Source: Halogeometricum sp. S3BR5-2 (GTDB lineage: Archaea > Halobacteriota > Halobacteria > Halobacteriales > Haloferacaceae). From it: a DNA stretch of 64,000 bases. The DNA lies in assembly GCF_031624635.1 (NCBI RefSeq), contig NZ_JAMQOQ010000005.1:248001-312000 (forward strand), given 5' to 3'. Under the pieces are notes generated by a model. The model was given only the letters and a program-made list of their open reading frames with translations. It had not been told where the DNA came from and ran no database searches. Both the position numbers and the translations under genes were made by a program. Below are positions 1-64,000 of the stretch, in pieces (positions within the stretch are counted from its first letter, which is position 1; each line of letters starts with the position of its first letter).

Positions 1-85
1 CGAACGGGGCGTCGACGCGGAACCGACGGTTAGCGCCGGGACGGTCCGGAGTCAGTGCGCCGCCGGAACCGGACGAATCACTCAT
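1..85 (-). CDS. uvrB: UvrABC system protein B, N-terminal fragment
   Basis: Only the first 28 codons are inside the window; the gene runs off the left edge. The start is ATG with a TATA-like box about 27 bp upstream, typical of haloarchaea. The visible N-terminus ends in a basic stretch followed by RVDAPF, which matches my memory of how haloarchaeal UvrB proteins begin, just before the GDQP-AI helicase segment. UvrB is the damage-verifying helicase-like subunit of nucleotide excision repair, acting with UvrA and UvrC. A uvrC gene lies at the other end of this window. The identification rests on a short stretch, so it is probable and not certain. Confidence 0.6.
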   Translation of the reverse strand, partial: MSDSSGSGGALTPDRPGANRRFRVDAPF

Positions 86-109
86 TGTCAGTTCGAGGGG
101 ACGGAGGCA

Positions 110-118
110 CTTTAGCCG
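110..118 (-). promoter_or_regulatory. TATA-like promoter element of uvrB
   Basis: On the minus strand the sequence GCTAAAGTG sits 25-33 bp before the uvrB ATG. This is the usual spacing for an archaeal TATA box driving a leaderless or nearly leaderless mRNA. Inferred from position and composition only. Confidence 0.4.
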
Positions 119-196
119 CGCGGTCGCACCACTAAAACGGCCCGCAGCGGCGCCGAACGGGGGTGCAGGGAGGGACAGGGAAAAGTCTCTCGCCGG

Positions 197-206
197 TATA
201 ATTAAT
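197..206 (+). promoter_or_regulatory. TATA box of the 78-aa membrane protein gene
   Basis: TATAATTAAT stands out in very GC-rich surroundings, 27-36 bp before the ATG at 233. It is a strong archaeal TATA-box candidate for the gene that follows. Confidence 0.5.
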
Positions 207-232
207 CAAAGCCAGCTCTACGAATTTAATGT

Positions 233-469
233 ATGAGTCTGTTTGAATCATCGCAGTCGAACGCCGCAACGCAGCAGAATCAGCAGCAGCAGATAGAGGA
301 AGCGAAGGGCACCGACCTCTTCCTCTTCGCGTCGCTGGCATCCATCGCGTTCTCGCTGTACGAGTACTACGTGCAGGGCAACACGGAGCGAGGCCTGTTC
401 GTCGGCCAGTGGCCCCAGACGATACTCGCGATGGCGCTGTACCTCCGCCAGCGTCGCCAGAACAACTGA
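233..469 (+). CDS. small conserved haloarchaeal membrane protein
   Basis: 78 residues. The N-terminus is Ser/Gln-rich, including a run of glutamines around residues 16-20. It is followed by one or two hydrophobic segments (about residues 29-47 and 57-70) and a basic C-terminal tail (RQRRQNN). This looks like a small membrane protein with a disordered polar head. I do not recognise a named family or a function. It has its own strong TATA box and is followed by a T-run that could end the transcript, so it is probably transcribed alone. The start is the only ATG that fits the promoter spacing. Confidence 0.7.
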   Translation: MSLFESSQSNAATQQNQQQQIEEAKGTDLFLFASLASIAFSLYEYYVQGNTERGLFVGQWPQTILAMALYLRQRRQNN

Positions 470-511
470 ACGGCGCCCGTCGACTTCGACGAACGCCGCT
501 CGACCGCCCGC

Positions 512-521
512 TTTTTTACTC
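512..521 (+). promoter_or_regulatory. T-run: terminator and/or TATA element
   Basis: A run of six T followed by ACT after a GC-rich stretch lies 43 bp past the preceding stop codon and about 25 bp before the ATG at 542. It may serve both as an oligo-T terminator for the upstream gene and as the AT-rich promoter element of the next. Both roles are inferred. Confidence 0.35.
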
Positions 522-541
522 GGTCCGTCCACGGTCAGCAC

Positions 542-802
542 ATGGCAGACGAACTCACCGCCGCGAGCGAGAAACTCCGGTCGGCCGCCGAAGCGGCCGA
601 CGGCGAGACGCGGGACCGACTCACCGAACAGGCCGACGCGCTGGCCGAACTCGCGGAGTCGGAACCGGACCACGGCCGACTCGACCGGCATATGAACATC
701 CTCGCGGAGATAGCGCGCGAGACCGAAGGAGAGGTGAGCGACCGGACGACGGCCGCCCGCGACCACGTCTTCGAGTACCGCAAGGGCGTCGAGGGCGTCT
801 GA
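542..802 (+). CDS. conserved haloarchaeal helical protein (DUF7553-like)
   Basis: 86 residues, acidic and predicted almost entirely alpha-helical, with heptad-like Ala/Leu spacing (EKLRSAAEAA, DALAELAES). It has the conserved-looking features DHGRLDRH (about residues 43-50) and a YRKGVEGV C-terminus. I recall this as a widespread small haloarchaeal family of unknown function; the DUF number is from memory. No signal peptide or membrane segment is present. It is probably monocistronic, with the T-rich promoter just upstream. Confidence 0.7.
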   Translation: MADELTAASEKLRSAAEAADGETRDRLTEQADALAELAESEPDHGRLDRHMNILAEIARETEGEVSDRTTAARDHVFEYRKGVEGV

Positions 803-815
803 GACTCGTTCACGA

Positions 816-837
816 ACCCCTCTGTTTCGAGTGGAAA
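816..837 (-). repeat. ORB-like motif
   Basis: Read on the minus strand, this is a TTTC/GAAA half-dyad followed by ACAGAGGGGT. It matches the origin-recognition-box layout seen in the oriC region of this window, with one to two changes in the core. It is isolated here, about 20 kb from the origin. Confidence 0.5.
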
Positions 838-1008
838 ACGGTGATAGTTCTCTTCAGTCAGATGTACGGAACTGAGTGACACGGTTTCAGCGGTGCGGTT
901 ACGAGGACGGTCACCGGCGACGAACGAGGTCCGAAGCGGTGCAGTGGAAGCGGAGGCGGTATCAGGGTGGCGGGAAGCGGAGGCGGTGCGGAGAGGTAAC
1001 GTATCGTA

Positions 1009-1046
1009 CCGCGAGGCGAGCGAACGAAGTGAGCGAGTCCTCGCGG
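1009..1046. repeat. haloarchaeal intergenic hairpin (CCGCGAGG...CCTCGCGG)
   Basis: An 8-bp perfect inverted repeat encloses GCGAGCGAACGAAGTGAGCG, itself an imperfect dyad. From memory, sequences of this kind are common at gene ends in haloarchaeal genomes. It lies about 85 bp past the end of the minus-strand gene at 1131 and could act as a 3'-end structure. Confidence 0.5.
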
Positions 1047-1130
1047 CGGTTCTTTGGTCCAGCTTTCTTCCGGGGGTTCGAGCAAACGGCGAAGCCGTCT
1101 GCGAGGACCCTCGAAAAGAAAGGTGGGGGT

Positions 1131-1748
1131 TTAGCAGACGTTCTTCGGCTTCACGCCCATCGATTCTAAGGTCTCGACGTAGTCGTCGTACGCCGCCTCG
1201 ACGACGGCGTCGGCCGCCTCGCCCGCGGCGTCCCAGTCGTCGTCGCTCTCGCAGACGTCGTCGAGAAGGTCGATGATTCGGTCGCGTTCGTCCTCGACGG
1301 CCGAGCGGAGCGTGCGGAACTCGTCGGCCGCCTTCGGGTCGGCGTCGCCGACGAAGAAGCCGACCATCTGCCCGACGTACTCGGAGACGACGAGGTAGCG
1401 CCCCAGGAGGCCGCCGACGCGGCCCGGCGTCCCGTCCTCGAACGCGAGGCGGTCGTACAGGTCGGGGTCGTCCCCGGGTTCGTACCCGTCGGGTTCGAGC
1501 GACTCGGCGCGGTCGCGCGTCTCCTCGGCGAGGTCCGCGAAGACGGGCGCGGCGTCGCCGTGTTCGGCCATCGCCCAGTCGTCAAGCACGTCCGCGACGG
1601 CGTGGTGGTCGGCCGCCGCGGCGGCGCGGACCGACGCGGCCTCCATCTCGCCGCCGGTCAGGGCGTACAGCGCCTTCGAGGAACCGAGGCGGGAGAACGC
1701 CGTCTCGTGGTCGTCGCGAACGCGGTCTGCGAGGTCGTCTCCGTTCAT
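1131..1748 (-). CDS. rubrerythrin/ferritin-like family protein, haloarchaeal
   Basis: 205 residues from ATG at 1748; an in-frame GTG further upstream would add 21 unconserved basic residues. The protein is acidic and helical throughout, resembling a four-helix bundle. Residues 1-35 (DDHETAFSRLGSSKALYALTGGEME) and the repeated Glu/Asp/His-containing helices (EHGD, SEYVGQMVGFFVG, EDERDRIIDLL) resemble haloarchaeal proteins annotated as rubrerythrin-like. The classical paired EXXH di-iron motifs are not obvious, so a metal-dependent oxidase role is doubtful. It ends in VC. It is convergent with nothing on the left and divergent from the membrane protein at 1844. Confidence 0.5.
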   Translation of the reverse strand: MNGDDLADRVRDDHETAFSRLGSSKALYALTGGEMEAASVRAAAAADHHAVADVLDDWAMAEHGDAAPVFADLAEETRDRAESLEPDGYEPGDDPDLYDRLAFEDGTPGRVGGLLGRYLVVSEYVGQMVGFFVGDADPKAADEFRTLRSAVEDERDRIIDLLDDVCESDDDWDAAGEAADAVVEAAYDDYVETLESMGVKPKNVC

Positions 1749-1843
1749 GCGACGCGGTAGGATACCTCGCCGCTTGTAGCCATCGGACCGCACGCGGCCG
1801 TCGAATCCCACATCGTTATGACGGCTCTCTGAGATATACGCCC

Positions 1844-3373
1844 GTGAACGTCTCCACGGCCCTCCGCGCCGGCGTCCGGATGCTCTCCGAGTACTCCGCG
1901 TCGGTCCTGCCGGTGTACCTCCTCGTGACCGGTCTGTCCGGCGTCGTCCGCGTCCCGATGGTGCTCGCCCTCCTCGCCGCCTTCGCCCTCGTCTCGCTCG
2001 ACGGCCGCCTCGGCCGGGTGCTCGACATCGCGGGCGAGATTGATTTCGGAGAGGTCGAGAGCGGCGGAATCGAGGGCGGGACGGTCGACCCCGGCGCGAT
2101 TCCCCCCGGACTCGGCGACGCCGTCGCGAACCTCTTCTCCCCGGAGGTGGCGGCGCTGGTCGGTCTCGGTGTGCTGGGGTCGCTTCTCCTCTCGTTCGTC
2201 ATCTCGCCGGTGATGAACGCCGCGAGCGTCCACGGCGTCTTCGGACCCCTCCGCGGCGACGACGCCGTCCGGTCGGCTCTCCTCGGCGCCCGCGACGACT
2301 GGCTCAGTTTCCTCGGGGTTCAGCTCCTGCTCCTCGTCGCGCTGGCGGCCTCGGCCGTTCCGTTCGTGCTCCTGAGTCTGCTCGGGTCCGCACTGTCGCA
2401 CGGCGGTGGAATCGCCGGCGCCGCCACCGTCCTCGGGACGCTGGCCGGCGCCCTGCTGTCGGGTCTGCTAGTGCTGGCCGTCCTCCTGCTGTTCGCCTTC
2501 GCCGAGCAGGCCGTCGCCGTCGACGGCCTCGGAGCGGTCGCGGCGGTCCGCCGAAGCGCGGGGTTCCCGTTCCGCCGTCCGACGGACTTCGTCGGCTACG
2601 TCGCCGTCGCCCTCGGCGCGCTCATCCTGGCGGGCGGCGTGGCGCTCGTCGCGTCGCTCGGCGGCGCGGCGCGGGTGAGTTCACTCCTCGGCGCCGTCCT
2701 CGTCCCGCCGGTGCTCGACGGCTTCAAGACCGCGCTGTACGCCGAACGCGACCTGCCGCGGCGGGAGACGCCGCCGCTCGGAGACCGGTTCCGAGCGGCC
2801 TACGGCGGCGGCCTGCGGGCGCTGGGCGCGTTCGTCCGCGAGCACCCGCTGGCGAACGCCGTCTCGGCCGTCTGCTTCGCCGGCGGCTTCGCGGGCGGGT
2901 GGGCGGCCACGTCGCCCTACGCCATCGAAGTACCGATAGAAGGGGAGATAGCCGCGGTGTTCGGCTCGTTCCCGCTTGCGACGTTCGTCAACCTCGCGGT
3001 GAACAACTGGCTCGTCGCGGCGGACGCGGCGTACGGGGGCGTCGTCTTCGGCGTCTCTTCGGTCACGAGCCTCGTGTTCAACGGCCTCGTCGTCGGGGCG
3101 CTCGGCGGGGTGTTCGACTCGCGGCTGTTCGCCGCACTCGTCGTCCCGCACGGCGTCATCGAGGTGCCGGCGCTCGTTCTCGGCGGCGGCATCGGCGTCT
3201 GGTTGGGCGGCGTCGGCCTGCGCGTCGCCGGCGGCCGGACGGGCGTCGACGGCCTCGCGGCGGCGGTTCGCCGCGCCTACCGCGTGCTCCTCGGCCTCGT
3301 TCCGCTGTTCGTCGTCGCCGCGTTCGTCGAGGCGTTCCTCACGCCGCGAATCGCGTCGCTGCTGGTCGGGTAG
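1844..3373 (+). CDS. multi-pass membrane protein with C-terminal SpoIIM (DUF95) domain
   Basis: 509 residues from GTG, which has a TATA-like GTTATGAC about 28 bp upstream. The N-terminal half (about 1-320) has roughly six hydrophobic helices, a polar insert (about 65-95) and a haloarchaeal-type integral membrane domain. The C-terminal half (about 325-505) has the hallmarks of stage II sporulation protein M: NN near the first helices, a small-residue-rich FNGLVVGAL segment, then PHGVIEVPALVLGGGIGVWLG. SpoIIM in Bacillus works in peptidoglycan remodelling; archaea lack that wall and the archaeal role is unknown. The fusion of two membrane domains is typical of haloarchaeal homologues. Confidence 0.75.
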   Translation: MNVSTALRAGVRMLSEYSASVLPVYLLVTGLSGVVRVPMVLALLAAFALVSLDGRLGRVLDIAGEIDFGEVESGGIEGGTVDPGAIPPGLGDAVANLFSPEVAALVGLGVLGSLLLSFVISPVMNAASVHGVFGPLRGDDAVRSALLGARDDWLSFLGVQLLLLVALAASAVPFVLLSLLGSALSHGGGIAGAATVLGTLAGALLSGLLVLAVLLLFAFAEQAVAVDGLGAVAAVRRSAGFPFRRPTDFVGYVAVALGALILAGGVALVASLGGAARVSSLLGAVLVPPVLDGFKTALYAERDLPRRETPPLGDRFRAAYGGGLRALGAFVREHPLANAVSAVCFAGGFAGGWAATSPYAIEVPIEGEIAAVFGSFPLATFVNLAVNNWLVAADAAYGGVVFGVSSVTSLVFNGLVVGALGGVFDSRLFAALVVPHGVIEVPALVLGGGIGVWLGGVGLRVAGGRTGVDGLAAAVRRAYRVLLGLVPLFVVAAFVEAFLTPRIASLLVG

Positions 3374-3488
3374 TCTACTCGACACGCGCGCGAGGCGGTC
3401 GAGCCCCGAACCGGGTCGAGTGACCGCGTTCGGTGAAATTCTTCGACAAGAGTTTTTGTGCTCGGGACGTTTTCTCACGGCAAGGCGA

Positions 3489-5903
3489 ATGACCACGCTG
3501 CAGGGGAGCGGAGATAGGGAAGAGGAGACGACTCCCGGACGGACCGGCGAGAAGGCCGGAAGCGGTCGGACGCTTCGGCGGTCGACCGGACCGGGTCCCG
3601 CCGACCACGACCACGACGGCGGGCACCGAGCGCTCGTCTACGAGGACCGCGCCGAGCGGTTCGACGCCGTCGCGCCGTTCCTCCGCCGCGGCCTCGAACT
3701 GGGAGAACGGTGCCTCTACGTCGCGGACGAGGACGCTCCGGACGCCGTTCTCGCCGAACTGCGGGACCGGGGTATCGACGCCGACGCCGCGCTCGACTCC
3801 GGCGCGCTGACCGTGGTGACGCCGCCGGAATCGCGTCGACCGGGCGGGGAGTTCGACAGAGAGGCGATGCTCGAATTCTGGCGGGATAATATCGCGGACG
3901 CCGAATCCGACGGTCACGGTGGCCTCCGGGCGACGGCGGAGATGACGCTGGCGCTCGACGGCGAGTCGACTCCCGAGGGGTTGGTCGAGTACGAGGCGAC
4001 GCTCGACTCCCTCGCCGCCGCCGACCAGTGCGCCCTCCTCTGTCAGTACGACCGGACGCGGTTCCCCGACGGCGTCATCGACGAAGTCATCGAGACGCAT
4101 CCGCTGATCGCTCAGGGCGAGACCGTCTCGGAGAACGTCTACTACACGCCGCCCGAGGAGGTGCTCGGCCCCGACCGGCCGGGCGACAGGGTCGACCGAC
4201 GGCTCCGAACGCTGCGGGAGCAGGCGGAGTCGAAAGTGGCCCTGCGCGACCACGAACGCGACCTGCACGCCCTCTACGAGGTCGTCGCGGACGTCGAAGG
4301 GACCTTCGAGGAGAAGCTCTCGGCCCTGCTCGAGTTGGGCTGTGAGCGCTTCGACATGGAGATGGGAGCGCTCGCGCGGGTCGACGCCGAGACCGACCGG
4401 TTCGAGGTCGAGGCGACGAACGGCGACCACCCCGACCTCGTCCCGGGAAGCGAGTACCCGCTCTCGGAGACGTACTGCCGCGCGACCGTCGCCGAGGGCG
4501 GAACCTGCGCCATCACCGACACCGGACCGTTCGAGGACGACCTCTGTTACGAGCGGTTCGGCGTCCGGACGTACCTCGGGACGTACCTCCCGTTCGACGA
4601 CGCCGACGACCGGACGCTCTGGTTCGTCAGCCGACGGCCGCGCGAGGAGATTTCGACGGCCGACGAGGCGTTCCACCACCTCGTGGGTCAGTGGGTCCGC
4701 TACGAACTCGAAAAGCGACGGCAGAGCGACCAGTTCGTCGCGCTGGACGACCTCAATCGGACCGCCCGCGACATCAACGGGGAACTGGCCGAGCAGTCGA
4801 CCCGCGAGGAAGTCGAGCGCGTGGTGTGCGACCGACTCGCCGAGTCGGAGTCGTACGCGTTCGCGTGGCTCGGTACCGTCGAGGGCAGCGACGTGGTACC
4901 GACGACCCGCGCGACCGACCGGGACGCCGCCGGACTGGCGGACCTCGGGACGGGCGGCCTCGCGGCCCGCGCGGCCCGGACGGGCGAACCGCAGGTCCTC
5001 CGCGACACCGAGGCGCGGCGCGATTCCGAACCGTGGCGGGAACTGGCCGGGCGGGGAATCACCGGCGTGGCGTCGGTTCCGGTCGCCTACGAGGACGAGC
5101 GCTACGGCGTGCTGACCGTCTACACGACCCGGGAACGCGCGTTCGACGCGAAGGAGCGGAACATCCTCTCGCAACTCGGCGAGATAATCGGGCTGGCCGT
5201 CGCGGTCATCGACCACGAACGGGAACTGGCGCACGAGCGCGAGCGACTGGAGTTTTTCAACCGCCTCGTCCGTCACAACCTGCTGAACGGCCTCAACGTG
5301 GTCAGCGCGCGCGCCGAACTCCTCGACGGCGCGGTCGATTCCGAGATGGCCCCCCACGCGAGGACGGTCCGGGAGCGGACGGAGGAGATGGTCGACCTGG
5401 TCGAGCAGATTCGGTCGCTGATGCGGGCGGTCGTGGAGACCGAAACGGAGGACCTGGAGGCGACCGACCTCGAAGGCGCGCTGGTCGGGAAGGTCGAACA
5501 GGCCCGGCGGACGTTCGGGGAGGCGGAGTTCGTCCTCGGAGAGAGCGTCGCGGACGCCGGCGCGGTGCTGGCGGACGACCTGCTGGGGGAGGCGTTCGAG
5601 AACCTGCTCGACAACGCCGTCCGGCACAACGACAAGGAGACCCCCCGCGTGGTCGTCAGCGTCGAGACGAGCGCCGAGGAGACGACGGTCCGCATCGCGG
5701 ACAACGGTTCCGGCATCGACGAGGAAGTGAGAGAACGACTGTTCGAGAAGGGGGAGAAGGGCCTCGACAGCGGCGGGAGCGGGTTCGGACTCCACCTCGC
5801 GCGGGAGATAATCGAGTCCTACGGCGGAGCGATTCGAGCCGAGAGTCGGAGCCCGGAGGGAACGGTGTTCTCGGTGTCGCTGCCGCGAGCGACGGCCGAC
5901 TGA
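3489..5903 (+). CDS. MEDS-GAF-GAF sensor histidine kinase
   Basis: 804 residues from ATG at 3489; a GTG at 3420 would add 23 residues. After a disordered head, residues about 45-215 form a MEDS (DcmR-type) sensory domain (GHRALVYEDRAERFDAVAPFL, GERCLYVADE). Two GAF-like domains follow at about 275-400 and 430-575. The kinase core has the phospho-acceptor in FNRLVRHNLLN (His near 595), an N box LLDNAVRHN (about 706), a DNGSGID G1 box (about 737) and GSGFGLHLA (about 762). No membrane helix is predicted, so it is cytosolic and senses a soluble or redox signal. No response regulator or output partner is adjacent, so it is an orphan kinase. Confidence 0.85.
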   Translation: MTTLQGSGDREEETTPGRTGEKAGSGRTLRRSTGPGPADHDHDGGHRALVYEDRAERFDAVAPFLRRGLELGERCLYVADEDAPDAVLAELRDRGIDADAALDSGALTVVTPPESRRPGGEFDREAMLEFWRDNIADAESDGHGGLRATAEMTLALDGESTPEGLVEYEATLDSLAAADQCALLCQYDRTRFPDGVIDEVIETHPLIAQGETVSENVYYTPPEEVLGPDRPGDRVDRRLRTLREQAESKVALRDHERDLHALYEVVADVEGTFEEKLSALLELGCERFDMEMGALARVDAETDRFEVEATNGDHPDLVPGSEYPLSETYCRATVAEGGTCAITDTGPFEDDLCYERFGVRTYLGTYLPFDDADDRTLWFVSRRPREEISTADEAFHHLVGQWVRYELEKRRQSDQFVALDDLNRTARDINGELAEQSTREEVERVVCDRLAESESYAFAWLGTVEGSDVVPTTRATDRDAAGLADLGTGGLAARAARTGEPQVLRDTEARRDSEPWRELAGRGITGVASVPVAYEDERYGVLTVYTTRERAFDAKERNILSQLGEIIGLAVAVIDHERELAHERERLEFFNRLVRHNLLNGLNVVSARAELLDGAVDSEMAPHARTVRERTEEMVDLVEQIRSLMRAVVETETEDLEATDLEGALVGKVEQARRTFGEAEFVLGESVADAGAVLADDLLGEAFENLLDNAVRHNDKETPRVVVSVETSAEETTVRIADNGSGIDEEVRERLFEKGEKGLDSGGSGFGLHLAREIIESYGGAIRAESRSPEGTVFSVSLPRATAD

Positions 5904-6090
5904 GCGAACCGCCGTCGCGCCGTCACCGCCACCGCCGTCCCGTCGAACGGAGAGTCGGGACTCGCGGGCCTCGGCGTCGAACGAAAGAATCCGGAATCGA
6001 GGCGTCGGTTCGAGCGGCGTCGACCGTCGGTTGCTCGAAGCCGGCGGGAACGAGTTCCCGCGCGACGAACGCGCGGCGGTCGGTCGCCGC

Positions 6091-6951
6091 TTAGTTGCCC
6101 TTCTCGATGGGCGCGCCGACGAGGTTGCCCCACTCGGTCCACGAGCCGTCGTAGTTGACGACTTCGTCGTAGCCGAGCAGTTCGTGGAGCGCGAACCACG
6201 CGATGGAGGAGCGCTCGCCGATGCGGCAGTAGGCGACGGTGGTCTCGGAGCCGTCGATGCCCTGGTCGGCGTACAGTTCGCGGAGTTCCTCGGCGGACTT
6301 GAACGTCCCGTCGTCGTTGACCGTCGCGGCCCACGAGATGTTCTCCGCGCCGGGGATGTGGCCGCCGCGCTGGGCCGTCTCCTGCAGTCCCGGGGGCGCG
6401 AGAATCTCGCCGGAGAACTCCTCGGGCGAGCGGACGTCCACGAGGGGGAGGCCCTCGCCGATGGCGTGGTCCACGTCGTCGCGGTACGCGCGGATGGACT
6501 CGTACGGCCCCTTCGCCGAGTAGTCGACGGCGTCGAAGTCGGGTTCGTCCTCGCTCAGCGGGTAGTCGTTGTCAAGCCAGTAGTCGCGGCCGCCGTTCAT
6601 CAGGCGGACGTCGTCGTGGCCGTAGTACTTGAACTGCCAGTAGGTGTACGCCGCGAACCAGTTGGAGTTGTCGCCGTACAGGACGACGGTGGAGTCCTCG
6701 GAGATGCCGTGGCTCCCCAGCAGGTCCTCGAAGTCCTCCTTGTCGAGGATGTCGCGGGTGGTCTGGTCCTGCAGTTGCGTCTCCCAGTTGAAGCCGATGG
6801 CGCCGGGCGCGTGGCCCTCGTCGTAGGCTTCGGTGTCGACGTCAACTTCCACGAGGCGGTGCTCCGGGTCGTCGGACTGGAACTCGTCCAGGCGGTCCTC
6901 CACCCAGTCCGCCGAGACGAGCACGTCCTTCGCGTAACCGTCAGTTGTCAT
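6091..6951 (-). CDS. tssA: thiosulfate sulfurtransferase (two-domain rhodanese)
   Basis: 286 residues, two tandem rhodanese folds. The N-terminal domain (about 10-140) lacks a catalytic Cys at the loop (LYGDNSNW). The C-terminal domain (about 155-280) carries the active-site loop AYCRIGERS, with Cys as persulfide acceptor. The family moves sulfane sulfur from thiosulfate or similar donors to cyanide or cellular acceptors. On the minus strand, TTAAG-rich promoter sequence lies about 30 bp upstream and GGAGG is close to the start. It is divergent from a second rhodanese at 7194, so the pair may share the 242-bp control region. The symbol follows haloarchaeal usage and is tentative. Confidence 0.88.
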   Translation of the reverse strand: MTTDGYAKDVLVSADWVEDRLDEFQSDDPEHRLVEVDVDTEAYDEGHAPGAIGFNWETQLQDQTTRDILDKEDFEDLLGSHGISEDSTVVLYGDNSNWFAAYTYWQFKYYGHDDVRLMNGGRDYWLDNDYPLSEDEPDFDAVDYSAKGPYESIRAYRDDVDHAIGEGLPLVDVRSPEEFSGEILAPPGLQETAQRGGHIPGAENISWAATVNDDGTFKSAEELRELYADQGIDGSETTVAYCRIGERSSIAWFALHELLGYDEVVNYDGSWTEWGNLVGAPIEKGN

Positions 6952-7193
6952 TACATCCTCCCCTACGGGCTCCCCCGGCTTAATTCTCGTATCTACGGCG
7001 CGTACTGCCCATCATCACATGATGAGGAATATGTTGCCGACACATTCGCGTTCGTCGCGGGAGACGGTCGCCGCGAGAGAGACGGAGCCGGCGGCTCCGG
7101 AGAGTATCGGCAACAAAGTCCGTATTCTCTGACGCCCGGCGAACGACACCCCGACCGGCCGGGTTGAAGGCACCGCCGCGGTAACGTCGTCGC

Positions 7194-8057
7194 ATGTACG
7201 AGCACATCGTCGTCTCCCCCGACTGGGTCGCGGCACGACTCGGGGCGGAGGGCGACGGGAGCGCGGACGGCGCGAACGACGGAGCGGACGAGGACGGAGA
7301 CGAGAGCGCGGTTCGCCTCGTGGACGTGCGCGACGCCTGGGAGTTCGACGGCATCGGCCACCTCCCCGGCGCGGTCAGTATCCCGTTCGACGAGTTCCGG
7401 TCCTCGGAGGGTGAGGAGGGAATGCTTCCGGGCGAGGCGGCGTGGGAGTCGCTGCTGTCCGCCGCCGGAGTCGGACCCGACGACCACCTGGTCGCCTACG
7501 ACGACACCCACGGCGTGTTCGCCGCGCGCTTTCTCGTCACCGCGGAGTTGTACGGCCACCCGACGGACCGCCTCCACCTGCTCGACGGCGACTACAGCGC
7601 GTGGAACCGCGAGCGCGAGACGACGACGGAGACGCCGGAACACGAGGAGACGGCGTACGAGGTGCGCGACCCCGAGCGGTCGCCGCTGGTCGGCTACGAC
7701 GCCGTTCTGGAGAGTCTGGACGAGGAGGGCACCGTCGTCGTCGACACCCGCGAGGAGTGGGAGTTCGAGGAGAGCCACCTCCCCGGCGCGGTGAACCTCG
7801 ACTGGCGCGAACTCGTCGACGACGAGACGCGCGGACTGAAATCCCGAGAAGAACTGGAGTCCGTCCTGGGGAAGGTCGGAATCGGTCCCGAGAAGCGCGT
7901 CGTCCTCTACTGCAACACGGCGCGGCGCATCAGCCACACGTACGTCGTCCTGCGGTCTCTGGGGTACGAAGACGTGGCGTTCTACGAGGGGAGCCTCACC
8001 GAGTGGGAGGAGCGCGGCGGGCCGACGGAGACGGAGAGCGAGACGGAAGCGGACTGA
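7194..8057 (+). CDS. tssB: thiosulfate sulfurtransferase (two-domain rhodanese)
   Basis: 287 residues, two rhodanese domains (about 5-145 and 160-275). A haloarchaea-like acidic insert (GDGSADGANDGADEDGDES) lies in the first domain. The catalytic loop is in the C-terminal domain, YCNTARRIS. The first domain has the inactive loop YDDTHGV. It differs clearly from the neighbouring tssA (CRIGERS loop), suggesting different acceptor substrates. It is transcribed divergently from tssA. The start ATG is followed directly by a strong match to the rhodanese N-terminus (VSPDWVAARL). The C-terminus is a Glu/Thr tail. Confidence 0.85.
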   Translation: MYEHIVVSPDWVAARLGAEGDGSADGANDGADEDGDESAVRLVDVRDAWEFDGIGHLPGAVSIPFDEFRSSEGEEGMLPGEAAWESLLSAAGVGPDDHLVAYDDTHGVFAARFLVTAELYGHPTDRLHLLDGDYSAWNRERETTTETPEHEETAYEVRDPERSPLVGYDAVLESLDEEGTVVVDTREEWEFEESHLPGAVNLDWRELVDDETRGLKSREELESVLGKVGIGPEKRVVLYCNTARRISHTYVVLRSLGYEDVAFYEGSLTEWEERGGPTETESETEAD

Positions 8058-8081
8058 CCGACACCGAACGCGCGAACCGGG

Positions 8082-9086
8082 CTATTCGGCGTCCTCGACG
8101 GACTCCGGGTGGAGTTCCGTCGACAGCAGCGACGCCGTCTCCACGAACAGGCCGACGACGAGGGGACCGGCGACGATGCCGACGGCGCCGAGCGTCAGCG
8201 CGCCGCCGAAGAAGCCGACGAAGTAGAGACTGCCCGGGATGTCGGCCGTCTTGCGGGCCAAGCGCGGGCGGATGAGCACGTCCGGAAGCCACGCCACCAC
8301 CACCCCGCCGACGACGACGACGAGAATCGCCTGCGTCACCTCCCCGATTAGGAGGTGGTACGCCGCCAGTCCCCCGAGGAGGAAACTCGGGCCGACGATG
8401 GGGATGAACTGGAGGATGGCGGCGACGGTGGCGAGCGTGACGAACGGGTCGTAGCCGAGGAGGAGAAAGACCGGGAGCGCGAGGGCGAAGGTTCCGGCGG
8501 CCGTCGCCGCCTGGAGGACGTAGATGGCGAACAGCGTCTCGCGCACGCGGCGGTTCATCGCCCGAGCGACGCCCTGGTAGGAGGTGGGAACGAGCGCGAG
8601 GACCGCCCGGCGGGCGTCCTCGCCGTGGACGAGCAGCGAGTAGACGACGAAGACGAACAGCGTCGCCTTGACGAGGAGGACGGGCGTCGCGACCGCCAGG
8701 AGGCCCGCCAGCGTCCGGAAGAATCCGAGAACCACCGGAACCAGTTCTTCGAGCGTGAGGCGGTAGACCATGCCGAACAGTTCGACGACGACTTCGTCGG
8801 GGAGACGGCGGACGAGTGCGACGAGCGAGTCGTACCGGAGGTAGACGACGACTACCAGCGGAAGGAGCACGAGCGACGCCGCGAGGAACGCGGCCGTCGT
8901 GGCGAGTCCGCTGGCGACGCGGAGCGACCGGCCGCGGCGGACCAGCGCCTGCCGAAGCGGCCAGAGCACGTACGCGACGGTGACGGAGAAGAACACCGTC
9001 CCGAGCACCGAGCGGAGGAGGAACGCGGCGGCGACGCCCGCGAGGATGAACAACCCGCCGAACACGTGCCGACGTTCGAGAGTCAC
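8082..9086 (-). CDS. AI-2E family (PerM/UPF0118) transporter
   Basis: 334 residues from the GTG at 9086, giving a short N-terminus before the first helix; the GTG at 9125 would add 13 residues and cannot be excluded. It has seven to eight membrane helices in the AI-2E exporter pattern: an N-terminal helix pair, a central soluble region (about 95-150), then a C-terminal block with FIPIVGPSFLLGG and a GxxxGPLVVGLF end. The family is varied: E. coli TqsA exports AI-2, while other members are Na+/H+ antiporters or of unknown substrate. Haloarchaea are not known to use AI-2, so the substrate is unknown. It is convergent with tssB, 24 bp away. Confidence 0.8.
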   Translation of the reverse strand: MTLERRHVFGGLFILAGVAAAFLLRSVLGTVFFSVTVAYVLWPLRQALVRRGRSLRVASGLATTAAFLAASLVLLPLVVVVYLRYDSLVALVRRLPDEVVVELFGMVYRLTLEELVPVVLGFFRTLAGLLAVATPVLLVKATLFVFVVYSLLVHGEDARRAVLALVPTSYQGVARAMNRRVRETLFAIYVLQAATAAGTFALALPVFLLLGYDPFVTLATVAAILQFIPIVGPSFLLGGLAAYHLLIGEVTQAILVVVVGGVVVAWLPDVLIRPRLARKTADIPGSLYFVGFFGGALTLGAVGIVAGPLVVGLFVETASLLSTELHPESVEDAE

Positions 9087-9212
9087 GACTGGTAATGTAG
9101 GGGAACGCACAAAGTCGTTCCTCACGGAGTATCAGGCCCGCGACGTCGACGGAACGGTCCGAGCGGGCGCGGAAATGCGAGCGTCGTCGCACGTGACCCG
9201 CGATGGCACGCG

Positions 9213-9220
9213 TTAAGTAT
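9213..9220 (+). promoter_or_regulatory. TATA-like box of the thiamine transport operon
   Basis: TTAAGTAT lies 23-30 bp before the thiB ATG, the spacing of an archaeal TATA box for a leaderless transcript. It is followed immediately by the dyad at 9222-9241. Confidence 0.45.
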
Positions 9221-9221
9221 C

Positions 9222-9241
9222 ACCGGGTGAAACTACCCGGT
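9222..9241. promoter_or_regulatory. inverted repeat (operator candidate) at the thiB start
   Basis: ACCGGGT-N6-ACCCGGT, a perfect 7-bp dyad, lies between the TATA-like box and the start codon at 9243. If transcription starts about 25 bp after the TATA box, the dyad overlaps the transcription start. It is therefore more likely an operator for a repressor than an RNA hairpin. Archaeal thiamine genes are known to be controlled by ThiR-type repressors; linking this dyad to ThiR is inference. Confidence 0.45.
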
Positions 9242-9242
9242 C

Positions 9243-10391
9243 ATGAGACGACGAAGCTTCCTTGCGGCGGCGGGCGCGGGCGGCGTCGCGGCGCTCGCCG
9301 GGTGTACCGGCGGGGGCGACGGGACGGCGACGGAGGGTGGGACGGAGGCGGGCAGCGAAACCGGGGGAGACACCGGGACCGACGGGACGACGACGGGTAC
9401 CGCGGGCGGAGAAGTGCCGGAGTTGGTCGTCGGCACGTACGGCGCGTTCGTCGACGCGCCGAGCACGAGTCCCGGACCGTGGCTGAAGGAGACGTTCGAG
9501 TCGGAGTTCGACGCGACGCTCCGCTACGAGACGCCCGACAGCGAGGTGAACTACTACATCGAACGCGCGCTCCGAAACGTGGACATCCCGGCGGACCTCT
9601 ACGTCGGCCTCGACGTGAACATGCTCATCCGCATCGACGAGAACCTCGATTCGGGGCTGTTCGCACCCGTCGACGGCCTCGACCGGCGCGACACGGTCAA
9701 AGAGTCGCTGGAGTTCGACCCGCGGGGCCGCGCCGTCCCGTACGACACGGGCTACATCTGCATCGTCTACGACGAGACGTTCGGCGACGGCGGGTTCACC
9801 GCGCCGGAGACGTTCGACGGACTCCTGCGCGAGCAGTATTCGGGCGACCTGCTGACGCAGAACCCCATCTCCAGCGCCACGGGCAAGGCGTTCCTGCTCC
9901 ACACCATCAAGGCGAAGGGCGAGGACGGCTACCTCGACTACTGGGGGAACCTCCAGGAGAACGGCGTGCGCGTCCTCGAGGACTGGACCACCTCCTACAC
10001 AGCCTACTCGAACGGCGAGGCGCCGATGGTCGTCTCCTACTCCACCGACCAGGTGTACGCCCACGAGGAGGGCGAGGACTTGGCGAAGCACCAGTTGCGC
10101 TTCCCGAACGGGCAGGGCTACGCCAACCCCGAGGGGATGGCGATGTTCGAGGGCACCGACCGACCCGAACTCGCGCGGACGTTCATGGACTTCGTGCTCA
10201 GACCCGAGGTGCAGGCCGAGATAGCCGTCCGCAACGTCCAGTACCCCGCGACGACGACGGCGGAGTTACCCGAGTCGTTCGCGCGGTACGCGCAGGAACC
10301 GCCGGAAGCGGTCACGTTCAACTACGACACGCTCCGAGACAACCTCAGTGAGTGGACCTCCGCGTGGGAACGGCAGTTCGTCGGGAACTAG
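9243..10391 (+). CDS. thiB: thiamine ABC transporter substrate-binding lipoprotein
   Basis: 382 residues. Tat-type lipoprotein signal: RRRSFLAAAGAG followed by the lipobox LAGC (Cys21), then a long Gly/Thr/Glu linker (about 22-57) holding the domain off the membrane. The mature part (about 60-380) resembles the TbpA/ThiB periplasmic-binding fold (GTYGAFVDAPSTSPGPWLKETFE, VVSYSTDQVYA, FMDFVLRPEVQAEIA, QYPA). It would capture thiamine outside the cell and hand it to the permease encoded 1 bp downstream. The operon appears controlled by the TATA box and dyad directly before the ATG. An iron- or other-ligand binding protein is the main alternative. Confidence 0.85.
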   Translation: MRRRSFLAAAGAGGVAALAGCTGGGDGTATEGGTEAGSETGGDTGTDGTTTGTAGGEVPELVVGTYGAFVDAPSTSPGPWLKETFESEFDATLRYETPDSEVNYYIERALRNVDIPADLYVGLDVNMLIRIDENLDSGLFAPVDGLDRRDTVKESLEFDPRGRAVPYDTGYICIVYDETFGDGGFTAPETFDGLLREQYSGDLLTQNPISSATGKAFLLHTIKAKGEDGYLDYWGNLQENGVRVLEDWTTSYTAYSNGEAPMVVSYSTDQVYAHEEGEDLAKHQLRFPNGQGYANPEGMAMFEGTDRPELARTFMDFVLRPEVQAEIAVRNVQYPATTTAELPESFARYAQEPPEAVTFNYDTLRDNLSEWTSAWERQFVGN

Positions 10392-10392
10392 C

Positions 10393-12111
10393 GTGCGCCG
10401 CGCCGTCGACGCCCTCCGGCGGTGGGGCGAGCGCCGCGCGCTGACCGCCGTCGCCCTGCTGACGGCCCTCGTCCTCGGTCTGCTCTTCTACTACCCCGTC
10501 GGCACCGTCTTCGTCGACGCCGTGTACGCGGGAGGCGAGTGGACGCTCGGACCGCTCGCCGACGTGCTCACCGACCCCTTCTATCGGGAGATATTCCGGT
10601 TCACCGCGTACCAGGCGCTGCTGTCCACCGCCGCCTCCGTAGCCCTCGGCCTCCCCGGCGCGTGGGTGCTCGCGCGCTTCGACTTTCGAGGACGGGAGAC
10701 GCTCCGGTCGCTCACCATCCTCCCGTTCGTCATGCCCTCAATCATGGTCGCAATCGGCTTCGTCGCCACGTTCGGCCGGACCGGGACGCTGAACGCGGTG
10801 TTGGGGGCGCTCGGACTGCCCGAGGTGACGCTGCTGTACTCGCTGCCCGCCATCGTCGTCGCGCACGCCTTCTACAACGCGCCGCTGGTGACGCGGGTGA
10901 CGACGGCGGTGTGGGAGAGCGTCGACGCCTCGGCGGTGGAGACGGCGCGGACGCTCGGCGCCTCCCCCCGGCGCGCCTTCCGCGACGTGGTGCTGCCGCA
11001 ACTCCTCCCCGCGATAGCCGTCGGCGCGACGCTCACCTTCATCTTCACGTTCGCCTCGTTCCCTATCGTCCTCGCCCTCGGCGGCTACCAACTCGCCACC
11101 GTCGAGGTGTTCATCTACTCGCGCGTCCAGAACCTCGCGTTCGCGGAGGCGGCGTCGCTGGCGGTGGTGGAGACGGCTCTCTCGCTCGGTCTGACCTACG
11201 GCTACCTCCGGTACGAGGCGCGGATGTCGTCGAGCGGTCGGGGCGCGCGCCCGCAGCGTCGCCGCCCCCTGTGGCCCGCGTCGTGGACGCAACGCGCCGC
11301 CGCGACGCGACTCGCCGTGGCCGGCTACGGCGTCGTCGTCCTCCTCGTGTTCGTCGCGCCCGTCGCCTCGATGCTCCTCGCCAGCGTCACGGGTCCGCAG
11401 GGCGGATTCACGCTCGACCACTACCTTTTCTTACTGGAACGTCAGCAGACGGGGACGAGCTACCAGGTCAGACCGCTCACCGCGGTGCGCAACTCCCTCG
11501 TCTTCGGCCTCGGAACGCTCGCGCTTGCGCTGCCGATGGGCGTCGTGACGAGCGTGCTGACGACGCGTGACTTCCGGGGGCGGAAGGTGCTCGACGCGCT
11601 CCTGATGGCGCCGCTGACCGTCTCGGGCATCGTCGTGGGGTTGGGAATGCTCCGCGGCCTCGTCTTCGGCACCGTCGTGTTCGGCACTCGGATACAGGTG
11701 ACCGGCGCCCTGGCCGTCGTCGCCGCCCACGCCGTCGGCGCGTACCCGTTCGTGACGCGCACCGTCGCCCCGCTTCTCGGCGGCCTCGACCCGCGACTCG
11801 TCGAGTCCGCGCGGACGCTCGGCGCGAGTCGCGTCCGGGCGCTCCTCGACATCGAGTTACCGCTCGTCGCCGCCGGCGTCGTCGCCGGCGCGGCGTTCGC
11901 CTTCGCCATCAGCATCGGGGAGTTCGACTCGACGGTCATCCTCGCCGAAGGGTCGAGCAGCTACACGATGCCCGTCGCCGTTCAGCGCTACCTCGGGCGA
12001 CGCCTCGGCCCGGCGACGGCGATGGGCTGTGTCCTCCTCGCCGTCACCGGCCTGAGCTTCGTCGTCATCGAGCGCTTCGGCGGACGGACCGGCGGCCGAG
12101 GCGGGTTCTGA
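10393..12111 (+). CDS. thiP: thiamine ABC transporter permease
   Basis: 572 residues from GTG at 10393, just after the thiB stop; an in-frame GTG at 10348 would overlap thiB by 44 bp. It is a fused double permease with about 12 membrane helices, as in bacterial ThiP. Both halves carry the EAA-type ATPase-docking loop: ETARTLGASPRRAFRDVVLPQ and ESARTLGASRVRALLDIELP. It pairs with thiB to form the membrane channel of the thiamine importer. The ATPase gene thiQ, which usually follows, is not here; instead a tandem-repeat intergenic region follows. Confidence 0.85.
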   Translation: MRRAVDALRRWGERRALTAVALLTALVLGLLFYYPVGTVFVDAVYAGGEWTLGPLADVLTDPFYREIFRFTAYQALLSTAASVALGLPGAWVLARFDFRGRETLRSLTILPFVMPSIMVAIGFVATFGRTGTLNAVLGALGLPEVTLLYSLPAIVVAHAFYNAPLVTRVTTAVWESVDASAVETARTLGASPRRAFRDVVLPQLLPAIAVGATLTFIFTFASFPIVLALGGYQLATVEVFIYSRVQNLAFAEAASLAVVETALSLGLTYGYLRYEARMSSSGRGARPQRRRPLWPASWTQRAAATRLAVAGYGVVVLLVFVAPVASMLLASVTGPQGGFTLDHYLFLLERQQTGTSYQVRPLTAVRNSLVFGLGTLALALPMGVVTSVLTTRDFRGRKVLDALLMAPLTVSGIVVGLGMLRGLVFGTVVFGTRIQVTGALAVVAAHAVGAYPFVTRTVAPLLGGLDPRLVESARTLGASRVRALLDIELPLVAAGVVAGAAFAFAISIGEFDSTVILAEGSSSYTMPVAVQRYLGRRLGPATAMGCVLLAVTGLSFVVIERFGGRTGGRGGF

Positions 12112-12183
12112 GCGCCTGGTCTCCCCCGATTTCCTTCCGTCGCGTACCGGCGACCCGCCGGAATCCGATGGGAATCGGTAACG

Positions 12184-12205
12184 TCTCCACCGGAAACGGA
12201 GGGGT
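12184..12205 (+). repeat. ORB-like motif
   Basis: Core GAAACGGAGGGGT preceded by TCTCCACCG, a close relative of the origin-recognition-box sequence at 21.5-21.7 kb. It runs straight into the G-rich tandem repeat. Confidence 0.45.
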
Positions 12206-12210
12206 TCGAC

Positions 12211-12300
12211 GGAGGTGGGGTGAGGTGGGGTAGAGTGGAGTGAGGTGGGGTAGAGTGGAGTGAGGTGTGGGGTAGGGCGGGATAGAGTGGAGTGAACTGG
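12211..12300 (+). repeat. G-rich tandem repeat (20-bp unit)
   Basis: Two exact copies of TGAGGTGGGGTAGAGTGGAG (12221-12240 and 12241-12260) are flanked by a partial copy before and a diverged longer copy after. The strand is almost free of C and carries many GGGG runs. It looks like a slippage-generated minisatellite and could form G-rich secondary structure. Confidence 0.8.
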
Positions 12301-12382
12301 AGGAGGGCCGGGCGTGACGGCCAGCAGACGTTTTCCGTCGGGGTCGCTACCTGACCTACCTCGCCGCGGGCGGGGCGCACCC

Positions 12383-13963
12383 ATGTCTTCTAACAACTCA
12401 CCCACAGAGCGGGACGAATCGACCGCCGAACGGGACGCCTACTGGTTCCGCACGGCGTCCGGACCGCCGTACGACCCCCTCGAAACCGACGTGCGCGCGG
12501 ACGTCGCCGTCGTCGGCGCCGGCATCGCCGGTCTCACGGCGGCGCTGGAACTCGCGGAGGCCGGCCGCGACGTCGCCGTGATCGAACGCGACCGCGTCGG
12601 CGAGGGCGTCACCGCCCGGTCGTCGGCCAAGGTGACCTCCCTGCACGGCTTCCGGTACGCGAGTCTCGTCGAGGAGTTCGACGAGGAGACGGCACGCGGG
12701 TACGCCGCGGCGAACGAGGCGGCCGTCGACTACGTCGAACGGCGGTGCGAGGCGGCCGACGCGGACGTCGGATTCCGCCGTCTCCCGGCGTACTCGTACG
12801 TCGAGGACGACTCGGAGCGCGAGACGGTGGAGTCGGAGTTCGAGGCCGCTCGACGGGCGGGTCTGTCGGCGTCGCTGGTCGAGGAGATTCCCGTCTCCGA
12901 GGACGCCGTCGGCGCCGTCCGGGTCGACGACCAAGCGCAGTTCGACCCGCGGGCGTACCTGTTCGCCCTCGCCGAAGCGGTCGACGACGCCGGTGGCGTC
13001 GTCTTCGAGCGGACGCGGGCGACGGACCTCGACGCGGGAGAACCGCACCGCGTGCGGACCGAACGCGGGAACGTCGTCGCCGACGACGTGGTCGTCGCCA
13101 CGCACTTCCCCGTCTTCGACCGCGGGGGCTACTTCGCCCGGCAGACGCCGAAACACTCCCTCGTCGTCGGCGTCCGCGTCGCCGACCCGCCGACGGAGGC
13201 GCACTTCTACCGCGAGTCCGAGCCGTACCTCTCGATTCGGTCGGCGGGCGCGAGCGCCGACGACGAACCCATCGTGCTCGTCGGCGGGCAGAGCCACCAG
13301 ACGGGGAAGGGCGGGAGCGTCCGCGAGCGCTACGAGCGGCTCGAACGGCAGGCCCGCGAGCACTTCGACGTGGAGTCGGTGGAGTGTCGCTGGTCGACGC
13401 AGGATTTCACCCCCATCGACGACCTGCCGTACGCCGGCGAGATGGGTCCCGTCTCCGACGGCGTCTACGTCGCCACCGGGTTCGACGGGTGGGGGATGAC
13501 GAACGGCACCGCCGCGGGGCGAATCATCGCGGACCTGATTCGAGACGAACCGAACCCGCACGCGGACGTGTTCGACCCGAACCGGTTCAGCCTCTCCGCC
13601 GCGGGCGACTTCGCGAAGGAGAACGCAGAGGTGGCGAAGTCGTTCGCCGGCGACTGGGTGACGAAACCGCGCGCCGAGGAGGTTCGGAACCTCGACGTCG
13701 ACGAGGCGACGGTGCTCCGCGAGGGGAGCGACGTCCGCGGCGTCTACCGCGACGACGGGGGCGACGTGCACGCCGTCTCGGCCGTCTGCCCGCACATGGG
13801 CTGTCTGGTCGAGTGGAACGACGGCGACCGGACGTGGGACTGCCCGTGTCACGGCTCCCGGTTCGACTACGAGGGCGGCGTCGTCGACGGCCCCGCCGTC
13901 GAGGACTTGCCGTCGGCGCCGGAGTCCGAGTCGGACGGGTCGGCGCCCGAGTCGGACGACTGA
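12383..13963 (+). CDS. FAD-dependent oxidoreductase with C-terminal Rieske [2Fe-2S] domain
   Basis: 526 residues from ATG at 12383. The N-terminal DAO-type fold begins with an FAD-binding VAVVGAGIAGLTAALELAEAG (about 33-53) and ends with the second FAD contact, DGVYVATGFDGWGMTNGTAAG (about 357-377). The C-terminal Rieske domain has the two ligand motifs CPHMGC (about 469) and CPCHGS (about 487). This arrangement is known in glycine-oxidase/DadA-like FAD proteins with Rieske tails; the substrate is probably an amine or amino acid, but the sequence does not say which. The protein is likely cytosolic. It ends in a short acidic tail and is convergent with the methyltransferase gene. Confidence 0.85.
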   Translation: MSSNNSPTERDESTAERDAYWFRTASGPPYDPLETDVRADVAVVGAGIAGLTAALELAEAGRDVAVIERDRVGEGVTARSSAKVTSLHGFRYASLVEEFDEETARGYAAANEAAVDYVERRCEAADADVGFRRLPAYSYVEDDSERETVESEFEAARRAGLSASLVEEIPVSEDAVGAVRVDDQAQFDPRAYLFALAEAVDDAGGVVFERTRATDLDAGEPHRVRTERGNVVADDVVVATHFPVFDRGGYFARQTPKHSLVVGVRVADPPTEAHFYRESEPYLSIRSAGASADDEPIVLVGGQSHQTGKGGSVRERYERLERQAREHFDVESVECRWSTQDFTPIDDLPYAGEMGPVSDGVYVATGFDGWGMTNGTAAGRIIADLIRDEPNPHADVFDPNRFSLSAAGDFAKENAEVAKSFAGDWVTKPRAEEVRNLDVDEATVLREGSDVRGVYRDDGGDVHAVSAVCPHMGCLVEWNDGDRTWDCPCHGSRFDYEGGVVDGPAVEDLPSAPESESDGSAPESDD

Positions 13964-13998
13964 GCGGCGGGTCGGGCGACAAAAGAGGGAGCCGGACG

Positions 13999-14715
13999 CT
14001 ACGGCGCGACGCCGACGGTCAGGAGCGTTCCGAGCGTGCGGTAGCGTTCGACCATCGCCTCGCGCGTCTCCCAGTCGTCCGTCGGGAACGCCTCCGCGGG
14101 AGGAATCTCGATGTCGTCGTCCGGGACGTTGTCCTGCTCGGCGACGTGCAGGCCCGCCTTCCGGAACGCCTCGCGGTACTCGGGACCGGACCACCGCGTC
14201 ATCTCCACGGAGATACGGTCCTGCCAGGCGTGCGAGGCCTCGTTCTCCTCGTAGTAGTTCACCGCGCAGAAGAACGTCCCGCCGGGCGCGAGGATGCGAG
14301 CTATCTCTTCGAGGGTGTGGTGCGGGTCCGCGGCGTAGTAGAACGCCTCCATCGAGAACACGTGGTCGACGCTGTCGTCCGCGAAGGGGAGTTCGTCGAA
14401 GTCGCCGACGAGGAAGCCGATATCGCCGAGTTCGGCCTCGTCGGTATCTTCGGCGGCCCCGCCGTCGGTGGTGTACGACCGGGCGTTGCGCGCCATCTCG
14501 GGCGCGCCGTCGAGGCCGTACACGCGGCCCGCGCCCTTCGTCTCGCGGAGGGCGCGGCCGGCGTACCCGCTTCCGCACCCGAGGTCCAACACCACGTCGC
14601 CGGGTTCGACGGGCATCCGCGCGAGGACGTGCTTCGCGGTGTGCCAGTGGCGGTCCTCCATCCCCTTGTCGCGGCCGTCCGCGGCCCACGCGTCGAACTC
14701 GTCTCTGACGCTCAT
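13999..14715 (-). CDS. class I SAM-dependent methyltransferase
   Basis: 238 residues from ATG at 14715. Motif I VVLDLGCGSGYAGRAL (about 42-57), motif II around GLDGAPEMARNAR, then VGDFDELPFADDSVDHVFSMEAFYY (motif III/post-I region) and LAPGGTFFCAVNYY identify a UbiE/COQ5-like Rossmann methyltransferase. The acceptor is unknown; the W..P..Y..AF..AG block near the C-terminus is a generic small-molecule methyltransferase feature. It is divergent from the membrane protein at 14818, and a TATA-like ACTTAGTC lies about 27 bp upstream on the minus strand. Confidence 0.8.
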   Translation of the reverse strand: MSVRDEFDAWAADGRDKGMEDRHWHTAKHVLARMPVEPGDVVLDLGCGSGYAGRALRETKGAGRVYGLDGAPEMARNARSYTTDGGAAEDTDEAELGDIGFLVGDFDELPFADDSVDHVFSMEAFYYAADPHHTLEEIARILAPGGTFFCAVNYYEENEASHAWQDRISVEMTRWSGPEYREAFRKAGLHVAEQDNVPDDDIEIPPAEAFPTDDWETREAMVERYRTLGTLLTVGVAP

Positions 14716-14817
14716 ACCGTCGCGTCGGCGTCGGGCGACTAAGTCTGTCGGGTTTCGTGTCGCCGGGACGGAAGAAAGGTCGGGCCGCTTATACCGAGGC
14801 GCCGCCAGCATCGGAGT

Positions 14818-15270
14818 ATGGTCGGAGTACGCCGCCGGTTCGCGCTCGCGGACACGGCCCAACAGGTCGTCGGGGGGTTCCTGCTCGCGGGGCCGTTCGT
14901 CGTGACCGAGGAGGTGTGGAGTCTCGCGCGGAGCATGTCCGCCGTGCAGGGAGCGCTCACCGCCGTCATCGTCTTGGTCGTCGGCTACGGCGCCCTCTAC
15001 AAGGCCGACGACAGGGACCCCGACAGGGAGAAAGACGTCCTCGGGGTTCCGATTCGGTTCGTCTCGCTCATCCTCGTCTCCTACCTCTCGGTGTTCATCC
15101 TCGCCCTGGCGTTCGACGCGCCGGGGACGTTCCTCGAAGACATGGCCGCCAGCGACGGAACCACCTTCCTCGGCTTCCAGCGGGAGATGTTGGCGACGAC
15201 GCTGAAGGCGACGAGCATCGGTGCGGTGTTCAGCGTCATCGGCGCCGCGACGGCCGACACCGTCTTCTGA
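14818..15270 (+). CDS. DUF2391 (TIGR02587-type) integral membrane protein
   Basis: 150 residues with four hydrophobic helices (about 14-30, 40-58, 75-97, 122-145). The N-terminal block (DTAQQVVGGFLLAGPFVVTEEVW) and the central DVLGVPIRFVSLILVSYLSV are typical of the DUF2391 family, a short membrane family found in haloarchaea and cyanobacteria with no assigned function. A clear TATA-like GCTTATACC lies about 27 bp before the ATG, so the mRNA is likely leaderless. Confidence 0.7.
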   Translation: MVGVRRRFALADTAQQVVGGFLLAGPFVVTEEVWSLARSMSAVQGALTAVIVLVVGYGALYKADDRDPDREKDVLGVPIRFVSLILVSYLSVFILALAFDAPGTFLEDMAASDGTTFLGFQREMLATTLKATSIGAVFSVIGAATADTVF

Positions 15271-15386
15271 GCGGCGGTGCCGCGGCGCTCGGACCGATTC
15301 TTTCAGGCAGCTTCTCGGTCCGGGAATCGACGGATGCGACGGAGACTCACCCGCAGTCTTAAGGTCACTCGGTCGGAGTTTCCGAC

Positions 15387-15965
15387 ATGGATTACACCCT
15401 CGCCATCGAGAACGCCCCGGAGACGATTCCGGGCGGCACAGGTATTCTTCTCCTGCATCCGAGCATCGGCGAGACGGACCGTATCGACACCGACTTCCTG
15501 AAGACCGACACCGACCACTTCCTCGTCATCTCCACCCGAACGACGGCCCGCGAAGTCGAGCAGAAACTCGAACACTACGACGTCGACGAGTCCCGCGCGG
15601 TCATCCTCGATACGCTCTCGGTCGAACGCGGCTACTCCCGACGGAGTTCCGAGAACGTCCACTACGTCTCCTCGCCCGACGACCTGGACGGCATCGTCGA
15701 ACAGACGCGGAGCTTCCTCGAATCCCACGAGGGGAAACTCCGCGTCAGCGTCGACTCCGTGACGGAGATGGCGTACTACGCCGACGTCGACGGCGCGTTC
15801 GAGGCGACGGAGCGACTGCTCGACTTGCTCGACGAACACGAGGCAGTCGGCCTGTTCCACCTCTCGAACGAGGTGCACGAGGAGGAGACGATAACGCGGT
15901 TCCGCGACCTGTTCGAGGGCGTCGTCGAACTCGACGTCGACGGCAGCGTCACCTGCGAGTTCTGA
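15387..15965 (+). CDS. haloarchaeal RecA/KaiC-like protein without Walker A (DUF7090-like)
   Basis: 192 residues. The alternating strand-helix pattern (TGILLLHPSIGETDR, FLVISTRTTAREVEQKL, AVILDTLS, LRVSVDSVTEMAYYADVDGAFEATERLLDLL) resembles the RecA-superfamily fold of haloarchaeal KaiC-like regulators. However, the phosphate-binding loop is absent, so ATP hydrolysis is unlikely. Such proteins may be degenerate partners in signalling; the function is unknown. A TATA-like GTCTTAAGG lies about 27 bp before the ATG. It sits convergent to the DUF7089-like gene on the minus strand. The DUF number is from memory. Confidence 0.6.
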   Translation: MDYTLAIENAPETIPGGTGILLLHPSIGETDRIDTDFLKTDTDHFLVISTRTTAREVEQKLEHYDVDESRAVILDTLSVERGYSRRSSENVHYVSSPDDLDGIVEQTRSFLESHEGKLRVSVDSVTEMAYYADVDGAFEATERLLDLLDEHEAVGLFHLSNEVHEEETITRFRDLFEGVVELDVDGSVTCEF

Positions 15966-16013
15966 GACCGGAGCGGCGAACGGACGCCGGAGCGGTCGCG
16001 GCGGGAGGGGACG

Positions 16014-16838
16014 TTACTCCTCGACCGTCCCTCCGCTCTCGGCGGTTCCGCCGTCCTCCTCGCCCAACTGCTCGAACGTCTTCGTCGCCCAGCGGACGCC
16101 GTAGCTCGGACCGTACTCGACGTACGCCGCGGTGTCGAGGGCGGCGAACGGCGCCGGCAGGTCGAGGCCGTGTTTGACGGCCGAGCAGGCGTACTCGGTC
16201 GCCTCCGCGAACGAGGTTCCGCCGCGGGCGACGGCGCGGGGCAGGGTGTCGAGGCGGCCGGTCAACCGCTCGCCGGCGTCGACCCACGCGCCGTGCAGTC
16301 GGGGGTGCGTCTCCTCCCACGAGGCGAACGTCTCTCGGGTCTGGAGACCGAGCCACGCCTCGTACAGCGCCGCGGCAATCTGGTAGACGTCGTTCGGCGG
16401 AAGGGGGACGGCGGCGTCGAGTTCTCGGTAGTGTTCGCCGAAGAACGGGAGGCAGTGCTCGGGCGCGTCGGTGCCGAGTTGGACGAACGCCTCCGCGAAC
16501 AGGAAATCGAGGAAGTCCGTCGGCGTCCCCTCGGCGCGCTTCTTGGCTATGACGGCGGGCGGGACGGTCTGTCGCGTCCAGACGACGGTTCCGTCGCCCG
16601 GCATTCCGATGGTAAAATCGCTGCCGGCGTAGCGGACCAGGAGCGCCGGCGCGTCCTCGGGCAGCCACTCGGCGGGGTAGGATTTCGGGTCGAGCGAGTC
16701 GGCGACGAGTCCGAGGTCCTCCGCCGCGGCCGGCGGAATCGTCTCGAAGTCGGCGTCGGCCGAGAGGACGAGCGAGTCGGGCGCGTGGTCGGCGCGGACG
16801 GCCGCCACGTCGTCGGCCAGGTCGAGAGATTCGAACAT
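16014..16838 (-). CDS. conserved haloarchaeal protein (DUF7089-like)
   Basis: 274 residues, soluble and acidic. The N-terminal part (about 1-95) looks like a mixed alpha/beta domain (FETIPPAAAEDLGLV, GSDFTIGMPGDGTVVWTRQTVPP). The rest is mostly helical (FLDFLFAEAFVQLG, VYQIAAALYEAWLGLQTRETFASWEETHPRLHGAWVDAGERL). I recall this as a haloarchaea-restricted family of unknown function often beside the gene described just before; the DUF number is from memory. No catalytic motif is visible. Confidence 0.55.
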   Translation of the reverse strand: MFESLDLADDVAAVRADHAPDSLVLSADADFETIPPAAAEDLGLVADSLDPKSYPAEWLPEDAPALLVRYAGSDFTIGMPGDGTVVWTRQTVPPAVIAKKRAEGTPTDFLDFLFAEAFVQLGTDAPEHCLPFFGEHYRELDAAVPLPPNDVYQIAAALYEAWLGLQTRETFASWEETHPRLHGAWVDAGERLTGRLDTLPRAVARGGTSFAEATEYACSAVKHGLDLPAPFAALDTAAYVEYGPSYGVRWATKTFEQLGEEDGGTAESGGTVEE

Positions 16839-16923
16839 GGTCCCCGTTCGGGCCCCGAACCCTTCAGCGGTGCGTTCGCCGGTTCGTCGAGCGTACCCGC
16901 CTCGGTCGGAGGCGGTGTCTCCG

Positions 16924-17013
16924 CTATCCGAACGCGAGAATAGCGAGCAATGCGATGGCGAGAACCGCGGACACGCCGACTGTACCGATGACGATCTTCG
17001 TCGCTTGGCTCAT
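16924..17013 (-). CDS. 29-residue single-helix membrane protein
   Basis: A 30-codon reading frame, ATG to TAG. The protein has a short polar head (MSQATK) and one continuous hydrophobic helix (about residues 7-27) ending in FG. A well-placed minus-strand TATA box (CCTTTAAG, 25-32 bp upstream) supports real transcription. Tiny one-helix proteins of this form are common in haloarchaea. The function is unknown; it may be an accessory subunit or regulator of a larger membrane complex. Confidence 0.6.
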   Translation of the reverse strand: MSQATKIVIGTVGVSAVLAIALLAILAFG

Positions 17014-17037
17014 GATGTCACGCTGAGAGCGCTGGCG

Positions 17038-17045
17038 CTTAAAGG
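17038..17045 (-). promoter_or_regulatory. TATA box of the 29-aa membrane protein gene
   Basis: CCTTTAAG on the minus strand, 25-32 bp before the ATG at 17013; the only AT-rich octamer in the local sequence. Confidence 0.45.
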
Positions 17046-17142
17046 CTTCAATATCGGCTAGCGCGGTCCCGTTCGGTACCGTCGAGCGAAGGAGAGAGGA
17101 CGGAGGGGCGAAGCCGAGGAGAGCGAGGGGTCTCGGCGGCGG

Positions 17143-18648
17143 TCAGTCCGACGCCGACCCGACGCCCGACTCCCGGGCGACTCGGAGCCACTTCCCGCTG
17201 TGGTAGCGCGCGGCGTTGACGACGCCCCGGGCGTACATGTCCGCGACGATGGCCGCGTAGACGGCCGGCAGTCCCCACCCGAGACCGGGCGCGACCGTGA
17301 CGCCGAGGAGCGTGAGACCGAAGCCGACGGGAAGGGCCGCGGCGGCGATGGGAAGTCGGACGACGTACGTCCCGAGGAGCGCGCCGTAGAACGGCCAGCG
17401 CGTGTCGCCGGCACCTCGAAGGGCGCCGCGCATCGTCCGCGAGACGCTGAACCCGGCGACGCCGAGGCCGAACACGCGCACGAACGTCGCGGTGAGGGCG
17501 ACGTCGCCCGCGCGGAACAACTGCGCCAGCCACTCCGCCCCGGCGAACAGGACGGCCGCGACGAGCAGTTGCGTCACCAGCGCGATGCGGAGCGTCTGCC
17601 AGCCGAACGCCGTCGCCTCGGCGTCGTCGCCGCCGCCGATGGCCTGCCCGACGAGCGTCGAGGCAGCCGTTGAGTACCCCCACGCGGGCATCAGTGCGAG
17701 GAGCATCACGCGGCGGCCGATGGCGTACGCCGCGACCACGTCGGTGCCGAGGACGCCGAGCACGAACAGGAACGGAAAGCGCCCGAACGTCCGCGAGAGA
17801 CGCGTTCCCGCGAGCGGGAGGCCGACGCGGACGATTTCACTCGCGACGCTCCAGTCCCACTGCTTGCCGCCGAGGCGAAGCGTGATGGCCTGCCGCCCGG
17901 AGACGAGGAGGCCGAAGAAGATGGTCGCCGCCAGCGCGTTGGCGGCGACGGTGCCCCACGCCGCCCCCTCGACGCCGAGTCGCGGCGCGCCGAACAGTCC
18001 GAAGATGAGGACGGCGTTGAGCACGACGTTCGTCGGCACGGTGAGGACGCGGACGTACATCGGCGTCCGCGTGTCGCCGACGCCGGCGAGGGCGCGGGCC
18101 GCGATCATGCTCCAGAAGCGGAAGGCGACCGAGAGCATGACGATGCGGAGGTAGGCGCTCCCGAGACGTATCGCGGCCGGGTCGTTCGTCAGCAGGTCGA
18201 CGAGCGGCGTCGCGTACACCCACCCGGCGACGGTGATGGGGAGGGAGACGAGGAGGGCGAGCCACAGCGACTGCTTGACGGCGAAGTCGGCGGCGTCGTA
18301 GTCCTCGGCGCCGACGAACCGCGAGACGACGCTGATGGTGCCGCTGGTCAGGGCGAGGGCGAGGCCGAACGGGATGAAGTAGTACTGAAAGCCGAGTTCG
18401 AGACCCGCGACGGCCGACTCGCCCAAGGCGATGCTCACCATCAGGAAGTCGGCGATTCTGAGCAGCGTCCGCATCCCGCCGGTCACCATCACCGGCACCG
18501 CGAGGTCGAACGCCCGCGACCCCTTCTCGCGGTCGACGAGGCCGAGTCGGGCCAACAGCGCGGGAAAGCGCATCAGGGCGTCGTGGGCGCGGCGCTGGAG
18601 CGACGAGGACACGTCGGACGGTAGGACGAGACCCGTGTAGCCGTTCAC
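17143..18648 (-). CDS. MATE family efflux transporter
   Basis: 501 residues from GTG at 18648. It has twelve membrane helices in two six-helix bundles. Typical MATE features are DLAVPVMVTGGMRTLLRIADFLMVSIALGESAVAGLELGFQ in helices 1-2 and the repeated ALAGVGDTRTPMY / ALRGAGDTRWPFY loops marking the equivalent points of each bundle. MATE proteins export cationic organic compounds using a Na+ or H+ gradient; the substrate here is unknown. A soluble N-terminal stretch of about 45 residues precedes the first helix. The gene stands alone, followed on its 5' side by an ORB-like motif and the oap operon. Confidence 0.88.
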   Translation of the reverse strand: MNGYTGLVLPSDVSSSLQRRAHDALMRFPALLARLGLVDREKGSRAFDLAVPVMVTGGMRTLLRIADFLMVSIALGESAVAGLELGFQYYFIPFGLALALTSGTISVVSRFVGAEDYDAADFAVKQSLWLALLVSLPITVAGWVYATPLVDLLTNDPAAIRLGSAYLRIVMLSVAFRFWSMIAARALAGVGDTRTPMYVRVLTVPTNVVLNAVLIFGLFGAPRLGVEGAAWGTVAANALAATIFFGLLVSGRQAITLRLGGKQWDWSVASEIVRVGLPLAGTRLSRTFGRFPFLFVLGVLGTDVVAAYAIGRRVMLLALMPAWGYSTAASTLVGQAIGGGDDAEATAFGWQTLRIALVTQLLVAAVLFAGAEWLAQLFRAGDVALTATFVRVFGLGVAGFSVSRTMRGALRGAGDTRWPFYGALLGTYVVRLPIAAAALPVGFGLTLLGVTVAPGLGWGLPAVYAAIVADMYARGVVNAARYHSGKWLRVARESGVGSASD

Positions 18649-18728
18649 CAACCGGCGGATAGAACCGGTACCCGGTCGGAGCGGACAGAACTACTCGGTC
18701 GGGAACCTGTGCGGGCGGTCGGGCGTAG

Positions 18729-18750
18729 GTTCGACCGGAAACGAAGGGGT
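18729..18750 (+). repeat. ORB-like motif
   Basis: Perfect core GAAACGAAGGGGT (only the 5' GTTCGACCG arm deviates), in the 168-bp gap between the MATE gene start and the end of oapC. It is about 2.6 kb from the nearest origin-proper motif. Confidence 0.55.
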
Positions 18751-18819
18751 TCGGCCGGCAGGAAAGGGACGGAGAGGACTGCGGAGAGGAACGAGGAGGG
18801 GGAAGCGAAGCGAGCGACC

Positions 18820-19962
18820 TCAGCGGTCGTCGTCGCGCGGTCCCCACGTGTCCGGGACTTCGATGACGTAGCGGCCGTCCTCGCGCAGCGAGATAATGTA
18901 CTCGGGGCGGTCGTACAGTTCCATCAGGTTGAGTTCGTACTCGCCGGGTGCGACGATTTTGATGCTCTCGAACTGCTCGTTCAGTTCCTCGCGGAGTTCG
19001 TCGAGGTTCGGCCGGTCGTCGCTCCGCGGTTCGATGACGCGCCCGTTCGCGTCCGTCGGGCGGTCGGCCTCGGAGGCGGCGCGAATCTCGTCGGGCGAGA
19101 CGACGTCGGACCGGGCGCTCGCCTGCGCGTCGTCTTCGCCGTCGTCGTCGGAGGCGGCGCGGCCGGTCGAACGGTCCGCCGTCTCCGTCGGTTCGGACGG
19201 GCTATCGGTCCGGTTCGCGGAGTCGGATGGGGGTTCCGCGGACCGGTCCGCGGGGTCGGACGGACGGTCGGTCTGGTTTGCCGGGCCCGCGGGGTCGGAC
19301 GGGCGCTCCGGGGACGAAGCGCCGCTCTCGTCGGTCCCCGGTCCCGTCTCGGCCTCCGTTTCCGTCTCCGTCGACGACCGGCGTTCCGGGGGGCGGCGCT
19401 GCGCGTCGCCGGTCCGCCGGCGGTTCTCCCGGAGCGTGGTCTCGTCCTTCTCGTCTTGGACTTCGCTGGCGAAGCCGCGGGAGTTCGCCCACTCGCGGAG
19501 GCTCTGCCCGCGGCGGCGGGCGGCGTCGACGTCGTTCGGGGGGTTCGCCCCGGCCTCGGTCTCGCGGTCGGCGTCGGGTCGCTCGCTCTCCGCGTCCGCC
19601 GCCCGGGAGGCGGCGCGTCGCCAGGTGTTCGACCCGGACGTCTCGTCTGCGGGTTCGGCGTCGGTCGCGTTCGCGTCGGCGGTCCGCCCCGACGGCGGTG
19701 TGGAATCCGACGTCGGCGTCGAATCCGGTGACTGCGTCGGGTTCCGTGATTGCGCCGAATCCGACGGTGGCGTCGCGTCGGACGACGCCGTCGACTCCGA
19801 CGGCGACGCCTCTCGCTGGCCGGTCGTCTCGGCGGCGTCGTCGCGTCCGCCCTTCGAGGGGCTGAACTGGAACTTGTTGCCGCCGCAGTTAGGGCATCCC
19901 GACAGCATCTCCTTGGAGCCGTCGGCGAACACCCTCCCGCAGTTCGTACATTGGTGGGGCAT
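18820..19962 (-). CDS. oapC: origin-associated zinc-ribbon protein OapC
   Basis: 380 residues. N-terminal zinc ribbon with four cysteines in CTNCGR (about 5-10) and CPNCGG (about 23-28). A long Ser/Asp/Thr-rich low-complexity linker (about 40-280) includes degenerate SDSTP/QSPDS repeats. A conserved C-terminal domain (about 290-375) contains LNEQFESIKIVAPGEYELNLMELYDRPEYIISL. This layout matches the OapC/ArvC family encoded beside haloarchaeal oriC1. The biochemical role is not established; the ribbon suggests nucleic acid or protein binding. It is the third gene of the leftward oapABC unit, separated from oapB by 79 bp. Confidence 0.85.
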   Translation of the reverse strand: MPHQCTNCGRVFADGSKEMLSGCPNCGGNKFQFSPSKGGRDDAAETTGQREASPSESTASSDATPPSDSAQSRNPTQSPDSTPTSDSTPPSGRTADANATDAEPADETSGSNTWRRAASRAADAESERPDADRETEAGANPPNDVDAARRRGQSLREWANSRGFASEVQDEKDETTLRENRRRTGDAQRRPPERRSSTETETEAETGPGTDESGASSPERPSDPAGPANQTDRPSDPADRSAEPPSDSANRTDSPSEPTETADRSTGRAASDDDGEDDAQASARSDVVSPDEIRAASEADRPTDANGRVIEPRSDDRPNLDELREELNEQFESIKIVAPGEYELNLMELYDRPEYIISLREDGRYVIEVPDTWGPRDDDR

Positions 19963-20041
19963 GTGTGTCCGTTCTCGTGGTCTGGTGTGGGTTGGGTCGG
20001 TGGTCCGCGTTCGAGTGCGGGTGGCGTTGCGCGGCGCCGCG

Positions 20042-20431
20042 TTACTTCCGGGAGACGAGGGCGCTGATGAGGTTCTCGTCTTTGTGCAGCGTCTGAATCT
20101 GATTCGCCGGGCCGATGACGGTCAGCTTCTTCGTCTCCTCTTTGCCCATCAGTCGGCCGAGGAACCCCTGTCCGCCTTGGGACTGCGGGTAGGTCTCGAT
20201 TTCGATGCCGTTGAACTCGTCGGGGCTGATCTCCGTCATCGTGACTTCGATGAGTTTCGACTCCTCGTCTGGCGAGAGCCCCTCCTCCAGGATGACGATG
20301 TTGCCGTCGCGGACGCCGTCAAGGATGAGACGGATCTTCTCCATGCTCGCGAGCCCTTCCATGCGGGCTCCGCTGATGAGGTCGATCTGCACCCCGTCGT
20401 CGCCGGGTGTGACTTCAGGCATGATACTCAC
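20042..20431 (-). CDS. oapB: origin-associated DUF2073 protein OapB
   Basis: 129 residues from a GTG that overlaps the oapA stop codon by 4 bp (GTGA); the ATG three codons further in (20422) is an alternative. The protein matches archaeal DUF2073: VQIDLISGARMEGLASMEKIRLILDGVRDGNIVILEEGL, then the GFLGRLMGKEETKKLTVIGPANQIQTLHKDENLISALV block. The paired conserved gene order GTPase-DUF2073-zinc ribbon is widespread in euryarchaea. Tight overlap with oapA suggests translational coupling and a shared complex. Function unknown. Confidence 0.88.
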   Translation of the reverse strand: MSIMPEVTPGDDGVQIDLISGARMEGLASMEKIRLILDGVRDGNIVILEEGLSPDEESKLIEVTMTEISPDEFNGIEIETYPQSQGGQGFLGRLMGKEETKKLTVIGPANQIQTLHKDENLISALVSRK

Positions 20432-21069
20432 CCGAAGTACTCCGCTATCTTGTCGTACACTTCGTCCATGTTGTTACCTTCCAGCGCGGAGAGCGGCACC
20501 GTCTCGTGTTGCGGAAACGCGTTCGATATCCGCTGGACGTTCGCGTCCTCCAGGTCGGTCTTGTTCGCGAAGATGAGGACGGGGAGGTCCTGGCTCTCGA
20601 TGATGCCGATGAGCATCGTGTTGACCTGCGTGAACGGGTCCTCGGTGCTGTCGAGCACGTAGATGACGCCGTCGACGTCCTCGCGGAGCCAGTGCATGGC
20701 CTCGGCGACGCCCTCGGTGGCCTCGCGGGACCGCCGGACGGCGTCGTCCTTCTCCATGTCGTGGTCGAGGAACTCCTTGTAGTCGACTTTGGTCGTCACG
20801 CCCGGCGTGTCGACGATGTCGATGGTGACTTTCCTCCCGTTGCGTTCTATCTCCACGTTCTCCTTTCTGCGCGCGCGCCGCGTCTCGTGAGGGACGTGGC
20901 TCTCCGGACCGATGGCGTCACCGGTCCAGTCGCGGGCGATACGGTTTGCGAGAGTCGTCTTCCCGGCGTTCGGCGGTCCGTAGATGCCGATTCGTCTCGG
21001 CTCTGCGTCCGAGAACATCCGGTCGACGACCCGTGAGATGCTGTCTCGTAATCCTGTAAGCAGTCCCAT
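20428..21069 (-). CDS. oapA: origin-associated small GTPase OapA
   Basis: 213 residues from ATG at 21069, which has GGAGG 8-13 bp upstream; a GTG at 21123 would lie upstream of the predicted transcription start. GTPase motifs in order: G1 GPPNAGKT (about 32-39), G3 DTPG (about 86), G4 NKTD (about 169), G5-like SAL (about 190). It belongs to the Era/Obg-type translation-factor GTPase class. It heads the leftward unit oapA-oapB-oapC beside the replication origin. Archaeal homologues are linked by position to oriC1, but a direct role in initiation is not proven. Confidence 0.88.
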   Translation of the reverse strand: MGLLTGLRDSISRVVDRMFSDAEPRRIGIYGPPNAGKTTLANRIARDWTGDAIGPESHVPHETRRARRKENVEIERNGRKVTIDIVDTPGVTTKVDYKEFLDHDMEKDDAVRRSREATEGVAEAMHWLREDVDGVIYVLDSTEDPFTQVNTMLIGIIESQDLPVLIFANKTDLEDANVQRISNAFPQHETVPLSALEGNNMDEVYDKIAEYFG

Positions 21070-21133
21070 CCTGTCCTCCCGCACCTCCCGAATCCGTCGT
21101 GGAGGGGCGTATGCAGGTACCACATTTCTGTGA

Positions 21134-21145
21134 TTACTTAAGTAC
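21134..21145 (-). promoter_or_regulatory. TATA-like palindrome, oap operon promoter
   Basis: TACTTAAGTA, a perfect 10-bp palindrome in AT-rich context, lies at the left edge of the origin. It lies about 65-75 bp before the oapA ATG, leaving a 5' leader of roughly 45 nt that contains a GGAGG ribosome site. Confidence 0.4.
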
Positions 21146-21364
21146 TACGTCAGACACCGGTCAGGTTCACGTCCGCTTTATCCGGCCGAAACCCGATTAA
21201 CGACCGGGTAGACGAGCGGACGAAACCGAGAGATAGAGCGGTGTTTCGGTGTGAAAACATCTTTTTAGATGAAATTTCGTGAGGGGAATAGTATCCCGGA
21301 TCGATAGTATCGACGACTGTGGGTTGTTACCGCGCTTCTCGGGAAAACCCGGGGGTCGCCCCCC

Positions 21365-21386
21365 ACCCCTCTGTTTCAAGTCGAGC
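21365..21386 (-). repeat. ORB element (left, outer)
   Basis: On the minus strand the core reads GAAACAGAGGGGT and continues into GGGGGG. The TTTC arm is degenerate (GCTCGACTT), so this is a weaker site than its neighbours. Confidence 0.65.
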
Positions 21387-21513
21387 GAGCGAGTGGCCCG
21401 GTTCGACGTCCAACAGGGCACAGAGTCACCGCTTTCGCCGCGAGACTCGATGGGAGAACGTCGGTACGTCCTCGGACGACCGTTCGCCGTCCATTCTCTC
21501 GTGTCTTCCGGAC

Positions 21514-21540
21514 CCCCCACCCCTTCGTTTCGAGTGGAAC
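21514..21540 (-). repeat. ORB element (left, inner, perfect core)
   Basis: Minus-strand GTTCCACTC followed by the perfect core GAAACGAAGGGGT and GGGGG. It is identical over 27 bp, except one base, to the inverted copy at 21715-21741. Together they flank the AT-rich unwinding tract. Confidence 0.9.
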
Positions 21541-21543
21541 GCG

Positions 21544-21568
21544 CCGAGAGCCCTCCCCCCGCTCTCGG
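21544..21568. repeat. GC hairpin inside the origin
   Basis: CCGAGAGC and GCTCTCGG form a perfect 8-bp stem with a 9-nt C-rich loop, placed 4 bp from the left inner ORB and directly before the AT-rich tract. Confidence 0.7.
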
Positions 21569-21580
21569 TGACGGCAGCTC

Positions 21581-21670
21581 ATCTAGTTTAATACAGAAAA
21601 GAATATGGCGTAATTATCTCTTTTCTCCCCACTACGGGTTTGGTTGTGAGTACACGGTACTAAAACTACC
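21581..21670. other. AT-rich duplex unwinding element
   Basis: About 90 bp with long A/T runs (TAGTTTAATACAGAAAAG, TAATTATCTCTTTTC, TACTAAAAC) in otherwise GC-rich DNA, centred between the two best ORBs. Assigned as the DNA unwinding element by composition and placement. Confidence 0.75.
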
Positions 21671-21714
21671 GGCTCTAGAAGCCACTCGCGAACCCCCCAC
21701 CCCACCTCTACGCC

Positions 21715-21741
21715 GTTCCACCCGAAACGAAGGGGTGGGGG
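21715..21741 (+). repeat. ORB element (right, inner, perfect core)
   Basis: GTTCCACCC then GAAACGAAGGGGT then GGGGG. This is the inverted partner of 21514-21540, with one mismatch in 27 bp. Confidence 0.9.
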
Positions 21742-21833
21742 AGGGTGGCCCCTCCTCCGCTTCGGGTCCGCGGCTCCTGCGGCGCTCCGAACCTTCCGTT
21801 TACGGCCCGCACAGGCGGGACTGACTGATTCGG

Positions 21834-21966
21834 GTGCATCCGAAACACCTCCGTGTCGTGGGGCCAACCCCTTCGCTTCCGGTCGACCGAGAATTGATAT
21901 CGATACCCTCGACCTATTACAACTAGAACGAGTATAGAGGGCATTCCCGTTCCGTGCATCCGAAAC
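21834..21966. repeat. 13-bp direct repeat pair in origin
   Basis: GTGCATCCGAAAC occurs at 21834-21846 and again at 21954-21966, 120 bp apart, bracketing the ORB at 21867. Its role is unknown; the GAAAC end is reminiscent of an ORB half-site. Confidence 0.6.
21867..21888 (-). repeat. ORB-like element
   Basis: Minus-strand core GAAGCGAAGGGGT (one change) preceded by GGTCGACCG. It is the left boundary of a second AT-rich block that ends at the ORB before orc1. Confidence 0.65.
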
Positions 21967-22082
21967 CGTGCGACTGATAGACAAGTTTTTTGTAGCACCT
22001 CTTCGTCTGGTTCGTCTGCATCATTTGGACGCTCCGTCCTCGGTTCTAAGGTCCGATGCCGCGAATACGACGGCGTCCGGCC

Positions 22083-22090
22083 CGTTATGG
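22083..22090 (+). promoter_or_regulatory. probable TATA box of orc1
   Basis: CGTTATGG is about 50 bp before the orc1 ATG. It predicts a transcription start near 22113, inside the ORB at 22107-22128. Confidence 0.35.
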
Positions 22091-22106
22091 TCCGTTTTCG
22101 GAGCGG

Positions 22107-22128
22107 TTTCCAGTCGAAATGAGGGGGT
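22107..22128 (+). repeat. ORB-like element overlapping the orc1 leader
   Basis: TTTCCAGTC followed by GAAATGAGGGGGT ends 9 bp before the orc1 ATG. Its purine string GAGGGGG is at ribosome-binding-site distance from the start. Binding of Orc1 here would cover the predicted transcription start, giving autoregulation; this is inference. Confidence 0.7.
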
Positions 22129-22137
22129 TACTCACGC

Positions 22138-24006
22138 ATGAACGACGACACACCGGCGCGAGACGGAGACGAGGGGTCGGGTTCGGCCGACCGGTCCGAG
22201 ACGGACACGACGGCCTCGACCGAGGCCGAAACCGAGGATCATCCCTCCGAAGAGGGGTCTGCGGCCGTAGATGCGGACGCGGATACGGATGTAGATTCGG
22301 AGGGCGAGGGCGAGGTCGGAGACGACCCCCGAACCGAGGAAACGTCCCGCGGAACGGACGAAGCGCAAGTCGACGCCGAGAGGGGTACCGACGGGGCTCC
22401 CGACGCCGCCGACGAAGTCACGGCCGAGGACATCGACATCAGCGAGAGCATCGGTCCCGGCGGCCCCGACGGCGTCTCCGGCGCCGGCGAGTCAGGAGTC
22501 GACACCGCGGGGGGTGGAGACGTGAGTCCCGACGGCACCGACGGAACGGGAAGAGCGACGGGCGACGAGGCGGCGACCGACGTGAGCCTCGACGAAGTCG
22601 TCCTCGACGAGGAGGACGGCGACAGTCGCGGCCTGTTCGACGACCTGCTCTCGGGGGAACCCATCTTCGAGAACAAGGAGGTGCTGCGCCCCTCGTACAC
22701 CCCGCACGAACTCCCCCACCGCACCGAGCAGATAAACCAGATGGCGACGATTCTCGTCTCCGCCCTCCGCGGTGAGACGCCGTCGAACATCCTCATCTAC
22801 GGGAAGACGGGGACGGGGAAGACGGCCAGCGCGAAGTTCGTCAGTCAGGAACTCGAATCGACCTCCCAGAAGTACGACGTCCCCTGCGAAGTCGAGTACA
22901 TCAACTGCGAGGTGACGGACACGCAGTACCGCGTCCTCGCGCAGTTGGCGAACAAATTCATCGAGAAGAACTTCTCCGTCATCGAAGACGAACTCGACCG
23001 CCTCGAAGACCTCCGCACACGCGCGGGAGACGCCCCGAACTCCCTCTCCGACACCGAGTTCGACTCGCTCGACGCCGTCGAGGAGCGCATCGACCAACTG
23101 GAGACGGACCGCGAGGAGATGGAGACGGTGCCGATGACCGGGTGGCCGACCGACCGCGTCTACTCGACGTTCTTCGACGCCGTCGACTACAACGAACGCG
23201 TCGTCGTCATCATGCTCGACGAGATAGACAAACTCGTCGAGAAGTCGGGCGACGACACGCTGTACAACCTCTCGCGGATGAACTCCGAGTTGGACAACTC
23301 GCGCATCTCCATCATGGGTATCTCGAACGACCTGAAGTTCACCGACTTCCTCGACCCCCGGGTCAAATCGAGCCTGGGCGAAGAGGAGATCGTGTTCCCG
23401 CCGTACGACGCGAACCAACTGCGCGACATCCTCCAGCACCGCGCCGACGTGGCGTTCAAGGACGGTGCGCTCACGGACGACGTGATCCCGCTCTGTGCGG
23501 CCTTCGCCGCGCAGGAACACGGCGACGCGCGCCGCGCCCTCGACCTGCTCCGGACCGCGGGCGAACTCGCCGAACGCGGACAGGCCGACACCGTCGAGGA
23601 GGCGCACGTCCGGCAGGCGCAGGACAAAATAGAGTTGGACCGAGTGGTCGAGGTCGTCCGTACCCTTCCCACCCAGTCGAAAATCGTCCTCTTCGCCATC
23701 ATCCTCCTGGAGAAGAACGGCGTCCACAACATCAACACGGGCGAGGTGTTCAACATCTACAAGCGCCTCTGCGAGGAGATAGACGCCGACATTCTCACCC
23801 AACGGCGCGTCACCGACCTCATTTCCGAACTCGACATGCTCGGCATCGTCAACGCCGTCGTCGTCTCGAAGGGCCGCTACGGCCGCACTAAGGAGATTTC
23901 GCTGTCGGTTCCCATCGACGAGACGGAGGCGGTCCTCCTCTCGGACTCCCGCCTCGGCGACATCGAGAACGCGCAACCGTTTGTCCAAGCCCGTTTCGAC
24001 AACTGA
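22138..24006 (+). CDS. orc1: replication initiator Orc1/Cdc6
   Basis: 622 residues. A very acidic, Asp/Glu/Thr/Ser-rich disordered extension fills about residues 1-165; it includes two amphipathic stretches (TAEDIDISESIG, DVSLDEVVLDEEDG). The AAA+ core follows: Walker A GKTGTGKT (222-229), Walker B LDEID (360-364), sensor 1 GISND (394-398) and sensor 2 GDARRALD (462-469). The C-terminal winged helix (about 490-610, TQSKIVLFAIILLEKNG...ISLSVPIDE) binds ORB DNA. It initiates replication at the adjacent origin. ORB sites lie before and just after the gene. The long acidic head is characteristic of origin-linked haloarchaeal Orc1, although archaeal Orc1 proteins usually have about 400 residues. 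Confidence 0.96.
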   Translation: MNDDTPARDGDEGSGSADRSETDTTASTEAETEDHPSEEGSAAVDADADTDVDSEGEGEVGDDPRTEETSRGTDEAQVDAERGTDGAPDAADEVTAEDIDISESIGPGGPDGVSGAGESGVDTAGGGDVSPDGTDGTGRATGDEAATDVSLDEVVLDEEDGDSRGLFDDLLSGEPIFENKEVLRPSYTPHELPHRTEQINQMATILVSALRGETPSNILIYGKTGTGKTASAKFVSQELESTSQKYDVPCEVEYINCEVTDTQYRVLAQLANKFIEKNFSVIEDELDRLEDLRTRAGDAPNSLSDTEFDSLDAVEERIDQLETDREEMETVPMTGWPTDRVYSTFFDAVDYNERVVVIMLDEIDKLVEKSGDDTLYNLSRMNSELDNSRISIMGISNDLKFTDFLDPRVKSSLGEEEIVFPPYDANQLRDILQHRADVAFKDGALTDDVIPLCAAFAAQEHGDARRALDLLRTAGELAERGQADTVEEAHVRQAQDKIELDRVVEVVRTLPTQSKIVLFAIILLEKNGVHNINTGEVFNIYKRLCEEIDADILTQRRVTDLISELDMLGIVNAVVVSKGRYGRTKEISLSVPIDETEAVLLSDSRLGDIENAQPFVQARFDN

Positions 24007-24051
24007 GCGACTTCGCCCGCCGCGACTCCCTCTCCCGCCCCCATCTTCTCG

Positions 24052-24073
24052 ACCCCTTCGGTTCGAGTCGAAA
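24052..24073 (-). repeat. ORB-like motif downstream of orc1
   Basis: ACCCCTTCGG then TTCGAGTCGAAA, 46 bp after the orc1 stop and in the same orientation as the left-hand origin motifs. The dyad TTCGA-GTCGAA is intact; one base in the core differs. Confidence 0.5.
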
Positions 24074-24099
24074 CGCCTCGGCTCGCCTCTGGACGGTCT

Positions 24100-24984
24100 C
24101 TACGCGGCGCCCGCCGCTCTGTTCGCGGAGTGGAAACCGGGGGGTCCGTCCGCCGCCGAGTTAGTCGTCGTATTCGGCGCCGTCGAATCCGGCGTCGTCG
24201 CGTTCGTCGCCGAGTTCGGCACAGTCGCGGTCGCGCCTGTGGCCGCGGTCGCGGTCGTCGAATAGCCCGTCTCGACGCCCGCGGGCATCGGGAGTATCGC
24301 CCCCGCGAGTTCGAGTCGAACGTACCCGAGGAAGGGGATACGGAGTCGCGCGACGCCCTGTATCCACTCCGGGCGGACCGGTTCGGCGATGCGGCTGGCC
24401 TGGTCGTAGCGGGCGTTCGCGTCGCCTTTGGTGATGAACCCGGCGTGCGGCGCGGGGCAGTAGCTCAACTCCTCGCAGTCGTCGGCGGAGACGTAGTCGG
24501 GGTTCGCCCTGTCGTACCAGTTCTCCCCCTCCTCGACGTGGAAGTGCGCGCGGTGGATGATGGGCGAACCCAGCCTCGACGGCGGGTCGTAGACGACGAC
24601 GGACCCGGCCCCGCCGAACGACTGGTAGCCCTCCTCGCTCCCGACGTCGACGGTGACGACGCCGGTGTCCTCGAACGCGTAGTCGGGGCTGAAGCGGTCG
24701 GGTTCGGTGATGAACACGAGGTCGCCGCGGTACATGTGCGGTTCCATGCTTCCGCTCTCGACGGCGACCATCGGCGGCCAGACGCCGGCGATGGCGAACA
24801 GGAGGAGGCCGAGAACGAGGACGGCGGAGACGCTCACCAGCAGTTCGCGGACGAACAGCAGGGGGCCGTCCTGCGCGTTCAGCAGTCGATGGAGGGGCGA
24901 GTCCGACGACTCGGTACTCGACGCGTCGGGGTTCGGACGAGGCGGGTCGTCGGAGGCGCCCGCGTCGCCCTGGTCGTCGTTCAT
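24100..24984 (-). CDS. sec11: signal peptidase I (archaeal Sec11 type)
   Basis: 294 residues. The cytosolic N-terminal stretch (about 1-42) is acidic; one membrane helix follows (about 46-70), then the catalytic domain outside the cell. The catalytic Ser is in ESGSMEPHM (Ser79) and the His in PIIHRAH (His144). The archaeal Asp residues are in KGDANARYDQ (188/194). This is a Ser-His type enzyme, unlike the bacterial Ser-Lys pair. It removes signal peptides from Sec and some Tat substrates. A second hydrophobic segment precedes a Thr/Ala/Asn-rich tail (about 245-294). It is convergent with orc1 and divergent from polD1, the conserved haloarchaeal order. Confidence 0.92.
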   Translation of the reverse strand: MNDDQGDAGASDDPPRPNPDASSTESSDSPLHRLLNAQDGPLLFVRELLVSVSAVLVLGLLLFAIAGVWPPMVAVESGSMEPHMYRGDLVFITEPDRFSPDYAFEDTGVVTVDVGSEEGYQSFGGAGSVVVYDPPSRLGSPIIHRAHFHVEEGENWYDRANPDYVSADDCEELSYCPAPHAGFITKGDANARYDQASRIAEPVRPEWIQGVARLRIPFLGYVRLELAGAILPMPAGVETGYSTTATAATGATATVPNSATNATTPDSTAPNTTTNSAADGPPGFHSANRAAGAA

Positions 24985-25078
24985 CTACCCCTGCGTTCTC
25001 CGCCGTCGAGTTTTAACGTTCTGGGACTCGGTCTCGGATTTTCAGTACGCTTTTCTCCGACGTCGCCGTTCGACCGGT

Positions 25079-26752
25079 GTGCCTCTGGAGACGCCGGCCC
25101 GCATCGTCCGCGAACTCGCGCGCCACGGCTACAACGCCGAACGGGAGGCCGTGACGCTCATCGCGGGCGCCGCAGACCCCGGGACGACGCTCGCGCGCGC
25201 CGTCGAGCATGCCGGCCCCGACTCCTTCCGCGTCACCGCCGAGGACGTCCGCGCGGTGCTCGACGCCGGCCCGAACGCGACTGACGCGCCCGTCTCCGAC
25301 CCCGCCTCGCCCGCCGAAACCCCGCCTACCGACCCCGGAACGACCGACCCGACGACGGACGGCGGGGCGGCGGCCGGAAGACCCGCGGATAACGACGCCC
25401 ACGAATCCGCCTCTACCCCCGCTTCCACCCCCTCGACAGACCCCTCTACTTCGAGTGGAGAAACGAACGACGAAGACTCGATAGGACCGAAATCGGCTGC
25501 ACCCGAAACAGAGGGGAACCGGTCCGGACGCAGTTTGGACACGTCGCTCCGGTCGCTCGACGTCGCCAACGACATGACCGGACAGAGCACCGGAACGGGC
25601 GAGTACGGCGACTTCGTGAAGGTGTTCAAGGACCGTTACGAGAAGCTCTCCCGACAGCTTCGCGGCCGGGTGAACCACCGGCCCGCCGAGGCCATCCAGT
25701 CGATGTCCGGCGGCAGCGACGCGGCGATGGTCGGCCTCGTCAACGACATCCGGTCGACGGCCAGCGGTCACTGGCTGGTCGAACTGGAGGACACGACGGG
25801 GACGTTCCCCTGTCTCGTGATGAAGGACCGCGAGTTCGCCTCGGCGGTGGAGGAACTCCTCTTAGACGAGTGCATCGCCGTCGAGGGCACTCTGGCCGAC
25901 GACGCGGGCATCATGTTCGTCGACTCGATGTACTCCCCGGACGTGCCGCGGACGTACAGGCCGAACACCGCGGACAGACACGTGCAGGCGGCGCTCATCT
26001 CCGACGTGCACGTCGGGAGTCAGGAGTTCATGACCGACGCGTGGCAGCGATTCACCTCGTGGCTTCACACCGAGGAGGCCGAACACGTGGAGTACCTCCT
26101 CATCGCGGGCGACATGGTGGAAGGCGTCGGCGTCTACCCGAACCAGGACGAGGAGTTGGACATCGTCGACATCTACGACCAGTACGAGCAGTTCTCCGAG
26201 CACCTCAAAGAGGTGCCGGGCGACATGGAGATAGTGATGATACCGGGCAACCACGACGCCGTCCGCCTCGCCGAACCCCAACCCGGGTTCGACGAGCACC
26301 TCCGCGACATCATGTCCGTCCACGACGCACACATCACGAGCAACCCCTCGACGGTGACCCTGGAGGGTGTGAAGGTGCTGATGTACCACGGCGTCTCGCT
26401 GGACGAGGTTATCGCCGAACTCCCCGCGGAGTCGGCCAGTTACGACGAACCGCACAAGGCGATGTACCAGTTGTTGAAGAAGCGCCACGTCGCCCCGCAG
26501 TACGGCGGGCACACCCGCCTCGCGCCCGAGGAGAAGGACTACCTCGTGATGGAGGAGGTGCCCGACGTGTTCCACACGGGCCACGTCCACAAACTCGGCT
26601 GGGGGAAGTACCACAACGTCCTCGCGGTCAACTCCGGGTGCTGGCAGGCCCAGACCGACTTCCAGAAGTCGGTCAACATCGACCCCGACGCGGGCTACGC
26701 GCCCATCCTCGATTTGGACACGCTGGAGATGACCGTTCGAAAGTTCTCCTGA
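25079..26752 (+). CDS. polD1: DNA polymerase D (family D) small subunit DP1
   Basis: 557 residues from GTG at 25079; no closer upstream in-frame start is credible. The N-terminal helical domain (about 1-60) is followed by a long Thr/Ser/Pro/Ala linker (about 65-165), an OB-fold region (about 190-295) and a metallophosphoesterase domain. Phosphoesterase motifs are ISDVHVGS (about 305), AGDMVEG (about 342), PGNHD (about 389) and GHVHKLG (about 501), consistent with active 3'-5' exonuclease. DP1 pairs with the large subunit DP2, not in this window, to form the archaeal replicative polymerase. Two ORB-like motifs lie within the linker-encoding DNA (25440-25517). Confidence 0.94.
   Translation: MPLETPARIVRELARHGYNAEREAVTLIAGAADPGTTLARAVEHAGPDSFRVTAEDVRAVLDAGPNATDAPVSDPASPAETPPTDPGTTDPTTDGGAAAGRPADNDAHESASTPASTPSTDPSTSSGETNDEDSIGPKSAAPETEGNRSGRSLDTSLRSLDVANDMTGQSTGTGEYGDFVKVFKDRYEKLSRQLRGRVNHRPAEAIQSMSGGSDAAMVGLVNDIRSTASGHWLVELEDTTGTFPCLVMKDREFASAVEELLLDECIAVEGTLADDAGIMFVDSMYSPDVPRTYRPNTADRHVQAALISDVHVGSQEFMTDAWQRFTSWLHTEEAEHVEYLLIAGDMVEGVGVYPNQDEELDIVDIYDQYEQFSEHLKEVPGDMEIVMIPGNHDAVRLAEPQPGFDEHLRDIMSVHDAHITSNPSTVTLEGVKVLMYHGVSLDEVIAELPAESASYDEPHKAMYQLLKKRHVAPQYGGHTRLAPEEKDYLVMEEVPDVFHTGHVHKLGWGKYHNVLAVNSGCWQAQTDFQKSVNIDPDAGYAPILDLDTLEMTVRKFS
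25440..25461 (-). repeat. ORB-like motif inside polD1
   Basis: ACCCCTCTACTTCGAGTGGA in the sequence encoding the Ser/Thr-rich linker. The dyad arm is intact but the core is changed (GAAGTAGAGGGGT on the minus strand). Confidence 0.4.
25496..25517 (+). repeat. ORB-like motif inside polD1
   Basis: ACCCGAAACAGAGGGGA, partner of the motif 35 bp upstream and in opposite orientation. The G-string lacks the final T. Both fall in low-complexity coding DNA. Confidence 0.4.
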
Positions 26753-26865
26753 ATTCCGACGACTCCGCGACACCTCCCGCCTACGCCCCGCGGTAGCACA
26801 CGTACTGTGCGCGGCCGCGACACGTCCGCCGCCCGTTCTTCAGCGTCCGGACGCAATCACGCACG

Positions 26866-27996
26866 ATGACCGACTCGGACTCCCTCTTCGACGCCGTGAC
26901 GCTGAACGACATCGAACTGGACGGTCGCGTCGGCCTCGCGCCGATGACGCGGGTCAGCGCGACGGACGACGGCCGCGCGACCGACGAGATGGCCCGCTAC
27001 TACGCGAAGTTCGCCGACGGGGGGTTCTCGTTCCTCATCACCGAGGGTACCTACACCGACGACGCCTACAGTCAGGGCTACCTGAACCAACCCGGACTGG
27101 TCACCGACGAACAGGTCGAGGCCTGGCGCGGCGTCGTCGACGCCGTTCACGACGCCGAGGCACCCATCTTCGCGCAGTTGATGCACGCCGGCGCGCAGGC
27201 GCAGGGCAACCCGCACGTCGAGGACGGGGAGACCATCGCCCCCTCCGGCGTCCAACCCGAGGGCGAGATGGCCGAGGCGTACGGCGGGAGCGGGGAGTAC
27301 TACGTCCCGAACAGAGCCACGAAGGAGCAACTCGAGGACGCCCGCGAGGGGTTCGTCGAAGCGGCGAAGAACGCCCGGAAGGCGGGCTTCGAGGGCGTGG
27401 AGATACACGCCGCGAACGGCTACCTCCTCAACGAGTTCCTCGCGGCGGACGCGAACCGCCGCGACGACGAGTTCGGCGGCGACCCGGAGGCGCGCGCTCG
27501 CTACCCGGCAAGTGTGGTCGAGGCCGTCGCCGAGGAACTGCCCGAGGAGTTCGTCGTCGGCGTCCGCGTCTCGCAGACGAAGGTGAGCGACGCGGAGTAC
27601 GAGTGGGCCGAGGGCGAAGACGCCGCCGAGGCGTTCTTCGGCGCCTTCTCCGACGCGGGCGCGGATTACCTGCACGTCACCGACCCCGACGTCACGGCGC
27701 CGGCGTTCGGCGACGGGGGACCGACGCTGGCGGAACACGCCGTCGAGTACGGCGACGCGCCCGTCGTCGCTAACGGCGGCCTCACCGACCCCGAGGACGC
27801 CCGCGGGGCGGTCGAGGCGGGGTCCGACCTCGTGACGTTGGCGACGGGTGCGCTGGCGAACCCCGACTGGCCGCGCCGCGTCCGGTCGGGCGCCGACGTC
27901 GAGGACCTCGACGAGTTCGACCCCGAGGCGTTCCTCGCCCCAAGCGCGTCGATAGCGGACCACGAGGTGCCGTCCGAGGCGAGCGCGGACGACTGA
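26866..27996 (+). CDS. old yellow enzyme family NADH:flavin oxidoreductase
   Basis: 376 residues forming a single FMN-binding TIM barrel. Family features visible: LAPMTRVSAT (FMN contact, about 25-34), HAGAQAQGNPH (about 103), the substrate/flavin pair GVEIHAANGYLLNEFL (about 178-193; the usual HxxH/HxxN set is HAAN here), a DEFGG segment and the phosphate-binding VVANGGL...LATGALANPDWP near the C-terminus. It probably reduces alpha,beta-unsaturated carbonyls with NAD(P)H. Length and barrel are complete, with no fused FeS/FAD module, so it is not a 2,4-dienoyl-CoA reductase. It appears monocistronic. Confidence 0.87.
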   Translation: MTDSDSLFDAVTLNDIELDGRVGLAPMTRVSATDDGRATDEMARYYAKFADGGFSFLITEGTYTDDAYSQGYLNQPGLVTDEQVEAWRGVVDAVHDAEAPIFAQLMHAGAQAQGNPHVEDGETIAPSGVQPEGEMAEAYGGSGEYYVPNRATKEQLEDAREGFVEAAKNARKAGFEGVEIHAANGYLLNEFLAADANRRDDEFGGDPEARARYPASVVEAVAEELPEEFVVGVRVSQTKVSDAEYEWAEGEDAAEAFFGAFSDAGADYLHVTDPDVTAPAFGDGGPTLAEHAVEYGDAPVVANGGLTDPEDARGAVEAGSDLVTLATGALANPDWPRRVRSGADVEDLDEFDPEAFLAPSASIADHEVPSEASADD

Positions 27997-28008
27997 GACC
28001 GAACGCCG

Positions 28009-28440
28009 TCAGGGCTCCATCCCGAACCGAACCGTCTCCTCGCTCATGAACCGCGGTCCGGGGCCGAGGCGTTCGAACCCCGCGCGCTCGGCCGCCTCGT
28101 GGTGGTCGGTGGCCGACGCGACGGCGAGATACTCGACGCGCAAGCGCTCATTCGAGGCGAAGCGGACGGGTTCGCCCAGCAGTCGCTCGACGGCCTCCGC
28201 GGACCCGCCGAGTTGGGTGACGTGGACGGTGTCGTCGCGGACGTCGAACGCGACGAAGCCGAGGAGTTCGGCGTCCGCGGCGTCGGTGTCGGCGTTCGGG
28301 TCGGACGCCTCGCGCCGCCGTTCGGCCACGCGGACGGTCCGGTCGTGGACGACGTTCCGCATCACGTCGGTCGGGACGTCGGCGATGGCGGCCAGCGATT
28401 CGGCGTCCGTTTCGAGGGCGTCTCGTACCTCCGCGTCCAT
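28009..28440 (-). CDS. conserved haloarchaeal protein, possibly acetyltransferase-like
   Basis: 143 residues from ATG at 28440. The pattern VRDALETDAESLAAIADVPTDVMRNVVHDRTVRVAE, then LGFVAFDVRDDTVHVTQLGGS, RVEYLAVAS and a C-terminal HEAAERAGFERLGPGPRF resembles a GNAT fold (strand-helix order and the AERAGFERLG ending). The acetyl-CoA pyrophosphate loop (Q/RxxGxG/A) is not evident, so activity is uncertain. A TATA-like CTTTATCAC on the minus strand, about 27 bp upstream, points to a leaderless mRNA. Function unknown. Confidence 0.6.
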   Translation of the reverse strand: MDAEVRDALETDAESLAAIADVPTDVMRNVVHDRTVRVAERRREASDPNADTDAADAELLGFVAFDVRDDTVHVTQLGGSAEAVERLLGEPVRFASNERLRVEYLAVASATDHHEAAERAGFERLGPGPRFMSEETVRFGMEP

Positions 28441-28621
28441 ACCGTATGGTACCACGCCGCAGTGATAAAGGCCGCTGTCGGCCGGAGGCGTCGCTGTGAA
28501 CGGGACTCGCCGCCGGTGGTCGGTGCGGCCCCCGTCTCCGACGGTCCGACAGCCCCCGCAACCGCGAACCTGTCAGTCGGACCGGACTGTCGGCGTCGGC
28601 AACGGTTGAAGGGGGAGACAC

Positions 28622-28630
28622 AGTTATACG
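28622..28630 (+). promoter_or_regulatory. TATA box before the lysC unit
   Basis: AGTTATACG ends 23 bp before the ATG at 28653. This spacing predicts an mRNA that starts at or within a few bases of that ATG, that is, upstream of the lysC start by about 53 nt. Confidence 0.5.
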
Positions 28631-28652
28631 CGGCCCCACGCTACCCCCGCGC

Positions 28653-28715
28653 ATGCCACAGCACCAGTCTCAGTCTCTGCGGGCGAATCGGCCGGGGGTC
28701 GGGCCGTGCGAGTAG
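28653..28715 (+). CDS. 20-residue upstream ORF overlapping lysC
   Basis: ATG to TAG, 21 codons, placed exactly where a leaderless transcript from the TATA box at 28622 should begin. The stop lies 7 bp beyond the lysC GTG, in a different frame, so the two overlap by 10 bp. The peptide is Gln/Ser-rich at first, then Arg/Pro/Gly, ending PCE. It has no run of Lys, Thr or Met codons, so classical attenuation by end products is unlikely. It may allow translational coupling of lysC, or be chance. Confidence 0.4.
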   Translation: MPQHQSQSLRANRPGVGPCE

Positions 28716-29884
28716 TCGCGAAGTTCGGGGGAACCTCGCTCGGAAGCGGCGACCGGATCAACCGCGCCGCCGACTCCGTCGCCGCCGCCGTCGAACAGGG
28801 TCACGAGATAGCCGTCGTCGCCTCCGCGATGGGCAACACGACGGACGACCTTCTCGACGAGATACAGTTCGAGGCCGACGACCGCGACCGGGCCGAAATC
28901 GTCTCGATGGGCGAGCGAACCAGCGTCCGGATGCTGAAGGCGGCCTTGACCGCCCGCGGCGTGAACGCCCTGTTCGTCGAACCCGGCTCCGAGGCGTGGC
29001 CGGTCATCACGAACGACCTCGGCGAGGTGGACGTCGAGGAGACGAAGCGGCGCGCCGCGAAACTCGCCGCCGACATGGACGGCGTCGTCCCCGTCATCAC
29101 CGGTTTTCTCGCGCAGAATCACGACGGCGAGATAACGACGCTCGGCCGCGGCGGGTCGGACACGACGGCCGTGATGATGGGCCGGTACATGGACGCCGAC
29201 GAAGTCGTCATCGTCACCGACGTCGAGGGCGTCATGACGGGCGACCCGCACGTCGTCGAGGGGGCGCGGAACGTCGGACGCATCACCGTCGACGAACTCC
29301 GGAACCTCTCGTTCCGCGGGGCCGAAGTGGTCGCCCCGTCGGCGCTCTCCTACAAGGACGACACCCTCGGCGTCCGCGTCGTCCACTACCAGCACGGCAA
29401 CCTCCTGACCGGCGGGACGCTCATCGAGGGGGAGTTTCACAACCTCATCGACATGCAGGAGAACCCCCTCGCGTGCATCACCGTCGCGGGGCGTTCCATC
29501 CGAAACCGGCCGGGTATCCTCGCGGACCTCTCGCAGGCCCTCCGCGAACGCGACGTGAACGTCGACGCCGTCGCCAGCGGGATGGACTCGGTCACCTTCT
29601 ACATCGACGAGGACCGCGCCGAGGAGGCCGAGAACCTCCTGCACTCGAAGGTCGTCGACGAGCAGTCGCTCTCCTCGGTCACCGTCGCGGACGGCCTCGC
29701 CGTCATCCGCGTCACGGGCGGGGAACTCCCCAACCGACCGGGCGTCATGCTCGACATCGTCCAACCCATCTCCGAGGCCGGAATCAACATCCACGACGTC
29801 ATCACCTCCGCCACCTCCGTCGCCATCTTCGTCGCGTGGGACGACCGCGAGGAGACGCTCAGCATCGTCCAAGACGAGTTCTAA
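28706..29884 (+). CDS. lysC: aspartate kinase
   Basis: 392 residues from GTG. N-terminal amino-acid kinase domain: KFGGTSLGSGDRIN (about 6-19), SMGERTS (about 71-77), GFLAQNHDGEITTLGRGGSDTTA (about 132-154) and TDVEGVMTGDP (about 173-183). The C-terminal regulatory part has two ACT domains (about 255-325 and 330-392; RPGILADLSQAL, RPGVMLDIVQPI). It phosphorylates L-aspartate, the first step towards Thr, Met and Lys, and the ACT domains suggest feedback inhibition. The short upstream ORF overlaps its start. Gene order lysC then tryptophanase is familiar from other Haloferacales. Confidence 0.94.
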   Translation: MRVVAKFGGTSLGSGDRINRAADSVAAAVEQGHEIAVVASAMGNTTDDLLDEIQFEADDRDRAEIVSMGERTSVRMLKAALTARGVNALFVEPGSEAWPVITNDLGEVDVEETKRRAAKLAADMDGVVPVITGFLAQNHDGEITTLGRGGSDTTAVMMGRYMDADEVVIVTDVEGVMTGDPHVVEGARNVGRITVDELRNLSFRGAEVVAPSALSYKDDTLGVRVVHYQHGNLLTGGTLIEGEFHNLIDMQENPLACITVAGRSIRNRPGILADLSQALRERDVNVDAVASGMDSVTFYIDEDRAEEAENLLHSKVVDEQSLSSVTVADGLAVIRVTGGELPNRPGVMLDIVQPISEAGINIHDVITSATSVAIFVAWDDREETLSIVQDEF

Positions 29885-30066
29885 CTCCCGACTCTTCGAC
29901 CTCGGCACCGGTTTTCCGCATCTCCGCGCGTCGAGGGACGACTCCGTCCACTGTCGTCGTTCTCCGGTCCTCTCCGCCGCCGACCGTTCCCCGTCGCCTG
30001 AAACCCGCCGGAGTCCCTCGATTATCCTCGGGAACGACCTTCACGGCGGGCGGCGTGTGCTCTCCC

Positions 30067-31428
30067 ATGCGCTCGTACAAAGCGAAGATGGTCGAACCCA
30101 TCACCCTCCCCTCGCGCGAGGACCGCGAGTCGGCCCTCGATGCCGCCGGGTACAACGCCTTCAATCTCGACGCAGACGACGTGTACGTCGACCTCCTGAC
30201 CGACTCGGGAACCGGAACGATGAGCGCCGAGCAGTGGGGGGCGCTGATGCGCGGCGACGAGGCCTACGCCGGCAGTCGAAGCTTCGAGGAACTCCGCGAG
30301 GCCGTCCGCGACGTGATGGGCTTCGAGCACGTCGTCCCCACTCACCAGGGACGCGGCGCGGAGAACGTCGTCTACGGCGTCCTCGTCGACGAGGGCGACG
30401 CCGTGCCGAACAACGCGCACTTCGACACGACGCGCGCCCACGTCGCCAATCAGGGCGCCGACCCCGTAGACTGTCCGCACGAACTCGCCCGCGACCCGGA
30501 CGCCGACCACCCGTTCAAGGGGAACTTCGACGTCGAGGCGGGGTGGGAACTGGTCGAGGAAGTCGGCGCCGACGCGATTCCCGTCGTCGTCCTCACGGTG
30601 ACGAACAACTCCGTCGCCGGCCAACCCGTCAGCGTCGCCAACACCCGCGAAGTGGCCGCCTTCGCCGACGAGATAGACGCGACGTTCGTGATTGACGCCT
30701 GTCGGTTCGCCGAGAACGCCCACTTCGTCCGGGAGCGAGAGGCCGAGTTCGCGGACGCGACGGTGGCCGAAATCGCTCGCGAACAGCTTTCGTACGCCGA
30801 CGCGGTGACGATGTCGGGCAAGAAGGACGCCCTCGTCAACATCGGCGGCTTCGCCGCGATGGACGACCCCGACCTCTTCGAGGCGGCCAAGCAACGGGGC
30901 ATCCTCTACGAGGGCTTCCCCACCTACGGCGGTCTCGCCGGGCGCGACGTCGCGGCGATGGCCGTCGGCCTCCGGGAGGCCGTCGAACCGCCGTACGTCG
31001 GAGAGCGGGTCGAACAGGTGGCCGAACTCGGCCGCCTCCTGACCGACCGGGGCGTCCCCGTCTACGAACCGACCGGCGGCCACGCCGTCTACGTCGACGC
31101 CGGGTCCGTCCTCCCGCACGTCCCGAAAGAGCGCTTCCCCGGGCAGGAACTCGTCTGCGCGCTCTACCTCGAAGGCGGCGTCCGCGGCGTCGAACTCGGC
31201 GGCTTCGCGTTCCCCGGGACCGACCGCCCGGACCTCGTCAGACTGGCGCTCCCCCGCCGAACGTACTCGCGCGAACACCTCGAACACGTCGCGGAGACGG
31301 CCGCCGCGGTGCGGGAGTCCGCCGAGCGCTACGAGGGGCTGGAAATCGTCGAGGAACCGGAGATGAAGGAACTCCGGCATTTCTCGGCGCGGCTGGAACC
31401 CGTTTCGGCCTCTCTCTCGGCCGACTGA
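30067..31428 (+). CDS. tnaA: tryptophanase / tyrosine phenol-lyase family enzyme
   Basis: 453 residues from ATG at 30067. Fold-type I PLP enzyme of the beta-eliminating lyase family. Signatures: YKAKMVEPI at the N-terminus, LTDSGTGTMS (about 49-58), PTHQGRGAENV (about 97), NAHFDTTRAHV (about 118), VTNNSVAGQPVS (about 179) and the PLP-lysine loop MSGKKDALVNIGG (Lys252-Lys253). GLAGRDVAAMA and PTGGHAVYVDA follow. It splits L-tryptophan into indole, pyruvate and ammonia, or L-tyrosine into phenol; tryptophanase is favoured from its usual naming in haloarchaea. It lies 182 bp after lysC with its own promoter region. Confidence 0.87.
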   Translation: MRSYKAKMVEPITLPSREDRESALDAAGYNAFNLDADDVYVDLLTDSGTGTMSAEQWGALMRGDEAYAGSRSFEELREAVRDVMGFEHVVPTHQGRGAENVVYGVLVDEGDAVPNNAHFDTTRAHVANQGADPVDCPHELARDPDADHPFKGNFDVEAGWELVEEVGADAIPVVVLTVTNNSVAGQPVSVANTREVAAFADEIDATFVIDACRFAENAHFVREREAEFADATVAEIAREQLSYADAVTMSGKKDALVNIGGFAAMDDPDLFEAAKQRGILYEGFPTYGGLAGRDVAAMAVGLREAVEPPYVGERVEQVAELGRLLTDRGVPVYEPTGGHAVYVDAGSVLPHVPKERFPGQELVCALYLEGGVRGVELGGFAFPGTDRPDLVRLALPRRTYSREHLEHVAETAAAVRESAERYEGLEIVEEPEMKELRHFSARLEPVSASLSAD

Positions 31429-31464
31429 CTCCGTCCCTCTTCCCGACTCACTCACGTTCGACTC

Positions 31465-32055
31465 TCAGGAGACCGACCCGACGCTCTCCAGCACGAACAG
31501 CGTGATGAGGAGTCGGCCGACCGTCCCGACGAACGCCGCCGCCGCGAACTTCGCCCGTTCGAGGTCGAGCACGGCGAAGGCGTACAGCAGCAGCGTATCG
31601 GGGAACATCGGCACCATCAGCGTCCCCGCCAGTCCGACGTAGCCGTACCGCTGGACGAGGTCGACGACGCGACGCTGCGACCACGCCACGGGGTCGACGC
31701 CGAGCGAGCGCACCGCTCGAATCGCGGGACCGGACCGGGTGGCGCGGGTTCCGAGCGACAGGGCGGCGACGCTCCCGAGCGCCTTACCGAGGCTGCTCAC
31801 GACGACGACGAGCGCGATTTCCACCGCCGTCGGCGCGCCGAGTTTCAGCGTCCCCTCCACCGCCGGGACGAGCACCGCCTCGCCCGGAAGCGGTAGGACG
31901 ACGGCGATGAGCACCGAGTAGACGAAGATGAGGGCCAGTCCGCCCCACCCGCTCGCCGCCCGCACCGCTTCGGCGACGACGCCGTCCCCGAATCCGGGGA
32001 GGGCGAATACGGCGGCGGCGACCGAGACGGAGACGGGAAGGAGTGACGGGAACAT
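31465..32055 (-). CDS. VTT/DedA-like membrane protein
   Basis: 196 residues with five to six hydrophobic segments. Features of the VTT (SNARE-associated/DedA/YqaA) family: a re-entrant loop segment VLPLPGEAVLVPAVEGTLKLG (about 53-73), the ALVVVVSSLGKALGSVAALSLG helix, a polar loop, then YGYVGLAGTLMVPMFPDTLLLYAFAVL. Members are implicated in lipid scrambling and membrane potential homeostasis. The archaeal function is unproven. It is convergent with tnaA. Confidence 0.75.
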   Translation of the reverse strand: MFPSLLPVSVSVAAAVFALPGFGDGVVAEAVRAASGWGGLALIFVYSVLIAVVLPLPGEAVLVPAVEGTLKLGAPTAVEIALVVVVSSLGKALGSVAALSLGTRATRSGPAIRAVRSLGVDPVAWSQRRVVDLVQRYGYVGLAGTLMVPMFPDTLLLYAFAVLDLERAKFAAAAFVGTVGRLLITLFVLESVGSVS

Positions 32056-32186
32056 GGTTCGTTTCGACGGCCGCGCGTCACCGCGCCGGCCGTCGCTGAG
32101 ACCGGGTCGCTCCCGGACGGGTAATCCCTATCGGCCCCGTCGAATCCCTTCGACGGTTCGGTTCCGTCGCTCGCGTCCGCCGCCGG

Positions 32187-32846
32187 CTACTGTCCGTCGT
32201 ACAGTCGCGTTCCGATGCGCTCCGGCAACCCGGCCTCGTTCACCGCCTCGACGACCGCCTCGACGTCGTAGTCGACGCGGCGTTCTTCGACCGACAACTC
32301 GTCCAAGTCCAGTATCGCGTACGCCGCGCGGTGGTCGCCGTCGCGGGGTTGGCCGACGCTCCCCGGGTTCATCACGATGCCCTCGTCGAACGTGCGGTGG
32401 TCCTGTACGTGGGTGTGACCGAGGACGAGGACGTCCTCCTCGTCGAGGAAGTCGGCGTCGAACTCCTCGGGGTAGGTGTACTTGTCTTGTATCCTCGGGT
32501 GGTCGTGGACGAGTTTCACGCGCCCGTCGAACTCCGTCCGTTCGTCGGGCAACTCCGAGAGCCACCGCATCGCGTCGTCGTCGAGCACGTTCCGGGTGTA
32601 CTCGACGCCCGCGGCGGCCATCCCGTTGAATCGGAACGCCGTCCCGGAAGCGACGGCCCGGTCGTGGTTGCCCATCACCGTCGGCACGTCCCGTTCGCGG
32701 AGTTCGGCGACGCACTCGGCCGGCCAGGGGTTGTAACCCACCACGTCGCCGGCGCAGACGATTCCGTCCACCGCGGGCATATCCGAGAGGACGGCGTCGA
32801 GTGCGACCCGGTTCCCGTGTACGTCCGAGATGACGGCGACTCGCAT
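32187..32846 (-). CDS. metallophosphoesterase, YfcE/MJ0936-like
   Basis: 219 residues from ATG at 32846; upstream in-frame sequence is not conserved-looking. Metal-binding motifs: VISDVHGN (about 5-12), CAGDVVGYN (about 31-39), GNHD (about 59-62), LVHDHP (about 112) and GHTHVQ (about 142-147), with a conserved MNPGSVGQPRDGD. It is a calcineurin-like phosphodiesterase of unknown substrate, similar to the archaeal MJ0936 type. The catalytic residues all appear present. Divergent from the MFS transporter gene at 33000. Confidence 0.85.
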   Translation of the reverse strand: MRVAVISDVHGNRVALDAVLSDMPAVDGIVCAGDVVGYNPWPAECVAELRERDVPTVMGNHDRAVASGTAFRFNGMAAAGVEYTRNVLDDDAMRWLSELPDERTEFDGRVKLVHDHPRIQDKYTYPEEFDADFLDEEDVLVLGHTHVQDHRTFDEGIVMNPGSVGQPRDGDHRAAYAILDLDELSVEERRVDYDVEAVVEAVNEAGLPERIGTRLYDGQ

Positions 32847-32999
32847 GCGTCGACGTAGGAGCGGCAGCCTCAAAAACGACCCGCGGACCCACACCGCTGC
32901 CCCCGCCGCTCCTACCGGGGGGTCGCGCCCACAGGCGGTGAGCGAGGGCGGGTACGTCAACCCTTATCAGCCGTTCGCGGGAACTCTCACCGACACCGA

Positions 33000-34244
33000 A
33001 TGAGGGTCCTCCAGTCCGTCCTGAACGAACTCCGAGCGCTGTGGGGCGGCGGCCGAGGGACGTCGCTCGTCGCCATCGCGGGCGGGTGGGGGACGCTGCT
33101 CGGCGCGCGCATGATCTATCCCGTCCTGCTGCCGTACCTGCGGGACGCCTTCGACATCAGCCTCACCGTCGCCGGCCTCCTCGTGACGGTTCTGTGGCTC
33201 GGGTCGGCCGTCGGCCAACTCCCCGGCGGCCTCCTCGCCGACCGCTACAGCGAGCGGTCGGTGATGACCGCGGGCGCCCTCGTCGTCGCCGCGGCGCTGG
33301 TGCTCGTCGCCGCCGCCCCGACGGCCCTCGTCCTCTTCGCCGCCACGGCGCTGGTCGGCCTCGGCCAGTCGCTGTACCCCATCGCGCGCATCACGATGCT
33401 CTCGCAGATATACCCGGACCGAATCGGGAGCGCCCTCGGCGTGACGATGGCGACGGGCGACCTCGGACAGACCGTCCTCCCGCCCGTCGCGGGGGTGCTC
33501 GCGGCGGCCGTCGCGTGGCAGGCGGGCCTGCTGTTCGTCGTCCCCTTGCTCCTCGTGGCCGGGTTCGTCGTCCGCGTGACGCTCCCGGCCGGCGGCGGGT
33601 CCGACTCGGGTACCGACGCCGACGCCGCGTCCGCGGACCCGCTCCCCTCCGAGAGCGTGCGCGACGTGCTCGCCGAGTTCCGCGGCTCGAACCTCGGGTT
33701 CGTCTCGTTCATTCTGTTCCTCTATATCCTCATCTGGCAGTCGTTCACCGGACTGTACCCCACGTACTTGGTCGAACAGAAGGGGCTCTCCTCCGCCGCC
33801 GCGGGGACGCTGTTCAGCGCCTTCTTCGCGTTCGGCGTCGTCGTCAAACCGGTCGCGGGCGCGGCGTACGACCGCATCGGTCTGCGGAACACGCTCGTCG
33901 CCGTCCTCGTCGGTCCCGTCGCGGGGCTGGCGCTGCTGCCCGTCGTCGAGGGGTTCTGGCCGCTGGCCGCCCTCACCGCCGTCGTCAGCACGATGCTCGG
34001 GTCGGGCGCCGTCACGCAGTCGTTCCTCTCGGACGCCTTCTCCGAGGAGGTCCGCGGCACCGGTCTGGGCGTCGTCAGAACCACGGTGGCGACGCTCGGC
34101 GCGGCGGGGCCGGTGCTCTTCGGCGGACTGGCCGACCGCGGCTACTTCGACGAGGGATACGTCCTCCTGGCCGCGGTGCTCGCCGTCGTCGTCCTCCTCA
34201 CGCTTCGACTCCCGACGTCGTCCTCGCCGTCGCCGTCAGGGTAA
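33000..34244 (+). CDS. major facilitator superfamily transporter
   Basis: 414 residues with 12 predicted membrane helices and a soluble loop between helices 6 and 7 (about 195-220, Asp/Ser-rich). The A-motif after helix 2 reads GGLLADRYSERSVM, and its counterpart between helices 8 and 9 reads AGAAYDRIGLRN. The start region LGARMIYPVLLPYLRDAFDIS fits drug/H+ or sugar-type MFS carriers. The substrate cannot be assigned. TATA-like CCCTTATCAG lies about 35 bp before the ATG. It is convergent with purO. Confidence 0.82.
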   Translation: MRVLQSVLNELRALWGGGRGTSLVAIAGGWGTLLGARMIYPVLLPYLRDAFDISLTVAGLLVTVLWLGSAVGQLPGGLLADRYSERSVMTAGALVVAAALVLVAAAPTALVLFAATALVGLGQSLYPIARITMLSQIYPDRIGSALGVTMATGDLGQTVLPPVAGVLAAAVAWQAGLLFVVPLLLVAGFVVRVTLPAGGGSDSGTDADAASADPLPSESVRDVLAEFRGSNLGFVSFILFLYILIWQSFTGLYPTYLVEQKGLSSAAAGTLFSAFFAFGVVVKPVAGAAYDRIGLRNTLVAVLVGPVAGLALLPVVEGFWPLAALTAVVSTMLGSGAVTQSFLSDAFSEEVRGTGLGVVRTTVATLGAAGPVLFGGLADRGYFDEGYVLLAAVLAVVVLLTLRLPTSSSPSPSG

Positions 34245-34291
34245 CGAGAACGTCGGTGACCGATATCGGCGACGACGGCCCCGACGGCGAC

Positions 34292-34870
34292 TCACTCTCC
34301 GTTGTGGAAGCCGACGTCCACCGCGCCGTCGTCGTAGGCGACGCCCGCGGCGCAGACGGCGTGTTCGTAGGCCATCCCGTAGGCGCGTTCGGCGATGTCG
34401 GCGGGGGACCCGCTCCCGTCGAAGGTGACCGGCGCGGGGTCGTCCTCCTCGTAGGTGGCGACGAGGAGGGGATCATCCTCGACGGGGCGGACGAGGAGCG
34501 CGTCCTTCCGGACGATGCCGACGTAGGAGTCCTCGCCGACGACACCCGCGATGCGGGGCGTGTCGTAGTCGTCCTTCTCGTAGTCGAGCGCCAGAAGCGA
34601 CTCCGCGAGGGCGTCGCGGGCGGGGTAGCCGATGTCGAGTTTCTCCGCGACGGGGTCGACGTGCGACCCGTTGCCGACGACGACGCCGTCGCCCCCTTCG
34701 CGGACGCAGTTGTAGGAGATGTAGGGGTTGTCGCTCTCGGGTGCGTCCGGCGTCGGCGCGACGGTGAGGACGCCGTCGCGTTCGACGACCTGCCGATTGG
34801 GAAACGACCGGGAGGAGACGCGATACGCTCCGAAGTCGGGACCGACGACGATGAACCGTCCGACGTACAT
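34292..34870 (-). CDS. purO: archaeal IMP cyclohydrolase
   Basis: 192 residues, full length for the archaea-specific PurO family. The sequence starts [26 protein letters not shown] and continues with [26 protein letters not shown] and RIAGVV...[10 protein letters not shown], all typical. It closes FAICAR to IMP, the last step of purine synthesis, replacing the cyclohydrolase half of bacterial PurH. A TATA-like box (TATTTAGC on the minus strand) 24-30 bp upstream suggests a leaderless mRNA. Confidence 0.92.
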
Positions 34871-34892
34871 ACACGAGAGTGCATAGACGGAC

Positions 34893-34900
34893 GCTAAATA
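34893..34900 (-). promoter_or_regulatory. TATA box of purO
   Basis: TATTTAGC on the minus strand, 24-30 bp from the ATG. Confidence 0.45.
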
Positions 34901-34954
34901 GGTGGTGATTTGTGCACGTTCTTCCCCTGCGGCGGCGGGGCCGCCCCGTTCCGC

Positions 34955-35326
34955 TCAGACCGACGAGCGGAGGGGTTCGACGCGGAACACGTACTCCTCG
35001 TAGACGCCGTCGAGGTTCACCGGACTCTCCTCTTCGGTGTGCTCCCGGCAGAGGAACGCTTCGGCCTCGACGGCACCGTGGCCGGTGTCCTCTTGGTACC
35101 GTTCGAGGACGACGAACGCCGCCGGTTCCTCGCATCCGCGGCGGTGACACGTTCGGGGAGACTCCCCCTCGTCCGCCGCTTCGGCCTCCTCGGCCTCCTC
35201 GTCTGCGCGCGGCGGTTCGGGCTCGGGTTCGTCGGCGCGTTCGCGGAACTCGGCGACGTCCCGTTCCTGCTGGCGGGTCTCCGCGTCTCGGGCCTGCTTC
35301 TCTCGCCCCTTCTTCGTGTCTGCCAT
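34955..35326 (-). CDS. haloarchaeal zinc-finger-like protein
   Basis: 123 residues from ATG at 35326. A highly charged helical N-terminal part (about 1-60, KKGREKQARDAETRQQERDVAEF then Glu/Ala/Asp-rich) is followed by a likely zinc site. CHRRGCEEPAAF (about 60-71) and LCREH (about 91-95) give Cys-x4-Cys and Cys-x2-His. It is related to small haloarchaeal zinc-finger proteins whose role is unknown. No membrane segment. It appears monocistronic between purO and the antiporter gene. Confidence 0.65.
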   Translation of the reverse strand: MADTKKGREKQARDAETRQQERDVAEFRERADEPEPEPPRADEEAEEAEAADEGESPRTCHRRGCEEPAAFVVLERYQEDTGHGAVEAEAFLCREHTEEESPVNLDGVYEEYVFRVEPLRSSV

Positions 35327-35454
35327 ACCGTCCACAGGCGGATGAGAGGGATAACCCTGTGGTCGGTCCGGAGGTCAATCCCCGGTTCGTGCGACCGTCC
35401 GACGGCGGGCCGCTAAACAAAAGACGTAGGTGCTTGTTCTACAACTACCGACTA

Positions 35455-36804
35455 ATGCTCGATAGGTTTCGTCACCCCCTTGTCGCCGTCGTCCTCACGT
35501 TGTTGTTGACGGTTCCGTGGGTCGGACTGTTCTTCTCCTACGGTGGCTACGGCACCGTCCACCCCGGCGAGAACATCGCGCCCGGCACGGCCGTCCTCGT
35601 CGCCGGCCTCGCCATCCTGGGAGCGTCCTTTCTCTTGGCGTGGGCCGCCGAAACGGCCGAGAAAGACGTCCCGCAGGCGTTCGCCATCGCCGTCCTCGCC
35701 GTCCTCGCCGTCGCTCCCGAGTACGCCGTCGACGCCCTCTACGCCTGGCAGGCCGGCGCCGGGTCCGAGCAGGCTGGCAACCTCGCCGTCGCGAACATGA
35801 CCGGCGCCAACCGCATCCTCATCGGTCTCGGCTGGTCCGGCATCGCTCTGTTCACCATCTTTCGCGCGAGGAGTGGCTCCGACCCGGCGGTCGAACACCG
35901 TTCGGGATTCCTGGCCGACGTGGTCGGCCTCGACCGCGGCATCGCCACCGAGATAACGTTTCTCCTCGCGGCGACGGCGTTCGCCTTCTTCGTCCCCCTC
36001 AGCGGCGGCATCGGCCCCGTCGACACGCTGTTTCTCGTCGGTCTCTACGTGCTCTACCTGTTCGTCATCATCCGCGGCGGCGTCGAGGAACACGAGGAGA
36101 ACGTCGGCGTGCCCGCCTACTTCCAGGCGAAGTCGAAGGCGGTGCGCGTCGCCGCCGTCCTCACGGGATTCGCCTTCTCCGGCGCCATCATCTTCACCGC
36201 CGTCCACCCGTTCGCCGAGGGGTTGGAGACGCTCGGCCTCCAGTACGGCATCCCCGAGTTCTTCATGATACAGTGGCTGGCGCCTCTGGCCTCCGAGAGC
36301 CCCGAACTCATCGTCGTCGCCTACCTCGTAAACAAGGCGCGCTCGACGGCGGGGTTCAACGCGCTCATCTCCTCGAAGCTGAACCAGTGGACGCTGCTCA
36401 TCGGGACGCTCGCCGTCGTCTACTCCATCTCCGCCGGCGCCGTCGGGACCCTGCCGTTCGACTCGAAGCAGGCGGCCGAGATATGGATCACCGCCGCCCA
36501 GAGCCTCTTCGCCATCGCCATCCTGACCAACTTCGAGATAAGCACGCGGGAGGCGGTGACGCTTCTCGTCCTGTTCGTCTCGCAGGTGCTCGCGGAGTTC
36601 TACGTCATCCGAACCGTCTCCGAACCCGCCGCGACCGAACTCAGCATGATGATCCTCTACGCCTACACCGCCGTCTATCTCGTCCTCGGGTTCGCGCTCT
36701 TCTTCAAGCGGCGCGAGAGCCTCCAGGAACTCGTCGGTCGCACGCTGTCGAACGCGCGCGACGCCGTCGGCGGTGGCGGCGGGCAGACCGAACACGCGGA
36801 CTGA
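35455..36804 (+). CDS. sodium/calcium exchanger family antiporter (CaCA)
   Basis: 449 residues, 10-11 helices. It carries both alpha repeats: VAPEYAVDALYAWQAG with GNLAVANMTGANRILIGLGW (about 85-125), and LASESPELIVVAYLVNKARSTAGFNALISSKLNQWTLLIG (about 278-317). The acidic (E) residues of each repeat are the usual ion ligands. An Arg-rich C-terminus ends in a Gly/Gln tail. It exchanges Na+ (or H+) for Ca2+ or other cations across the membrane; in high-salt cells it would export Ca2+. The start ATG at 35455 directly precedes the first helix. Confidence 0.88.
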   Translation: MLDRFRHPLVAVVLTLLLTVPWVGLFFSYGGYGTVHPGENIAPGTAVLVAGLAILGASFLLAWAAETAEKDVPQAFAIAVLAVLAVAPEYAVDALYAWQAGAGSEQAGNLAVANMTGANRILIGLGWSGIALFTIFRARSGSDPAVEHRSGFLADVVGLDRGIATEITFLLAATAFAFFVPLSGGIGPVDTLFLVGLYVLYLFVIIRGGVEEHEENVGVPAYFQAKSKAVRVAAVLTGFAFSGAIIFTAVHPFAEGLETLGLQYGIPEFFMIQWLAPLASESPELIVVAYLVNKARSTAGFNALISSKLNQWTLLIGTLAVVYSISAGAVGTLPFDSKQAAEIWITAAQSLFAIAILTNFEISTREAVTLLVLFVSQVLAEFYVIRTVSEPAATELSMMILYAYTAVYLVLGFALFFKRRESLQELVGRTLSNARDAVGGGGGQTEHAD

Positions 36805-36915
36805 GAGCGGTCCGCTCGACCGTCCCTCTCGCTCGACCGCGCCGCGGCGTGCGGTCGGACGACCGCCCGGTCGCGGACGCGGCGTCGTTCCGTCGGCTCT
36901 TCCGTCGAAAAAGCG

Positions 36916-37785
36916 TTAGACGATGTCGCTGTCGGCGCTGATAACGTACCGGCTGATCCGCTGCATGTCGATGTCCGGGAACTGCACGCGGAAGTTCCAC
37001 GACTCGCCGGGCGCGAGTTGCTGGACGTCCTCTTCCTGCTCGACGGTGTTTCTGAAGTCGAACAGCTCCTGGTCCTCGGCGTCGTAGAGCGTGACCGACA
37101 CTTCGACCGACTCGATGTCCTCCTCGCCGGCGTTCTCGACCGTTCCGCTGACGTACGTCGTCGACTCCTCGCGCGTCAGCTGGTGGTCCGTGATTTCGAG
37201 GTTGGGGTCCTGCTGGTCGGTCTCGCCCGTGATGTCGTCCGTCTCGGTACCGGTTCCGGTCCCGCCCGTGCTCGCGGCGAGGTCGACCGTGTAGGCCGTG
37301 ACCGCACTCAGGTCGTCCGCTTCCTCGAACAGCACGTCGAAGTCCCACGACTCGCCCGTCGGAAGCGTGACGGTGTCCGCCTGCTCGGTCTCGTCGAAGA
37401 ACTCGTAGAGAACGTCTCCTTGGTCGTCCTGGAGCGTCACCTGGGCCTGAACGTACTGGTAGTCCTCGTCGCCGGTGTTCTCGACCGTTCCTCGCAGTCC
37501 GACGGCGCTCTGTTCCGCGTACACGCTGTGGGACGCGACTTCGAGACCGTCGGGGGTGTCGCCGACTTCTCCGGTGACGTCACCGAGGCCGCTCTCGGTT
37601 CCATCGGCCGTCGACTCTGTGGTTCCCGTCTCGGTTTCGGTCGCAGTTTCGGTCGCGGTCCCGTCGCCGCCGGTCGTCCCGCCGGCCGCTTCCGTCGCTT
37701 CGCTCTGCTCGCCGCCCATACAACCGGCGGCGAGACCGGCTACGCCCGATGCGCCCGCCGCTTTGAGAAACTTGCGTCTAAACAT
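36916..37785 (-). CDS. Tat-exported lipoprotein with two FxLYD domains
   Basis: 289 residues. The Tat signal is RRKFLKAAGASG with lipobox LAAGC (Cys22). A Thr/Glu/Gly linker follows (about 23-75). Two related beta-sandwich domains come next: about 80-170 (VASHSVYAEQSAVGLRGTVENTGDEDY...LPTGESWDFDV) and about 195-285 (ITDHQLTREESTTYVSGTVENAGEEDI...LAPGESWNFRVQF). Each has the GTVENxG(D/E)ED core of FxLYD domains. Their internal similarity points to duplication. It is anchored outside the membrane; binding partners are unknown. An AT-rich double TATA (37806-37817) lies upstream. Confidence 0.82.
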   Translation of the reverse strand: MFRRKFLKAAGASGVAGLAAGCMGGEQSEATEAAGGTTGGDGTATETATETETGTTESTADGTESGLGDVTGEVGDTPDGLEVASHSVYAEQSAVGLRGTVENTGDEDYQYVQAQVTLQDDQGDVLYEFFDETEQADTVTLPTGESWDFDVLFEEADDLSAVTAYTVDLAASTGGTGTGTETDDITGETDQQDPNLEITDHQLTREESTTYVSGTVENAGEEDIESVEVSVTLYDAEDQELFDFRNTVEQEEDVQQLAPGESWNFRVQFPDIDMQRISRYVISADSDIV

Positions 37786-37805
37786 CTGCCTCTTACTATC
37801 GCTGA

Positions 37806-37817
37806 CATATGTATATG
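37806..37817 (-). promoter_or_regulatory. AT-rich promoter element (FxLYD gene)
   Basis: CATATACATATG on the minus strand, 21-32 bp from the ATG at 37785; one of the clearest AT runs in the window. Confidence 0.45.
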
Positions 37818-37994
37818 TTTTTTGGCGTCATATTACTGATTAAAATCCATTTCACGACGGGCCTCGCGTCGACGAGGTACGGGCGGTCCTTCACTAACCC
37901 CACTGCGGGACGAACCGACCGAACCGTCCGCGTCGGCCCCGTCGGGACTATCTGATCATCTTCGATGAGATTTGATTAGACGATGATCGGGCAG

Positions 37995-38003
37995 AAATAC
38001 TAT
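37995..38003 (+). promoter_or_regulatory. TATA box of the HTTM-partner operon
   Basis: AAATACTAT, 25-33 bp before the ATG at 38028. This supports that ATG over the one at 37983, which would lie upstream of the box. Confidence 0.45.
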
Positions 38004-38027
38004 TGTACTCCCGACAAATCACAACTC

Positions 38028-38714
38028 ATGTATCTAGTTTTGGACGACGTCGTCCAGTCGATCATCGCGTACAAGGACCTCGTCGTTCCGCTCTTCTTCG
38101 GTCTCTTCTTTCTCGGCACGTTCGCGGCGGCCTTTTTCTACCGACACCGGTACGTTCGCTCGAGCTATCTGGCGGTGTTTTTCGCCTGCCTTCTGTTGGT
38201 CAACCTCTCGCCGTCGGGGTACGAGATTCGACCGATGGAGGACCTCCACAAGTTCACGGGTATTCCGTCCGAGGAGAAGGTGAACTACCTCATCTACGTC
38301 GAGGACTCCGCGGGGCGGGAAATTCGGTTCGACCGGCGCGTCGTTCCGACCGTCAGCCCGAACGACGACGTCGCTCGTGCGCTCGCGTACTGTTCGCAGG
38401 AGGAGTCGGAGGCCGCGGGGCGGTATCTGTTGCACAGGTCCCACGAGTACCGCGAGCGAATCGAAGCGGGCGCCCCGTCGCTCGTAGAGCGGGTGGACTT
38501 CCCGCGGCACCAACAGGATTTCCGCTGGACCGAGAGCGAACTGGACGGATACGGTGAGTTCGTCACGCTGAAAGTCTACGAACTCCACCTCCACTTCGAG
38601 GAGGGCGGCTACGAACTGACCTCCACCGAGCGCGAACTGGCCTTCGAGGTCAGCCTCCCGGCGAACGCGACGGCGTCCGACGTCGAGTACACCTTCGAGG
38701 AGCGGTGCGTATGA
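38028..38714 (+). CDS. unrecognised two-helix membrane-anchored protein, partner of HTTM-DCC
   Basis: 228 residues from ATG at 38028. Two hydrophobic helices (about 12-33 and 42-60) carry a large soluble domain (about 65-228) with beta-rich composition, ending VSLPANATASDVEYTFEERCV. It includes a segment (YLIYVEDSAGREIRFDRRVVPTVSPND) resembling a small beta barrel. I do not recognise the family. Its stop codon overlaps the start of the HTTM-DCC gene (ATGA), so the two are co-translated and probably work together. No catalytic motif or cysteine pair is visible (only a few Cys). Confidence 0.6.
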   Translation: MYLVLDDVVQSIIAYKDLVVPLFFGLFFLGTFAAAFFYRHRYVRSSYLAVFFACLLLVNLSPSGYEIRPMEDLHKFTGIPSEEKVNYLIYVEDSAGREIRFDRRVVPTVSPNDDVARALAYCSQEESEAAGRYLLHRSHEYRERIEAGAPSLVERVDFPRHQQDFRWTESELDGYGEFVTLKVYELHLHFEEGGYELTSTERELAFEVSLPANATASDVEYTFEERCV

Positions 38715-40006
38715 GGGTCCCCGAACTGTTCGTGAACTACGTCCGCAACCCGCGGCGCGACTCGCCTATCAACGTCGGCGTCGCGCGCGTCATCTTCGGG
38801 GCGTACCTCCTCTGGAACTTCGGTTCGATGGAGTTCGGCGCTATCGACGAGTGGCACCTGATGCCCGGGGCGGAGGAGTATCTGTTCTTTCAGCCGCCGG
38901 TCGTCCAGCAGTACCTTCCGGTCGAGAAGGCCGTGCTGTTGGTGTTTCTGCTGGCGTTCCTCGTCGGGTACAGACAGCGACTCACGGCGCTGGTGAGCGC
39001 GCTGTTGGTGGCGCACCTGGCGACGGTGATGAACGCCTACGTCGACTCCGGTCGGGTGAACTCGATGTTCATCGCCGGCTTCTTCCTGATCTTCTTCGGG
39101 CTCTACGCGGAGACCGACCGCCTGAACGTCGACGCCGTTCGGGGGGCGCTCTCCGAGAGCATCGACGACCTGAACGAGACGCTCCGCTCGCCGAACACCG
39201 GCGAGCACAGCATGCGTATCCTGCAGTTGGTCCTCCTGACGGTCGCGGTTCTCTACTTCGGCTCCGCGTGGACGAAACTCGTCTTCGGGTCCGACCTCTC
39301 GCTGGACTGGATCAGCGCGACCGCGCTGGGACGGTGGGCGACGTCCGCCCTGGTCTACTGGGACCCGCCGACGCGACTCGGCGAGTTCATGCTCCGATAC
39401 CCGCTCCTCCTGACGGGCGCCGCGCTGGGAACCATCGTCTTCGAACTCGGGTTGCTCGTCGCCGTTCTGGTCGGGTTGCCCATCACGCCCCTCCTCCTGG
39501 GGACGCTCGGGATGCACACGGTCATCGCCCTCTCGCTCGGTCCGTTCTTCTTCGACCAGTACGTCTTCCTCGCGCTCCTCCTCCCGTGGGACTCGCTCTT
39601 CCGATACCTCGGCCCCGACGAGGACGAGACGATAGACCTCGTGTACGACGAGCACTGCTACTTCTGCGCGCGGAGTCTCTACTCGTTCAAACTGCTCGAC
39701 TTCACGAACGCGGTCCGGTTCCACTCGCAGTACACCGTCCCCGACCGGTACCGCGGGCGCGAGGACGTGAGCTTCGAGGACGCGATGTACGTGTTCGACG
39801 GCGAGGACGCCTACGCCGGCTACGACGCGTTCCGCCGACTCGCGAAGCAGTTCCCGGTTCTCGTTCCGCTCTCGTGGGTGATGAGCCTCGGTCCGGTCGC
39901 CCGCGTCGGCCGCCGAGTCTACCGCTACGTCGCCGAGAACCGGTCGCGGCATTTCACCTGCGCGGTGGACGCGGACGCCGACGGCGCCTCCTCCGACCGG
40001 AAGTGA
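38711..40006 (+). CDS. HTTM membrane domain fused to DCC-family thiol oxidoreductase domain
   Basis: 431 residues. Residues about 15-300 are an HTTM-like (horizontally transferred transmembrane, gamma-carboxylase-like) domain: about eight helices, with the N-terminal motif NVGVARVIFGAYLLWNFGSMEF and the central FGSAWTKLVFGSDLSLDW. Residues about 310-415 are a DCC/DUF393 domain with the redox motif YDEHCYFCARS (Cys-x2-Cys preceded by Asp) and a conserved Phe/Arg-rich end. The HTTM plus DCC pairing suggests redox chemistry or carboxylation at the membrane; the substrate is unknown. It overlaps its partner gene by 4 bp. Confidence 0.75.
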   Translation: MRVPELFVNYVRNPRRDSPINVGVARVIFGAYLLWNFGSMEFGAIDEWHLMPGAEEYLFFQPPVVQQYLPVEKAVLLVFLLAFLVGYRQRLTALVSALLVAHLATVMNAYVDSGRVNSMFIAGFFLIFFGLYAETDRLNVDAVRGALSESIDDLNETLRSPNTGEHSMRILQLVLLTVAVLYFGSAWTKLVFGSDLSLDWISATALGRWATSALVYWDPPTRLGEFMLRYPLLLTGAALGTIVFELGLLVAVLVGLPITPLLLGTLGMHTVIALSLGPFFFDQYVFLALLLPWDSLFRYLGPDEDETIDLVYDEHCYFCARSLYSFKLLDFTNAVRFHSQYTVPDRYRGREDVSFEDAMYVFDGEDAYAGYDAFRRLAKQFPVLVPLSWVMSLGPVARVGRRVYRYVAENRSRHFTCAVDADADGASSDRK

Positions 40007-40082
40007 ACGCGACGCGGCGCGGTCTTCTCCCGCCGAGTCCGGTTCGAATTCGGTTCGAGTTCGGGCCCGCTCCGTCCCGCCG

Positions 40083-41009
40083 TCAGTCGAACGCCGCTTC
40101 CAGCGGCGGAACGACCTGCTTTTTCCGGGACATCACGCCGGGGAGGAACGCCTCCCGGTCCGAGAACCTCGCGTCGAGTCCCGCTTCGACCGTCGCGGTT
40201 TCGTCGCCGGCAACGAGAACCGTCGACTCCTCGTCGAGCAGGTCGGTCACGAGCAACAACAGCGCGTCGTAGTCGCGTTCGGAGACGACGCCGTCCATCG
40301 CATCGAGGACGGCGTCTCGCTGGTCCAAGACGACGCCGGGTTCGACCGTTTCGACCTGCCCGATACCGACGCGACCGGAGCCGAACTCGAACTCCTTGAA
40401 GTCGCCCAGCACCATCTCGCGGGGACCCTTCTCGCCGAGTTTGCTCTTGTGCGCGAGGAGCTTCTCGCCGTACTCCTCGACGCCGACGCCGGCCGTCTCG
40501 GCCAGTCGCTCGGCGACCGTCCGGTCGCGTTCCGTCGTCGTCGGCGAGCGCAGAACGACCGTGTCGCTGAGCAGTCCGCTGAGGAGGAGGCCGGCGGTCC
40601 GCGCGTCGATAGTCACGCCCGCCTCGTCGAACAGGTCGACCAGAATCGTCGCCGTCGACCCCACCGGCTCGTTCCGGAACGGAATCGGGGCGCTCGTCTC
40701 CACGTCGCCGATGCGGTGGTGGTCGACGACTTCGACGATTTCGGCCTCCCGCGCGCCGGATACGGTCTGGCTGTACTCGTTGTGGTCGACGAGGACCAGT
40801 CGCGTCCCCGTCGCGTCTTCGAGGAGGGCGGGCGCCTCGACGTCCCAGTAGTCCAGTACGAACTCCGTCTCCGGGTTCAGGTCCCCGGCCCTGGCCGCGG
40901 AAACGCCCTCTTCGCCTTGCTCTTGTTTCAACTCGGCGTACGCCAGTGCGGCGCAGACGGTGTCCGTGTCCGGTTTTCGGTGCCCGATGACGTACGTCGG
41001 TTCTGACAT
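40083..41009 (-). CDS. ppaC: manganese-dependent inorganic pyrophosphatase (family II)
   Basis: 308 residues from ATG at 41009; upstream in-frame sequence is not protein-like. DHH-type metal ligands: HRKPDTD (His10, Asp14, Asp16), LVDHNE (Asp75), VVDHHR (Asp96, His97/98) and a LSDTV motif (about 149). The C-terminal DHHA2 domain ends with the SRKKQ diphosphate-binding motif (about 296). It hydrolyses pyrophosphate from biosynthesis. Family II enzymes are common in haloarchaea and other archaea. Confidence 0.92.
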   Translation of the reverse strand: MSEPTYVIGHRKPDTDTVCAALAYAELKQEQGEEGVSAARAGDLNPETEFVLDYWDVEAPALLEDATGTRLVLVDHNEYSQTVSGAREAEIVEVVDHHRIGDVETSAPIPFRNEPVGSTATILVDLFDEAGVTIDARTAGLLLSGLLSDTVVLRSPTTTERDRTVAERLAETAGVGVEEYGEKLLAHKSKLGEKGPREMVLGDFKEFEFGSGRVGIGQVETVEPGVVLDQRDAVLDAMDGVVSERDYDALLLLVTDLLDEESTVLVAGDETATVEAGLDARFSDREAFLPGVMSRKKQVVPPLEAAFD

Positions 41010-41915
41010 GCTCGCGCCGACGCGGCGGCCGGCAAAGAAACGACTGCCCGATTGGACGGGTGGTGTTCGCACGGACCCCGAGGGCCGGACGTACGAAACC
41101 TGACATAGTTTCGCGGTGAGTTCGCCGTACACCCCTCTGTACGAGCATCTCACCGCTACGAGGCGTCTAAATCCGCTATTCGGTGGAGTACATCTACACA
41201 CTCCTCCGGAAGGAAAGCGTGTCTTCGGAGTGTAGAACTACCCTCGGTGACGACGCGTCCGGTCGGTATGCTATTGACATCGAACTACTCTCAAATCACC
41301 TCAAACCCGTCGAAAACCGGGCTTTCAACCGGGTTTGCGAACAACACTGGCTGAAGGGTTCGTCCTTCTCGTCGGAAGTAACGCCCCCTACAAATACTGG
41401 AACCCCGGTACACCCCGATGAATCGGGGGTGTATCGTAGGAATTCGATTTCGAGCGTCGGTGCGGACCGATTCGTCGTTCGTCCGTGTACTCTCTATGCC
41501 TACCCGAACGGTCGCGAGAAGCGATGAGAGGCTAAAATCGACGTAGACCAACCCACCGTTTTACGTCGAAACGGACACACAGCCGAATCGACGCGACGTA
41601 CCCGCTACATCCATCACAGCGGGGCAGACTCCGGAAAAACCGGGGGTGTAGCTCGATTCCGATCCTATTCTCCAGTATCTAAGAGCTGATATGTCAGCGT
41701 CGGTCCCCGTCGTTTCCACTCCACGCTTTCCTCGGAATGCCCGAAAGAGGAGAGAGTGCGCTATCGATGTTCCGACTTGATTGCTCCTCGGTCACAGTCC
41801 GTCGACGGAACTTGCGGAAAACGGAGCTACAAATCAACCCTTTCAGCTTGAGTATCGGATCTGGGTTCGCATCTCGGCTATCGCGTGAGAAATAATCGCT
41901 CGCCAGCAACGAGTG
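41010..41915. other. low-GC gap with hairpins, no supported gene
   Basis: About 900 bp that is visibly lower in GC than its flanks (runs such as TACAAATACTGG, AAATCGACG, CTATTCTCCAG). Frames of 86-114 codons on both strands have no domain signature or promoter support. Features are the bulged hairpin at 41409-41433, a recurrence of CGGGGGTGTA near 41642, and a further hairpin near 41195-41235 whose arms are CTACA...CACTCC and GGAGTGTAG. It may be the worn remains of a mobile segment. Confidence 0.45.
41409..41433. terminator. bulged GC hairpin
   Basis: TACACCCCGA pairs with TCGGGGGTGTA with a single bulged G and a 4-nt loop. It could end a transcript or mark the edge of a lost mobile element; there is no T-run directly after it. 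Confidence 0.35.
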
Positions 41916-42545
41916 ATGGCGAGCACTTCTCCTACCGACTGTCGACAGGCACTCAGAACTGCCGCGGACCGACTCGGCGAATCACCGTCGAAGGCGCAGT
42001 ACGAATCGCTCGGTCTCACCCCCGCGTCGGCCACCATCGTCCGAACGATGGGGGGATGGAACGCCGCGAAGGAGGCAGCGGGGTTAGAGACCGCAGCGAG
42101 TCGCGGGAGCCGCGTTCAGTCCAAGCCGACGGATGTGGACTTCTCCGAGGAGGCGTGGGCCGAACTGAGCGTCGACCAGCGCTGGCACTACCGCCACCGC
42201 GAACAGAACGCGACGCAGACGCTCGATAAGCGGGCGAAACTCCGGGCGTGGGTGTACGGCCTCAAGCGCGAACGTGGTTGTACTCGGTGTTCGGAATCGG
42301 ATCCCGTCTGCCTCGATTTCCACCATCGCGACGGCGTCGAGAAGACGGCCAACGTCAGCGAACTGGTCTCGAACGAGCGGTCGCGAGACACGATTCGCGC
42401 CGAGATACGGCGCTGTGACGTGCTCTGTGCGAACTGTCACCGGAAGGAACACGCTCACTACCGGTTCGAGCGGCTGGATATCGAACCCTCCGCGATGGTC
42501 GCCGAGTTCGGGGACGTCTCGAAAGAACGCGTCGACTCCGACTGA
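41916..42545 (+). CDS. HNH endonuclease-like protein with homing-associated repeat
   Basis: 209 residues from ATG at 41916 (GTG at 41913 is an alternative). The N-terminal section (about 10-50, LRTAADRLGESPSKAQYESLG...MGGWNAAKEAAGL) resembles the homing-endonuclease-associated DNA-binding repeat. The C-terminal HNH region has CTRCSESDPVCLDFHHRDG (about 122-140) and VLCANCHRKEHAHYRF (about 168-183), giving paired Cys zinc ligands and catalytic His-Asn-His. It stands alone, not inside an intron or intein. It lies in the low-GC gap beside tRNA-Gln, so it is likely a recent arrival. Confidence 0.8.
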   Translation: MASTSPTDCRQALRTAADRLGESPSKAQYESLGLTPASATIVRTMGGWNAAKEAAGLETAASRGSRVQSKPTDVDFSEEAWAELSVDQRWHYRHREQNATQTLDKRAKLRAWVYGLKRERGCTRCSESDPVCLDFHHRDGVEKTANVSELVSNERSRDTIRAEIRRCDVLCANCHRKEHAHYRFERLDIEPSAMVAEFGDVSKERVDSD

Positions 42546-42700
42546 GGGGCGGCGACATCCAAGCACCGTCCGGGTTTGATGGTGAGACGCGTGGTTCGAC
42601 GGCCGCCATCGTGCCGTTTCGCAACATTGATACGCTATCGGGGGGTAGGTGTGACTGTCCCGTTGGTACGAGCCGGCGGGTGGCTGCTGACAGACATGTC

Positions 42701-42773
42701 AGTCCCATGGGGTAGTGGCCAATCCTGTTGCCTTCTGGGGGCAACGACCCAGGTTCGAATCCTGGTGGGACTA
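42701..42773 (+). tRNA. tRNA-Gln (anticodon CUG)
   Basis: The acceptor arms AGTCCCA (42701-42707) and TGGGACT (42766-42772) pair fully, with discriminator A at 42773. The anticodon stem is TTGCC/GGCAA around loop TTCTGGG (anticodon CTG). The T-arm is CCAGG-TTCGAAT-CCTGG. No intron is present, and the 3' CCA is not encoded. The gene reads CAG codons and lies 155 bp after the HNH nuclease gene. Confidence 0.93.
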
Positions 42774-42921
42774 TTCTCTCGATTTCTCGCGTGAGATCTT
42801 CCGCGGAGTCGCACGACGGGAGACTGACCGTTTGTATCTCGCCACCGCCGCGAAAGACGACTACGCCGCCGGTCCGCGTAAGTAGGTGCGTCCCTCGACG
42901 GGATAGTGGGCACCGAACGAA

Positions 42922-43623
42922 ATGACAGATATCGAGATCGCTCGGCCGGTCGTTCGGTCGGACAGAGCGGACGGCTGGGAAGAGACCGAGACGCGAAGGA
43001 TGAAGCTTCCCGCTCAACTGGGGACGACGCCGTACGTCTGTTTCCGAACGTTCGAGAACGCCGCCCTCCGCGAACGCGTGAAGCGGCTCACGTTGGGCGA
43101 GTTCGATAGCCCGCTGGCGAGGTTCTTCGCCGCGCATATCGATCTCCGGGGGTTCACGACGTTCGGGGCGACGCCGGAGCGACTGGTCGAACCCGCGGCC
43201 GACGAACTGAGAGAGACGATGCGAGAGAGCGGGATACGGAACGTCCGCGAGGTCGAAGTCGGGACGGTCCGTCCGGAGGTGGCGAGTCAGACGCGGGAGT
43301 ACGAGGGCGAGTTCGGCTACGAAGGCTTCTCGGCGGCGATCGAACACGAACGGGCCGGCGAAATCGCGATCGAGATCGAGGGCGGGTCGCTCCCCGTCCG
43401 CGGGTTCATCTCGACGTGGAAGGAGGACTCGGGCACCGGGCTCGCCGCGGGCGGCGCCTACCCCGCCGAGTCGTTTCGGGAAGCGAGCACGGCGAGCATC
43501 ACGGGCGAGCGAGGGACGGGCCTCGATCTGACTCTCTCGGCCGATATCGACCTCGATCCGGCCGCCAGTCGGGCCGAGATCGTCGCTCTGGCGGACGCGG
43601 TGACCGTCGAACCGGAAGCGTAG
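42922..43623 (+). CDS. conserved haloarchaeal protein of unknown function
   Basis: 233 residues, no signal peptide or helix. Features: KLPAQLGTTPYVCFRTFENAALRERVKRL, LRGFTTFGATPERLV, a long soluble middle rich in alternating strands (EIAIEIEGGSLPVRGFISTW) and a SADIDLDPAASRAEIVALADAV end. The overall look is a mixed alpha/beta fold. I do not recognise a family or catalytic residues. The GC content returns to normal here. It follows tRNA-Gln by 148 bp. Confidence 0.55.
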   Translation: MTDIEIARPVVRSDRADGWEETETRRMKLPAQLGTTPYVCFRTFENAALRERVKRLTLGEFDSPLARFFAAHIDLRGFTTFGATPERLVEPAADELRETMRESGIRNVREVEVGTVRPEVASQTREYEGEFGYEGFSAAIEHERAGEIAIEIEGGSLPVRGFISTWKEDSGTGLAAGGAYPAESFREASTASITGERGTGLDLTLSADIDLDPAASRAEIVALADAVTVEPEA

Positions 43624-43705
43624 CCCGACCGACGACCGGGTTTCGGGAGCGACGCTCGATCCGACAGTGGTCCGAGACGGTCACTCGCGTCCACGGACGG
43701 TCGCC

Positions 43706-44533
43706 TTACAGTCGGTCGACGCCCGGGTCGATACTGACGCCGTTGCTGCCGTAGGCGTTGATCTCTCGACCGAGCGTCTCGATGGTCTCGACGTCCTCGT
43801 CGTCGAGTTCGAGGTCGACCGAATCGAGGTTCTCGCGGAGGTGCGATTCGGTCTCCGCGCCCGCGATGGGCGTGACGCCGTCGAGTCGCTGACTCCACGC
43901 CAGCGCGACCGAACTCGCGGTCGTGTCGTGTTTCTCGGCGATTTCTTCGAGTTCGGGAATCATCTCCGTTCGACCGCCGAGTAGCGGTCCGTAGGCGAGG
44001 GTCTCGACGCCGTGTTCGCGGTGGAACTCGCGCGAGCGCTCCTGCTGGAGGAGCGGGTGGAGTTCGATCTGATTCGCGGCGACCGTCGGGTCGGCGTGTT
44101 CGAGGGCCGTCTCGAGAATCTCCGGGGAGAAGTTGCTCACGCCGATGTTCGAGACGGTTCCCTCCGCGACGAGTTCGTTGTACGCCCGGAGCGTCTCTTC
44201 GGGGTCGTAGTCGCCCAGCGGCCAGTGGACGTACAGCAGGTCGATGGTGTCGACGCCGAGTCGGTCGAGGCTCCCCTCGACGGCGTCGTGCACGTCGTCG
44301 TAGCCGAGTCTGTCGTACCAGATTTTCGTCGCCAGCGTGAACTCCCCGCGGTCGACGTCCGCGCGTTCGATGGCGTCGCCGACCTCCGATTCGTTCCCGT
44401 AGAACTGGGCCGTGTCGACGTACTCGTACCCCATCTCGATGCCGGTGGTCAGGAGGTCGACGTCGGTGATTCCGAGCGTGCCGAATCCGACGGGCGGGAG
44501 GTCCAGGGTCACACTCGTAGTCAGGTCGCTCAC
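43706..44533 (-). CDS. aldo/keto reductase
   Basis: 275 residues from GTG. TIM-barrel AKR with the conserved GFGTLGI near the N-terminus and the catalytic tetrad: DTAQFYGNE (Asp and Tyr, about 40-48), Lys in LATKIWYD (about 69) and His in LYVHWPLG (about 103). NIGVSNFSPE, QIELHPLLQ, YGPLLGG and the NADP-binding TPIAGAETESHLRENLDSV end follow. It reduces aldehydes or ketones with NADPH; the closest class is the AKR2/AKR5-like diketone/xylose-type reductases. The 5' end faces the PQQ-lipoprotein genes across about 100 bp. Confidence 0.9.
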   Translation of the reverse strand: MSDLTTSVTLDLPPVGFGTLGITDVDLLTTGIEMGYEYVDTAQFYGNESEVGDAIERADVDRGEFTLATKIWYDRLGYDDVHDAVEGSLDRLGVDTIDLLYVHWPLGDYDPEETLRAYNELVAEGTVSNIGVSNFSPEILETALEHADPTVAANQIELHPLLQQERSREFHREHGVETLAYGPLLGGRTEMIPELEEIAEKHDTTASSVALAWSQRLDGVTPIAGAETESHLRENLDSVDLELDDEDVETIETLGREINAYGSNGVSIDPGVDRL

Positions 44534-44633
44534 GCGAGTAGAAGTTACGGCGGCGGGACCGAGACACGACAGCGAACGCGTCTCTCCGAACGAGTGACAA
44601 GACTGATACCGACCGACTCGAAAGCGGCGACCG

Positions 44634-45806
44634 ATGGTCTCCTACACGCGACGCGACGCCCTCCGGTCGCTCCCCGCGCTCGCAGTCGGGCTGTCCGGGT
44701 GCAGCGCGCTCTCGGGGGACGAGGACGACCTACCGCTGCCGACGGCGTGGGTCGCGGACCTGCGGGAGACGACGGTCGGCGTCCGGCCGACCGAGGGACG
44801 GGTCGTCTTCGCCTCCCGGAGTCCGTTCTCGAACGACCCGATGCTGAGCGCCGTCGACGCCGACACCGGAGAGACGACGTGGTCCGTCTCCGGCCCCGAC
44901 GAGCGGTGTTCGCCGGCCGCGACGGACGGACGCCGCGTCTACGTCTTCTCGAAGACGGGAACGGTGTTCGCGTTCGAGCACGAGGGGGGAGCGCCCGTCT
45001 GGGAGGCGTCGATACCGGCGGTGAACCGGGCCGACCCGGGCGTCGTGCAGTTCGCGCCGGTCGTCGCCGGCGGGACGGTCGTCGTGCCCGTCTCCGGGAC
45101 CGAAGACGACGTCCCCGACAGGCTCGTCGGATTCGCGCGTTCGGACGGAGCCGAGCGGTTCAGCGTCGACCTTCCGGCATCCCTCGCGGGCGCCCCGGCG
45201 AGCGACGGGGACGGGGTCGTCTTCGCCCTGTTGGACGGGACGCTCCGCCGCGTCGGGGCCGACGGAACCGACGCGTGGCGCCTCGACGTCGGCGCCGCGA
45301 TGTCGGACGTCGCCGTCGAGGACGGGACGGTCTACGTCGGGAGCGCGACCGAGTCGGTGCTGGCGGTCGACGCGGCGACCGGCGAGAGACGGTGGCGGGC
45401 CGACCTCGAAAACACGGTATTCACCCGGCCGCTCGTCGCCAACGGGCGCGTCTTCGTCGGCGCCGCGGACTACTACCTGTACGCGTTCGACGCCGACTCC
45501 GGGGAGCGGCGCTGGCGGACGGAGACGCCGAACGCCGTCACGTCCGGGCCGACGACGGCCGACGGCAAACTGGTGACGCTGTCGGGCGGCGACCTCCGAG
45601 TTCGCGGGTCGAGCGGCACCGTTCCCTTCGGGCCGACGGTCTTCTCGGTCCACGACACCGACGGGACGCGGATTACGGAGCGGCGATTCGAGGGCTACCA
45701 GAGCGGCGGACAACTCGGTTGGGCGGCGGCCGTCGGCGGCGGCGTCTACCTGGGACAGGAGTGGCAAGTAGCCCGACTCGCCCCGGAGGTGCTGGATGCG
45801 GCGTGA
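44634..45806 (+). CDS. PQQ-like beta-propeller lipoprotein 1
   Basis: 390 residues. Tat lipoprotein signal: TRRDALRSLPALAVG with lipobox LSGC (Cys23). The mature part is a WD/PQQ-type propeller of about seven blades, with the recurrent motif (V/A)DAxTGExxW (DADTGETTWSVSG, VDAATGERRWRAD, FDADSGERRWRTE). No obvious catalytic site for PQQ-dependent dehydrogenase exists, so a scaffold or BamB-like role outside the membrane is likely. It overlaps the next gene by 11 bp. Confidence 0.8.
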   Translation: MVSYTRRDALRSLPALAVGLSGCSALSGDEDDLPLPTAWVADLRETTVGVRPTEGRVVFASRSPFSNDPMLSAVDADTGETTWSVSGPDERCSPAATDGRRVYVFSKTGTVFAFEHEGGAPVWEASIPAVNRADPGVVQFAPVVAGGTVVVPVSGTEDDVPDRLVGFARSDGAERFSVDLPASLAGAPASDGDGVVFALLDGTLRRVGADGTDAWRLDVGAAMSDVAVEDGTVYVGSATESVLAVDAATGERRWRADLENTVFTRPLVANGRVFVGAADYYLYAFDADSGERRWRTETPNAVTSGPTTADGKLVTLSGGDLRVRGSSGTVPFGPTVFSVHDTDGTRITERRFEGYQSGGQLGWAAAVGGGVYLGQEWQVARLAPEVLDAA

Positions 45807-47040
45807 CCGCGCGGGCGGCGAGAAGCGCCACCGCGTCTCGCGTCGGCGCGCGCTGGGCGGCATCGCGGCGCTCGGAAGCCTCGCGCTCGCGGGTTGTAGC
45901 TCCCTCCCTCGACTCGGCGGCGTCGACCCGGAGTGGCGGCGGGAGTTCGCGGACGCGAGCGCCGCGAGTCCGCTCGCCGTCTCGGCGGCGCACGTCCTCG
46001 TCGGCGCGCAGGACAAGGCGCTGTACGGGCTCCGTCGCGACGACGGGGAGACCGCGTTCCGATACGAGACGGGCGGCCCCATCGAAGCGCGCCCCGCGGC
46101 GTCCGGCGACGACGGGCCGTACCACGCCCACAGCACCGACGGCGACGTCTACGCCGTCGACGCGGCCGGCGACCTGCGGTGGCGCGAGGAGGGATTGCAC
46201 GAGCGCGGAACGGTGGCCAGCAACGGGTCGCTGCTCGCACACCTCGACCGCCACATCGACGAGGTCCGCGGATTCGACGCGGACTCCGGGGAGCGACGGT
46301 TCGCCCGCGACGTCGCCGGCTACCGACTCTCCGGACTGCTCGAATCGACGTTCGTCTTCCGCGAGGCGGCGGGCGGGGATCGAACGCGCCTCGTCGCCGT
46401 CGCGACGGAGGACGGGAGCGTCCGCTGGCGGACGGAGGCGAGCGAGTGGTATCCCGGTCTCACTGCCGACGAACGGCTGGTCGTCTCCGACGGCGAGTCG
46501 ACCGTCCGAGCGTACGACCCGCAGGGCGGGGCCGCCCGGTGGGAGTCGACGGTCGACGCGGAGTCCTACCGAGACCCGACGCTCGGTCCGCAGGTGTACC
46601 TACAGAACCAACGGTCGGAGTCGGCGGACGAACTGGTCGCGCTCGACCGTCGCGACGGGTCGGTCGCGTGGCGGAACACCGCCGGGTACGACCTCCGACG
46701 GGTGACGCCGACCGACGACGCCGTGTTCGTGGGGAGTCGCGTCGACGACCCAGACGGCGGCATCCTCGGGCGCGTCGACCGCTTCGACCTGACGGGGCGG
46801 CGCCAGTGGCGGACGGAGACCGCGGCGCCGGACGCGGAGGACCTCCTCGCGGTCGGGGACTCGGTCGCCCTCTCGGGCGGGCGACAGGTGGTCGTACTCG
46901 ACCGCGCGACCGGCGAGACGCGGTGGTCGCACGAACCCGAGTCGTACAGCCGGTTACACGTTTCGGCGGCCGACGGGCGACTCTACGTGTCGTACGTCGA
47001 CGACGGCGCGGTGGCGCGCTTCCCGGTGTCGCGGTCGTAA
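45796..47040 (+). CDS. PQQ-like beta-propeller lipoprotein 2
   Basis: 414 residues from ATG at 45796, overlapping the end of the first propeller gene by 11 bp. Tat signal RRRALGGIAALG with lipobox LAGC (about Cys34), then a propeller with DADSGERRFARD, AVATEDGSVRWRTE, ALDRRDGSVAWRN and VLDRATGETRWSHE repeats. It is clearly paralogous to its neighbour and co-translated with it. The pair may form a two-subunit surface complex. Ligand and function unknown. Confidence 0.8.
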   Translation: MRRDRAGGEKRHRVSRRRALGGIAALGSLALAGCSSLPRLGGVDPEWRREFADASAASPLAVSAAHVLVGAQDKALYGLRRDDGETAFRYETGGPIEARPAASGDDGPYHAHSTDGDVYAVDAAGDLRWREEGLHERGTVASNGSLLAHLDRHIDEVRGFDADSGERRFARDVAGYRLSGLLESTFVFREAAGGDRTRLVAVATEDGSVRWRTEASEWYPGLTADERLVVSDGESTVRAYDPQGGAARWESTVDAESYRDPTLGPQVYLQNQRSESADELVALDRRDGSVAWRNTAGYDLRRVTPTDDAVFVGSRVDDPDGGILGRVDRFDLTGRRQWRTETAAPDAEDLLAVGDSVALSGGRQVVVLDRATGETRWSHEPESYSRLHVSAADGRLYVSYVDDGAVARFPVSRS

Positions 47041-47171
47041 TCGCAGCCGAGAACGCCCGCGAGCGCCGGCCGTCGCGGCGCGGAGGGTGAAATCGCTCGT
47101 CGCGGCGCCGGTACGCACTGCCGCCAATCAGTCCCCGCCTCGGCCGCTCCCGCTCCTATCCGCTACGGCGC

Positions 47172-47384
47172 TCAGACGGCGTCAACCGTCGTCGAGACGC
47201 CGCACGTCCGACACCGTAGGATCCGAATCCGCCGCCGAAGCGATTCCTCCTCTCTCCGCACCCCCGCCCGCGTCGGTGCCGTCTCCACCGCGGCCGTGAC
47301 CGTGTGCTCCCGGACGCCGCCGCAGTCGGCGCACTCCGTCACGAGCGATTCCGCGACCGCGGGCGGTCGAGTGTCTCCATCCAT
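47172..47384 (-). CDS. small haloarchaeal zinc-ribbon protein
   Basis: 70 residues from ATG at 47384. One zinc ribbon formed by CADCGG (about 17-22) and CRTCGV (about 60-65), with an Arg-rich spacer (TRAGVRREEESLRRRIRILR). It may bind nucleic acid or act as an adaptor; many haloarchaeal proteins of this size are uncharacterised. It reads leftward, just beyond the ORB-like cluster. Confidence 0.65.
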   Translation of the reverse strand: MDGDTRPPAVAESLVTECADCGGVREHTVTAAVETAPTRAGVRREEESLRRRIRILRCRTCGVSTTVDAV

Positions 47385-47460
47385 GATGCTCTCCGCCGAC
47401 CGGAACGACGATAGCCCGCTTAACCATTTCGTCACGTCGCTCCCGCGGTCTTCGCTCCGA

Positions 47461-47482
47461 ACCCCTTCGTCCGATTCGAATC
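47461..47482 (-). repeat. ORB-like motif (cluster, 1 of 3)
   Basis: ACCCCTTCGTCC then GATTCGAATC; the minus-strand core reads GGACGAAGGGGT with an intact G-string. The TTCGAA dyad is shifted. Confidence 0.45.
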
Positions 47483-47579
47483 CCTTTAGTGACTCTCGCC
47501 GCTACTCGGTAACCCAGTCGCTCGCGGTATCGTCGCTCCGGATTTCGTTTCGACGTTTCGTCGCCCCGCTGTCTCCCGT

Positions 47580-47601
47580 TCTCCAGTTGAAACGAAGGGG
47601 T
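47580..47601 (+). repeat. ORB-like motif (cluster, 2 of 3)
   Basis: TCTCCAGTT then the perfect core GAAACGAAGGGGT, directly followed by CCCCCC. Confidence 0.7.
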
Positions 47602-47626
47602 CCCCCCTCCCGAGAATACGTTCGAA

Positions 47627-47648
47627 TTTCCACACGAAACGAAGGGGT
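47627..47648 (+). repeat. ORB-like motif (cluster, 3 of 3)
   Basis: TTTCCACAC then the perfect core GAAACGAAGGGGT. It is a full consensus match and ends 9 bp before the cgi121 stop region. Confidence 0.75.
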
Positions 47649-47656
47649 TCCCGGAG

Positions 47657-48145
47657 CTATTTCTCGACGTTCAGCAGCGCCACGCGTTCGCGGACGAGCG
47701 ACCCGAGGTCGCCGTCGACGGCGGCGAGTTCGGTGTCGGTCACCGCGAAGAACTCGCGCAGACGCTCCCCGTCGAAGCGGCCGAGCGTCCGTTCCTCGGC
47801 GAGCGTTTCGCGCAGTTGAGCCGCTGCGGCCGCCTCGTCGCCGCCGTCGACGAGGGCGACGGCGGGCGTCTTGCCGGCCGAGACGCCCATCGTCAGCGCG
47901 TCGTCTATCTGCCGTCGACCCGCGGCGTACAGGAGGATTTCGACGGCCCTGTCGCGGGCGACGTTCTCGCCGCGGTCGATGGCGCGGTCCGCCAGTTCGA
48001 CGGCGCGGCGGAGGTGCTCCTCGCCGGCGACGTACCGCGCGTCGAACACCTGCACCGTCGCGCCCGTCTCCTCGGCCACCTGGCCGACGGCGGCGACGAA
48101 GGCGTCGACGCTCTCCACGTCGGCGACGCCCTCGACGAACTTCAT
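47657..48145 (-). CDS. cgi121: KEOPS complex subunit Cgi121
   Basis: 162 residues. Family features: [26 protein letters not shown] (about 29-54), [37 protein letters not shown] (about 63-99) and [27 protein letters not shown] at the C-terminus. Cgi121 is the accessory subunit of KEOPS, which makes t6A37 in ANN-decoding tRNAs; it binds tRNA and the Bud32 kinase. It overlaps the hel308 stop by 4 bp on the minus strand, a coupling seen in other haloarchaea. Confidence 0.85.
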
Positions 48146-50637
48146 CCGAAATCACCCAGGCTGGCCTGCTCCTGCGGGTCGTCCGCGTCTCCGCTTCCGT
48201 CGCCGCGGTCGGTCCGTTCGCTCGCTCGCTCGAACGTCGCGTCGGGCACGTCGGCCTCGTCCTCGTCGACGTCGTCCATCGACGGGTCGCGCCGCCCGGC
48301 GGCTTCGAGGACGCTCTCGGCGGTCTTCCGCCGCCCCCGCAGGGCGGCGAGAATCACGGACTTGTCGGCCTCTCTGAGGTCGTTCCGCGTCTCGATGCCC
48401 GCCTCGAACAGGCGGCGGGCGCGCTTGCGGCCGACGCCGCGCACGCCGGCCAAGTCGAGCAGTTCGTCGCGGACGCCGTACTCGACGCGCTTTTTCGCCT
48501 CGCGGACGGCGACGACCGAGGAGAGGTCCAACTCCCCGGCGAGTCGCTCGGCCGCGCCGAGCAACCACTGCGCCGTTTCGACCTTCCCCCGGATGTCGCC
48601 CGGTCCGACGCCGTAGCGTTCGGTGATGCGGTCCTCGTCCACCTCGCGCGTCCAGTCTTCGAGCAGTCTGGCGGTCTTCAGCGCCGAGAGCCACTCCTCG
48701 AAGCGCACGTCCTCGTACTCGGAGGGGACGTTCCCGAGCAGTTCGGGTTCGCGCTCGTAACACTCCTCGGTGTAGGTCTCTCGGTCGCCCGATTTGAGGT
48801 AGAGCTGATACATATCGGGCGTGCGCGAGACGAGGTGGAACAGGCCGAGCGCCGTGGGATACGTGCGGTCCGTCTCGAGGGCTTCGACGTTCTCGTCTTC
48901 TCTTTCGCCTTCCCCTTCGTCTCCGCTCTCGCCGTCCGCCTCCGGGACCATCTCGCTGGCCCGCCGGAACCCGGCGGACTCCTCGCTCTCGGCGTCCCCG
49001 GCGTCGCTCGCCGCGCGGCGAGCCTCCGAATCGGAGACGCCGGCCAGTTCGCGGAGTTTCTCCTCGCGGTGGTCGGCCGCCCACTCCAGGCCGTCGATTA
49101 TCTCGGCGGCGCTCATCGGGTCGAGGTAGAGCCGCGAGACGGTGTGGCCGATGGCCGTCGCGGAGATGTCGTCCCCGTCGATGTCGACGAACCCGTTCAC
49201 TTCGAGGTACTGCAGGACCGTGTCGGTGACCCGCTCCAACCGGCCGGGTTCGTCGGTCTGCGTCGCGTACAGCGTTCGGTCGAGAAACTCCAACAGTCCC
49301 TCGCGGGTGTGCGCGAACCCGGAGGCGACCGTGGCCAAGAGATGCGTCCGCAGGGCGGGTTCGGCGGCGAGTTTCGAGCGGACCGGTTCGGCGTCGGCCC
49401 AGATATACCGCTCGAACAGTTCGTCGCGCGTCTCCGAGTCCTTCGCCAATAGGACGGCCTCGCCGTAGGGGTCGAGTCCGGGGCGGCCGGCCCGCCCCAT
49501 CATCTGGTGGACTTCGAGCACGTCGAGCGGTTTCATGCCGCCGAACTCGCCGTCGTAGCGCTGCCAGTCGCGGACGATGACCCGCCGACTCGGCGTGTTG
49601 ACGCCCGCCGCGAGCGTCGGCGTCGCCGAGACGGTCTTTACCAACCGGTCGCGGAACGCCTCTTCGACCAGTCTCCGATGCTCGGACGCGAGGCCGGCGT
49701 GGTGGAACGCGGCCCCCTTCGCCACGCAGTTCGCGAGGGTGTCGCTCGTCTCGGCGTCGGAGACATCACGTATCTCTTGCGCTAACTCGGCCAACTCGCC
49801 GCGCTCCTCGCCCGTGAGGTACTCCGCGGTCACGTTCTTCAGTCGCTTGGCGGCCGCCTCGGCGTTCCGCCGGGAGTTGACGAACACGAGCGAGGAGCCC
49901 TCCTCGTCGAGGGTGTCGGCGACGAGCGCCGACGTCTGCCTGTCGCCCTTCCCGACCGGAACCTCCCGCTGGGTCCCGTCGTCGAACGAGATGGCGTTGC
50001 CGTAGTGGACGCCCATCTTCAGGTCGATGGGCCGCCACTCCGACTGGACGAGCGTCGCGTCCAGCCACTCGGCCACCTCCTCGGCGTTGCCCACCGTCGC
50101 CGAGAGCGCGACCACTTGGAGGTTCGAGTTTATCTTCCGGAGTTTGCCGAGGGTGACTTCGAGCGTCGGCCCGCGGTGCGAGTCGTTCACGAGGTGCACC
50201 TCGTCGGCGACGACGCAGGAGAGGTCGCTCACCCATCCCGCGTTGTTGCGGATGAGCGAGTCCACCTTCTCCGAGGTGGCGACGATGATGTCCCTGGAGG
50301 AGAGCCACTCGCCGCTGGACTCGTAGTTGCCCGTCGAGACGCCCACGTCGACGCCGAACTCCTCCCAGCGCTCGAACTCGGCCTTCTTCTCGGAGGCGAG
50401 GGCGCGGAGCGGCACGATGTACAGCGCCTTCCCGCCCCGTCGCACGCTCGACAGCATCGCCAACTCGGCGATGAACGTCTTCCCGGACGCGGTCGGGACG
50501 GAGGCGAGGACGCTCTCGCCCTCCGTCACGCCCGCCTCCACCGCCTCGGCCTGCGGGGGGTACAGTTCCTCGATGCCCCCCGACTGCAGTCGTTCGGGCA
50601 CCCCCTCCGGCAGGCCCGGCACGTCCTCCGGTCTCAT
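48142..50637 (-). CDS. hel308: ATP-dependent DNA helicase Hel308
   Basis: 831 residues from ATG at 50637, with a strong TATA box 25 bp upstream. Superfamily 2 helicase: Walker [10 protein letters not shown] (about 46-54), DEVH box (145-148), SATVGN (about 180) and motif VI-type MGRAGRPG (about 385). A winged-helix and ratchet region follows, then a charged insert (about 545-600, Glu/Asp/Ser-rich). A C-terminal helix-hairpin-helix ([23 protein letters not shown], about 720-745) and a short tail ending QASLGDFG complete it. The tail resembles a PCNA-interaction motif (QxxLxxF). It unwinds lagging-strand template at blocked forks. Confidence 0.94.
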
Positions 50638-50660
50638 TGGCGCGGAGTAAGCCGTCACCC

Positions 50661-50671
50661 GGTTTAAATGG
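50661..50671 (-). promoter_or_regulatory. TATA box of hel308-cgi121
   Basis: CCATTTAAACC on the minus strand, 25-34 bp from the hel308 ATG. Confidence 0.5.
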
Positions 50672-50853
50672 TCGGACCCGAGAGCGTCCGGGGTGTGCGG
50701 CGGGGAGGAGGCGGTGAAGAGTGAGCGATCGCCGACCGCCGCTCCGGAGCGTACCAGTATTTCTCCCCGCGGCGCGAAGTACGAGGGGATCGTACCGCCG
50801 CCGAATCACCTAGTTAGGACCGTTCGAGGCCGGCCGATAGAGAGGTACCCACG

Positions 50854-52518
50854 ATGCACTCTTCCGATTTCCGACGACGCGATACCGACGCGAACGCCGC
50901 GGTTACCCCCCGGTCCGCGGACGACGGCGGCGGCGCGTCGACCCCGAGTTCCTCCGTCCCGGAGTTTTCGACGGACCTCCTCGTCGGAAACGCCGGATTC
51001 GACCCCGTCCGGCGTCGCTCCGGCCGCGACGGGTGGCGGAGTGCGGTTCGCGCCGCCGCGGTGACGCTCGCCGTCGTCGGCGCGATGCTGTTCGCCTCGG
51101 CGGGCGCGGCGACCGGGTCGGTGTTCGGCGTTCCGCTCCGTTCGCCGGTCGTTCTCGCCGTCGCCGCGTTAGCCGGCGTCTTCGCGCTCCGGGCGGGGTT
51201 CCTGCTCGCCTTCGGCCGGAGGGAGGAAGCGGGATGGGCGCGCGAGCGCGCCGGCGACGCCCTCGCGGTCGCCGCGCTCGTCGGCGGGTCGTCGTACGTC
51301 CTCGCGGTCGCCGCCGCCCCGTCGCCGCCGTGGCTCCTCATCGGCGTCGGTCTCGGGGTCGGAGCGCTCCTCGCGTTCGCGTACGTCCGGCCGGCGTTCC
51401 CGTGGTCGCCGAACGCGTACCGGACTCGGTTCGCCGCCTACGCTCGGCGTCTCGGCGCCCGCGAGACTCTGTTCGGCGCTCTCCTCGCGGAGGCGAGAGC
51501 GGACGCCCGCGCGGACAGCGAACTGCGCATCGCGGTCGCAGAGGCCGAGGCGGCGCTCGCGTCGGCCCGCGCGAGCCTGCGACAGGCCGACAGCGACCTC
51601 GAGATGGGACTCGCGAACGACGCGCTGTTCCACTTCTACTCGGCGAAGCGGGACCTGATCGCCGTGGACTACGCCGTCGAACTGTTGAAGGACGTCCTGA
51701 CGGAACCCGCGGTGAGCGTGACCGTGGTCGCCGACGCGGACGACGCCGAGACGGGGTCGGCGACCGACCCGGGCGGCGCGGCTCCCGCCGGAACCGCCGC
51801 GACGCCCGTCGACCTCGGCGGTCGCCTCTCCCCGCGGGCGCGCCGGTATCTCGCGTCGACCGCCACCCACGTCGTCACTCGGGTTGAGGCCGAGTTCGGG
51901 TCGAAGGACGCGCTGACCGGGAGCGTCCGCGGCCGACTCTACGACTCGAAGGGGACGGTCCGACCCGACGTCGACGTCCGCGAACTCCAGCAGGCGGCCG
52001 GGCTCGTTCAGGACCGCTGGCGGGCGGACGCCCGAACCGAGCGCACCGTCGGTCGACTGCTCAGGTTGGGAACTCTCGTCTGCCTCGCGGGGTTCGCCGC
52101 GTTGCTACTGTTGGTCACCGTCGGCGGCGCGGCGGGGGCGTTCACCCCGCTCGGCGACCTGTCGGTGGCCTCGACGCTCGCCGTCGTCGGCCTGTTCGGC
52201 CTGTTCGGGGCGCTGGCGAGCGCCCTCTTCGACCTGAAGGACATCTCCGCCGCGGGTCCCGGCCACGCGGGGTCGTCCGACCCGCCGGTCAACCGCGACC
52301 TACTGCTCGTCCGCCTTGTCGTCGGCGCGCTCATGGGCGTACTGGCCTACGTTCTCGTCACCTCGGGCGTGGTCACCGCCGTAACCGACGACCCCTTCGA
52401 CGCGCTCCTCGCGAGTCCGCTGGTCGCGCTCTCGGTGGCGTTCGCCGCCGGGTTCGTCGAACGCCTCGTCGCGGACGCGGTCGAGGAGTTCGCCGCCGGG
52501 GTGACCGGGACCGACTGA
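50854..52518 (+). CDS. haloarchaeal multi-pass membrane protein with coiled-coil middle
   Basis: 554 residues. After a disordered head (about 1-65), four hydrophobic segments (about 67-85, 95-125, 140-175, plus one) precede a soluble helical middle (about 195-405). The middle has Ala/Glu-rich coiled-coil character (ELRIAVAEAEAALASARASLRQADSDLEMG). Two to four helices follow at the C-terminus (about 410-545). I recognise no domain; the middle may mediate oligomerisation or partner binding. The N-terminus lies in the cytosol by charge. Function unknown. Confidence 0.6.
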   Translation: MHSSDFRRRDTDANAAVTPRSADDGGGASTPSSSVPEFSTDLLVGNAGFDPVRRRSGRDGWRSAVRAAAVTLAVVGAMLFASAGAATGSVFGVPLRSPVVLAVAALAGVFALRAGFLLAFGRREEAGWARERAGDALAVAALVGGSSYVLAVAAAPSPPWLLIGVGLGVGALLAFAYVRPAFPWSPNAYRTRFAAYARRLGARETLFGALLAEARADARADSELRIAVAEAEAALASARASLRQADSDLEMGLANDALFHFYSAKRDLIAVDYAVELLKDVLTEPAVSVTVVADADDAETGSATDPGGAAPAGTAATPVDLGGRLSPRARRYLASTATHVVTRVEAEFGSKDALTGSVRGRLYDSKGTVRPDVDVRELQQAAGLVQDRWRADARTERTVGRLLRLGTLVCLAGFAALLLLVTVGGAAGAFTPLGDLSVASTLAVVGLFGLFGALASALFDLKDISAAGPGHAGSSDPPVNRDLLLVRLVVGALMGVLAYVLVTSGVVTAVTDDPFDALLASPLVALSVAFAAGFVERLVADAVEEFAAGVTGTD

Positions 52519-52573
52519 GCGGCGAGCGCACCGGCGTCGTCACCGCTTTGTACGCCCTGACCGAACGGCCGGC

Positions 52574-52816
52574 ATGAAGATTCGCTACGACCGCGACACC
52601 TGCATCGGCATGTTCCAGTGCGTCGACGAGTGGGACGCCTTCGAGAAGAACCTCGACGACGGGAAGGCCGACTTGGCGGGCGCCGAAGAGGTCGAAGACG
52701 GCGTCTTCGAGGTCGAAGTTCCCGAGGACGAGGAGTTCGACGCCGAGTTCTCCGCGCGGGTCTGCCCCGTCGACGCCATCGAACTCTACGACGACGACGG
52801 CGAACAGGTCGTCTGA
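52574..52816 (+). CDS. single-cluster ferredoxin
   Basis: 80 residues, very acidic. The iron-sulfur ligands are in CIGMFQC (about 11-17) and CPVDAIEL (about 64-71). The usual second Cys of CxxCxxC is Met14, so only three cysteines remain. This implies a [3Fe-4S] or unusual [4Fe-4S] site, as in actinobacterial ferredoxins where the position is often Ala or another residue. It would carry electrons for a nearby or distant oxidoreductase; no partner gene is adjacent. Confidence 0.82.
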   Translation: MKIRYDRDTCIGMFQCVDEWDAFEKNLDDGKADLAGAEEVEDGVFEVEVPEDEEFDAEFSARVCPVDAIELYDDDGEQVV

Positions 52817-52975
52817 CCGACATCGTCTTCGCGCCACCGAAGACGAGTCGAACGCCGAGACGACAGGCCGTCTCTACCTCGATACCCCGACAGTCGTTCT
52901 ACTCCTGTCTGTTCTCTGTAGTAACGTGTTTGCACAATCGTTATGTACGCCTGAGGAGATGTGACGCCCGAGAGC

Positions 52976-53113
52976 ATGACCCGAGACACCCGCGGTCACC
53001 ACGTCGCCGAGTGGGCGGACCTCGTCGGCGAGTCCGTGCCGGACGGCGTCGTCGACGCGGCGGACCGACAGACTCCCGACCAGTGGGACGGCCGCGACGC
53101 CGACCGGCGCTGA
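52976..53113 (+). CDS. small 45-residue acidic protein
   Basis: 46 codons, ATG to TGA. TATA-like TTATGTA lies about 30 bp upstream, in a locally AT-rich stretch. The peptide has His6-His8 region (RGHHVAEWADLVGE) and an Asp/Arg-rich end (DQWDGRDADRR). No homologue is recognised. It is placed between ferredoxin and hef. Support is promoter position and typical haloarchaeal composition only. Confidence 0.45.
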   Translation: MTRDTRGHHVAEWADLVGESVPDGVVDAADRQTPDQWDGRDADRR

Positions 53114-53216
53114 CGACCGACCGACGATAGGCGCCGACGAGCACCGCCCGCGGCCGGAGATACACTTTCGCCGCGGTTCGCTAACCCTTAACCCGCATCG
53201 CGCCCAAGCGGGCCCA

Positions 53217-55682
53217 ATGGCGGCCGCAGACGACCCCTCGCACGTCGACCATCCCCTCCTGAGCCCGTCGTTCATCGAGCGACGCCTGTACCAGATTCGA
53301 CTGGCGAGCGCCGCCCGCGACGCGGACACGCTCGTCTGTCTCCCGACGGGCCTCGGCAAGACCACGGTCAGCCTCCTCGTCACGGCCGAACGGTTGAACG
53401 GCGTCGGCGGGAAGGCGCTCTTCCTCGCGCCGACGAAACCGCTCGTCCAGCAGCACGCCGACTTCTACCGCGAGGCCCTCACCATACCGGACGACGAAAT
53501 CGTCGTGTTCACCGGCGACGTGCGCCCGGACGACCGGGCGGCCCTCTGGGAGGACGCCCGCATCGTCATCGCCACGCCGCAGGTCGTCGAGAACGACCTC
53601 ATCGGCAACCGCGTCTCCCTGCGCGACGTGACGCACCTCACGTTCGACGAGTGCCACCGCGGCACGGGCGACTACGCCTACGTCTACATCGCGGAGCGCT
53701 ACCACGCCGACGCCGAACACCCCCTCGTCACGGGGATGAGCGCCTCGCCCGGCGGCGACAAGGAGTCCATCCTCGAAGTCTGTGAGAACCTCGGACTCTC
53801 CGAAGTCGAGGTGATGACCGAGGAGGACGCCGACGTCGACGAGTACACCTACGACACCGACGTGGAGTGGGAGCGCATCGACCTGCCGGACGACATTCTG
53901 GCGATACGCGACGCGCTCAACGAGGTCATCAAGGACAGATTGGAGAAACTGAAATCGCTCGGCGTGTCGAACACGACGAGTCCGGACGTCTCCCAGAAGC
54001 AGTTGAACGGGATGCGCGCGGAACTCCAGAAGCTGATGAACAACGACCAGTCGGAGGGCTACAAGGGGATGTCCACCCACGCGGAGGTGATGAAGCTCCG
54101 GCGGGCGGTCGAACTGGTCGAGACCCAATCGGTGGAGTCCGTCCGCCGCTACTTCGAACGGCAGCGCAACGCCGCGCAGTCGTCGGGGGCGTCGAAGGCG
54201 AGTCAGCGACTCGTCGCCGAACCCAAAGTCAGAGAGGCGATGCGGAAGGCCGAGTCGTTCGACGGCCTGCACCCGAAGTTCTCCCGGACCCGAATCCTCC
54301 TCGCGCAGACGCTCGGTATCGAGGGCGGCCAGCGCGTCATCGTCTTCACCGAGTCGCGCGACACCGCCGAGGCGCTCACGGAGTTCCTCTCGGCGTCGTT
54401 CGACGTGCGGCGGTTCGTCGGACAGGGCGACCGGGAGGGGTCCGACGGGATGACCCAGAAGGAACAGCAGGAGACGCTCGACGAGTTCAGAAACGGGGAG
54501 TTCGAGGTGCTCGTCTCCACCTCCGTCGCCGAGGAGGGGTTGGACGTGCCCGAAGTCGACCTCGTGCTCTTTTTCGAGCCCGTGCCGACGGCGATTCGCT
54601 CCATCCAGCGGAAGGGGCGGACCGGCCGGCAGGCCGAGGGGCGCGTCGTCGTCCTGATGGCCGAGGACACCCGCGACGAGGCGTACTTCTGGATTTCACG
54701 GCGGCGAGAGAAGGAGATGAAGTCCGAACTGCGCGACCTGAAGGGCGTCGCCGACGAGGTGGAGGAGGAACTCGACGACTCCCAGAAGGGGTTGGACGCG
54801 TTCGGCGGCGGGTCGAGCGGAGGCGACGGGGGTGCAGCAACAGAGAACCGGACGGACGCCGCCGCGGCGGGAGCGAACGGCCAGTCGGGCCTCGCGGCGT
54901 TCTCCGCGGCGGACGAGGAGGTGGCCCGCGCCGAGGACGACGGGGACGAGGACGAGGGCGACGGGGACGACTCGGGCGATACCGACGCGAGCGAACCCGA
55001 GGGAACCGTCGCCACCGCCGGACGCGACGACGACGTCGTCGAAATCGTCGTCGACCAGCGGGAACTGGACTCCGCCATCGCGAAGGACCTCTCGACGCGC
55101 GACGGCGTCGAGACTCGGTTGGAAACGCTCGCCGTGGGCGACTACGTGCTCTCGGACCGCGTCGCCGTCGAGCGCAAGTCCGTCTCGGACTTCCTCGACA
55201 CGCTCACCGGGGGCGACCGCTCGCTGTTCGAGCAGGTGGGCGACCTCTCGCGGGCGTACGCGCGCCCGCTGTTGATTCTCGAAGGTGAAGGCCTCTACGA
55301 GGAGCGGAACGTCCACCCCGGCGCCATCCGCGGCGCCCTCGCCTCCCTGGCCGTCGACTTCGACGTGAGCGTCCTGCAGACGCGCGACGAGGCGGACACG
55401 GCGGAACTGCTCCTCACCGTCGCCTCGCGCGAACAGACCGAGCGCGAGCGGTCGGTGAGCGTCCACGGCGGCAAGAGTCAGAAGACGCTCACGGAACAGC
55501 AGGAGTACGTCGTCTCCTCCATCGCCGATATCGGTCCCGTCACCGCGCGCAACCTCCTCGAAGCGTTCGGTACCGTCGAGGCGGTGATGACTGCCCGCGA
55601 GGACGACCTGCTGGACGTGTCCGGAATCGGAGAAGTCACGGCGGAGCGAATCCGGGACGTCGTCGGGTCGAGTTACGAGTAA
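53217..55682 (+). CDS. hef: Hef helicase/nuclease (XPF/FANCM family)
   Basis: 821 residues. Helicase part (about 20-500): Walker A LPTGLGKTT (43-49 region), DECH box (144-147), SASPGG (about 179), and motif VI-type QRKGRTGRQ (about 463). A long acidic, low-complexity linker (about 530-605) joins it to an XPF-type nuclease (about 605-745) with VERKSVSDFL (about 649-658). A tandem helix-hairpin-helix (about 755-815; DIGPVTARNLLEAFGTV, VSGIGEVTAERI) ends the protein. Hef processes stalled forks and branched DNA, and links to the human FANCM/XPF family. It sits 3.5 kb from hel308, which acts on similar structures. Confidence 0.95.
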   Translation: MAAADDPSHVDHPLLSPSFIERRLYQIRLASAARDADTLVCLPTGLGKTTVSLLVTAERLNGVGGKALFLAPTKPLVQQHADFYREALTIPDDEIVVFTGDVRPDDRAALWEDARIVIATPQVVENDLIGNRVSLRDVTHLTFDECHRGTGDYAYVYIAERYHADAEHPLVTGMSASPGGDKESILEVCENLGLSEVEVMTEEDADVDEYTYDTDVEWERIDLPDDILAIRDALNEVIKDRLEKLKSLGVSNTTSPDVSQKQLNGMRAELQKLMNNDQSEGYKGMSTHAEVMKLRRAVELVETQSVESVRRYFERQRNAAQSSGASKASQRLVAEPKVREAMRKAESFDGLHPKFSRTRILLAQTLGIEGGQRVIVFTESRDTAEALTEFLSASFDVRRFVGQGDREGSDGMTQKEQQETLDEFRNGEFEVLVSTSVAEEGLDVPEVDLVLFFEPVPTAIRSIQRKGRTGRQAEGRVVVLMAEDTRDEAYFWISRRREKEMKSELRDLKGVADEVEEELDDSQKGLDAFGGGSSGGDGGAATENRTDAAAAGANGQSGLAAFSAADEEVARAEDDGDEDEGDGDDSGDTDASEPEGTVATAGRDDDVVEIVVDQRELDSAIAKDLSTRDGVETRLETLAVGDYVLSDRVAVERKSVSDFLDTLTGGDRSLFEQVGDLSRAYARPLLILEGEGLYEERNVHPGAIRGALASLAVDFDVSVLQTRDEADTAELLLTVASREQTERERSVSVHGGKSQKTLTEQQEYVVSSIADIGPVTARNLLEAFGTVEAVMTAREDDLLDVSGIGEVTAERIRDVVGSSYE

Positions 55683-55753
55683 GAAAACGAAGCACGGACG
55701 AGCGACTTAGTATCTGGACGGACAGTCATCTATCTCGGATATCGTAGCAACGA

Positions 55754-55764
55754 CTATATGTTAT
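55754..55764 (+). promoter_or_regulatory. TATA box before the 110-aa ORF
   Basis: CTATATGTTAT, 22-32 bp before the ATG at 55786. Confidence 0.5.
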
Positions 55765-55785
55765 CCCAGCGTGCTTACACGATGT

Positions 55786-56118
55786 ATGAGTCCCGACCTC
55801 CCTCCCGGCGCGGTGCGGGCGTTCTACGGTACCCCGCAGCACGAGACGCGTTCGTCGACCGACGCCGAGCGGGCACGCGTCGCCTCCGTCTCGTCACCGC
55901 CCACCGACCGCGAACTCCGTTCGTACGCCGAGCGTTCCGCGTCGACGCCGACGGAGGGGAGAACGGGCACGAACTCGGACTCGGACTCCCGGCGGTCGAA
56001 CCCCGAAGAACGGCGCGCTCACGCCGACACGCTCCGTCGGCGGGCCGAACGTGAACGCACCGACGAGGAGTCCCCGGCGTCGCGCCTCGGCGCCCGGGGT
56101 ATCATGGTGCGGTGGTGA
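55786..56118 (+). CDS. small disordered protein of unknown function
   Basis: 110 residues from ATG at 55786, which is at leaderless distance from a clear TATA box. Apart from the first 15 residues (MSPDLPPGAVRAFYG) the protein is Ser/Arg/Glu-rich and predicted disordered, with a helical RRSNPEERRAHADTLRRRAERERTDEES segment. It ends GARGIMVRW. No family recognised; it may be a DNA- or protein-binding accessory peptide. Good promoter support makes expression likely. Confidence 0.5.
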   Translation: MSPDLPPGAVRAFYGTPQHETRSSTDAERARVASVSSPPTDRELRSYAERSASTPTEGRTGTNSDSDSRRSNPEERRAHADTLRRRAERERTDEESPASRLGARGIMVRW

Positions 56119-56309
56119 CGGGGTCGACGTGCCCCACTAGTACGTGACCGAACTGCCGCCCTTCGACCGAGCGGCGTCTCCCTCGGCCGACTCCGGCGGC
56201 TTCGACGACGGCGAACGCCACGGTACGGTCGCTGCGGCCGGAACCGTCGACGGGTGGGGACATCGAACGTGCGCTTCGCAGAGCGACCGAGAAAGAGGTG
56301 TAGTGCCGT

Positions 56310-57032
56310 CTACCGGTCCAGCGCGTCCAGCGCCTCGGCCGCTTCGCGGGCCGCTTGGAGGTGCGCCGTCGCCTGCTGCGGTTCCTCGGTGGCGGTCGAC
56401 CGTCGCGCGTGTTTCGTTATCGCCTGCAGGAGCGCCTCGCGCGCGCCCTGCATCGACCCGCTAGCCGAGTCCGCTCCGCTGACCGCTTCCGCCGCGGGCT
56501 CGGTCGACCCGCCCGTCGGTGCGGTCGACGACGTCCCGACGGCCGCTTCGGTTCCCGGCTCCCTCGCCGTCTGCTCGGACGCGGCGGTTCCACCGCTCGA
56601 CCCGCCGGCCCGCGCGTTCTCCGCACCCGTGCCGGACGCGCCGCCCGCGTCGGCGACTCCCGACGGTACGTCCCGTTCGGGTTCCGGCGTCGGCACCGAC
56701 TGCGCCGCCTCGCCGGTCGCCTCGCGGCCCTCCGCCGCTTCCGACGCGGCCTCGGCCGGAGCCTCCCCGGCCTCCCCGTTGGCCACCTCCGCGGCGGCGG
56801 CGTCGGCCGTCTCGGCCGCCGCGTTCGCCTGCTCGTTCTGGCAGTTCGGACAGAACTCCGTCCCCTGATAGCGGAAGATGGGCGTCCCGCACTGGTTGCA
56901 GTGCTTGTTCGTCATCGTCGCCCCCTGCAGGAGGAGTTCGCTCATCCGCTGGGTCTCCTCGCGGCGCTCCGCGTCCTTCTCGTACTTCTCGCGGAGGCGC
57001 TGTCGCTCCGCCTCTTTGTCGAAGTCGCTCAT
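56310..57032 (-). CDS. Sjogren/scleroderma autoantigen 1-like zinc-ribbon protein
   Basis: 240 residues from ATG at 57032. Charged N-terminal helix (about 1-38: DKEAERQRLREKYEKDAERREETQRMSELLLQGATMTNKHC) leads into a zinc ribbon CNQCGTPIF (about 45-53) and CPNCQN (about 62-67). This is the arrangement of the autoantigen p27-like family widespread in archaea. The centre is a long Ala/Glu/Gly/Thr linker (about 72-190), and a short helical C-terminal domain (about 195-238, REALLQAITKHAR) closes it. Function unknown; the ribbon suggests binding. Confidence 0.8.
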   Translation of the reverse strand: MSDFDKEAERQRLREKYEKDAERREETQRMSELLLQGATMTNKHCNQCGTPIFRYQGTEFCPNCQNEQANAAAETADAAAAEVANGEAGEAPAEAASEAAEGREATGEAAQSVPTPEPERDVPSGVADAGGASGTGAENARAGGSSGGTAASEQTAREPGTEAAVGTSSTAPTGGSTEPAAEAVSGADSASGSMQGAREALLQAITKHARRSTATEEPQQATAHLQAAREAAEALDALDR

Positions 57033-57226
57033 ACCTCGGCGGAGGGGACGTGCGTCGAAAAACCCACCGGGACCCGACGACTCGGCCGACCCGGCGGACC
57101 GCGTCCCGTCCCCGTCCCCGTCCCGCCCCCGTTTTCGACAGACGACGAACACTAATACGACGATAGAGCGTCGGAGGAGCCGGTTCCGAAGCGTTTAATC
57201 GGAATCCGCCGCGTCCTTTACGTGGT

Positions 57227-58141
57227 ATGACGAAAGTTAGCGTGGTCGGTGCGGCCGGGACGGTCGGCGCAGCCGCCGGGTACAATCTCGCGCTTCGGGA
57301 CGTCGCCGACGAACTCGTCTTCGTCGACATCCCGGACATGGAGGACAAGACGGTCGGGCAGGCGGCCGACACGAACCACGGCATCGCCTACGACTCGAAC
57401 ACGGAGGTGTATCAGGGCGGCTACGAGGACACGGCGGGGTCCGACGTGGTCGTCATCACCGCCGGCATCCCGCGCAAGGAGGGACAGACCCGCATCGACC
57501 TCGCGGGCGACAACGCGCCCATCATGGCCGACATCGGGTCCTCGTTGGCCGAGCACAACGACGACTTCGTCTCGGTCACCACCTCGAACCCGGTGGACCT
57601 CCTGAACCGCCACCTGTACGAGGCGGGCGACCGCGACAGACACAAAGTCGTCGGCTTCGGCGGCCGACTCGACTCCGCGCGGTTCCGCTACGTCCTCAGC
57701 CAGCGCTTCGACACGCCGGTGAAGAACGTCGAGGCGACCATCCTCGGCGAACACGGCGACGCGCAGGTGCCCGCGTTCTCGAAGGTGCGCGTCGACGGCA
57801 CGGACCCCGAGTTCACCGCCGACGAACGCGAAGAGATCCTCTCTGACCTTCAGGAGTCCGCGATGGACGTCATCTCGCGCAAGGGCGCGACGCAGTGGGG
57901 CCCGGCGACGGGCGTCGCCCACATGGTCGAGGCCATCCTCCGCGACACCGGCGAGGTGCTGCCGGGGTCGCTCGTCCTCAACGGCGAGTACGGCTACGAG
58001 GACACCGCCTTCGGCGTCCCGGTCAGACTCGGCTCGAACGGCATCGAAGAGGTCGTCGAGTGGGACCTCGACGACTACGAGCGGGAACTGATGGACGACG
58101 CAGCCGAGAAACTGAGCGACCAGTACGACGAGATTTCGTAG
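57227..58141 (+). CDS. mdh: malate dehydrogenase
   Basis: 304 residues, standard length. NAD-binding [11 protein letters not shown] (8-18), substrate-binding loop with Arg in [13 protein letters not shown] (about 80-92), [10 protein letters not shown] (about 120), catalytic His in [10 protein letters not shown] (about 172-181) with Arg from LDSARFRY. This is an LDH-like malate dehydrogenase interconverting malate and oxaloacetate in the TCA cycle. The acidic surface fits a halophilic enzyme. The ATG lies about 20 bp after TTTACGTGG-type sequence. The next gene starts about 90 bp later. Confidence 0.94.
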
Positions 58142-58194
58142 TCGGCGTTGGCGTTGACGTCGACGCGCCTCGGACGCGACGGCGACCACCCGTA

Positions 58195-58204
58195 TCATTT
58201 ATTG
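58195..58204 (+). promoter_or_regulatory. TATA box of the CPBP protease gene
   Basis: TCATTTATTG, 25-34 bp before the ATG at 58229; it indicates a promoter separate from mdh. Confidence 0.45.
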
Positions 58205-58228
58205 CGCTCACCCGGCGAACGGCGAGCC

Positions 58229-59140
58229 ATGGCTCTCGAATCGGTCCGGACGCGTCGCGTCGGCGTCTTCCTCGCCGTCGCCTTCGGCGTCGCATGGGCC
58301 ACCGCCGCGGCCATCTACGCCACCGGCGGCCTCGCGGACAGTCCGGTCGTCGTCCCCGGTCTCGGCCTCACGCTCGCGTCCGTCCTCCTGCCGACGGCGT
58401 ACATGTTCGCGCCGGCCGTCGGCAACGTCGCCGCGCGACTCGCCACCGGCGAGGGTCGGTCGAACCTCCGGGTCCGCCCTCACCTCTCGGGGTCGCTCCG
58501 CGTCTACGCCGCCGCGTGGGTCGCACCCGCCCTCCTCACGTTCCTCGGCGCGGCGCTGTACTTCGCGGTTTTCCCCGGCCAGTTCGACCCCACGCTGTCG
58601 GCGTATCGGTCGGCGCTGGAGGCCGCCGCGGGCGGCGTGCCCGTCGACCCGTGGACGCTCGTCGGGATTCAGGTCGTCGCCGCGCTGACCATCGCACCGC
58701 TCATCAACGCCGTCTTCGCCTTCGGCGAGGAGTTCGGCTGGCGGGCGTACCTGCTGCCGAACCTCCTCCCCCTCGGCGCGACGCGGGCGACGCTCCTCGT
58801 CGGCGTCGTCTGGGGGGTCTGGCACTGGCCCATCGTCGCCATGGGGTACAACTACGGCTTCGGCTACGTCGGCGCGCCGTGGACGGGGTTTCTCGCCATG
58901 TGCCTGTTCACCGTCGCCACCGGCGTCTTCCTCGCGTGGGCGACGCTCCGGACCGACAGCGTCTGGCCCGCGGCCGTCGGTCACGGTGCGATAAACGCCG
59001 TCGCCGGACTCGGGACGCTGTTCGTCCTCGGCTCTCCCCACTCGCTCCTCGGGCCCGCCCCGGTCGGCGCCCTCGCGGCGCTCCCGTGGGTCGCACTCGC
59101 GGCGTGGTTGCTCCTCCGGTCGGACGCGTTCGCGTCGTGA
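58229..59140 (+). CDS. CPBP family intramembrane metalloprotease
   Basis: 303 residues from ATG at 58229. Seven to eight helices. CPBP (Abi/Rce1-like) motifs: FGEEFGWRAYLLP (about 169-181, the EExxxR motif), VVWGVWHWPI (about 193-202, the HxxxF/W motif) and VGHGAINAVAG (about 250-260). These residues form the glutamate/histidine active site in the membrane. Members cut CAAX-like or bacteriocin-linked substrates; targets in archaea are unknown. It stands alone, next to a gap. Confidence 0.85.
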   Translation: MALESVRTRRVGVFLAVAFGVAWATAAAIYATGGLADSPVVVPGLGLTLASVLLPTAYMFAPAVGNVAARLATGEGRSNLRVRPHLSGSLRVYAAAWVAPALLTFLGAALYFAVFPGQFDPTLSAYRSALEAAAGGVPVDPWTLVGIQVVAALTIAPLINAVFAFGEEFGWRAYLLPNLLPLGATRATLLVGVVWGVWHWPIVAMGYNYGFGYVGAPWTGFLAMCLFTVATGVFLAWATLRTDSVWPAAVGHGAINAVAGLGTLFVLGSPHSLLGPAPVGALAALPWVALAAWLLLRSDAFAS

Positions 59141-59446
59141 ACACCGTTTCGGACCCGCACGGCCGCCGCGTGGATGCCCGTCTTCACCGTAGCGCGCGTG
59201 CACGCGCCGTCGTTCCGACGACGCCGAAGATACCGACACCGTATGGGGAGAATAACCACGAAGAGACCGTCTCTACTAGCACATATTCACCATCTTCTTC
59301 AGTTCGGGCCGCTCCGGAGCGACCGGCCGCACGGGTCGGTAGGACCCGCGTACGCCGAGTGATACCCCCGTTAACCCCTGTTAACCCCCGATTACGGCTT
59401 CGGTAGCCCCCGCGTAGTTAGGTCCGAACGGGGGGTCCTGTGCGGT
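59141..59446. other. intergenic gap with 10-bp repeats
   Basis: 306 bp with no supported gene. An AT-rich block (59270-59295) and the repeats at 59361-59390 are the only structured features. Confidence 0.4.
59361..59390 (+). repeat. three 10-bp repeats (TTAACCCC core)
   Basis: GATACCCCCG, TTAACCCCTG and TTAACCCCCG follow each other without gap, 57-86 bp before the next ATG. Possible operator array for the 123-aa protein gene. Confidence 0.55.
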
Positions 59447-59818
59447 ATGAGCGCAGACGTGTACCGATACGACATCGTCGACGGCGTCGCCCTGTTCGAC
59501 CTCACGGAGTTCCGCGTCGGCGGCGGCGTCCTCCTCGAACGGTTCTTCGAGACGGTCGCGGCCGTCTACTCGCGCCCCGACGTGGACGCCTCGGTGTTCG
59601 TCCTCGGCGACGGCGGCGGCATCAGCAAGTGGTTCTTCGAGCGCTTCGACGCCCTCGCCGCCGAGATAGACGAGTTCGGCGTCCGGCGCGTGGCGTTCGT
59701 CGGCCCGACGGCCAAGCAGGTGGCGCTCCGCGGGCGCCTCCGCGGGACGAACGCCGTCGTCGAGACGCCCGACACGCCGCAGGACGCCGTGGACTGGGCG
59801 CGGGGACTCGAACCCTAA
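59447..59818 (+). CDS. conserved haloarchaeal protein, SpoIIAA/STAS-like fold possible
   Basis: 123 residues. The order of strands and helices (DIVDGVALFDLTEFRVGGGVLLERFFETVAAVY, DASVFVLGDGGGISKWFFERFDALAAEIDEFGVRRVAFVG) resembles the SpoIIAA-like/STAS fold, including the helix after VLGDG. No phospho-acceptor Ser at the classic position can be assigned. Function unknown. It is convergent with uvrC, 5 bp apart. Confidence 0.55.
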   Translation: MSADVYRYDIVDGVALFDLTEFRVGGGVLLERFFETVAAVYSRPDVDASVFVLGDGGGISKWFFERFDALAAEIDEFGVRRVAFVGPTAKQVALRGRLRGTNAVVETPDTPQDAVDWARGLEP

Positions 59819-59823
59819 CTAAG

Positions 59824-61557
59824 CTACAACCGCTCTTTGAGCGTCGACGCCGTCTTCTCGCCGACGCCCGGCACGTCCGTCAGGTCCGACACCGTCGCAC
59901 CGCGGACGTTCTCGACGCTGCCGAACCGCCGCAGGAGCGCGCGCCGCGTCTTCTCGCCGATGCCCGGCACGTCGTCGAGAACCGTCCGCACGTCGTCGCG
60001 GAGCGTCTGGTGGTACTGGACGGCGAAGCGGTGCGACTCGTCGCGGACGCGCTGTAAGACGTGCAGGTGCGGCGAGTCGGCGGGCCAGTCGTGCACCCGG
60101 TCGGGCGTGATGACCAACTCCCTGTCCTTCGCGAGGGCGACGACGGGCACGTCCCAGCCCACTTCTCGCATCGCATCCGTCGCCGCGCCGAGTTGGCCGT
60201 CGCCGCCGTCGATGAGCAGCAGGTCGGGGTCCGGCCTGTCGTCGCGCCCCTCGACGGCGCGCTCGGCCCGCCAGCGGATGAGCGCGCGCATGTTGTCGTA
60301 GTCGTCGTTTCGCTCCGGGAGCTTCTTCCGCCGGTAGTCGGCCTTCACGGCGTCGCCGTCGACGAAGCAGACGTCGCTGCCGACGACGGCCTTCCCCTGC
60401 GCGTGGCTCACGTCGAACCCCTCGATGCGGGAGATTCCGGGAATCCCCAGCGCGTCCGAGAGCGCGCCGAGTTCGTCGTTCCGGGCCGGGCCGCGCCGGG
60501 CGTTCTTCAGCGCGAGTTCGACCAGTTTGGCCTCGCGGCCGGCGCCGGGGACGCGGACGTTCACGCCCTCGACGCGCAACCACTCCAGCACGTCCTCGTC
60601 GTCCGGACGTTCGGAGAGGAGGACGGCGTCGGGGAGTTCGCGCTCGGCGTAGTACTGGGGCAGAAAGGCTGAGAGCACGGCCGCCGAGCGCTCGCCTCCC
60701 TCGGGGGCGTCGAGGCGGTGCCGCGAGCGGTCGACGAGTTGGCCGCGTTTGCTGTGCAGGCGCGCGACGGTGGCCGCGTCGCCCTCGATGGCGACGCCGA
60801 GCACGTCGACGGCGCGCTCGTCGGACTGCGAGGAGACGGCCTCCTCGCCCGCGCCGTGGAACGACTCCACCGCTTCGAGTCTGTCGCGGGCGTTGGCCGC
60901 CCGCTCGAAGTTCTCAGCCTGGGCGGCCTCCTCCATCGTTCGGCGGAGCGGGTCCGCGAGGACGCCCGTCTCTCCCTCGAAGAATCGGACGACCGACTCC
61001 ACGTCCGCGAGGTAGTTCTCCTCGGATATCTCGCCGGTGCAGGGGGCCGTACAGAGCCCCATCTCGTAGTCCAAGCAGGGTCGGTCGCGGTTGGCGTACT
61101 TGTGGTCCGAACAGCCGCGGATGCCGTAGTACTCCCGCAGCGCCTTCACCACCGTCTCGACGCGGCCCTTGTCGGTGTACGGCCCGAACACCGTCGCCCC
61201 CTCCTCCGGGTCGCGGGTCACGTCGATTCTGGGAACGGGATGGTCCGTCAGTTGGACCAGCGGGTAGGATTTGTCGTCCTTCAGGCGGACGTTGTACCGC
61301 GGCTGGTGGCGCTTGATGAGGTTCGCTTCGAGGAGGAGCGCCTGCGTCTCCGTGTCGGTGACGGCGAAGTCGATGCTCGCCGCCCGGTCGACCATCTGCC
61401 GGATGCGCTCGCCGCGCGGGTCGGCGTACGACCGCACTCGGGCGCGGATGTCGACGGCCTTGCCGACGTACAGGACGGTGTCGCCGTCGAGGAACTGGTA
61501 GACGCCGGGCCCCGTCGGCAGGTCGCTCGCTCGCTCGCGGACGTCGCTCGCATCCAT
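59824..61557 (-). CDS. uvrC: UvrABC excinuclease subunit C
   Basis: 577 residues. N-terminal GIY-YIG nuclease: [27 protein letters not shown] (about 18-44) for the 3' cut. A Cys-rich zone [25 protein letters not shown] (about 149-173) is typical. A UVR helix ([23 protein letters not shown], about 209-231) contacts UvrB. The C-terminal RNase H-like part has [23 protein letters not shown] (about 378-400) and [10 protein letters not shown] for the 5' cut; two helix-hairpin-helix units end it. It completes nucleotide excision repair with uvrB at the other end of the window. Confidence 0.95.
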
Positions 61558-61624
61558 CTACGCGAGGTTACGCCCCGAACGGCTTGAGGCTGACGCGCGG
61601 CGAACGGCCCCGGTCGCGGGGCCG

Positions 61625-62038
61625 CTACCGCCCGTCGTCGCCGTCGCTCGCGGGCACGGCGTCCGAGCGGTTCGCCGGCGACGCCGCCGCCTCGACCTCC
61701 CGCGTGTCGGCGTCGAGACGGGCCTCGAAGGCCCCCGCGGCGCGCCTGAGGTCGTATCCTAGGGGGGTCACGTCGTACTCCTCTCCCGCGGTCCGCTCCA
61801 CCACCCCACCCGACTCCAGTTTCGGAAGGTGGACGTGGCCGAGGGATATCTCGACTTCGGTCTCCCGTTCTCCGGTCGACTCGGCGTCGCCCGCGCCGTC
61901 GGAGCGGCGCGCGACGATTCGTCGCGCCAACTCCTCGCAACCGAGCGGTCTCTCCGCGTCGGCCAGCACCGCGAGCGCCCGCCGTCGTCGGTCGGTCGAT
62001 ACCATCTCGTGTAGGTCCCCGATATCTGCCCTCCCCAT
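61625..62038 (-). CDS. haloarchaeal winged-helix regulator (DUF7344-like)
   Basis: 137 residues from ATG at 62038. Winged-helix region: LHEMVSTDRRRRALAVLADAERPLGCEELARRIVARR (about 8-44), an insert, then VEISLGHVHLPKLESGGVVERTAGEEYDVTPLGYDL (about 64-99). The pattern matches the haloarchaeal DUF7344 HTH family, probably a transcription regulator. The C-terminal 30 residues are disordered. A TATA-like GTATTAAC on the minus strand lies upstream. The target genes are unknown; it is divergent from the gene at 62212. Confidence 0.75.
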   Translation of the reverse strand: MGRADIGDLHEMVSTDRRRRALAVLADAERPLGCEELARRIVARRSDGAGDAESTGERETEVEISLGHVHLPKLESGGVVERTAGEEYDVTPLGYDLRRAAGAFEARLDADTREVEAAASPANRSDAVPASDGDDGR

Positions 62039-62065
62039 ACCATCCGAACAACCGTCCCGAGGGGA

Positions 62066-62073
62066 GTTAATAC
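62066..62073 (-). promoter_or_regulatory. TATA-like box of the HTH regulator gene
   Basis: GTATTAAC on the minus strand, 28-35 bp from the ATG at 62038, in the most AT-rich part of the gap. Confidence 0.4.
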
Positions 62074-62211
62074 TTACTAGGATTACATTTCGACACGACA
62101 CGTCGACGAGCGCGGCTCCCGTCACCGACTCGCCCGGACCGCCGCGCTCAGAGGGAATCAGTTCCGGCCGCGGGCGACAGCGTCAAGCGTCCGCTGGTCG
62201 AGGCGTCGGAC

Positions 62212-62532
62212 GTGAGCGACTCCGATTCCGACACCGAGTCCCCCGACGATTCCGCCGCCGAGAACGACGACAGCGTCCGCTGTTGGCTCGTCGAACGGAC
62301 GTACACCGACCGCGGCCTCATCGACCTCGTGTACGCGACGCCCGCGGGCGACCGGGTGCGGCGAAAGCAGATATCGGCGACCATCATGCGCCAACGCGGC
62401 ACCGAGGCCACCGCGGCGACGACGGTGGCGGCCGCGGACCTCGAACCCGTCGACGACGCCGAGACGCGGGAGCGCTACCGGACCGAGGTCGAACGCGTCC
62501 GCGAACGGTACGACCCCGGCGACGAACTCTAA
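62212..62532 (+). CDS. conserved haloarchaeal protein of unknown function
   Basis: 106 residues from GTG. Acidic disordered head (about 1-20: SDSDSDTESPDDSAAENDD), then a compact part with VRCWLVERTYTDRGLIDLVYATPAGDRVRRKQIS and a helical end (RERYRTEVERVRERYDPGDEL). The strand-helix pattern hints at a small alpha/beta domain. Not recognised further. It lies before the ABC exporter operon but has no obvious link to it. Confidence 0.6.
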   Translation: MSDSDSDTESPDDSAAENDDSVRCWLVERTYTDRGLIDLVYATPAGDRVRRKQISATIMRQRGTEATAATTVAAADLEPVDDAETRERYRTEVERVRERYDPGDEL

Positions 62533-62598
62533 ACAGAGTTCGGGGCGAGACCCCCCGGAACGCGCCTCCCAGTCTCAACGCTGATTTTTGCACCAAAC

Positions 62599-62607
62599 GC
62601 TTTATCC
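62599..62607 (+). promoter_or_regulatory. TATA box of the ABC exporter operon
   Basis: GCTTTATCC, 23-31 bp before the ATG at 62630. Confidence 0.5.
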
Positions 62608-62629
62608 GGGGAACGGACTACCCTCGCCC

Positions 62630-63655
62630 ATGGCCGCCATCGAACTCGACGGGGTAACGAAACGGTTCGAGGAGGGCGGGAGACTCTCGCGCCTCGTCGA
62701 CTCCGTTCGGAACGCCGAGCGTTCCGACGACGTTACCGCAGTCAGAAACCTCTCGCTGACGGTCGAGGAGGGCGAAGTGTTCGGTTTCCTCGGTCCCAAC
62801 GGCGCGGGGAAATCGACGACCATCAACATGCTCCTCGACTTCGTGCGCCCCACCGAGGGCTCGATTCGCGTCCTCGGCTTCGACGCCCGCGACGAGAGCG
62901 TCGACGTGCGCGCACGTACCGGTGTCCTCCCCGAAGGCTTCGACGTGTACGACCGCCTCACCGGGCGGCAGCACGTCGAGTTCGCCGCCTCCTCCAAGCG
63001 ACTCGACGAGAGCGACGCCGACATAGACGCCGTCCTCGAACGCGTCGGTATCGCCGACGCCGCCGACCGGAAGGCCGGCGGCTACTCGAAGGGGATGCGC
63101 CAGCGCCTCGCCCTCGCGATGGCGCTCGTCGGCGACCCGGACCTGCTCGTCCTCGACGAACCCTCCTCCGGCCTCGACCCGGCCGGGGCCAAGGAGATGC
63201 GCGACATCGTCTCCGAGGAGGCCGAACGCGGGACGACCGTGTTCTTCTCCAGCCACGTCTTAGAGCAGGTCGACGCCGTCTGCGACCGCGTCGGCATCAT
63301 GCGCGAGGGCGAACTCGTCGCCGTCGACAGCGTCGATAGCCTGCGCGAGAAGTCCGACGCCGACGCCACCCTCCGCGTCGAGGTGTCGGGGGACGTCTCG
63401 GCGCTGGACGCCGAGGCGGTCACCGCCCTCGACGGCGTCCGCTCGGTCACCGTCGACGACGCCGCCGACTCCCTCACCGTCTCCTGCGTCGGCGACGCCA
63501 AGATGGCCGTCATCGACGAGTTGGAGTCGCAGGGCCTCGACGTGACCGACTTCGAGACGCGCGAGGCGTCGCTTGAGGACCTGTTCCTCTCGTACACCGG
63601 CCACAGCGCCGCGGACGCGGACGAAGCGGCCGACGGACAGGAGGCGCGCGCATGA
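62630..63655 (+). CDS. ABC transporter ATP-binding protein
   Basis: 341 residues from ATG at 62630. Walker A FLGPNGAGKST (about 56-66), Q-loop region LPEGFDVYDRLTG, signature GGYSKGMRQRLALAMALV (about 145-162), Walker B LLVLDEPSSGLDP (about 168-180) and H-loop FFSSHV. A C-terminal regulatory stretch (about 240-325) follows, ending in the usual LEDLFLSYTG. It couples to the permease that follows with a 4-bp overlap (ATGA). It powers an ABC-2 type exporter of unknown cargo (drug, polysaccharide or nitrous oxide maturation type). Confidence 0.9.
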   Translation: MAAIELDGVTKRFEEGGRLSRLVDSVRNAERSDDVTAVRNLSLTVEEGEVFGFLGPNGAGKSTTINMLLDFVRPTEGSIRVLGFDARDESVDVRARTGVLPEGFDVYDRLTGRQHVEFAASSKRLDESDADIDAVLERVGIADAADRKAGGYSKGMRQRLALAMALVGDPDLLVLDEPSSGLDPAGAKEMRDIVSEEAERGTTVFFSSHVLEQVDAVCDRVGIMREGELVAVDSVDSLREKSDADATLRVEVSGDVSALDAEAVTALDGVRSVTVDDAADSLTVSCVGDAKMAVIDELESQGLDVTDFETREASLEDLFLSYTGHSAADADEAADGQEARA

Positions 63656-64000
63656 CCTGGCAGGCGGTCGCCCGCAAGGAGTTCGACGACTCCATCCGCT
63701 CGCGGTGGCTCCACGGGGCGACGCTGTTTTTCGTCCTGTTCGTCGGCGGCGCGTCGTTCCTCATGTTCGGCGTCCTCCTCCCTCCGCAGTTGAACGACGC
63801 CTCCAACCTGTTCGGCTTCTTCGCCGACCTCGGCATCTTCAGGCTCTCGTTCCCCGGTCTGCTCGCCCTCGTGCTCGGTTTCGTCGCGCTGTCGACGTCG
63901 TACGGGGCGATAACCGAAGAGCGGGAGACGGGAACGATAAAGCTCGCCCTGTCGCTGCCGAACTCGCGGCGCGACCTGATGGCCGGGAAGTTCCTCGGCC
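63652..64000 (+). CDS. ABC-2 type transporter permease, N-terminal part
   Basis: Runs off the right edge; 116 codons are visible. The sequence starts TWQAVARKEFDDSIRSRWLHG, then a first helix (about 22-43), an extracellular loop and a second helix (about 65-85) leading to ETGTIKLALSLPNSRRDLMAGKFLG, all typical of ABC-2 permeases of the NosY/NatB class. It overlaps the ATPase stop codon (ATGA) and forms one operon with it. Confidence 0.88.
   Translation, partial: MTWQAVARKEFDDSIRSRWLHGATLFFVLFVGGASFLMFGVLLPPQLNDASNLFGFFADLGIFRLSFPGLLALVLGFVALSTSYGAITEERETGTIKLALSLPNSRRDLMAGKFLG

Follow-up and report, generated by a model that had tools for sequence, protein, structure and literature searches.

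The window, by which we mean the whole stretch of 64,000 nucleotides analysed here, covers positions 248001-312000 of contig C5 in the 4.66 Mb genome (G000) of a Halogeometricum-group haloarchaeon. It contains an initiator gene, three oap genes and, in the spacer between them, a set of ORB elements around an AT-rich sequence. The features at the centre of the locus are as follows.

18823-19962, minus strand: OapC gene, oriC1 gene context
20045-20431, minus strand: OapB gene, oriC1 gene context
20431-21123, minus strand: OapA-like GTPase gene, oriC1 gene context
21360-21387, minus strand: outer ORB with a weak core (25.0 bits) and a full extended G-string, TGGGGG
21514-21541, minus strand: left DUE-flanking ORB, extended G-string present, 38.7 bits, equivalent in 78 loci
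21584-21640, no strand: AT-rich duplex unwinding element (DUE) between the conserved ORBs, with the least stable 40-bp stretch of the 64 kb
21714-21741, plus strand: right DUE-flanking ORB, extended G-string present, 38.7 bits, equivalent in 78 loci
22138-24006, plus strand: orc1/cdc6 initiator gene (Pfam Cdc6_C and Cdc6_lid; NCBIfam ORC1-type DNA replication protein)

The first-pass annotation had placed an oriC1-type origin here, between the oap operon and orc1, and this gene order was confirmed by the identification of OapB, OapC, an OapA-like GTPase and Orc1/Cdc6. The inner inverted ORB pair that it described was also borne out, with arms of 28 nt (21514-21541 and 21714-21741) that are 96% complementary, differ by one mismatch and have 172 nt between them. 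By nearest-neighbour energy, the minimum of 40-bp duplex stability in the whole 64 kb falls at 21584, inside the AT block of this pair. For comparison, 80 haloarchaeal loci were fetched with Orc1, and four genomes (G001-G004) served as congeners. Inverted ORBs had been expected to be conserved in relatives, and for the inner pair they are: a minus/plus pair with a spacing of 178-299 bp lies upstream of orc1 in 78 of the 80 loci, the two loci without it (L071 and L072) being records that start inside the origin. The outer, weaker ORB proposed earlier is likewise present, as an element at 21359-21390 that is 81% identical, in direct orientation, to the left DUE ORB; among the congeners it was found in G001 and G004, was weak in G002 and absent from G003.

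The locus thus has an Orc1-type initiator adjoined by oap genes, and one AT-rich element between inverted ORBs that carry the extended halophile G-string. Its sequence strongly supports the region as a genuine, canonical haloarchaeal oriC1 with an inner ORB-DUE-ORB unit. The oriC1 itself is an already known kind of origin, since the oap-orc1 setting and a single AT-rich element flanked by inverted ORBs that bear extended G-strings are the published oriC1 layout (PMC3936714, PMC3528665). The same setting, G-string ORBs and single AT-rich element are seen in Haloarcula hispanica oriC1-cdc6A and in Haloferax oriC1. Judged by eye, the inner G-rich inverted repeat appears to be only half of that of H. 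hispanica, and a half-length G-rich inverted repeat has been reported for Halogeometricum borinquense (PMC3936714).

Several other observations were made around the origin. The cumulative GC skew, gene-strand effects included, peaks at about 21 kb (20500-21500) and then falls, so that its turning point is at the origin. Right of the right DUE ORB, at 21749-21771, there is a half-ORB-like element, GTTTCGNGTC, which is conserved in most of the five Halogeometricum-group genomes and is possibly a mini-ORB. The N-terminus of Orc1 (22138-22700) is a long acidic low-complexity extension of about 180 residues ahead of the AAA+ domain. Genome G000 gave 15 Cdc6-lid matches, 14 of them above the family cut-off, which suggests many other Orc paralogues and possibly other origins.

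The first-pass annotation had further read the spacer as holding a second AT block bracketed by a second inverted ORB pair. The features of this part are the following.

21864-21889, minus strand: degenerate ORB, left arm of the proposed second pair, without extended G-string, 19.5 bits
21976-22031, plus strand: orc1 promoter-like/leader element, a T-rich TATA-like box and TTCRTCTGGTTCGNCTGCATCAWCTGGACG, conserved across 77 loci
22107-22129, plus strand: orc1-upstream ORB, without extended G-string, 27.7 bits, with the core beginning some 30 bp ahead of the start codon

It is true that two AT blocks flanked by ORB-like elements exist, and that the ORBs at 21868 and 22108 are inverted. However, they are weak as compared to the inner ORBs (19.5 and 27.7 bits against 38.7), having five and three mismatches to the ORB core respectively, and were not recovered as mutual inverted repeats in the repeat search. 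A comparable minus-strand ORB in the interval from the DUE to the orc1-upstream ORB was found in only 4 of 78 loci, so the second pair is not conserved; among the congeners the 21868 ORB scored above 14 bits in two of four (G001 and G004), the aligned sequences scoring 1.9 bits in G002 and 2.7 bits in G003. In the duplex-stability scan, the second AT block was not set apart from other intergenic spacers by a lower stability, and the sequence at 21254 was less stable. When the AT blocks were compared across relatives, the unit of the inner pair was conserved, but the second block was found to hold a conserved promoter-like element instead. In 74 of 77 loci, a distance of 131±2 bp separates the start of this element from the orc1-upstream ORB; a plus-strand ORB lies just before orc1 in 77 of 78 loci, and the start codon follows it closely.

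It had been suggested that these two AT blocks are two functional unwinding elements, each with its own inverted ORB pair. A published parallel can be cited in favour of this, as Halorubrum lacusprofundi (Hla_3512) and Haloquadratum (Hwa_HQ2959A) have two candidate origins beside one orc gene (PMC3528665). The likeness lies in two AT-rich blocks with ORB-like elements by one orc/cdc6 gene; the origins there differ from each other in ORB sequence, whereas in this locus the second block is probably that of the orc1 promoter and its ORBs are core-only. The case for a second DUE was weighed on the strength of the ORBs, their G-strings, their conservation, the stability of the duplex and the overlap with the promoter, and it was not supported. 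With second-pair ORBs that lack the extended G-string, a pair present in 4 of 78 loci and an AT block that overlaps the conserved orc1 promoter element, two unwinding elements are very unlikely. The second AT block is probably the promoter and leader of orc1, with the transcription start placed there from sequence features, and the ORB ahead of the start codon would be an Orc1 site that probably serves autoregulation. Within the 56-bp element (21976-22031) there are three near-repeats of 9 nt with a likeness to ORB half-sites. A hairpin between the orc1 leader and the ORB, judged by eye, was set aside because the complementarity is that of ORB half-sites in opposite orientation. In a search of the orc1 leader and the polD1 region, no structured-RNA family of Rfam was matched.

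The inventory of ORBs in the window is larger than was first described. An ORB profile of 22 positions, trained on the DUE ORBs, gave 505 matches at >=16 bits when run on the 1.64 Mb of oriC1 loci, as against no match in the reversed control. In the window it detected 13 ORBs at >=19 bits, while the control had none above 7 bits; the five ORBs named in the first-pass annotation are among them and the other eight are additional. The ORB core with up to three mismatches occurs eight times in the window against 0.00 expected in shuffles. An exhaustive pattern search of G000 at the same stringency returned nine matches, all on the oriC1 contig and eight within the window, and none for the reversed pattern; near-consensus ORBs are clustered at oriC1 in relatives as well. 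ORBs away from the minimal origin are referred to as satellites, and those outside polD1 are given below.

817-836, minus strand: intergenic satellite ORB, 32.1 bits, syntenic ORBs in 4/4 congeners
12185-12204, plus strand: intergenic satellite ORB, 28.1 bits, syntenic ORBs in 4/4 congeners
18730-18749, plus strand: satellite ORB between oapC and the next same-strand gene, 30.8 bits, syntenic in 4/4 congeners
24053-24072, minus strand: satellite ORB just downstream of orc1, 27.3 bits, equivalents in G001 and G004
47581-47600, plus strand: first satellite ORB of a tandem pair downstream of the Cgi121 gene, 33.6 bits, syntenic pair in 4/4 congeners
47628-47647, plus strand: second satellite ORB of the same tandem pair, 36.1 bits, syntenic pair in 4/4 congeners

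The satellites in the window lie mostly in spacers after stop codons and not at obvious promoters. In congener alignments at 817, 12185, 18730 and 47581/47628, the ORB is the main conserved block amid diverged spacers. As at 24053, an ORB lies within 300 bp of the orc1 stop codon in 21 of 78 loci. Core-only ORBs occupy spacers to about ±26 kb of the origin and become sparser to about ±165 kb; for the far satellites at 104684, 148208/148254 and 357814/357955 of contig C5 (about -165, -121 and +88 kb), ORBs are found at the syntenic place in G002 and/or G004.

What is said here about whole genomes comes from pattern searches and from a profile search that scored the best 150 candidates per genome. 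In these searches, of the kind proposed earlier, near-consensus ORBs were confined to the oriC1 contig, most of them no more than 30 kb from the origin. With a satellite-inclusive profile, 15 of 15 matches in the own genome with E<0.1 fell on the oriC1 contig, which makes up 8.9% of the genome (best 150 candidates). Across nine genomes (best 150 candidates each), 33 of 49 satellites were within 30 kb of oriC1 as compared to 0.8 expected, and 46 of 49 were within 250 kb as compared to 6.6 expected; this count includes congeners that are not independent, which makes the binomial values look more significant than they are, and the pattern recurs in separate genera.

The satellites separate from the firing ORBs in one feature. 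The extended halophile G-string, taken as at least four of five G at +21 to +25, was present in 156 of 156 DUE-flanking ORBs as compared to six of the other ORBs (at most 341 scorable). It was found in none of the 94 members of the orc1-upstream class, and the satellites lack it; the outer ORB at 21366 has one. The ORB sequences fall cleanly into two classes by the G-string, and this split is not built in, because the DUE pair was picked by core, orientation and spacing. In H. hispanica oriC1, mutating either G-string abolished autonomous replication (PMC3936714).

One pair of satellites lies inside the coding sequence of a replication gene.

25079-26752, plus strand: polD1, the DNA polymerase D (II) small subunit gene (NCBIfam equivalog, 976 bits), start codon inferred from sequence
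25440-25517: inverted ORB pair in the polD1 coding sequence, arms 25441-25460 (minus) and 25497-25516 (plus), 56-bp spacing

The pair sits in the linker-coding part of the gene, and the same pair, with the same spacing and codon phase, recurs in many loci. Both arms score >=10 bits in 31 of 75 loci and the right arm >=16 bits in 47 of 75; in Halorubrum it is mostly the right arm alone that is kept. A profile of the whole 78 bp was matched in 109 of the order's 117 genomes, a figure to be taken as a maximum since other ORBs may also match it. Many haloarchaeal families nevertheless have strong matches over its full length, and the four that were sampled all lie inside polD1 by orc1. Synonymous recoding with the codon usage of each gene gave p<0.01 for 30 of 30 left arms and 47 of 47 right arms; this simulation is conditioned on the site with the best score in each gene, but codon phase and the 56-bp spacing recur across genera. 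Conservation of the protein as the cause of the polD1 ORBs was ruled out by the simulation, and the pair is conserved beyond what synonymous recoding would leave.

Because some of the satellites are weak (20-25 bits), it could be argued that they derive from the origin as copies in decay, or that GC-rich sequence has matched the motif by chance. This is exceedingly unlikely in view of the absence of control matches, the syntenic conservation and the synonymous constraint on the polD1 ORBs; chance origin in particular is contradicted by the shuffle, reversed-pattern and profile controls together with the conservation tests.

At the level of the motif, multiple initiator-binding sites exist beyond the minimal origin. 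Our overall reading is a canonical oriC1 with a single DUE, an orc1 promoter with a candidate Orc1 site and core-only satellites that bind Orc1 without firing, and we consider it to have about an even chance of being correct. In the firing unit, binding of Orc1 to the two inverted G-string ORBs would open the single AT-rich element that they enclose. The core-only satellites keep the recognition core without the extension needed for firing; they cluster around the origin and are under selection. They may thus bind Orc1 without firing, and their simplest role would be to keep Orc1 off the origin once they have been duplicated. As the satellites would be replicated straight after initiation, the number of competing sites would be doubled fast and re-initiation would be damped. 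The architecture, the G-string dichotomy, the clustering, the synteny and the synonymous-site constraint can be read directly from the sequences, and from these we infer Orc1 binding at the satellites, titration and autoregulation. That the satellites would be bound by Orc1 and not by a paralogue is suggested by the identity of the motif.

In Bacillus subtilis, oriC-proximal DnaA-box clusters are initiator-binding sites beyond the origin that restrain initiation. In E. coli, initiator-binding sites outside the origin at datA restrain initiation (PMC4585315, PMC3936714). The likeness to both is in having initiator-binding sites outside the origin, seen here at the motif level, while the initiator and the motif differ. 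A closer case is oriC2D of H. hispanica, an ORB-rich region downstream of cdc6E that has no origin activity and was proposed to limit initiation by initiator titration; it is a single 722-bp cluster of 11 ORBs for Cdc6E that adjoins its gene (PMC3936714). There the ORBs are without origin activity and here they are putatively non-firing, as known from the motif alone. In contrast to that compact Cdc6E cluster, the ORBs described here are of the oriC1 type and are spread over tens to hundreds of kb, with one pair in polD1. Single satellites over at least 100 kb are less like compact datA or oriC2D, and they could be bound by another Orc paralogue or a different factor. Neither a fixed 56-bp spacing nor a site in polD1 is obviously needed for titration, and a function more specific than this is hinted at.

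Two alternatives to titration deserve serious consideration, namely chromosome organisation and transcriptional coupling. Orc1 or a partner at the satellites could act as a system that, in the manner of parS or by bridging, folds or partitions origins that have just been replicated. In several genomes (best 150 candidates each) the satellites are dense near the origin and thin out to about ±230 kb, which would fit such a system; their positions are conserved, and some form pairs of fixed spacing, 56 bp in polD1 and 46-47 bp in the tandem pair. Yet no orientation bias is apparent among the satellites of the window and, to our knowledge, no partition function of Orc1 has been described in haloarchaea, so that we regard this as somewhat unlikely. 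Alternatively, the satellites could be transcriptional sites by which Orc1 couples replication to nearby expression, notably of orc1 and polD1. The ORB immediately ahead of orc1, whose spacing from the promoter-like element is fixed, and the ORB pair inside polD1 would fit this, but the polD1 pair is in the middle of the gene and the position of most satellites, after stop codons or in spacers, is not that of obvious promoters; we hold it to be unlikely. The most likely role of the satellites is binding or titrating Orc1 near the origin. In its broader form, that non-firing Orc1 sites form a conserved array centred on the origin, to which the spacing-constrained polD1 pair belongs, and that this array controls re-initiation or organises the origin domain, the proposal is tentative, falling a little short of an even chance.

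Published surveys of haloarchaeal origins examined only the intergenic regions adjoining orc/cdc6 genes, so that distal and intragenic ORBs fall outside them, and in the papers accessible to us neither distal ORBs nor ORBs within polD1 were found to be described. This is a caution for origin surveys restricted to such spacers. Since the core-only ORBs can be separated by sequence from the two firing ORBs, there are specific bases to mutate in tractable haloarchaea, and the polD1 pair could be removed by synonymous changes alone. Control of re-initiation and coordination of origins in archaea are poorly understood. If the proposed role is true, the satellites would be a dispersed archaeal counterpart of the bacterial initiator-titration or ori-domain systems.
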